This document shows positions 1 through 27,471 of a DNA stretch of 27,471 nt, in pieces; within the stretch, counting starts at the first letter, position 1, and each line of letters starts with the position of its first letter. The translations under genes were made by a program, and so were the position numbers. Under the pieces are notes generated by a model that had not been told where the DNA came from, did not search any database, and was given only the letters and a program-made list of their open reading frames with translations. Source of the DNA: a virus; IMG/VR virus record IMGVR_UViG_3300035487_000021, positions 1-27,471 of that record; one strand, given 5' to 3'.

Positions 1-246
1 ACAGACCAAGCCCAGTACGTAAAACTAATAGAAGAAGCAGGTGAGCTAGCAGGTAACATTGCACGTGGAAAAGATGTGCGTGACGACATAGGTGATATAC
101 TAGTCGTCCTAGTTAACATAGCCGCCCGTAATGGGTGGGACCTGTATACTTGCTTAAAAGTAGCATTCGACGACATCAAAGACCGTAAAGGTTGTATGAT
201 AGACGGAGTGTTTATTAAAGAAAGTGACGCAAGCCCACCCAACTAA
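1..246 (+). CDS. mazG: MazG-like nucleotide pyrophosphohydrolase, 5'-truncated
   Basis: The open frame enters from the left edge and ends at TAA 244-246, giving the last 81 residues. The visible part carries the MazG-type metal-binding helices: an EEAGEL motif (EExxE) near residue 11 of the fragment, and a RDDIGDILVVLVNIA segment with the downstream acidic residues of the second helix. MazG proteins are all-alpha enzymes that hydrolyse (d)NTPs to the monophosphate and pyrophosphate; phage copies are thought to act on nucleotide pools or alarmones during infection. The next gene starts 13 bases later, so both probably share a message. The N-terminus is outside the window, so domain completeness cannot be judged. 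Another all-alpha NTP pyrophosphatase is the main alternative. Confidence 0.82.
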   Translation, partial: TDQAQYVKLIEEAGELAGNIARGKDVRDDIGDILVVLVNIAARNGWDLYTCLKVAFDDIKDRKGCMIDGVFIKESDASPPN

Positions 247-259
247 AAGGAAATTAAAC

Positions 260-1258
260 ATGTCCAAACTTCGTAAACTGTTTACCAACGTAGAAGTATT
301 TAGTGCTATAGACAACACTAAAAACGACCGTCAGGCAGCAGCGCAACTATCTAAGATTGGTAGAGGTGAAATCTCAAAACAGTTAATGCGTTATTGGCGC
401 AGACAATTAACAGAAATAACTAAAAAGAATGGTGACCCTTTAAATGGTAGTGGTTCATTAGACCGTAAAATTCGTAATGAAGAAATTACATTACGTAATC
501 GTACAATCAACGATGATGATAGAATTGGTAAACGTAAGGTAAATAATAATCGTATATTAATTATACCTGACCAACACGCCCCGTATCACCATCCAGATGC
601 TTTAGAATTCTTAATTGCAGTAGCAGCTAAGATTAAACCAACCCGTGTAATCAACTTAGGTGATGAAACAGATGGTCATGCACTCTCAATGCACGACTCT
701 GACCCATCATTAGATTCAGCTGGTGTTGAATTAACTAAAGCAAGAGTATTCATTAACGCGATGGAGCGTATATTCCCAGTTATGGATATCTGTCATAGTA
801 ACCACGGTAGTTTAGTTTACCGTAGAGCTTTCAAATCAGGTATACCAGCAGAATATATAAAGTCGTATCGTGAAATCCTGTTTCCTAGTGGTGCAGGTCA
901 AGGTTGGGACTGGAAAGAGAAACACCGTGTAGAATTACCAAACGGTGAAGATGTAATCTTCCAGCATCAGTCAGCAGGTGACACATTGAACAACGCAGGA
1001 CACGAAAGAGCTAGTATAGTGGAAGGTCATGAACACGGGAAATTTGAAATACAATACCGTAGTTCAACAACAGCACTGTACTGGTCTTTAATATCTGGTT
1101 GTTTGATCGACCCGAAAGCCTTGGCCTTCGCCTATGGGAAGTTGTTCCCTAAAAAACCATTACTAGGTTGTTCTGCTATACTTGATTCAATACCAAGACT
1201 TATTCCTATGGAATTAGACAATACTGGTCGTTGGACAGGTAAATTAAACGGTTTCTAA
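260..1258 (+). CDS. Calcineurin-like metallophosphoesterase
   Basis: This 332-aa protein is a calcineurin-type metallophosphatase. Motifs in order: DQH (D104, H106), GDE (G134, D135), NH (N181, H182, in place of the usual GNHE), H236 in QHQSAG, and GHEH (H257, H259), together a plausible di-metal site. The natural substrate of the phage family is not known. The frame is open from GTG 224, but I chose ATG 260 because AAAGG at 246-250 lies about nine bases upstream and the GTG start would overlap the MazG gene. The first 90 residues are outside the catalytic domain; residues 22-50 (DRQAAAQL followed by a basic SKQLMRYWRRQL helix) look like a helix-turn-helix, which is inference. A short stretch near bases 1105-1150 has unusual codons. 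The enzyme class is secure, the role is not. Confidence 0.85.
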   Translation: MSKLRKLFTNVEVFSAIDNTKNDRQAAAQLSKIGRGEISKQLMRYWRRQLTEITKKNGDPLNGSGSLDRKIRNEEITLRNRTINDDDRIGKRKVNNNRILIIPDQHAPYHHPDALEFLIAVAAKIKPTRVINLGDETDGHALSMHDSDPSLDSAGVELTKARVFINAMERIFPVMDICHSNHGSLVYRRAFKSGIPAEYIKSYREILFPSGAGQGWDWKEKHRVELPNGEDVIFQHQSAGDTLNNAGHERASIVEGHEHGKFEIQYRSSTTALYWSLISGCLIDPKALAFAYGKLFPKKPLLGCSAILDSIPRLIPMELDNTGRWTGKLNGF

Positions 1259-1268
1259 GTTTAATTTT

Positions 1269-1293
1269 AATAGGGATTCTATGAGTCTCTATT
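1269..1293 (+). promoter_or_regulatory. Intergenic RNA hairpin (terminator or processing site)
   Basis: The 5' arm AATAGGGATTC (1269-1279) pairs with GAGTCTCTATT (1283-1293) around a TAT loop: 11 pairs, two of them G-U. It lies in the short gap after the phosphoesterase gene. No run of T follows, so a classical rho-independent terminator is not supported; a weak terminator for the phage polymerase or an RNase III-type processing site fits better. Its apex resembles that of the hairpin after the capsid gene. Confidence 0.45.
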
Positions 1294-1315
1294 GTAAATT
1301 AAATAGGAAAAGATG

Positions 1316-1456
1316 ATGACAGACAATGAATTAAAAAGTATCATAACTACACTACAGCGTGGTGACTACGATGAAACAGATGTAGTTACAGCTTGGTTAG
1401 CTTTAGAGCAATACCAAGACTTACGCGCAGACTTAAACGTATTATTTGGAGGTTAA
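1316..1456 (+). CDS. Small hypothetical protein (46 aa)
   Basis: A short frame begins with two ATG codons in tandem (1313 and 1316) and ends at TAA 1454-1456. AGGA at 1305-1308 is seven bases from the second ATG and four from the first, so I chose 1316; the longer version would be 47 aa. The product is acidic and probably alpha-helical (TDNELKSIITTLQRGDYDE, later WLALEQYQDLRADL). I do not recognise a family. It fills the gap between the phosphoesterase and the holin-like gene, and its last codons contain the GGAGG ribosome-binding site of the next gene, which suggests coupled translation. The coding call rests on the ribosome-binding site, the fit in the gap and codon usage like the neighbours. 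Confidence 0.6.
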   Translation: MTDNELKSIITTLQRGDYDETDVVTAWLALEQYQDLRADLNVLFGG

Positions 1457-1457
1457 C

Positions 1458-1808
1458 ATGGGTTGGATTGGAACGTTACTTAGTGGTATTGTGTCCCCTA
1501 TAACAGGATTATTATCAAAGAAAAGTGACAATAAAACGGCACTACGAACACAACAAGTTGAAAGACTTATGAACTCAGACAACAAAACAGGTGAATTAGA
1601 AACTATATTATCTGAAGGTATGAAATACTCGTGGAAAGATGAGTATTGGACGATTGTACTGTCCATACCAGCTATAGCTTGTTTCTTCCCAGAAGCAGCG
1701 CCACACGTTGCACAAGGCTTTATAGTACTAGCAACAATGCCAGAATTCTTCCAGTATTGGTTGGGTATATGTGTACTAACATCATTTGGATTAAGGATTA
1801 CAAAATAA
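1458..1808 (+). CDS. Putative holin (three hydrophobic segments)
   Basis: This 116-aa protein resembles the three-transmembrane phage/GTA holin family. Hydrophobic segments lie at residues 2-20 (WIGTLLSGIVSPITGLL), about 64-82 (EYWTIVLSIPAIACFF) and about 98-113 (FQYWLGICVLTSFGL), with a soluble charged helix between the first two. The SWKDEYW... and ...PEFFQYWLGI...SFGLR pattern is what I associate with that family. Holins open the inner membrane so the endolysin can reach the wall. ATG 1458 follows a perfect GGAGG (1448-1452) at five bases; an upstream TTG at 1446 would also be in frame but has no reason to be used. Its place next to DNA polymerase, about 24 kb from the endolysin, is odd. 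A small membrane protein of other function cannot be excluded. Confidence 0.62.
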   Translation: MGWIGTLLSGIVSPITGLLSKKSDNKTALRTQQVERLMNSDNKTGELETILSEGMKYSWKDEYWTIVLSIPAIACFFPEAAPHVAQGFIVLATMPEFFQYWLGICVLTSFGLRITK

Positions 1809-1809
1809 C

Positions 1810-4047
1810 ATGAACATATTTACATTCGATTTAGAAGTGGAGAATCACCGCTACAACAAACGCCTAGCTGGTCCATTCTGCCCTGACAACTATGTTGTTC
1901 AAATCGGGTGGCAAATGAACGCTGGTGAACCACAAGAAACTTACTATGATGCGTATCATCGTGAGAATGTATTACCAGTAAAAGAAATTAACAAACTACA
2001 AGCTGGTGATTACATCAATGGCTTTAACATTAAGTTTGATTTACTATGGGTATGGCGTGAGCCGTGTCTAATAGCTGCCTTCAAACGTGGTGTACGCATC
2101 TTTGATGGTCAATATGCTGAGTATATGCTTGGTGGTATGACACAAGACGTACAAATGGTGTCAATGAACAGTGTTGCCGAACAATACGGTGGTGGCTGTA
2201 AAGTAGATGCAGTAAAAGAAATGTGGGAAAACGGAGCTTTAACTAGTGAGATTCCTCGTGGGTTATTAACAGAATACTTAATCGGTGATGGTGCTGAGAT
2301 TGTGGGTGATGTAAAGAATACATTCCTAATCATGGTAGGTCAGATTACACGTATGCGTGAAGAAATGCCTAAAGAATTCCGTAAGATGCTTGCATTCCGT
2401 TTTGACGGACTATTAGCTACAACTGAAATGGAATATAACGGCATGTACGTTAACCAAGAAGTTGCAGAAACAGAGAGAGTTATCTTAAACCGCGACTTAA
2501 AAGTTGCTAAAGAAGAATTAGAAAACTTCATTCCAAAATTACCACCAGAAGTGGTCTTCAATTGGGGAAGTTCAACACAGAAATCATGTCTAATATTTGG
2601 TGGTACTATCAAATATGGTAAATGGACTACAACCCCTGACGACAATGGCAATACAGTTTATGTCCAACAGACTATTAAAGAACCAGTATTAAATGGCGAC
2701 GGGACACAATATTTATATAAATCAGGACTTAACAAAGGACTAGCTAAAACTAAGAATGTTCAAGTCGATGATTTAACTAAGCCCAAAGGTAGTATTAAAG
2801 ACCACTTCTTTAAATTTGAAGGTTACACTAAGCCAAACCCTAGATGGATTGGTAAAGCAACCGACGCAAAGGGTGAGCCATTATACTCAACTGATGGAGA
2901 CACAATCAAAGCACTATCTCTTAGAGGTGTACCATTCACTGACGCCCTTGCTAAACATACATCGTATAGTAAAGATTTAAGTACTTACTATTGGACAGAA
3001 GACGACAAAGGCAACCGTAAAGGTATGTTAACCTTAGTTGGTGATGATTCTATTATACATCATGCACTAAACCATACGAGTACTGTTACTGGTCGTATGA
3101 GTAGCTCTAACCCTAACCTACAGAATATCCCTCGTGGTAATACATCTAACGTTAAAAAGATGTTTACTTCACGTTTCGGTACTGATGGACGTATGGCAGA
3201 GATAGATTACTCACAACTAGAAGTCGTTATCCAAGGTATGTTAACTAAAGATAAGCAACTATGTGAAGATTTAAATAACCGAGTAGATTTCCATTGTAAA
3301 CGTCTAGCTGCAAAACTAGGTGAATCATATGAAAGTGTACTACACAAATGTAAGGTAGAAGAAGATGAAGACTATGGAGCAATGCGAACAGGAGCTAAGG
3401 GCTTCTCTTTTCAACGTGCCTACGGAGCAGGAGTTGCAACTATCGTTGAAGCTACTGGAATGTCAAAGTCTGATGTTGAATCCCTTATACAAGCCGAAGA
3501 AACTCTCTATCCACAAGTACAAGAATTTGATGTTCGACTTGAACTTCATATCAATAATAATGCAACTCGGACCGATGCAAAGATATTCCACAATGGTATT
3601 GCGTTCACTCAGAAAGAGTCTGTATGGCATTCTCCTACTGGTACCGCGTACAAGTGGCGGCAAGGCATCACCCCTGAATTCATGCATGATAGAGGTAAGT
3701 ATACTGGTTTCAGTCCTACTGAAAGAAAGAACTACCCAATGCAAGGAGAAGGTGGCTTTGTAATGCAAACGATGTTAGGTAAGGTATGGAGACATTTCGT
3801 AGCTAACGATAACTTTAACAACGAAGTACTCCTAGTAAACTCAGTGCATGATTGCCTATTACTAGATGGTACAAACGATACAATATTAAAACCAGTACGC
3901 GAAGCCGTACATAAGATATTAGAAACAGTTCCACAGGTATTCAATGATGCATACCCAGAACTTAAAGTAACAGTTCCCTTCCCAGCAGAAACGGAAGTAG
4001 GACACGATTTATTCACAATGACAGTAAAACACTTAACACAGGATTAA
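1810..4047 (+). CDS. DNA polymerase, family A, with 3'-5' exonuclease
   Basis: This 745-aa replicative polymerase is similar in size to T7 gp5. The N-terminus holds a DEDD-type proofreading exonuclease: FDLE at residues 5-8, a NIKFDL motif near 72-77 and a GDVKNTF motif near 167. The polymerase domain has the GRMSSSNPNLQNIPRG segment, motif A DYSQLE (D466-E471), motif B R526...K530...F534...Y538-G539 and motif C VHD (H680, D681). D466 and D681 are the expected metal ligands. F534 aligns with Phe762 of E. coli Pol I, where T7 has tyrosine. Motif C reads HDC rather than the usual HDE. The start is one base after the holin stop, with AAGGA about ten bases upstream. Codons change sharply over about 3365-3765. 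T7 gp5 uses host thioredoxin; I cannot tell whether this enzyme does. Confidence 0.97.
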   Translation: MNIFTFDLEVENHRYNKRLAGPFCPDNYVVQIGWQMNAGEPQETYYDAYHRENVLPVKEINKLQAGDYINGFNIKFDLLWVWREPCLIAAFKRGVRIFDGQYAEYMLGGMTQDVQMVSMNSVAEQYGGGCKVDAVKEMWENGALTSEIPRGLLTEYLIGDGAEIVGDVKNTFLIMVGQITRMREEMPKEFRKMLAFRFDGLLATTEMEYNGMYVNQEVAETERVILNRDLKVAKEELENFIPKLPPEVVFNWGSSTQKSCLIFGGTIKYGKWTTTPDDNGNTVYVQQTIKEPVLNGDGTQYLYKSGLNKGLAKTKNVQVDDLTKPKGSIKDHFFKFEGYTKPNPRWIGKATDAKGEPLYSTDGDTIKALSLRGVPFTDALAKHTSYSKDLSTYYWTEDDKGNRKGMLTLVGDDSIIHHALNHTSTVTGRMSSSNPNLQNIPRGNTSNVKKMFTSRFGTDGRMAEIDYSQLEVVIQGMLTKDKQLCEDLNNRVDFHCKRLAAKLGESYESVLHKCKVEEDEDYGAMRTGAKGFSFQRAYGAGVATIVEATGMSKSDVESLIQAEETLYPQVQEFDVRLELHINNNATRTDAKIFHNGIAFTQKESVWHSPTGTAYKWRQGITPEFMHDRGKYTGFSPTERKNYPMQGEGGFVMQTMLGKVWRHFVANDNFNNEVLLVNSVHDCLLLDGTNDTILKPVREAVHKILETVPQVFNDAYPELKVTVPFPAETEVGHDLFTMTVKHLTQD

Positions 4048-4051
4048 ACAA

Positions 4052-4870
4052 ATGAGCTTAAATTTAAATGCGATCAGTCAAGCGGCTGTAGAATCAGACA
4101 ATACCTCAGTAGACACAAGCGGTGGTGGTTTCAAGAAGCCAGTACCAGTAAAAGGACCTACGCTTGGTCGTATCCGTGAGTACGTAGAACTAGGACAGTT
4201 TGCACCAGATGAACGTGGTCAAGCACTAGGTTACAGCGCAGCATATAAAGGCTACTTAATTGTAGAATTATTGCATAAGAAACATCAATACGAAATGGGT
4301 GGCAAGACTGTCCCTCATGAAGTAAAAGTATTCTTTAATAAAGGTGTTAAAGCAACATCTAACTATAAGAAACTATTCAAAATGATTAACGTAGCGACAG
4401 GTGGTACAGCTAAGACTTTCGTAGACTTACTAAACAAACCTTTCAAAGCTAAGATTGTACATAACGTTGTAGGTACTGGTGAAACTGCTAAGACCTATGC
4501 TAACCTTGAGAACTATGATGCACCAGAACGTGAGAACGATGAAGGTGATATGGTTCCAGTAATCGTACCAGAATTGAGTAAGCCTATCCGTTTATTCTTA
4601 TGGGAAAACGCTACCGTTGATGACCAAATGGTTAAAGACATGTGGGAATCTATCTACATTGATGGTTCATATACTAAGAACGCTGGTAAAGATAATGAGA
4701 CACAAGAAACTCTTAACTTCGACCAAGCTCGTATCATGACTAACCTTAAATGGGAAGGTTCACGTACTCAAGAACTAGTAGCCAATGATGGTATTGACTT
4801 AGACACTCAGTACGATATGCCCCCTGAGCCAGATGGCGACAATGACGAACTACCTTCACTAGACGACTAG
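4052..4870 (+). CDS. Probable single-stranded DNA-binding protein
   Basis: The 272-aa product sits between DNA polymerase and the 5'-3' exonuclease, the usual place of the ssDNA-binding protein in related podophages. It begins with a low-complexity head, then a region beginning GPTLGRIREYVELGQ with conserved YLIVELLHKKHQYE and FFNKGVKATSNYKKLF segments (about residues 35-115) that I associate with the phage family annotated as ssDNA-binding or DNA-replication proteins. It ends in a strongly acidic tail (PPEPDGDNDELPSLDD), the hallmark of prokaryotic and T7 SSBs, which recruit partner enzymes through it. AGGA at 4040-4043 is eight bases before ATG 4052. No catalytic motif is visible. The family assignment is from memory and position, so the function is probable rather than shown. 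Confidence 0.68.
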   Translation: MSLNLNAISQAAVESDNTSVDTSGGGFKKPVPVKGPTLGRIREYVELGQFAPDERGQALGYSAAYKGYLIVELLHKKHQYEMGGKTVPHEVKVFFNKGVKATSNYKKLFKMINVATGGTAKTFVDLLNKPFKAKIVHNVVGTGETAKTYANLENYDAPERENDEGDMVPVIVPELSKPIRLFLWENATVDDQMVKDMWESIYIDGSYTKNAGKDNETQETLNFDQARIMTNLKWEGSRTQELVANDGIDLDTQYDMPPEPDGDNDELPSLDD

Positions 4871-4878
4871 GATATACT

Positions 4879-5886
4879 ATGGACTTAGCAGCGATAAGCA
4901 AATCAGCTGCCGAGTCTGCTATCACTGAAGCTACCTTTGTCTTAGGACGGGTACTTCAGTATGACGCAGATTTTGGTTGTTATGAATGTGCATGGTTGGA
5001 TAAATCAGTAGCAGATAATATTGATACCCTCATAAAGCACATAGATATTAAAAGACAAATGGCTGGTGCAGAATACGTAAACGTGCATATCACACTAGGT
5101 ATGAAAGGTGGCCGTGAGCAAATAGCAACAGTTAAACCTTACCAAGAACAACGTGGTAACCGTGACCCACTACTAGTAGAACGTGTAGCAGCACTAAGAA
5201 ACTTCTTAGCTAACTACGACACAGATGTTGTAACTCCAGTAGCTAATTTATTACAAGAAGCAGATGACTCACTAACTCAATTACAAGTACTACGTATTAG
5301 AGATTATGGTGTACAGAGTTCAGTTATCATGTCAGGTGATAAAGACTTATGGATGGTAGATGGCTTACATTGTGACCAGAAGACAGGTCGTATGTATACA
5401 GTTAAAGGTTATGGTAAGACAGAATACCGTGAAGTAGGTAATGTAAAACCTAAACTAGTAGGTGAAGGAACTAGTTGGTTTTGGCATCAAATGTTACATG
5501 GTGATACAGCAGATAATATAGCAGGATTACCAACACTAACAGCTAAGTTATTAAATAGATACTTACCAACTAAGAAATTCAACCCTAAGCGTAAAGATGC
5601 GCCATGTGGGGAAGCTAAATCAACAGCAATACTAAATGGTGTTACTAATGATGTAGAGGCTTGTAAACGTGTCTTAGAAGCATACAGTGGTGTATACCCT
5701 AATGCTAAAGAAATGATGATAGAGTCAGCATTCTTATTATGGATGCGTAGAACTGAGTACACTAAAGATTGTGTAGACTTCTTAAATGAATCAGGACTAC
5801 ATTGTGCCATGAGTGCTAACCAAAACCTTAGATTAAAAGAATTCGATAGACTATCGGCAATACAAATTGAGGCGAGTAAAGAATGA
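4879..5886 (+). CDS. 5'-3' exonuclease (T7 gp6-like, FEN family)
   Basis: This 335-aa protein belongs to the FEN/5'-3' exonuclease superfamily. Acidic metal-binding motifs are present in order: D29/D31 in QYDADF, the cluster EADD at 127-130, SGDKDLWMV with D154 and D156, and HGDTADNIAGLP (D209, D212), which opens the helix-3-turn-helix DNA-binding module. In T7 the equivalent gp6 removes RNA primers and degrades host DNA for reuse. The gene starts eight bases after the preceding stop, with AGGA overlapping that stop codon (4869-4872), and its last bases overlap the next start as ATGA (5883-5886). Length is close to that of gp6 (about 300 aa). Confidence in the class is high. Confidence 0.92.
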   Translation: MDLAAISKSAAESAITEATFVLGRVLQYDADFGCYECAWLDKSVADNIDTLIKHIDIKRQMAGAEYVNVHITLGMKGGREQIATVKPYQEQRGNRDPLLVERVAALRNFLANYDTDVVTPVANLLQEADDSLTQLQVLRIRDYGVQSSVIMSGDKDLWMVDGLHCDQKTGRMYTVKGYGKTEYREVGNVKPKLVGEGTSWFWHQMLHGDTADNIAGLPTLTAKLLNRYLPTKKFNPKRKDAPCGEAKSTAILNGVTNDVEACKRVLEAYSGVYPNAKEMMIESAFLLWMRRTEYTKDCVDFLNESGLHCAMSANQNLRLKEFDRLSAIQIEASKE

Positions 5887-6158
5887 AATTTATAATTGCA
5901 ATTAATGAAGCAGAAGAGAAAGATGATGGAACCAAGGGTACAGTTACCTTTGACCATGTTGAAACTAACTCTTACTGTAAACGAACAAACAGACGTAAGC
6001 TACATGCCTATTTAGAGGCCCGTGGTGTACCTAAGAAGCATGTTAAATCCACTATGAAAGCATTAGGCTTTGTAGACAGTGAATTAGGTATTACAGTCAA
6101 AGAGCGTAATCACTTATCTCAACGAAGAGAGTATTTAAAAACTATTAAGGCAGCTTAG
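5883..6158 (+). CDS. Small hypothetical protein (91 aa)
   Basis: The start codon overlaps the exonuclease stop (ATGA), so translation is probably coupled. The product begins with a beta-strand-like MKFIIAINEAEE and is then basic and mostly helical (KRTNRRKLHAYLEARGVPKKHVKSTMKALGF), compatible with nucleic-acid binding, but I recognise no domain. It lies between the exonuclease and endonuclease VII genes, where phiKMV-like phages carry small unknown genes. One base separates its stop from the next ATG. Coding status is well supported by the packing and codon use; function is unknown. Confidence 0.8.
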   Translation: MKFIIAINEAEEKDDGTKGTVTFDHVETNSYCKRTNRRKLHAYLEARGVPKKHVKSTMKALGFVDSELGITVKERNHLSQRREYLKTIKAA

Positions 6159-6159
6159 T

Positions 6160-6540
6160 ATGGCCGTAGTTAGATTAAAGACAACACAAGTAGCAGGTGT
6201 ATTAGCTCAAGTAGTAAAGAAGCAAGGTGGTAAATGTGCCATTTGTGGACATCCCTTTACTCAACGAGATATACCTGTACTTGACCATTGCCATACTAAA
6301 GGTTATATCCGAGGTGCTTTACATAATTCATGTAATGGTATCGAAGGACGTATCAAGAAGTTAGCACAACGTGGTCATAAAGGTATTACCTCTGAGAAGT
6401 ATATAATTGGCCTAGGTAGTTACCTAGAGACACACACAACACCAAAGTACAACTACATACATCCTAGTCATAAAACTGAGGATGAGCAGCGGTTAGAACG
6501 TAACAAGAAAGCTCGGTTAAAGAGAGCTAAGGCGAAGTAA
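6160..6540 (+). CDS. Recombination endonuclease VII
   Basis: This 126-aa protein has the endonuclease VII signature: C26-x2-C29, then D42-H43-x-H45, then a YIRGALHNSCN segment with H55, C58 and N59, a zinc-containing His-Me finger. T4 endonuclease VII uses C23, C26, C58 and C61; here the second pair reads H55/C58, so the zinc site would be CCHC. The enzyme resolves branched DNA, and in this phage it replaces the unrelated T7 gp3 resolvase. After residue 70 the chain is basic and ends in a lysine/arginine-rich tail. AAGG at 6147-6150 precedes ATG 6160, and the stop overlaps the RNA polymerase start as TAATG. Confidence 0.93.
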   Translation: MAVVRLKTTQVAGVLAQVVKKQGGKCAICGHPFTQRDIPVLDHCHTKGYIRGALHNSCNGIEGRIKKLAQRGHKGITSEKYIIGLGSYLETHTTPKYNYIHPSHKTEDEQRLERNKKARLKRAKAK

Positions 6541-8948
6541 TGAATATAGCTGAACAAATCAAATGGGAAAGAGAATGTGTTGCCCGTGGTACTGAGAGGT
6601 ATTACGCCAATCAAGACCGCTTACGTGATACTGGACAATCAGACCAAACTGATGTGGGCAGCTATCTTCTCAAAAAGAGGTTGCAAGAAGTAGCAGACAG
6701 ACTAAAAAGTATGGCCTACGATAACACAGCAGGTCGTGGTAATAAATACAACAAACTACTCAAACAAGTTGCGGTAGACGAAGATTATATGAAAGTAGCG
6801 TACATAGGTTTACGTATCATACTAGAAAGTCAAGTAGATAAACGTAAAAACAATGTAGTTAACGTATGTATAAATATAGGTACTCGTTTAGAATCTGAAT
6901 TAAAATGCCAACTCTTTGAAGCACAACACCCAGCATACTACGGAACAGTATTAAAATCATTTAAAGAACAAAATATAACAGATTTCACTCACATGCACAA
7001 AGTAATGAATGTTAAATTTAATGAGTTCAATATTAAATGGAATCTATGGTCGCAGCTGTATAAAACACACGTAGGGCAACGTGTACTAACAGCAGTACTA
7101 GAAGTATTCGACGATGTTTTATTTATGAGCCTACGTAGAAAAGGTAGGAAAACAATATACAAAATAGACACAACTGATGCATTTGATGCGTGGTCTAAAG
7201 AATTTGAAAAAGAACGTGGACTCATGTCCCCATTCCTCCTACCACTAAAAATACCACCTAACGATTGGGTAGACACTAAGACAAACACAGCGTACTACAC
7301 CCCATCTATAAACACACAATTACCCTTGATAAAAGCACATCATGGAGAATCAAAGAAGTTTGTAGAACAACACAACCCAATACAACATATAACCGCAGTA
7401 AACAAGTTACAAAAAGTACCTTGGAAAATAAACAAACAGGTTCTTAAAGTACAACGTGAAGTTTACGAAAAGAACTTAGCAATAGGTATGCCATCAAATG
7501 AAAAAATCACACCAGCAGACTTCCCTGAAAACCTAAAAGATGTAGCAAAAGCTGTATATACAGACGCACAGAAAGAAGAGGTTACTTTATGGAAAGAGCG
7601 CGCTAAAGCCGCTTACGGTAGAGAGCAGAAACGTAAAGGTCAAGTACTAGGTTACATAAGAAGTAGTAAACTAGCGGCAGAACTAGCAGAGTGGGATAAA
7701 TTCTACTTTGCTTACACATGTGACTTTAGAGGACGTATATATTGTGCAACAACAGGGTTATCACCACAAGGTGCTGACACAGCTAAAGGCTTATTATGCT
7801 TTGCTAAAGATGTTGTATTAGGGAAAGATGGTATTAAATGGTTAGCTATTCAAGGAGCAAATACTTATGGCGAAGATAAATGCTCGTATTCCGACAGAGT
7901 ATTGTGGATACGAAACAATGAAAACAACATACGCAGAACAGTTGAAGACCCAATTACCAATCGGGAATTTTGGGGTGGGGCAGATAAACCGTATCAATTC
8001 CTTGCTTTCTGTTTTGAATGGGCAAATTGTGGCTATGGGACTAGACCCGAAGCGACTAGTAAAATTCCCGTCGGCCTCGATGGCTCTTGTAATGGACTTC
8101 AGCACTTCTCAGCAATGTTACGTGATGAAATTGGTGCAAAGGCAACAAACTTGGCAGCATCAGAGATTCCCAGTGACATATACCAGCAGGTTGCAGATGT
8201 TACTAGCAGCAAGTTACAAACAATGGATGACCCAAGAGCAGCGATATGGCTTAGAGTCGGGATTGACCGTAAGTGTGCCAAACGTCCAGTAATGACTTTA
8301 CCTTACGGAGCAACACAACAATCAGCTAGACAATACATCATGGAGTATGTAATAGAGAACTGGATTAAATTTGACTTAGATGAAAAACATCAATTCGAGT
8401 TAGCTACATTCTTAACACCTATTTTATGGGAGTCTATCGGTGAAGTTGTAGTAGCTGCAAGAGGTGCTATGAGTTGGTTACAAAAGAACAGTACAGCTGA
8501 GTTTATGAAGTGGTTAACACCAATAGGTTTCCCTGTTTACCAGTACTACCAAAAAACTAACTCTATAGAAGTTAGGACCCAATTAAATGGTGGTTGTCGT
8601 ATATGGATACAAAACTTTGATGGTGCAGACGCAACACCTAGTAAAGTAGGGCAACGAAATGGTATTGCACCAAACTTTGTACACTCTATTGATGCAACGC
8701 ATATGGTAATGACTATCAACTTAATGGCTGATGAATGTTTAGCAATGATTCATGATGATTATGGAACTCATGCAGGGCACACACAGAAGTTATTTGATAA
8801 TATAAGAACCTCATTCCATACACTGTACACAACACATAACCCAATATTAGACTGGGCCGAACAAGTAGACGCAAACATAGAATCTATACCACCTACAGGT
8901 ACTTATAGTATAGACGAGATAGTGACCGCTAACTACTTCTTTGGATAG
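6540..8948 (+). CDS. T7-type single-subunit DNA-directed RNA polymerase
   Basis: This 802-aa enzyme (T7: 883 aa) should transcribe the middle and late genes. The FRGRIY-to-PQG segment near residue 396 matches the T7 DWRGRVY region. The catalytic core is complete: D514 in LDGSCNGLQHFSAMLRDE (T7 D537), R577/K581 (T7 R627/K631), Y589 in LPYG (T7 Y639) and D739 in IHDDYG (T7 D812), preceded by IAPNFVHSIDATH. The start overlaps the endonuclease VII stop. The N-terminal 330 residues are diverged, as usual for this promoter-binding part. Position directly before the virion genes is phiKMV-like. Codons change between about 7860 and 8290, a stretch covering the first two catalytic motifs. I could not recognise its cognate promoters. 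Confidence 0.98.
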   Translation: MNIAEQIKWERECVARGTERYYANQDRLRDTGQSDQTDVGSYLLKKRLQEVADRLKSMAYDNTAGRGNKYNKLLKQVAVDEDYMKVAYIGLRIILESQVDKRKNNVVNVCINIGTRLESELKCQLFEAQHPAYYGTVLKSFKEQNITDFTHMHKVMNVKFNEFNIKWNLWSQLYKTHVGQRVLTAVLEVFDDVLFMSLRRKGRKTIYKIDTTDAFDAWSKEFEKERGLMSPFLLPLKIPPNDWVDTKTNTAYYTPSINTQLPLIKAHHGESKKFVEQHNPIQHITAVNKLQKVPWKINKQVLKVQREVYEKNLAIGMPSNEKITPADFPENLKDVAKAVYTDAQKEEVTLWKERAKAAYGREQKRKGQVLGYIRSSKLAAELAEWDKFYFAYTCDFRGRIYCATTGLSPQGADTAKGLLCFAKDVVLGKDGIKWLAIQGANTYGEDKCSYSDRVLWIRNNENNIRRTVEDPITNREFWGGADKPYQFLAFCFEWANCGYGTRPEATSKIPVGLDGSCNGLQHFSAMLRDEIGAKATNLAASEIPSDIYQQVADVTSSKLQTMDDPRAAIWLRVGIDRKCAKRPVMTLPYGATQQSARQYIMEYVIENWIKFDLDEKHQFELATFLTPILWESIGEVVVAARGAMSWLQKNSTAEFMKWLTPIGFPVYQYYQKTNSIEVRTQLNGGCRIWIQNFDGADATPSKVGQRNGIAPNFVHSIDATHMVMTINLMADECLAMIHDDYGTHAGHTQKLFDNIRTSFHTLYTTHNPILDWAEQVDANIESIPPTGTYSIDEIVTANYFFG

Positions 8949-8972
8949 CCTTGTATTAGACGAGAGAACTAT

Positions 8973-9173
8973 ATGATTAGAAAAGACCATAGTCCCGTAA
9001 ATAATTTAGCGCATACTAAGGACCCTAGGGGGTTAGTTAAGCGCGACTTAGAACATTTAGAACAAGTGTATAAACAAAGACCTATTAAACCAACCATGAC
9101 CCAAAATGAAATTATGTTTCAAGCAGGTCAACAAGACGTTATTCGTTATATCACAGATAAAATGGTGGTATAA
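8973..9173 (+). CDS. Small hypothetical protein (66 aa)
   Basis: A short basic protein with no recognised family. A GAGAGA ribosome-binding site at 8962-8967 precedes ATG 8973, and the stop overlaps the next start as TAATG, so it is translated in a coupled pair with the cupin-like gene. The C-terminal half (NEIMFQAGQQDVIRYITDKM) looks like one amphipathic helix; small proteins with a similar FQAGQ..VI..I ending occur between polymerase and portal genes in related phages, from memory. The position suggests a late-early or minor structural role, which cannot be decided here. Confidence 0.75.
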   Translation: MIRKDHSPVNNLAHTKDPRGLVKRDLEHLEQVYKQRPIKPTMTQNEIMFQAGQQDVIRYITDKMVV

Positions 9174-9622
9174 TGGATATAACTTTACTGGGGAGTTGGG
9201 AACAACTGACCGTTACAGATAGACGTGATGCAATAATGGAACTAGAAGACAGCATAAAAGCTGTAGAAAGTGAACAAGGTATCGAGATAACACCCGTCGA
9301 ATATCACTGTAATGGTGTGTATGCCAGAGAGATTAGAATACCTAAAGGTACAGCTCTAGTTGGTGAAATACACTTACAGGACCAGATTAACGTAGTATCA
9401 CAAGGAGTAATCCGAGTGTTTACAGAAAAGGGTGTACATACAATTAAAGCACCTTCAACTTTTATATCGCCAGCTGGTACTAAACGAGCAGGTTATGTTA
9501 TAGAGGATACGGTATGGACTGTATTTCACGGCACAACTAAAACGAGCGAAGAGGAAATTAGGAAAGAGTTTATAGCTCCTGATTACCATTCTTTAGATAA
9601 ACAATTGGAGCATACAAAATGA
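9173..9622 (+). CDS. Cupin-like protein of unknown function
   Basis: The 149-aa product has a helical head (residues 1-35) followed by a beta-rich middle (about 46-120) with the spacing of a single cupin jelly roll: REIRIPKGTALVGEIHLQDQINVVSQGVIRV, then an APSTFISPAGTKRAGYVIEDTVWTVFH stretch. In cupins the first motif usually supplies two histidines (HxH); here only H67 is left, so metal binding is doubtful. Proteins of this kind occur just before the portal gene in many T7-like aquatic phages and are of unknown role. The start overlaps the previous stop (TAATG) and its own stop overlaps a 15-codon frame (ATGA at 9619-9622). Confidence 0.75.
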   Translation: MDITLLGSWEQLTVTDRRDAIMELEDSIKAVESEQGIEITPVEYHCNGVYAREIRIPKGTALVGEIHLQDQINVVSQGVIRVFTEKGVHTIKAPSTFISPAGTKRAGYVIEDTVWTVFHGTTKTSEEEIRKEFIAPDYHSLDKQLEHTK

Positions 9623-9653
9623 AGCACACTACAACGTGTTTAGGAGGTGACTT

Positions 9654-9905
9654 ATCTCTTGGATAGCAACCGCAATTATAGCAACGGCATCCCTACAAGT
9701 AGGTACTGCCGCCTTACAACGTAAAGCATCGAGAAAAGCCGAAAAGCGAGCTGAAGCAGATGCATTAGAAGCAGATAAAGCAGCACGTAAAGCTGAAGCA
9801 TTCGCAGAAACAGAAGGCGAAGGTCAAGGTTCAATAGCTAATATATCACTAGAAGTCGATGATGAACTTGAGCAAGATAAGAAAGTTTCGACGGTGAGGA
9901 TTTAA
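9654..9905 (+). CDS. Small membrane-type protein with a probable ATC start
   Basis: An open frame runs from just after TGA 9648-9650 to TAA 9903-9905. It has no ATG, GTG or TTG in frame until a GTG four codons before its stop, yet AGGAGG at 9642-9647 stands six bases before ATC 9654, the ideal distance for a start. Read from there, the 83-aa product begins SWIATAIIATASLQVGTAAL after the initiator, a hydrophobic segment, then a basic and alanine/glutamate-rich helix (residues 22-55), then an acidic stretch and a basic end. It sits immediately before the portal gene, the position of T7 gp7.3, a small virion/tail assembly protein; equivalence is only a guess. A single base difference from ATG, a sequencing error or frameshifting from the upstream 15-codon frame are alternatives. 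Confidence 0.7.
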   Translation: MSWIATAIIATASLQVGTAALQRKASRKAEKRAEADALEADKAARKAEAFAETEGEGQGSIANISLEVDDELEQDKKVSTVRI

Positions 9906-9906
9906 T

Positions 9907-11445
9907 ATGAACTCAGTAGAGCATGAGAAGAAATATCTGACAGGTGACTATTTACTTAAAGGTGAATATTACATAGAGTCAGCAAAACGTGAACAAACAT
10001 TAACTCGTTCAGAACGATATGCAGGTTGGACAATCCCAACTGTATTTCCAGATGACCCGTTAACAGGTGATGATGAATTCCAAAACGATTTCCAGTCAGT
10101 GGGCGCACAAGCAGTTAATAACTTATCTAATAAGATTATGATGGCATTGTTCCAACCTTCAAGACCTTTCTTTCGTTTGACATTGACTCCTGAACAAGAA
10201 CAAGAAGTATTAGCTGAGAATATCGGCATGAACTCTACAATGATTGAAGAAGCACTTGCTGAAGGTGAGCGTGGTTCAATGCGTGAGTTAGAAAAGATTA
10301 ATGCACGAGTAACAATGACTGATTGTATTCAACAGTTAATTATTACAGGTAACAGCTTACTGTATATGCCAGAAGATAACACTATGCAATCATACTCTAT
10401 TAGAGATTATGTTATTGAGCGTGACCTTCGTGGTAACATGGTAAAGATTATTATAAGAGAAACAAAATCAATAACAAGTCTCAGTGACGAAATGGCTACA
10501 ATGGCTATGGAAGCAGGTATGACTATGACAGGCGAAGCTACCATCTATACTGCAATACAGAAAGTTGGTAAAGACCAGTTTGTTGTGTGGCAAGAATTAG
10601 AAGATTTATGCTATTGTCATGTAAGTGTTGGTCGTTATAAACAAGATGAGTTACCTTGGATTCCATTAACATGGACTCTAGCACGTAACAAAGATTATGG
10701 TACTGGTTTAGTAGAAATGTATTCAGGTGATTTTCATACACTATCCACCTTAGCTGAAGCAATATTAGATTATACAACCATTATGACTGATGTCAAAGTA
10801 CTAGTAGACCCTACTGGTATGACTAATGTTAGAACCATTAATGAAGCGTCTAGTGGTGATTACGTACATGGTCGTGAAGAAGATTTATATGTCCACTCAG
10901 CAAATGTACAAGCTGGTGCAGACTTCTTAACAAATCAATTTATGACAGTAGAACGAAGAATCGCAGCCGCTTTCCTTTTAAATAACTCAGTCACACGTGA
11001 TGCAGAACGAGTAACAGCAGAAGAGATACGAATGCAAGCGCAGGAGTTAGAAAGCTCTTACGGTGGTGTATACTCACGGTTAGCTACAGACTTACAGCTA
11101 CCATTAGCAAAACGTTTAATAACTAAATTTGACCCAGTGTTAAAAGATATTGAACCTGTTATTGTTACAGGCTTAGAATCATTATCACGTAACTCAGAGT
11201 TAGATAGAACACGCGCATTCTTTAGTGATTTAGTGCAATTAGCTGACGTACCTGAACAAGTAGCAATGCGAATTGACTATAGTAAACTTATAACTATGTT
11301 AGGTGCAGGTCATGGTATTGATTACAAAGACTTATTAAAAGATGAGAAACAAGTACAAGCAGACCAACAAGCAGCAGCAGCGCAACAAGCACAAGCAGCA
11401 GGTATGGAAGCTGGTGCAGTTAACCAAGCAACAGGAACAGAATAA
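9907..11445 (+). CDS. Portal (head-tail connector) protein, T7 gp8-like
   Basis: The 512-aa protein (T7 gp8: 536 aa) forms the dodecameric ring through which DNA is packaged and ejected. The family signature is visible at the N-terminus (ERYAGWTIPTVFP, then GAQAVNNLSNKIMMALFQPSRPFFRL), with a conserved crown/stem region near residues 360-400 (NSVTRDAERVTAEEIRMQAQELE). The C-terminus is glutamine/alanine-rich, as often seen in this family. GAGGA at 9896-9900 is six bases before ATG 9907. The stop overlaps the scaffold start as TAATG, which makes translational coupling likely. Confidence 0.96.
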   Translation: MNSVEHEKKYLTGDYLLKGEYYIESAKREQTLTRSERYAGWTIPTVFPDDPLTGDDEFQNDFQSVGAQAVNNLSNKIMMALFQPSRPFFRLTLTPEQEQEVLAENIGMNSTMIEEALAEGERGSMRELEKINARVTMTDCIQQLIITGNSLLYMPEDNTMQSYSIRDYVIERDLRGNMVKIIIRETKSITSLSDEMATMAMEAGMTMTGEATIYTAIQKVGKDQFVVWQELEDLCYCHVSVGRYKQDELPWIPLTWTLARNKDYGTGLVEMYSGDFHTLSTLAEAILDYTTIMTDVKVLVDPTGMTNVRTINEASSGDYVHGREEDLYVHSANVQAGADFLTNQFMTVERRIAAAFLLNNSVTRDAERVTAEEIRMQAQELESSYGGVYSRLATDLQLPLAKRLITKFDPVLKDIEPVIVTGLESLSRNSELDRTRAFFSDLVQLADVPEQVAMRIDYSKLITMLGAGHGIDYKDLLKDEKQVQADQQAAAAQQAQAAGMEAGAVNQATGTE

Positions 11446-12290
11446 TGACAGATACCGTTGAAACAGCTCCCACAGAGCAACCCTCTCCCAACGACAACTG
11501 GACAGAAGATTCACGATTAGACTCTAATGGTAACCCAACTGAAGTCGCCCCAATACCAGAAGAAATAGAACCAGTTACAGAAAAACCAAAAGAAGAACCC
11601 ACAGAAGAAACTACAAGTGAAGATGAACCAGCGGTGTTAGATGAGACTGAAGTAGTCACAAACGCCCCTAAGTTCGATTCATCAGCAGCGGAACAAGTTC
11701 GTTCATTCTTAACAGATGCAGGTCTAGTACCAGCCGATGTAGCGGCAATAGTAACAGAGAATAATGGTGAAGTCACACCAGAAATCTTAAAAGCTCTAGT
11801 AGAGAAACATGGTGAAGGTGTAGCTGGTTTAATTAAAGATAAACTAACTAACTTACATCAATCAAATGTAACTGCTTCTAAAGCAGCCGACAGTAAAATA
11901 TTTACACAAGTAGAGAAAGCATTTGAAGGTATGACTGAGCAAACAGGTTCAGACACATTCAAAGAACTAGCTACATGGGCCAAAGATAACATGTCCACCG
12001 CAGACCGTGGTGATATTAATAAATTATTAGCCCAAGGTGGAAAGGCAGCAGAATTAGCTGTTAATTCACTAGTACAAAGTTTTAAACAATCAGACTCGTT
12101 CGTATCTACACCTGCTAAATTATTAGTAGCTGACGACACGACATCCGAGTATGGTGGCAAGCCATTAGACAAAGCAGGATATGACCGTCAATTACGTAAA
12201 TTGATGAATGAAGGTCATGACTACGATACTAGTCCAGAAATTGCATCATTAAACAACCGACGTTCAAAATCACTTAAACGCGGTAACTAA
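11445..12290 (+). CDS. Capsid assembly scaffolding protein, T7 gp9-like
   Basis: The 281-aa product (T7 gp9: 307 aa) lies between portal and major capsid genes and has the expected composition: a long, disordered, proline- and glutamate-rich N-terminal half (residues 1-75), a helical middle, and a basic C-terminus (RRSKSLKRGN) of the type that contacts the capsid protein. Scaffolding proteins fill the prohead and are released on packaging. The TAATG overlap with portal couples its translation to it. The assignment rests on position and composition more than on a sharp motif. Confidence 0.88.
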   Translation: MTDTVETAPTEQPSPNDNWTEDSRLDSNGNPTEVAPIPEEIEPVTEKPKEEPTEETTSEDEPAVLDETEVVTNAPKFDSSAAEQVRSFLTDAGLVPADVAAIVTENNGEVTPEILKALVEKHGEGVAGLIKDKLTNLHQSNVTASKAADSKIFTQVEKAFEGMTEQTGSDTFKELATWAKDNMSTADRGDINKLLAQGGKAAELAVNSLVQSFKQSDSFVSTPAKLLVADDTTSEYGGKPLDKAGYDRQLRKLMNEGHDYDTSPEIASLNNRRSKSLKRGN

Positions 12291-12312
12291 ACTAATTTAG
12301 GAATAATATTAT

Positions 12313-13380
12313 ATGTCAATTATTGGCCAAGCAGTAGCAGCAGATCAAGTACGTTCAGGTCACCAAGGTGGTGTAGATTCAGGTAACGTAAACCCACTTT
12401 ACATCGAGCAATACGGTGGTGAAGTAGAACATCGAATCCTTAAAGATTCATTCATGCGTCAGTTCTTCAAATTCAAGACTGTTCGTGGTACAGATACCAT
12501 TACTAACGACCGTGTTGGTTCTAGTTCTTTACAGAAAGTAGCACGTGGAATCCGTCCTACTGATAATTCACCTACATTCGATAACATCTCTATCAAAGTA
12601 GATACTATCGTTTTAGCTCGTACTAACGAATTCGTTTTAGACGCATTCTTATCACACATTGATACTCGTAAAGAAATCGGTGTTGAGCATGGTAAAGAAA
12701 TCGGTAAATTCTTCGATGAGTCTTTCTTGGTTCAAGGCATCAAAGCATGTCAAGTAACTAACAAAACTCCAGATGGTAGCTTATTCGGTGGTTGGGAAGG
12801 TTCAACTCCTACCAACATTATCCGTACTGCTCCAGAAGGTTTCCAAGGTGGTACTGTACAAGTACTAGCTGGTGCTGGTGATGAGTTAGACCCTGATTTA
12901 TTAGAACTTGCAATCCAAGATTTATGTCAGAAAGTTGAAGAGAAAGATGTTGAGATTTCTGAAGCGGTACTTCTAGTACGTCCAGCTCAGTACTATGCTT
13001 TACTACGTAACAGCAAACTTATCTCACGTGATTTCAGTTCAATGAACGGTGATTACGCTAAAGGTGATGTATTAGAATCTTGTGGTGTTCGCATCCAGAA
13101 AACTAACCGTTTCCCTAAAGCTGGTGATGTTGGTGCAACTCACTTCCTATCAAATGCTGGTAACGGTAATGCGTATGACGTAACTGCAAACGACCAGAAA
13201 TGTGTTGTATGTTTGTTAATGCCTAAAGCATTGTTAGCTGGTGAAACTATCCCGTTAACTTCAGATGTATACTTCGATAAGAAAGAAATGCAATGGTTCA
13301 TTGATTCTTACTTGTCATTTGCTGTAACTCCTAACCGTGCTGAAATGGCCGCAGGTATCTTCAGCTCAACAGTAGCATAA
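12313..13380 (+). CDS. Major capsid protein, T7 gp10A-like
   Basis: The 355-aa protein (T7 gp10A: 345 aa) has the T7-type HK97-fold capsid features: the N-terminal GGVDSGNVNPLYIEQYGGEVEHRILKDS region (E-loop side), the central RGIRPTDNSPTFDNISIKVDTIVLARTNEFVLDAF segment, and a VLLVRPAQYYALL strand in the A-domain. AGGAA at 12299-12303 precedes ATG 12313. Codon use differs from the neighbours (many AAC, TTC, ACT, GCT, GGT, CGT codons), as expected for the most abundant virion protein. I see no slippery sequence near the stop, so a frameshifted minor form like T7 gp10B is not supported. A hairpin follows. Confidence 0.96.
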   Translation: MSIIGQAVAADQVRSGHQGGVDSGNVNPLYIEQYGGEVEHRILKDSFMRQFFKFKTVRGTDTITNDRVGSSSLQKVARGIRPTDNSPTFDNISIKVDTIVLARTNEFVLDAFLSHIDTRKEIGVEHGKEIGKFFDESFLVQGIKACQVTNKTPDGSLFGGWEGSTPTNIIRTAPEGFQGGTVQVLAGAGDELDPDLLELAIQDLCQKVEEKDVEISEAVLLVRPAQYYALLRNSKLISRDFSSMNGDYAKGDVLESCGVRIQKTNRFPKAGDVGATHFLSNAGNGNAYDVTANDQKCVVCLLMPKALLAGETIPLTSDVYFDKKEMQWFIDSYLSFAVTPNRAEMAAGIFSSTVA

Positions 13381-13390
13381 GTAAAACTTT

Positions 13391-13417
13391 AGAAGACCTT
13401 CAATGAGGGTCTTTTAT
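13391..13417 (+). terminator. Terminator after the major capsid gene
   Basis: AGAAGACCTTC (13391-13401) pairs with GAGGGTCTTTT (13405-13415) around an AAT loop: 11 pairs, two G-U. The 3' arm itself ends in TTTT, giving the short U-tract of an intrinsic terminator. In T7 the terminator T-phi lies at the same place, right after gene 10. The U-tract is short, so read-through to the tail genes is likely. Confidence 0.7.
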
Positions 13418-13438
13418 AAGTGGTACTATTAAACACTT

Positions 13439-13469
13439 AGATATATGAACAATTCTGTTTCATATATCT
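13439..13469 (+). promoter_or_regulatory. AT-rich perfect inverted repeat before tail tubular A
   Basis: AGATATATGAA (13439-13449) and TTCATATATCT (13459-13469) are perfect reverse complements around a 9-base loop, followed by GTTTTCTTT. It could be a second terminator in tandem with the one 20 bases upstream, an RNA processing hairpin, or a regulatory site; the T-rich stretch favours a weak terminator. The stem is nearly all A-T pairs. Confidence 0.5.
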
Positions 13470-13497
13470 GTTTTCTTTGCAAAGGAAATTAAAGAAT

Positions 13498-14094
13498 ATG
13501 AATGAATTAGAAGCAGTACAAATGCTCTTACGAGCCATTGGTTCTAGTCCAGTAAACAGCTTAAATGTTGCACACCCAGACGTTGCTAACGCTCGCGCTT
13601 GCCTTAATAGGTTGCGTAAAAGTGTACAAAAACGTGGTTGGTGGTTCAACCAAGATTACAATGTTATCTACCAACCTAATAGTTTAGGTGAAGTACGTAT
13701 ACCAGAAGCAATCACTAAGTTTGTATCGGACGATGTAAGTTTAGTTAAACGAGGTAGAAAAGTGTATAACACTCAAACACAAACGTTTATCATTGATGCC
13801 AATGTATGTGCCATTAAAACAGTACGGTCTTTAGAATGGGAAGACATGCCAGCGTGTATCCAAGAATATGCAGCCTATTTAGCTTGTGCTCAATTTATCA
13901 GTGATGAGATTGAAGACGCAAACAAAGAGGAAAAATATCAGAGGTTAGCAGGTATATCAAAAGTAGATGTAGATGAAGAAGATTTAGACTCAGCACGAGT
14001 AAATGTATTTAATAATACACGTATCTCCAGAGCACGTGGTGGTGTAACACCCTACCAACGTCGAAGCTCACTACATCCTAACAGTTATAGTTAA
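13498..14094 (+). CDS. Tail tubular protein A, T7 gp11-like
   Basis: The 198-aa protein (T7 gp11: 196 aa) forms the ring joining the portal to the nozzle. The NELEAVQMLLRAIGSSPVNSL start and the GWWFN motif near residue 46, followed by a strand-rich part and a C-terminal EYAAYLACAQF helix, are typical of the family. The frame is open from a TTG at 13477, but ATG 13498 is preferred: it starts the conserved family sequence and has AAAGGA upstream (13481-13486). It is the first gene after the double hairpin. Confidence 0.93.
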   Translation: MNELEAVQMLLRAIGSSPVNSLNVAHPDVANARACLNRLRKSVQKRGWWFNQDYNVIYQPNSLGEVRIPEAITKFVSDDVSLVKRGRKVYNTQTQTFIIDANVCAIKTVRSLEWEDMPACIQEYAAYLACAQFISDEIEDANKEEKYQRLAGISKVDVDEEDLDSARVNVFNNTRISRARGGVTPYQRRSSLHPNSYS

Positions 14095-14103
14095 GGAAAG
14101 AAC

Positions 14104-16500
14104 ATGCGTATAGAAGGTACTTATAAAACACCTATTCATGGTATTAGTACATTAGCACCAAGAAATAGAGCAGACGGTCAAGCAGAGTTACAAGTGAATT
14201 TAAGGTCTGACCCAGTACAAAAGTTAACACGTCGTCCGTCGTTAGTATATAAAGAGTACCTTGGAACTGCATTTTACACACCAGACAAAATGAAATACCA
14301 TGAGTATACAAAAGATGGGCAATTATTTAGAATTATACTTAATACAGATAATGGTTACATAAACTGTTATAAAGGTAGTACAATATCATTGGCATCTACA
14401 GTAGGTCAGTTCTATTTACCTAACGGTAATATAGAGATGAAAACTATTGAGAATACTACTTATGTATTAAACAAGAATAAAATTGTTGAGATGTCTACAG
14501 CAGTCGATGCGAGTACACCAAAAACTACACACATAAACGTTACCGCAGCATTAAACTATGGTGAAAGTATATCAGTAGGTCTTGGTAGTACAGGTGATTC
14601 ACCAAAGCTTCTTATAACATACTCAGTACCAGATTTAACAGTAGACCTTGATTATGACACAGCAGACAAAGCAAGAGCTACATCAGCAGTAGCAGAAGGT
14701 TTAGTAGCAGCTCTAAACTCTACCACAGCTTTCAATACCTTGTATAAAGCAGCATCAACAGGTTCGTCAGTATTAATAGCGCATAAGACACTAGACGAAT
14801 GGGTTCCCGTGTATATTGAAACAGGTCAAGGCGATAGAAGTGTAAAGTTATTTAGTGAGACTATAGAAGAAACAGATGGTTTACCTTTGTTTGCACATCA
14901 CGGTACACGTATAACAGTCAAACCTAATCCAATCAGTGATAAAGGTACATTCTATTTACAAGCAGAGCGTGTCAATGACGCAGCAGTATTACCAACAACA
15001 GAATTCTATGCAGAAGAATGTGTGTGGGTAGAAACTCGTAGTGGTACTGAACCATACAAACTAAATGAACTTACATTACCATTGAAAATTGAATACGATT
15101 TAGATACAGATGCATTCACAATAAGTCAAACTGGTTGGAAAGAACGTCGTACAGGTGACGATGAATCATGTCCCGCACCAGAGTTTGTTGGTGAGCGGTT
15201 ATTAGATATTGGGCACTTCCAAAATAGATTAGTAGTAGCTTCAAAAGGCATGGTATTCATGACTGAGACAGATGACTATGATAATTGGTGGAAAGCTTCA
15301 GCTCTTAAATTACTAGTCTCAGACCCAGTAAGTATTGGTTCTAGTGCAGTAGATACAGAAGATATTGAACGTATAACAAACCATAACAGAGACTTACTAT
15401 TAATATCTCCTAATGGTCAGTTTAAGATTGACGGTAATGTAGCTGTAACACCACAGAGTGTAAGTATGCCAAAGGTATCTTCATTTGAGTGTGCTATAAA
15501 CGTACCACCAGTGTCTATGGGTACAAGTGTACGTATTGCAATTAATCAAGGAGAGTCAGCTGGTGTATTAGATTACACAACTAAGGCTGCAACCGAACAA
15601 GAACGTGGTGACCTTACAACAAAGCATGTTGTAGGACTGATTAAAGGTACTATTACTAAAATGGTTGGTAGTGTAAACTCCAACATGTTAGCTGTAATGT
15701 CTGACTTAGGTGGTAACAATACTGTTTACGTGTTTGAACAATATGATGACCGTGGTAAAATTCTACAAAACTCGTGGAGTACTTGGGAGTTCCCAGACGA
15801 CATTGAGGTAATTGATTTAATATTCAAAGATAGTAAATTACGGATTATAACAAATCATAGTAGCGTAATATCTGAATATGAGATAGATTTATACTCACGT
15901 GTAGTTGCTGGTAACAATGAAGTCTTCTTAGACTACTTTCTTGAGTTACAATCTACAAACGGTCTTTGGGTGGTACTACCGACAAACTACCCTGTACATA
16001 CTGATTTAGTATGTGTCCGTGGTAATGGTGCGGAATTTGAATTATTCCCTGCAACATTTAATAAATACATAAATACGTTAAGTTTTACCGAACCACTAAC
16101 TCCAAATGGTTTGCCTTGTAAAGTGTATGTAGGTGTACCAATTACAGCACGGTACATTCCTACACGTCCATTTCGACGGGAAGAATCAGGTCTAGTTATT
16201 ACAACTGACCGTGTACGTGTTGCTAGATGGCATTTAAATGTAGTGGATACTCATGAAGTAACTATGCGAATTGACTCAGACTATGTTCAACTAGACGACC
16301 AACTATTTCAAGGTAGGGTCGTAGGACGCAACGGTAATATCATTGGTGAAAAAACAGCATACACAGGTGACGTAACATTTAGTTATTCACAAGATGCTAG
16401 TTTAGCTAAAGTAGAATTCAGAACTGAAGGTTACTTAGGATTAACAATTGCTGGCATCTCATGGGATGGTCAGTATTATAAAACAAGTGGGAGAATGTAA
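14104..16500 (+). CDS. Tail tubular protein B (nozzle), T7 gp12-like
   Basis: The 798-aa product (T7 gp12: 794 aa) is the nozzle that closes the short tail. The N-terminal GTYKTPIHGISTLAPRNRADGQAELQVNLRSDPVQKLTRRP segment is the family signature (genome-wide conserved GVSQ/QP..RRP-type start), and the rest is beta-strand-rich, as expected for a propeller with inserted domains. AAGGA overlaps the preceding stop, and its stop overlaps the next start (TAATG). Confidence 0.95.
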   Translation: MRIEGTYKTPIHGISTLAPRNRADGQAELQVNLRSDPVQKLTRRPSLVYKEYLGTAFYTPDKMKYHEYTKDGQLFRIILNTDNGYINCYKGSTISLASTVGQFYLPNGNIEMKTIENTTYVLNKNKIVEMSTAVDASTPKTTHINVTAALNYGESISVGLGSTGDSPKLLITYSVPDLTVDLDYDTADKARATSAVAEGLVAALNSTTAFNTLYKAASTGSSVLIAHKTLDEWVPVYIETGQGDRSVKLFSETIEETDGLPLFAHHGTRITVKPNPISDKGTFYLQAERVNDAAVLPTTEFYAEECVWVETRSGTEPYKLNELTLPLKIEYDLDTDAFTISQTGWKERRTGDDESCPAPEFVGERLLDIGHFQNRLVVASKGMVFMTETDDYDNWWKASALKLLVSDPVSIGSSAVDTEDIERITNHNRDLLLISPNGQFKIDGNVAVTPQSVSMPKVSSFECAINVPPVSMGTSVRIAINQGESAGVLDYTTKAATEQERGDLTTKHVVGLIKGTITKMVGSVNSNMLAVMSDLGGNNTVYVFEQYDDRGKILQNSWSTWEFPDDIEVIDLIFKDSKLRIITNHSSVISEYEIDLYSRVVAGNNEVFLDYFLELQSTNGLWVVLPTNYPVHTDLVCVRGNGAEFELFPATFNKYINTLSFTEPLTPNGLPCKVYVGVPITARYIPTRPFRREESGLVITTDRVRVARWHLNVVDTHEVTMRIDSDYVQLDDQLFQGRVVGRNGNIIGEKTAYTGDVTFSYSQDASLAKVEFRTEGYLGLTIAGISWDGQYYKTSGRM

Positions 16501-17108
16501 TGTCCGTATATGCTGGAGCAGTACAGTCTGGTATAGGGTTCGCATCATTAGCAGCTGGTGTTGATACAGCAGAGACAGCAGCAGCTTACAACGCAGCGTT
16601 TCAAACGTTGTCAACTAAGATTGCTGCATCTAATGCTAGGTCAGCAGGGGAGAGAAATATCTCCGCTGTTAACCAAGATAAGATAACATCCAATACCAAG
16701 ATTAGACAACAACAAGATGAAGCTGAAGCAAATGCTAAAGTATCCGCTGCAATGGCAGGTGCTAAAGGTGCAAGTGTAGATGCTACAATACAACAAACAG
16801 AAGTAAACGAGTCTCATGCACTTGCAGCTAGTAATAAAGCAGCTGGTCAACGCACTGAACAACTTAAAGCAGGTATCTATAATGCTTCAATGACGTTACA
16901 ATCACGAGTAGAGAAGCCAAAATCTTCATTCTTAGGTGACGTATTAAACGCAGCATCTTCATTTGAAATGAGTGACATCACAGATACTAAAGCCGCATTT
17001 AAAACAATGGGTATAGGTCAAGATGCTTCATTAATATCACAGGCTGATAGAGACTTCGATGATATGTTCGCAGATACGTATGAAGATGCAGGTACATTAA
17101 AAATATAG
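16500..17108 (+). CDS. Internal virion (ejection) protein, T7 gp14-like
   Basis: The 202-aa protein (T7 gp14: 196 aa) is in the gp14 position, coupled to tail tubular B by a TAATG overlap. It has an N-terminal apolar stretch (residues 4-20, YAGAVQSGIGFASLAAG) that could insert in a membrane, a long alanine/glutamine-rich helical body, and a short acidic tail. In T7, gp14 leaves the head first and forms a pore in the outer membrane for the DNA conduit. Assignment is by position, size and composition. Confidence 0.85.
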   Translation: MSVYAGAVQSGIGFASLAAGVDTAETAAAYNAAFQTLSTKIAASNARSAGERNISAVNQDKITSNTKIRQQQDEAEANAKVSAAMAGAKGASVDATIQQTEVNESHALAASNKAAGQRTEQLKAGIYNASMTLQSRVEKPKSSFLGDVLNAASSFEMSDITDTKAAFKTMGIGQDASLISQADRDFDDMFADTYEDAGTLKI

Positions 17109-17117
17109 GGGTAGAAC

Positions 17118-19367
17118 ATGGCTGAATTCGGTCAACCGTCAAGAACGGCAACAAGTGATGCAAATGCTGGCGTAGTTAATGCACCAGCACAACGAGAGGT
17201 AGCTAGAACGTCTGTATCTCAAAACGTACGTACAGCAGGAGCCTTAGACGCACCACTGAAGAATGTCGGTTCTGCCCTTGGTGGTAGCTTCGTTCGTATG
17301 TTGAAGAAGAACACAGAGAACGTCAGAGCACAACAAGTACTAGATGCGTCTCTTCGTCAAGGGTCTGACAATGCAATCAATGCTATTGACTCTGAGAAGA
17401 AACGTACTGGTTGGGAGAAAGCTCTTTATGGTGAAGAGAACCCAGAGTATCGTTCAGCACAACAAAGAGCAGTTGGTAATAATATCCAACAAGCTTATTT
17501 AGAACAAGCAAATAAAATATCTGAGTTTGCAGGTGAATCTCAAGAAGAGTATCAAGGACGGCTACGTGCTGGTCTTGATGTACAACTAAAGAAGTATCCT
17601 AATGACCCAGAGACTCAACAATTAATTACTGAACACTGGTCTAAAGCATCAGAAAAGTTAGTAACACAACAAGCCAAAGACCACTATGGTCATAACTTAG
17701 CACAACAACGTGAGACAGTTAAGAATGGTGTCCGTGGTACATTTGATGTATTTACTACTGAATCTAAGAACATTCATACTGAGAAAGAAGCTCTTGCATT
17801 CGCACAGAACGCTGGTGACTTCTTTAATATGCGCGCCAAACCAGCTGATATGGATGCAGGTGCTTACCGTGGTGTTGTAAATGAAGAGTTAATCTATTCA
17901 TTACAATCAGGTAACATCGGTGCTTATAACATGGCTAAAGACCACGGTTGGTTAGATAACTTGAATACTAAAGAACAAGCTAAGTTTCAAACAGCTCGTA
18001 ATGCGTATGATGTTAAAGCAAATCATGGTATAGCTCTGACAAGCGCAGAAGCAAATTTAGCGGCAGCTGATGCTGTAACTATAGAAGATATTCAAACTAT
18101 AGTAGCGCAAGGTGAAGCAACTATAGCTTCCCATGAAGAACGTTCATCAGGTTCAGACAAATCTAAAGTTGCGTTGGCTAAAGCTAGACTAGCTTTAAAG
18201 AAAGCTTATAATAAAGCTATCGTCGAAGCCTCAGAAAAGCAAGTTAAAATAGACCGTGCAAATGATATACTAGAAGCGGAGACAACTAACGACGCTGGTA
18301 TGAAATTTGAATTAAATGCTACAAACGCAGAGCAAGCTGCGGCAGCTAGTACTATGTTTGTAAACACTATAGAAAATGTAACAGGACAAGAAGACCTTAA
18401 AGCTTCTGACGCTATAAAAGAAATACTAGCCGACCCTGTTAACGTAGGTTCTAAAGCAGTACAACAATGGGGTGAAAGTAACTTAGATGCTGGATACTTA
18501 AAGATAATTGGTCAACAATATACAACAGGGTACGCTTCAAGTGCTATGTTAGATGAAAACGACCAACCAACTGAAGTAGCTACAAAAACTATGGACTTAC
18601 TATCTCAATTTGAACAAAAGGATTTACAAAAGTTCCAAAAACAGATGGGTGAACATTACGATGATTATCTACTAGTTAAAGAGGGACAACAAGGTGGTTT
18701 AACTAGTGGTATGATTAAAGAGAAGATTGATGCGTTTCATGAATCAATTGGTAACAAGGATATGTACGCAGTCAATTGGCCTGAGTCTCTTACACAAGGT
18801 AAGACTAAACGTGACTATGTATCTCAATTAGTAGAGGACTACACAAAAAGTTATCCTACTGGTACTGATGTAGGTAGACATGTTGAGACATATCTGAAAG
18901 CTCTTACACATGCTAAGGGTGATCATAGACAAGCTAAAGATGCTCTACGTAACTCGGTAAAGAATAAATCTGAAGTGTATAATGGTAGAGTTATCCATAA
19001 TGCCGATAAGATTAATGACCAGTTAGAAAAGTATACATTACCATTGTTATTAACACAAATGGAAAGACCTGAAAATAATGCGTCAATTGGTATTATTGCA
19101 GCAGGTCTAGGTGGTTCAGAAGATGCTAATGGTAACCCCATCAGAACTTTTAAAGAGTTAGGTCAAGTAGATTACGAGGTGTCAGTAGACGGTGGATTGT
19201 GGGTGAAAAGCCCTAAGTTCATAAGTCCTGTACATGTATCAAGTAATACAGTAAAATTACTAGAAGAGTATATCATACAAAACCAAAACGAAATAGCTAT
19301 GGAAAAGCAAATAAAGAAACTCGCTCTACTCAAAAAAGGGTTAGGTGATTATTCAACAATACACTAA
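17118..19367 (+). CDS. Internal virion (ejection) protein, T7 gp15-like
   Basis: The 749-aa protein is almost the length of T7 gp15 (747 aa) and lies in the same position between gp14- and gp16-like genes. It is mostly alpha-helical, hydrophilic and without membrane segments or recognised catalytic motifs, as expected for the periplasmic tube subunit of the ejectosome. The start at 17118 follows GGGG just after the gp14-like stop. The gene ends with tandem stops TAA TAG, the second of which is part of the next gene's ribosome-binding site. Confidence 0.85.
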   Translation: MAEFGQPSRTATSDANAGVVNAPAQREVARTSVSQNVRTAGALDAPLKNVGSALGGSFVRMLKKNTENVRAQQVLDASLRQGSDNAINAIDSEKKRTGWEKALYGEENPEYRSAQQRAVGNNIQQAYLEQANKISEFAGESQEEYQGRLRAGLDVQLKKYPNDPETQQLITEHWSKASEKLVTQQAKDHYGHNLAQQRETVKNGVRGTFDVFTTESKNIHTEKEALAFAQNAGDFFNMRAKPADMDAGAYRGVVNEELIYSLQSGNIGAYNMAKDHGWLDNLNTKEQAKFQTARNAYDVKANHGIALTSAEANLAAADAVTIEDIQTIVAQGEATIASHEERSSGSDKSKVALAKARLALKKAYNKAIVEASEKQVKIDRANDILEAETTNDAGMKFELNATNAEQAAAASTMFVNTIENVTGQEDLKASDAIKEILADPVNVGSKAVQQWGESNLDAGYLKIIGQQYTTGYASSAMLDENDQPTEVATKTMDLLSQFEQKDLQKFQKQMGEHYDDYLLVKEGQQGGLTSGMIKEKIDAFHESIGNKDMYAVNWPESLTQGKTKRDYVSQLVEDYTKSYPTGTDVGRHVETYLKALTHAKGDHRQAKDALRNSVKNKSEVYNGRVIHNADKINDQLEKYTLPLLLTQMERPENNASIGIIAAGLGGSEDANGNPIRTFKELGQVDYEVSVDGGLWVKSPKFISPVHVSSNTVKLLEEYIIQNQNEIAMEKQIKKLALLKKGLGDYSTIH

Positions 19368-19378
19368 TAGGAGACAAC

Positions 19379-22300
19379 ATGTCTGAAATTACACGCGTAG
19401 TAGACGGTGACACGTTTAAGTTAAAAAATGAAGACATGAACTCTACTAGTGAGGGTCAAAGTCAACGTTTAGGTTTTACACAAGTAGGCGAAAGCGTACA
19501 CCAAGATGAAAGTAAGAATACAGCGAAAGGTAAAAAAGCATCACAGTTCATGAAGGACGTTGTGGGTGCTGACGACCCAGAAGGTATACAGAATGTTGAG
19601 ACAGTCCGTAACACTGGAGTAGACCACTATGGTCGCTCCGTGGGTGGGGCGCAGAAGAACATACATGGACAACCTATAGATTTAGCTTTGGTTCAAATGG
19701 ACCAAGGTTATTCTAAGTATTATAATAAGTTTGGTGTAGAGAAAGACCCAGCAATGCACGATGCTTATAAAGAGTATTACGCTAAAAATAGCCCTTACCA
19801 ACATGGTGAGTTTAGAAAGAACATGTCTAAAAAAGACTACAGTTACATACAAAATGCTCAGAAAGAATTCTCTGAAGTTCATGCTAGGTTCCAAGACAAA
19901 GACGCAACACGCGAAGAAATGGACCAAGCAACATATAACTTGTACAAAGACCCTAAGATGGTGGCACACTTCCGTTATACCAACGCAGGTTGGAACGAAA
20001 CTTTAACACCATCGACTGCATCTAGTTCTGATAAAGATATGATACAGTTTATGTTACAAGACCCAGAGTTATCAAAGTTATATAACAAAGCTGTACGTAA
20101 CGGACATTTAGGGCAAACCAAACGTCCCGAAAGAGAAACATCTTTCTGGCAAAACCTAGAAGCTTCTGCAAGTCAGTTTAATAGTATTTCTAACTTTAAG
20201 GATACGTTAGACTTATCTAAAGCTAGAAGTCATACAAAAGATTATGATTTACCTAAAGAACAAATAACTAAAGGTGTAGACCCTAAATACCATTCAAAGC
20301 TAATAGAAGAAGCTGATGAATACGGTGGTGCTTCCGCATTAATTATGCGTGACCAGATGATTGAAGATGTAGCTAACAATACAATAATAGATAACCTACC
20401 GTGGTACTCACAAATTGGTTATGGTATACCTGTAATGTTAGCAGACCCACTAGCTGTAATACCAGCAGCAGGTATAGCTAAGGGTATCGCAGCATTTGGT
20501 AAAGCAACTTCTACGTTCCAAGGAACACGTTTATGGGCGCAGTCACAAGCATTTACTAATACATCTAAAGCAGCCGCATGGACAGCAGCGGGTATCACAG
20601 AAACAACTATACAAAGTTTACCTAGGTTAACAGGTGACCATACGTATACACCAAGAGACTTAGCAATGGACGCTATGGTAGGTGGTGCACTTGGTGTTGT
20701 TTTGGGTAGTGTAGTAACAGGTGTTCAGTATAGTAATGCGAAGTATAAAGCTAATCAGAAACTCATACGTGAGATGGATGAACACATAGAAAACCCTGAT
20801 GCTCCTAGATACAATAGTGAGGTTAATTACTCACATCAAGAAACAGCTACTAACGCTGGTAACTCACAAGCCACAGTTCATGATTGGACGGCAGAGAGTA
20901 ACCCAGTACCTAGCCGTGTAACTACTAAGTTTGATGAAGAAGTATCTGAATGGAAAGCTGGTGGTCCAGCACCTACAGTAGTTGATAACACACTACCAAA
21001 CGCGCCTCTTACAGGTAAGTCAGTTTCAGAAATGAAGTTTACTCCTTGGGCAGCTATATCAGTAGTGTCAACAGCAGGGTTCCAAGCAGCTGGTCGTAAG
21101 ATTCGTAACCTGTTTCCTAAAGACTCACCTATGAACATTCTTATTAATAGGCAGATTGGTCACAATGATAAAGCAGGACTTGAAACAGTTAAGTCACAAA
21201 CAGCTTTAACTAAAGAACTACGTGAAGCAGAAATAGAACTTGAGACGGGTAAACTAGATAAGTCTGAAACTAAAGAGATGATAGTTGATATTAAGCGTGA
21301 GCTACTTGAGGTTGATGCAGCAGTTAAACTTACTCATGAAATCAACTCAGAGATACTACACTTAGCTTCAGTATACCCAGATGGTAAAGTACCAGCTGAC
21401 GTTATGAAGACAATCAGAGGAGTCATGTACACACAGAAAGACGTTAGACAAGTTAACGTTATGGACCAAGTACTACAAGGTAAGACTACAGACCCAACAC
21501 AATTACTAGGTGACTATGTAGAAACACTTAAAAAGTTACCTGAGTTTGAAGGTAATGTACCTGCGCCTAAGAAAGAACTAGACTTCATTCACGAGTTTGA
21601 AGACATAATCAACATGGAACGTAAAGTAGATAAAGATGATTTATTTACACTAACTCAAGGTATCAGTAAAGAAGTATCTTGGATTAAAGATATGGTTGAG
21701 ATGAACAAACTTGCTCGTAAGTCTAAAGATGCAGCATTTAAAGAACAAGTAGAACAGTTAAATGGTATTGTAGCAGCTCGTTTAAAGCAAGCTGACGATG
21801 GTGACTTTGGTGGACATAGAGCAGGTACAGCTGATATAACAGCACCGTCTATACTCAAACAACGTACTAAACCATTTGGTAAGAAGAAACTGTCTGGTCC
21901 TGAGATTATAGCTCAAATGAAGAAAGAAGGTTTCACTTCAGAAAGAGGTGTACCAACTTCCGCTGCGTATAAGAAGCGTTTCGCTGAACTACGTAAAGAG
22001 ACTGTAGCTATATCTAGAGAAGTACAAGGAGTAGGTGACTTAAATAAAACTGAAAGTGATGTATATACTCAAGGTGTACGTGAAGGTGAAACTCACTACT
22101 CACTAGATGATAAACAAGCTGAGTTAGAGAAGTTAGAGAAAACACCTGACCTTGATTTTGAAGGTAGACAAGCTCTTGGTAAACTACGTGCTGAGTTAGA
22201 CCCAAAAAGCCAACAACTAACGACTGGTACAAAAACCGAAACAGAAGTTGACGCTGAGGATATTCTACCTCGTGACTTAAATCAGATTGACAGTGTAAAT

Positions 22301-25300
22301 GCATACAACACACCTACCAAAGCAAACTTAGAAAAGTTACGTAATAAACTACGTAGCATAAATAAGAAGAATGGTAGTACTAAAATAAGTGGTAAGAAAG
22401 AGAGTTTACAGCAACGTAAACGCCTTGCAGCTATCACTAAACGTGTTAAAGCAAACAAAGCTGTTACTGTACAACGTATGTTAGATAACGGTAACATGGC
22501 TGACTTAGTTGACGTTATTCGTGTATCCCATCAAGTAGCTGAAGAAGCAACATTAGCTAAACGAGTATTAGATGAGAAGAAACCAGCGAAACAAACGGAG
22601 ACAGTACAACCTGAAAGTAAGACATTAAGTAAAGCGGAGTACGTTGAAAACGCACAAGCACGTGTCGATACAGCCCAACAAAAACTAGTCGATGCTAACT
22701 CTCTATGGGAGAAACTAAAACAGGTAGCTAACGCAGTAGTCTATACTAAGAAACGGGCAGACGCAAAAGTAAAGGCATTAGTAAAATCTAACGCACCTTT
22801 AGCAGAACGCGCAGCCTTATTGAAACGTAATGACCTATGGAAAGCTGAACAAGAAGCACTAGATGTAGCAAGAACTACCGCAGTTAAAGCACAGAATGAC
22901 TTAAATGACGCTAACATGTTGTTAGACAACGTATCAAAATCAACAGACGATATTGATATGTCAAAACCTGTAACAGAAGCAGAAGTACATATTATGTATT
23001 CCGTTGATGTAAATAAGGTATTAACACCTAATGAGCAGATAGATATCCAAACTAGGATTGATGTAGCAGTAGATAAGAAAGTTAACAGTAGTGCTGAGAA
23101 AGTATCTATGGGTCTAGCTGAGTGGGTACGTAGTGGTGAAAAGAAACGTACTGAGTTAGCTAATAAAGTTACTGGTGCTACCGACTTCATTGGTCGTGCT
23201 ATAACTAGAATGACTAAAACAGTGGGTGCAATATTCATTGATTCAGACTTAACTAGTATGAAATTCTTCGGTTCTAGAGTTACAGAAGTAAGTCGTGGTT
23301 ACGGTGGTAACGCTAAACGCGCACCTACAGCTGGTACTATAACGTCAGCTACCCTAATGGAAAGTATCGTTAAGATTATTCCACAGTATCGTAAGATGAT
23401 TGATGCGTATGCTGAAAGTAAAGGTGCTGGTTCATTAGGTAGACTAAAAGCAAGAGAACGTGCTGGACAAGTTGACCCTAATGTAGATAAGTTTAACCGT
23501 GAGGTGTTCTTAGTACAAGAGTATCGTCGTCAAGGTAAACCTCTTCCAAAGGATGTACATAAGTCAGTAACAGACTTTGTAGACCAATGGGATTACTATA
23601 TGGACCATAACCATAACACCTTAGTTGATGCTGGTGTTGCAGGTTTCACAGCCGCACGTAAAGTTAAACACTACATCCCTCATATCTGGCAAACAGGTAA
23701 GTTCCGTGGTGCTATAACTAAACACGGTAGAGCTAAAGTTGAAGCTGCTTTATCAAAAGCCTATATGAATCTAAGTACAGATGCTAACATTGTACTAAAA
23801 GCCGATGCAGATGCACAAGCTACTAAACTGATTGATGACGTATTAAGTGATACTTACGTTAACAAAGACCAGTATAGCCCAGCTTTAGATGCGCGGTCTA
23901 GGGCCAGAACAGATTTAGATACTACAACTGAATTAGACGGTGTACGTATATTAGACTTACTAGATACGGAAGTAATCCAACTAGGCACTAAGTATAGTAA
24001 CCGTGTAGCAGGTTGGGTAGGTTTATCTAAAGCTACTAATGGTATGATAAACTCACAAGCTGACATTGATGTATTCAAAGAGAATATGATTGCGGAAGCT
24101 ATTGAGAAAGGTATCAACCCTAAGAAGTATGTGCAAATGTTTGAAGATACAATTGACCAGTTATTCGGTCGACCAACTAAAAATATGTTAGTAGATGGTA
24201 AAGGTCTTACACGTGAACTAAACGACATGAAAGATTTAGCAGCTACTACTAAAATGGGTGGTCTTGGTACAGCTCAATTATCTGAAACTGGTCAGACTAT
24301 AACTAGAATGGTTATGAACACATTCAGTGATGAGAAAATGGCTAAGAAAGTACTCTCTATGGGGCGTGGAAGCAAATCTGATAGCCTTCTATTAGACGAG
24401 ATTCAAAGCATTAGTAACATAACTGATGACATGGAATTCCTAGATAGACAGCAGACACATTTAGATACAGCAACCACTGACGAAGTTAGCGCAACAAGAA
24501 ACTTATCATTAAATATTGCTCACACAGCAACAGGTGGTAATTTAAAAGCAGAGGCATCTCGTGGACTAGGTAAACTATCTGGTTACAATATGATTCGTAG
24601 AGCACAGTCACGTGTTGTACAAGCAAGCTTTATGTTAGACATTGCTAATCACTTTACGAAAGGTAAAGGAGTAATGGGTAACGCTCGTATGGCTGATGTG
24701 GGTTTAACAGATACATTAGGTAAAAACCCTGCAATGGAAGCAGCTTTTAAGAAGTATGCTGAATTTGATGCAGATGGTGTGTTACAAAAGTTAAACATCA
24801 GTAAATGGGACAAAGCAGTTCGTGAAGAATTACAGTATGCTATGATTCGTGATGAAGCACAACAGATTCAACGTACTATGGTTGGAGAGTTACCACCGTG
24901 GATGAACAAACCTATTATGGGTTTAATCTTTCAATTTAGACAGATGCCAATAGTAGCTAACAGTAAATCGTTAGGTAGGTCATTAGCGTTTGCCGATAAA
25001 GAGGCGGTAACAGGTGTTATGTTAAACACAGCAATAGCAGGAATGGTACGCTACGCGAAATTTGCGGCATTAGGTACAGTAGCTAATGCACTTACAGGTG
25101 ACGTAAGTAAGCAAGTTGTAGTAACTGAAGAACAAACTCAAAAAACAAAATATATCACACCATTAGGGATATTTCCTGATATGGAAGATTTAGTTGTGGG
25201 TCGTAGTGGATTAAGTTCTATTAAAGACACAGAGAGTTCTTGGGATTTCATGCAAAATCAAGTACCAGTAACAGGTCTAATAAACGATTACTTTGAAGCA

Positions 25301-25450
25301 GGTAAAAGTGCTACACGCGGTGACGTAAAAGGTATGGTTGATTCAGCTAGTCAGTTAGTACCACTTGGTAATACAGCGTTAGCTGAGGTTATGGGACAAG
25401 CACTAATGAAACAGGTTGGTGAATTACCATCTGTACCAGAAAAGCAATAA
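19379..25450 (+). CDS. Giant gp16-like ejection protein with N-terminal SNase-like domain
   Basis: At 2023 aa this is about 700 residues longer than T7 gp16 (1318 aa). Residues 4-150 read as a staphylococcal-nuclease domain: VVDGDT (D9, D11), RL (R30), E38, a GKKASQFMKDVV helix and DHYGR (R86), then a LVQMDQGYSKYY strand/helix. Residues 35-36 are Q-V where the nuclease has calcium ligands D40-T41. No lytic transglycosylase motif of the T7 type is seen. Two hydrophobic, glycine-rich segments (about 338-375 and 427-450) and two near the C-terminus (about 1837-1861 and 1876-1907, including PPWMNKPIMGLIFQFRQMP) fit membrane insertion; the latter is typical of gp16-like proteins. Residues about 540-1200 are charged and helical with probable coiled coils. 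AGGAG at 19369-19373 precedes ATG 19379. The role as ejection protein is secure; the nuclease activity is inference. Confidence 0.9.
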   Translation: MSEITRVVDGDTFKLKNEDMNSTSEGQSQRLGFTQVGESVHQDESKNTAKGKKASQFMKDVVGADDPEGIQNVETVRNTGVDHYGRSVGGAQKNIHGQPIDLALVQMDQGYSKYYNKFGVEKDPAMHDAYKEYYAKNSPYQHGEFRKNMSKKDYSYIQNAQKEFSEVHARFQDKDATREEMDQATYNLYKDPKMVAHFRYTNAGWNETLTPSTASSSDKDMIQFMLQDPELSKLYNKAVRNGHLGQTKRPERETSFWQNLEASASQFNSISNFKDTLDLSKARSHTKDYDLPKEQITKGVDPKYHSKLIEEADEYGGASALIMRDQMIEDVANNTIIDNLPWYSQIGYGIPVMLADPLAVIPAAGIAKGIAAFGKATSTFQGTRLWAQSQAFTNTSKAAAWTAAGITETTIQSLPRLTGDHTYTPRDLAMDAMVGGALGVVLGSVVTGVQYSNAKYKANQKLIREMDEHIENPDAPRYNSEVNYSHQETATNAGNSQATVHDWTAESNPVPSRVTTKFDEEVSEWKAGGPAPTVVDNTLPNAPLTGKSVSEMKFTPWAAISVVSTAGFQAAGRKIRNLFPKDSPMNILINRQIGHNDKAGLETVKSQTALTKELREAEIELETGKLDKSETKEMIVDIKRELLEVDAAVKLTHEINSEILHLASVYPDGKVPADVMKTIRGVMYTQKDVRQVNVMDQVLQGKTTDPTQLLGDYVETLKKLPEFEGNVPAPKKELDFIHEFEDIINMERKVDKDDLFTLTQGISKEVSWIKDMVEMNKLARKSKDAAFKEQVEQLNGIVAARLKQADDGDFGGHRAGTADITAPSILKQRTKPFGKKKLSGPEIIAQMKKEGFTSERGVPTSAAYKKRFAELRKETVAISREVQGVGDLNKTESDVYTQGVREGETHYSLDDKQAELEKLEKTPDLDFEGRQALGKLRAELDPKSQQLTTGTKTETEVDAEDILPRDLNQIDSVNAYNTPTKANLEKLRNKLRSINKKNGSTKISGKKESLQQRKRLAAITKRVKANKAVTVQRMLDNGNMADLVDVIRVSHQVAEEATLAKRVLDEKKPAKQTETVQPESKTLSKAEYVENAQARVDTAQQKLVDANSLWEKLKQVANAVVYTKKRADAKVKALVKSNAPLAERAALLKRNDLWKAEQEALDVARTTAVKAQNDLNDANMLLDNVSKSTDDIDMSKPVTEAEVHIMYSVDVNKVLTPNEQIDIQTRIDVAVDKKVNSSAEKVSMGLAEWVRSGEKKRTELANKVTGATDFIGRAITRMTKTVGAIFIDSDLTSMKFFGSRVTEVSRGYGGNAKRAPTAGTITSATLMESIVKIIPQYRKMIDAYAESKGAGSLGRLKARERAGQVDPNVDKFNREVFLVQEYRRQGKPLPKDVHKSVTDFVDQWDYYMDHNHNTLVDAGVAGFTAARKVKHYIPHIWQTGKFRGAITKHGRAKVEAALSKAYMNLSTDANIVLKADADAQATKLIDDVLSDTYVNKDQYSPALDARSRARTDLDTTTELDGVRILDLLDTEVIQLGTKYSNRVAGWVGLSKATNGMINSQADIDVFKENMIAEAIEKGINPKKYVQMFEDTIDQLFGRPTKNMLVDGKGLTRELNDMKDLAATTKMGGLGTAQLSETGQTITRMVMNTFSDEKMAKKVLSMGRGSKSDSLLLDEIQSISNITDDMEFLDRQQTHLDTATTDEVSATRNLSLNIAHTATGGNLKAEASRGLGKLSGYNMIRRAQSRVVQASFMLDIANHFTKGKGVMGNARMADVGLTDTLGKNPAMEAAFKKYAEFDADGVLQKLNISKWDKAVREELQYAMIRDEAQQIQRTMVGELPPWMNKPIMGLIFQFRQMPIVANSKSLGRSLAFADKEAVTGVMLNTAIAGMVRYAKFAALGTVANALTGDVSKQVVVTEEQTQKTKYITPLGIFPDMEDLVVGRSGLSSIKDTESSWDFMQNQVPVTGLINDYFEAGKSATRGDVKGMVDSASQLVPLGNTALAEVMGQALMKQVGELPSVPEKQ

Positions 25451-25457
25451 GGATACT

Positions 25458-25799
25458 ATGAGTTTAGGTGATAAGCAAAGGAAGTTTAGTAGGTTGATAG
25501 CCAATCTATTAGACTTTATACATTCACGAGATTATGACGTTACATTTGGAGATGCCTTTAGGGACTCTAGACTACACGGACACATAGGCGAAAAGAAAGC
25601 TTATGGACATCGTAACTCGTGTCATAAACTTAGATTAGCACTAGACTTAAATCTATTCAAGGATGGTGTTTATTTAACGACAGATAAAGACCATGAACCC
25701 TTCGGTCTACACTGGGAGTCATTAGACCCCGAGTGTAGATGGGGTGGTAGATTTAAAGATGGTAACCATTACTCACTAGAACATAACGGTAGTAAGTAA
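25458..25799 (+). CDS. Endolysin, M15 peptidase (VanY/T5 lysin type)
   Basis: The 113-aa protein is a compact zinc peptidase of the M15 family, which cuts the peptide part of peptidoglycan (L-Ala-D-Glu in T5 endolysin). The pattern is S54-x-H56, D63 seven residues later, then WGGRFKDGNHYS with D101 and H104. These match T5 endolysin zinc ligands H66, D73, H133 and catalytic D130. There is no signal peptide, so release needs a holin. The frame extends upstream to 25416, but ATG 25458 with AAGGA (25449-25453) is the start. The ribosome-binding site overlaps the stop of the ejection protein gene. A terminator follows. Confidence 0.92.
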   Translation: MSLGDKQRKFSRLIANLLDFIHSRDYDVTFGDAFRDSRLHGHIGEKKAYGHRNSCHKLRLALDLNLFKDGVYLTTDKDHEPFGLHWESLDPECRWGGRFKDGNHYSLEHNGSK

Positions 25800-25809
25800 T
25801 ATAAGCAAT

Positions 25810-25830
25810 GCCCCTGTAATAAGGGGCTTT
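25810..25830 (+). terminator. Rho-independent-like terminator after the endolysin
   Basis: GCCCCT (25810-25815) pairs perfectly with AGGGGC (25822-25827) across a GTAATA loop and is followed by TTT. The G+C-rich stem stands out in this AT-rich DNA. The T-run is only three bases, so it may be a partial terminator that sets the level of fibre gene transcription. Confidence 0.75.
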
Positions 25831-25846
25831 AACAACAGAGGCAATA

Positions 25847-27019
25847 ATGGCTAATACTACCAGAACATACACAAGTGACGGTATACAAACAATATACCCA
25901 GTAGACTTCACGCTAGGATTTATCCACCGTGACTACGTGTCTATAAAATCAGTTAGTGGAGGAGTAGATACTAACTTAAATTTTATATGGCTTAATGACG
26001 CACAAATACAATTGTACGGCCCAGTAGTAGTAGGTCTACAGGTAATTGTAAGTAGAATAATACCAAGAACCACCTTAGTAAACGACTATGAAGATGGAGC
26101 AATACTTCGTGGTAGAAACCTAGATAATTCAAATCTACAACATTTAATGTTAACCGAAGAAGATGAAGACAATAACTACATAACTGAAGCAGGTGTTGCA
26201 ACAGGTAATGTAGATATGGCAAGTTACACATTAAATAACTTAGCTGACCCAACACTCGCTACCGACGCAATTAACAAGCAAACATTAGATAGTAACGTAG
26301 TTACATTAGACACTAAAATTGACACAGAAATAAGTGCAGTAGACGTACGTATTGATGGAATTGCAGCAGATATAGCCTCCGACACATATTCGGCATTAGT
26401 ATCCGCAACATCCGCCACAGCAAGTGCTACAGCAGCAGCCTCCTCCGCAACCAGTGCTGGGAGTTCGTGGGCGAGTATTCAAGCAAACAATAACAACTCC
26501 GATTTGTCGTCGATACAATCAGCAGTATCCGCAGCCGAAGCCGTAGTTAGCGCTTCAGCAGCACTCGCTTCTGAAACACAAGCAACACTAGACAGAATAC
26601 AAACAGGGTTAGATAGAACGCAAACAACAACTGACGCAACTGCAACAGCAGTAGACGTAGTCTCTGCGGAAACGGCACAAGCAGCTGCCGAAGTAGCACA
26701 AACCTTCGCTGAAAGTGCGTGGTCAAACATACAAACAAACAATAACAACTCTGATGTGTCTGCGGTAGCTTCTGCTGCATCTGCGGTAAGTTCATCAGTT
26801 AGTGCTACAGCAGCATCAGCTGCACAAGTACAGACAGGGTTAGACAGAATACAAACAGGGTTAGACGTAGTACAAACAGCAAACAGTGTAGCAACAGCAC
26901 AAGCCAGTGTTACTGATGCACAGACAATTAGAGATAATTTGGAAGCGCCTGTAATTAACATTGCAGCCGATCTAGTAAATACACAATTATTGATTGCACA
27001 AATGCACCCAATGACTTAG
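25847..27019 (+). CDS. Tail fibre protein with T7 gp17-type N-terminal anchor
   Basis: The first ~115 of 390 residues match the T7 tail-fibre anchor domain (RTYTSDGIQTIYPVDFTLGFIHRDYV at the start, then a strand-rich part with RTTLVNDYEDGAILRGRNLDNSNLQ), which attaches the fibre to the tail. The rest is alanine/serine/threonine-rich and probably a trimeric coiled coil; residues 206-289 and 290-373 are a tandem duplication. No receptor-binding or chaperone domain follows, so this looks like an adaptor rather than a full fibre (T7 gp17: 553 aa). AGAGG at 25837-25841 precedes ATG 25847. The gene ends in TAG, and the next gene continues in the same frame. Confidence 0.93.
   Translation: MANTTRTYTSDGIQTIYPVDFTLGFIHRDYVSIKSVSGGVDTNLNFIWLNDAQIQLYGPVVVGLQVIVSRIIPRTTLVNDYEDGAILRGRNLDNSNLQHLMLTEEDEDNNYITEAGVATGNVDMASYTLNNLADPTLATDAINKQTLDSNVVTLDTKIDTEISAVDVRIDGIAADIASDTYSALVSATSATASATAAASSATSAGSSWASIQANNNNSDLSSIQSAVSAAEAVVSASAALASETQATLDRIQTGLDRTQTTTDATATAVDVVSAETAQAAAEVAQTFAESAWSNIQTNNNNSDVSAVASAASAVSSSVSATAASAAQVQTGLDRIQTGLDVVQTANSVATAQASVTDAQTIRDNLEAPVINIAADLVNTQLLIAQMHPMT
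26462..26965 (+). repeat. Tandem 252-bp (84-aa) duplication within the fibre gene
   Basis: Unit 1 (26462-26713) and unit 2 (26714-26965) both begin with a serine-x-tryptophan, continue with a NNNNSD motif, and carry an identical 25-base stretch at 26589-26613 and 26841-26865, encoding the RIQTGLD repeats. The offset is exactly 252 bases. Outside these blocks the two copies have diverged, so the duplication is not very recent. It lengthens the presumed coiled-coil shaft. Confidence 0.85.
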
Positions 27020-27031
27020 GAGAAAAAACAT

Positions 27032-27471
27032 ATGTCAGAAACAACAATTGCAATTGCTAATTTAACAAACCAGACAACTGCATTATTAACAGAAGTGACC
27101 GTACAACAAGGCCAAGTAGTGGCAGCAGCCACAACACAGGCACAAGCAGCAGCAGCATCGGCAACAACCGCAGCAACGGCTGCAACCGCTGCAACAGTAG
27201 ACGCAAATGCAGCAGACGCAGCGCGTATATTAGCAGAAGCAGCAGAAAATGCTGCTAGCATATCGGCTACTAATGCCGCAGCAGTTGTTACAGGTGGTAC
27301 AGCTACTCTTGCTCCTACAGCAGGTAGTATTCCTTTAGCAGATAGCGAAGGTAAGATTGATGTAGATTGGTTAAGTAGTGCTTCTACAGCCATGTCTAAA
27401 GCTGACTTCTTTGCATTAGCTGAGAAGCGTAAAGCTGACAGTGCAGGTTCAGGCTTTGCAGAATGGGGTAA
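27032..27471 (+). CDS. Second fibre-like protein, 3'-truncated
   Basis: The frame from ATG 27032 is open to the window end (146 codons). The N-terminal 90 residues are alanine-rich heptad-like sequence (long stretches of A, T, E), a probable coiled coil, then come a glycine/proline-containing part and KADFFALAEKRKADSAGSGFAEWG, a segment I recall from tail fibre and appendage proteins of aquatic phages. AGGAG at 27018-27022 precedes the start by nine bases. It follows the fibre adaptor gene after 12 bases and in the same frame. It probably forms the distal, host-binding part, but the C-terminus is not in the window. Confidence 0.75.
   Translation, partial: MSETTIAIANLTNQTTALLTEVTVQQGQVVAAATTQAQAAAASATTAATAATAATVDANAADAARILAEAAENAASISATNAAAVVTGGTATLAPTAGSIPLADSEGKIDVDWLSSASTAMSKADFFALAEKRKADSAGSGFAEWG

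Follow-up and report, generated by a model that had tools for sequence, protein, structure and literature searches.

The 83-aa gene that precedes the portal gene in the stretch of DNA analyzed here (the window, a 27,471-nucleotide IMG/VR virus record of a T7-like phage) is probably translated from an ATC codon at position 9654, and this odd start appears to derive from the homing of an HNH endonuclease gene into the beginning of the small gene (probability about 0.78). Comparison of relatives shows intact and reduced endonuclease alleles at one site, a conserved Shine-Dalgarno (SD) sequence with its ATC and, apparently, purifying selection after the insertion. The start is very probably real and explained as a homing-endonuclease scar with a compensating SD; how the ribosome uses it is what we infer from the features below. 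Judged by the portal (61.6% identity), the nearest cultured relatives of the phage are R8W and H4/4, which infect Alteromonas (Foturvirus); the order of genes runs from RNA polymerase through a small gene, a short tail fiber-like gene and the 83-aa small gene to the portal. A recombination endonuclease VII-like gene (6160-6540; Pfam E=5e-12) lies upstream of the RNA polymerase gene. The junction contains the following features:

9173-9622, + strand: upstream short tail fiber-like gene, 149 aa (PHROG 12032 'short tail fiber protein', E=1e-48)
9619-9666, + strand: 15-codon leader ORF, MKHTTTCLGGDLSLG*, read as an HNH endonuclease ORF scar (C-terminus as in the intact HNH ORF and in L018)
9623-9658, + strand: inserted segment, 36 bases against one G in L008, net +35 (alignment with L002/L008 and other uninserted relatives)
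9637-9665, + strand: predicted hairpin in which the SD pairs with the region of the start codon (-10.7 kcal/mol)
9642-9650, + strand: extended SD, AGGAGGTGA (-15.9 kcal/mol with the anti-SD tail; identical in L018, L064-L066 and L083)
9654-9656, + strand: putative ATC start codon, homologous to the relatives' ATG (alignment column 1: 23 M, 3 I)
9654-9905, + strand: conserved 83-aa gene ahead of the portal, with a FAETEG motif (family of ~35 loci; dN/dS ~0.11; AlphaFold2 pLDDT 58)
9682-9765, + strand: local divergence tract, possibly a co-conversion tract (16 mismatches in 84 bases against L008; next mismatch at 9921)
9907-11445, + strand: portal (head-tail connector) gene (61.6% identity to the Alteromonas phage R8W connector)

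The frame of the small gene is open from ATC 9654-9656 to TAA 9903-9905, over 83 codons. An earlier sequence-only reading had noted that no ATG, GTG or TTG opens this frame, and the only in-frame instance is indeed GTG 9894-9896, three codons ahead of the stop. Also as described there, AGGAGG at 9642-9647 points at the ATC across a six-base gap that begins with an in-frame TGA (9648-9650), and the portal ATG at 9907 follows one base after the TAA. The same reading called this the strongest ribosome-binding site of the area; the SD proved even longer, with nine bases (AGGAGGTGA) that are 9/9 complementary to the 16S rRNA 3' tail. Its predicted duplex of -15.9 kcal/mol is about twice that of any other start tested in the window (+0.1 to -8.0 kcal/mol) and the best among the 283 ATC triplets of the + strand, the runner-up reaching -11.7 kcal/mol. 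Upstream, the TGA of the tail fiber-like gene (9620-9622) overlaps an ATG at 9619 (ATGA), the ancestral ATG position, from which the leader ORF starts; the leader closes with a TAG whose first base lies ten bases beyond the first base of ATC 9654.

Homologues of the small gene, which mark its frame as genuine, were found in phages R8W and H4/4 and in about 30 IMG/VR contigs; a search for cellular carriers found no cellular genomes with the small protein. ATG-type relatives begin the small gene directly at the end of the upstream gene. In the closest contig (L002/L008, 3300027771_000163) it starts with ATG AGT TGG at the upstream gene's stop, and this contig has CATACAAAATGAGTTGGATAGC where the window has CATACAAAATGA-AGCACACTACAACGTGTTTAGGAGGTGACTTATCTC-TTGGATAGC, that is, 35 extra bases. 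Among about 30 relatives in one comparison, every family member starts with ATG except L018, whose start region reads AGGAGGTGACTT-ATC-GCT-TGG-ATA, and a scan at the DNA level revealed four more contigs with the L018-type start (L064, L065, L066 and L083). The first column of a 26-row alignment holds M in 23 rows and I, encoded by ATC, in the window, L018 and L083. AGGAGGTGACTT-ATC is common to the window, L018 and the four additional contigs, at the position of the relatives' ATG codon; L018 and the group of four, all IMG/VR contigs, are two further genotypes with this SD and ATC, at ~72% DNA identity to the window. The ATC thus behaves as a near-cognate (AUH) start, standing at a homologous position without a canonical start and being kept in diverged homologues (~72% DNA identity). 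An ATG at 9654 would have spoken against the start proposed by the sequence-only reading, and no ATG version of the insert was seen among the contigs compared. The window is a metagenomic contig, and an error of sequencing or assembly might in principle have created the codon, but the identical ATC in independent contigs of other metagenomes makes such an error very unlikely. The homologue in Vibrio phage PhPV1.2 (L007:2896-3102) was excluded when starts were compared, as its frame seems broken, the annotated start being out of frame with the conserved N-terminus. Scanning for the pattern AGGAGGTGA-NN-TATH-NNN-TGG gave no new family member among the matches listed.

Four near-identical contigs (L064-L066 and L083) harbor, at the same junction, a 157-aa HNH ORF, MNQLQELTHITELCVQYN...NRVTWKHVGGDLSLG*, identified by Pfam HNH_3 (28.5 bits against a cut-off of 24.8, E=1e-6) and PHROG 6254 (E=7e-25). 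For a putative DNA-binding region at its C-terminus, the hits were HTH_28 (E=0.05) and HTH_23 (E=0.13), both below the cut-off, and endonuclease activity of the protein is putative. This ORF begins with an ATG where that of the target would lie, and it includes the SD and ATC in its final codons: related HNH proteins usually stop near TWKHV, and the additional residues GGDLSLG are specified by the SD, by the ATC and by the target's first codons. The ORF spans the whole insert in a frame other than the target's, which places it outside any intron or intein, and the relatives include both inserted and empty alleles of this one site, so that its presence is sporadic. L018, about 92% identical to these contigs, carries an in-frame deletion of 135 codons bounded on either side by CGTA, and retains a 22-codon leader, MNQIQELTHITELCVGGDLSLG. 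The intact ORF ends in HVGGDLSLG and the L018 leader in CVGGDLSLG*, and the window leader ends alike. One metagenome, 3300025652, yielded both L018 and L066; the contigs L066 (3300025652_003252) and L081 (3300025652_003264) likewise represent intact and internally deleted HNH alleles within one metagenome.

Across the SD, the ATC and the first codons, the window and the L083 group agree at 24/25 bases, AGGAGGTGACTTATC(T/G)CTTGGATAG; between the window and L066, 2.2% of 25-base stretches are as similar as this SD-plus-ATC end. This frequency counts against a scar, as do the first 19 inserted bases of the window, which have no clear match to the HNH gene and are too diverged to place. With no HNH domain detected and only the 15-codon ORF left, the window insert was classed as a scar, and its 24-base 3' end together with the C-terminus of the leader leads us to read it as a second HNH deletion scar. 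The divergence tract at 9682-9765, followed by no mismatch to L008 until 9921, would fit co-conversion.

These comparisons suggest an ancestral state in which the small gene opened with an ATG where the upstream gene ends. This site would then have been invaded by a free-standing HNH homing endonuclease gene whose own start replaced the target's ATG. The 3' end of the invading gene, which also codes for GGDLSLG, would have supplied the nine-base SD and the ATC from which the interrupted gene is restarted in the -1 frame. In the window lineage, most of the HNH gene would subsequently have been lost, leaving the 15-codon leader ORF. AUC is generally a weak start codon, for which the extended SD would compensate. 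One prediction counts against an ATC start left by homing: the SD and ATC are almost fully paired in the predicted ensemble (hairpin 9637-9665), although the larger region around the hairpin folds no better than shuffled sequences. Translation of the leader ORF could open this hairpin and may assist the start by termination-reinitiation, a process that an SD is known to help (PMC2268962). The leader is in frame in both scars, which fits such coupling yet has a roughly one-in-nine chance of arising at random.

The sequence-only reading had proposed that the phage uses an ATC start to keep a membrane-active protein low. The ATC start itself is upheld by its position and conservation; the low-expression purpose is not, since the ATC goes with the insert or its scar and no other SD in the window is as strong. 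Selection of the ATC for down-tuning would accord with the lowered initiation from near-cognate starts in known cases (PMC13009471) and with retention of the codon in two lineages, though one base change would give ATG. Set against this, about 30 relatives use ATG, ATC is seen only with the insert, and an SD of maximal strength points to compensation for the ATC and not to attenuation. We accordingly favor the origin by homing and regard adaptive attenuation as unlikely; attenuation as a side effect of the insert is possible. The membrane-active character is weakly founded as well: the best 19-residue hydropathy of the small protein is about 1.5, and the distant homologue L006 has no hydrophobic segment.

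L018 and L083 have the inserted end in common, and their small genes differ by 7 nonsynonymous and 16 synonymous changes (dN/dS 0.108, p=3e-6). The gene thus appears to be under purifying selection after the insertion and to have remained useful with its ATC. It is very unlikely, and less probable than attenuation, that the insertion left the window's gene dead or dying and the ATC incidental. The window insert has no second close genotype by which to gauge selection on its own branch, but the SD and ATC are kept in diverged phages, and the window frame is intact, with 5 nonsynonymous to 13 synonymous differences from L008.

A programmed -1 frameshift from the leader or HNH ORF into the small gene, yielding a fusion product, would explain why the frame relation of leader and gene is constant (the inserts of 35 and 56 bases are both 2 mod 3), and an SD-like site does lie upstream. 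Such a shift must, however, follow the TGA at 9648-9650, and the stretch then usable, TTA TCT CTT GGA, contains no Z_ZZN or X_XXZ_ZZN slippery motif (PMC4066793), while the positions of the SD and the start fit initiation exactly. A frameshift product, which the sequence-only reading had named as evidence against its own proposal, is hence improbable, marginally more so than a dying gene. Readthrough from the upstream gene was rejected on account of the intervening stops. Bypass from GGA-TAG, for which T4 gene 60 is the reference, was also discarded, inspection giving no landing site that keeps the conserved N-terminus. Nor is the insert a phage promoter repeat, no second copy in the window exceeding chance expectation.

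Initiation at an ATC left by a homing endonuclease may have counterparts at other sites. Of the 79 HNH relatives whose 3' flanks could be read, 65 show a frame opened by ATG close to the end of the HNH gene, a mechanical count that includes the four L083-type loci through an internal ATG. At four loci (L122, L139, L141 and L161, at about 1905-1945 of each) the gene following the HNH gene has ATT at the very position at which relatives lacking the HNH gene, phages MEP401 and MW202796, have ATG, and a close relative of this group, L121, has an ATG one codon earlier; a near-cognate ATT after an HNH gene is well supported by these alignments at this unrelated site. In L127 (1913-1935), a second unrelated site, an ATT stands behind AAGGAGGT at good spacing at the apparent start of a tail fiber-like gene after the HNH gene, the next canonical in-frame start being a TTG about ten codons on. 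The search found no uninserted homologue of the L127 site, where a near-cognate ATT is probable. Tentatively, HNH homing into gene starts might recurrently leave an AUH start behind a strong SD as its signature, the invariant ATG of the target being replaced by the SD and AUH of the element. If true, the occupied site could differ from the target of the enzyme and thereby provide self-protection, and the target gene would depend on the 3' end of the element, so that only scars retaining that end survive.

In T4, segG and other free-standing homing endonuclease genes contain promoters of downstream genes within their coding regions, which favors their retention (PMC2988022). The HNH gene at the window site would parallel them as an endonuclease cassette between genes that holds a signal needed by the next gene, and supply of that signal by its 3' end would likewise favor retention. 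Unlike in the segG type, the signal would be translational, an extended SD with a near-cognate start, and the insertion took the target's start codon. A related HNH protein in a nearby place is encoded by the T7-type gene 7.7 (phage C5, L281; Bas102, L280), located between gene 7.3 and portal gene 8; unlike at the window site, the portal there follows immediately after the HNH gene and retains an ATG of its own. The HNH gene of Hafnia phage Ca (Autographiviridae) also overlaps both neighbors and exists in intact and deleted forms, with a natural 397-bp deletion whose virions the authors call non-infectious (PMC8861465), but its downstream terminase gene keeps ATG. The AUA start of infC and the AUU start of cvfC1 in Staphylococcus aureus carry extended SDs (PMC13009471) and resemble the window in combining a weak AUH codon with such an SD at suitable spacing; these, however, are cellular genes whose starts are read as regulation, whereas the window start would have arisen with a mobile element. 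ShiLan-domain HNH ORFs hidden in phage methylases (PMC11855218) are likewise inserted out of frame with the target gene, but the methylase frame continues across the insert, whereas the small gene restarts after it. In the literature accessible outside most subscription journals, we found no paper in which a homing endonuclease gives rise to a near-cognate start.

The origin by homing would provide a route for a gene to gain and keep a non-standard start, a mobile endonuclease taking the ATG and paying with an extended SD, and would extend from transcription to translation the idea that homing endonucleases carry their neighbors' signals. Gene callers that need ATG, GTG or TTG miss or truncate such genes, and the locus is a natural experiment on the extent to which an SD of maximal strength can rescue AUC.

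For the small protein itself, AlphaFold2 predicted one low-confidence N-terminal helix (pLDDT 58), and a PDB profile search gave no match. By profile comparison it is similar to neither T7 gp6.7 nor gp7.3 (hhalign probability 0.5% and 0.2%, respectively); a virion role would be a guess from the place of the gene. Elsewhere in the window, a T run and a terminator-like hairpin, recognized by eye, follow the capsid gene (13388-13420), and the tail fiber gene contains imperfect repeats of 84-86 bases at 252-base spacing with 71-73% identity (26449-26882).
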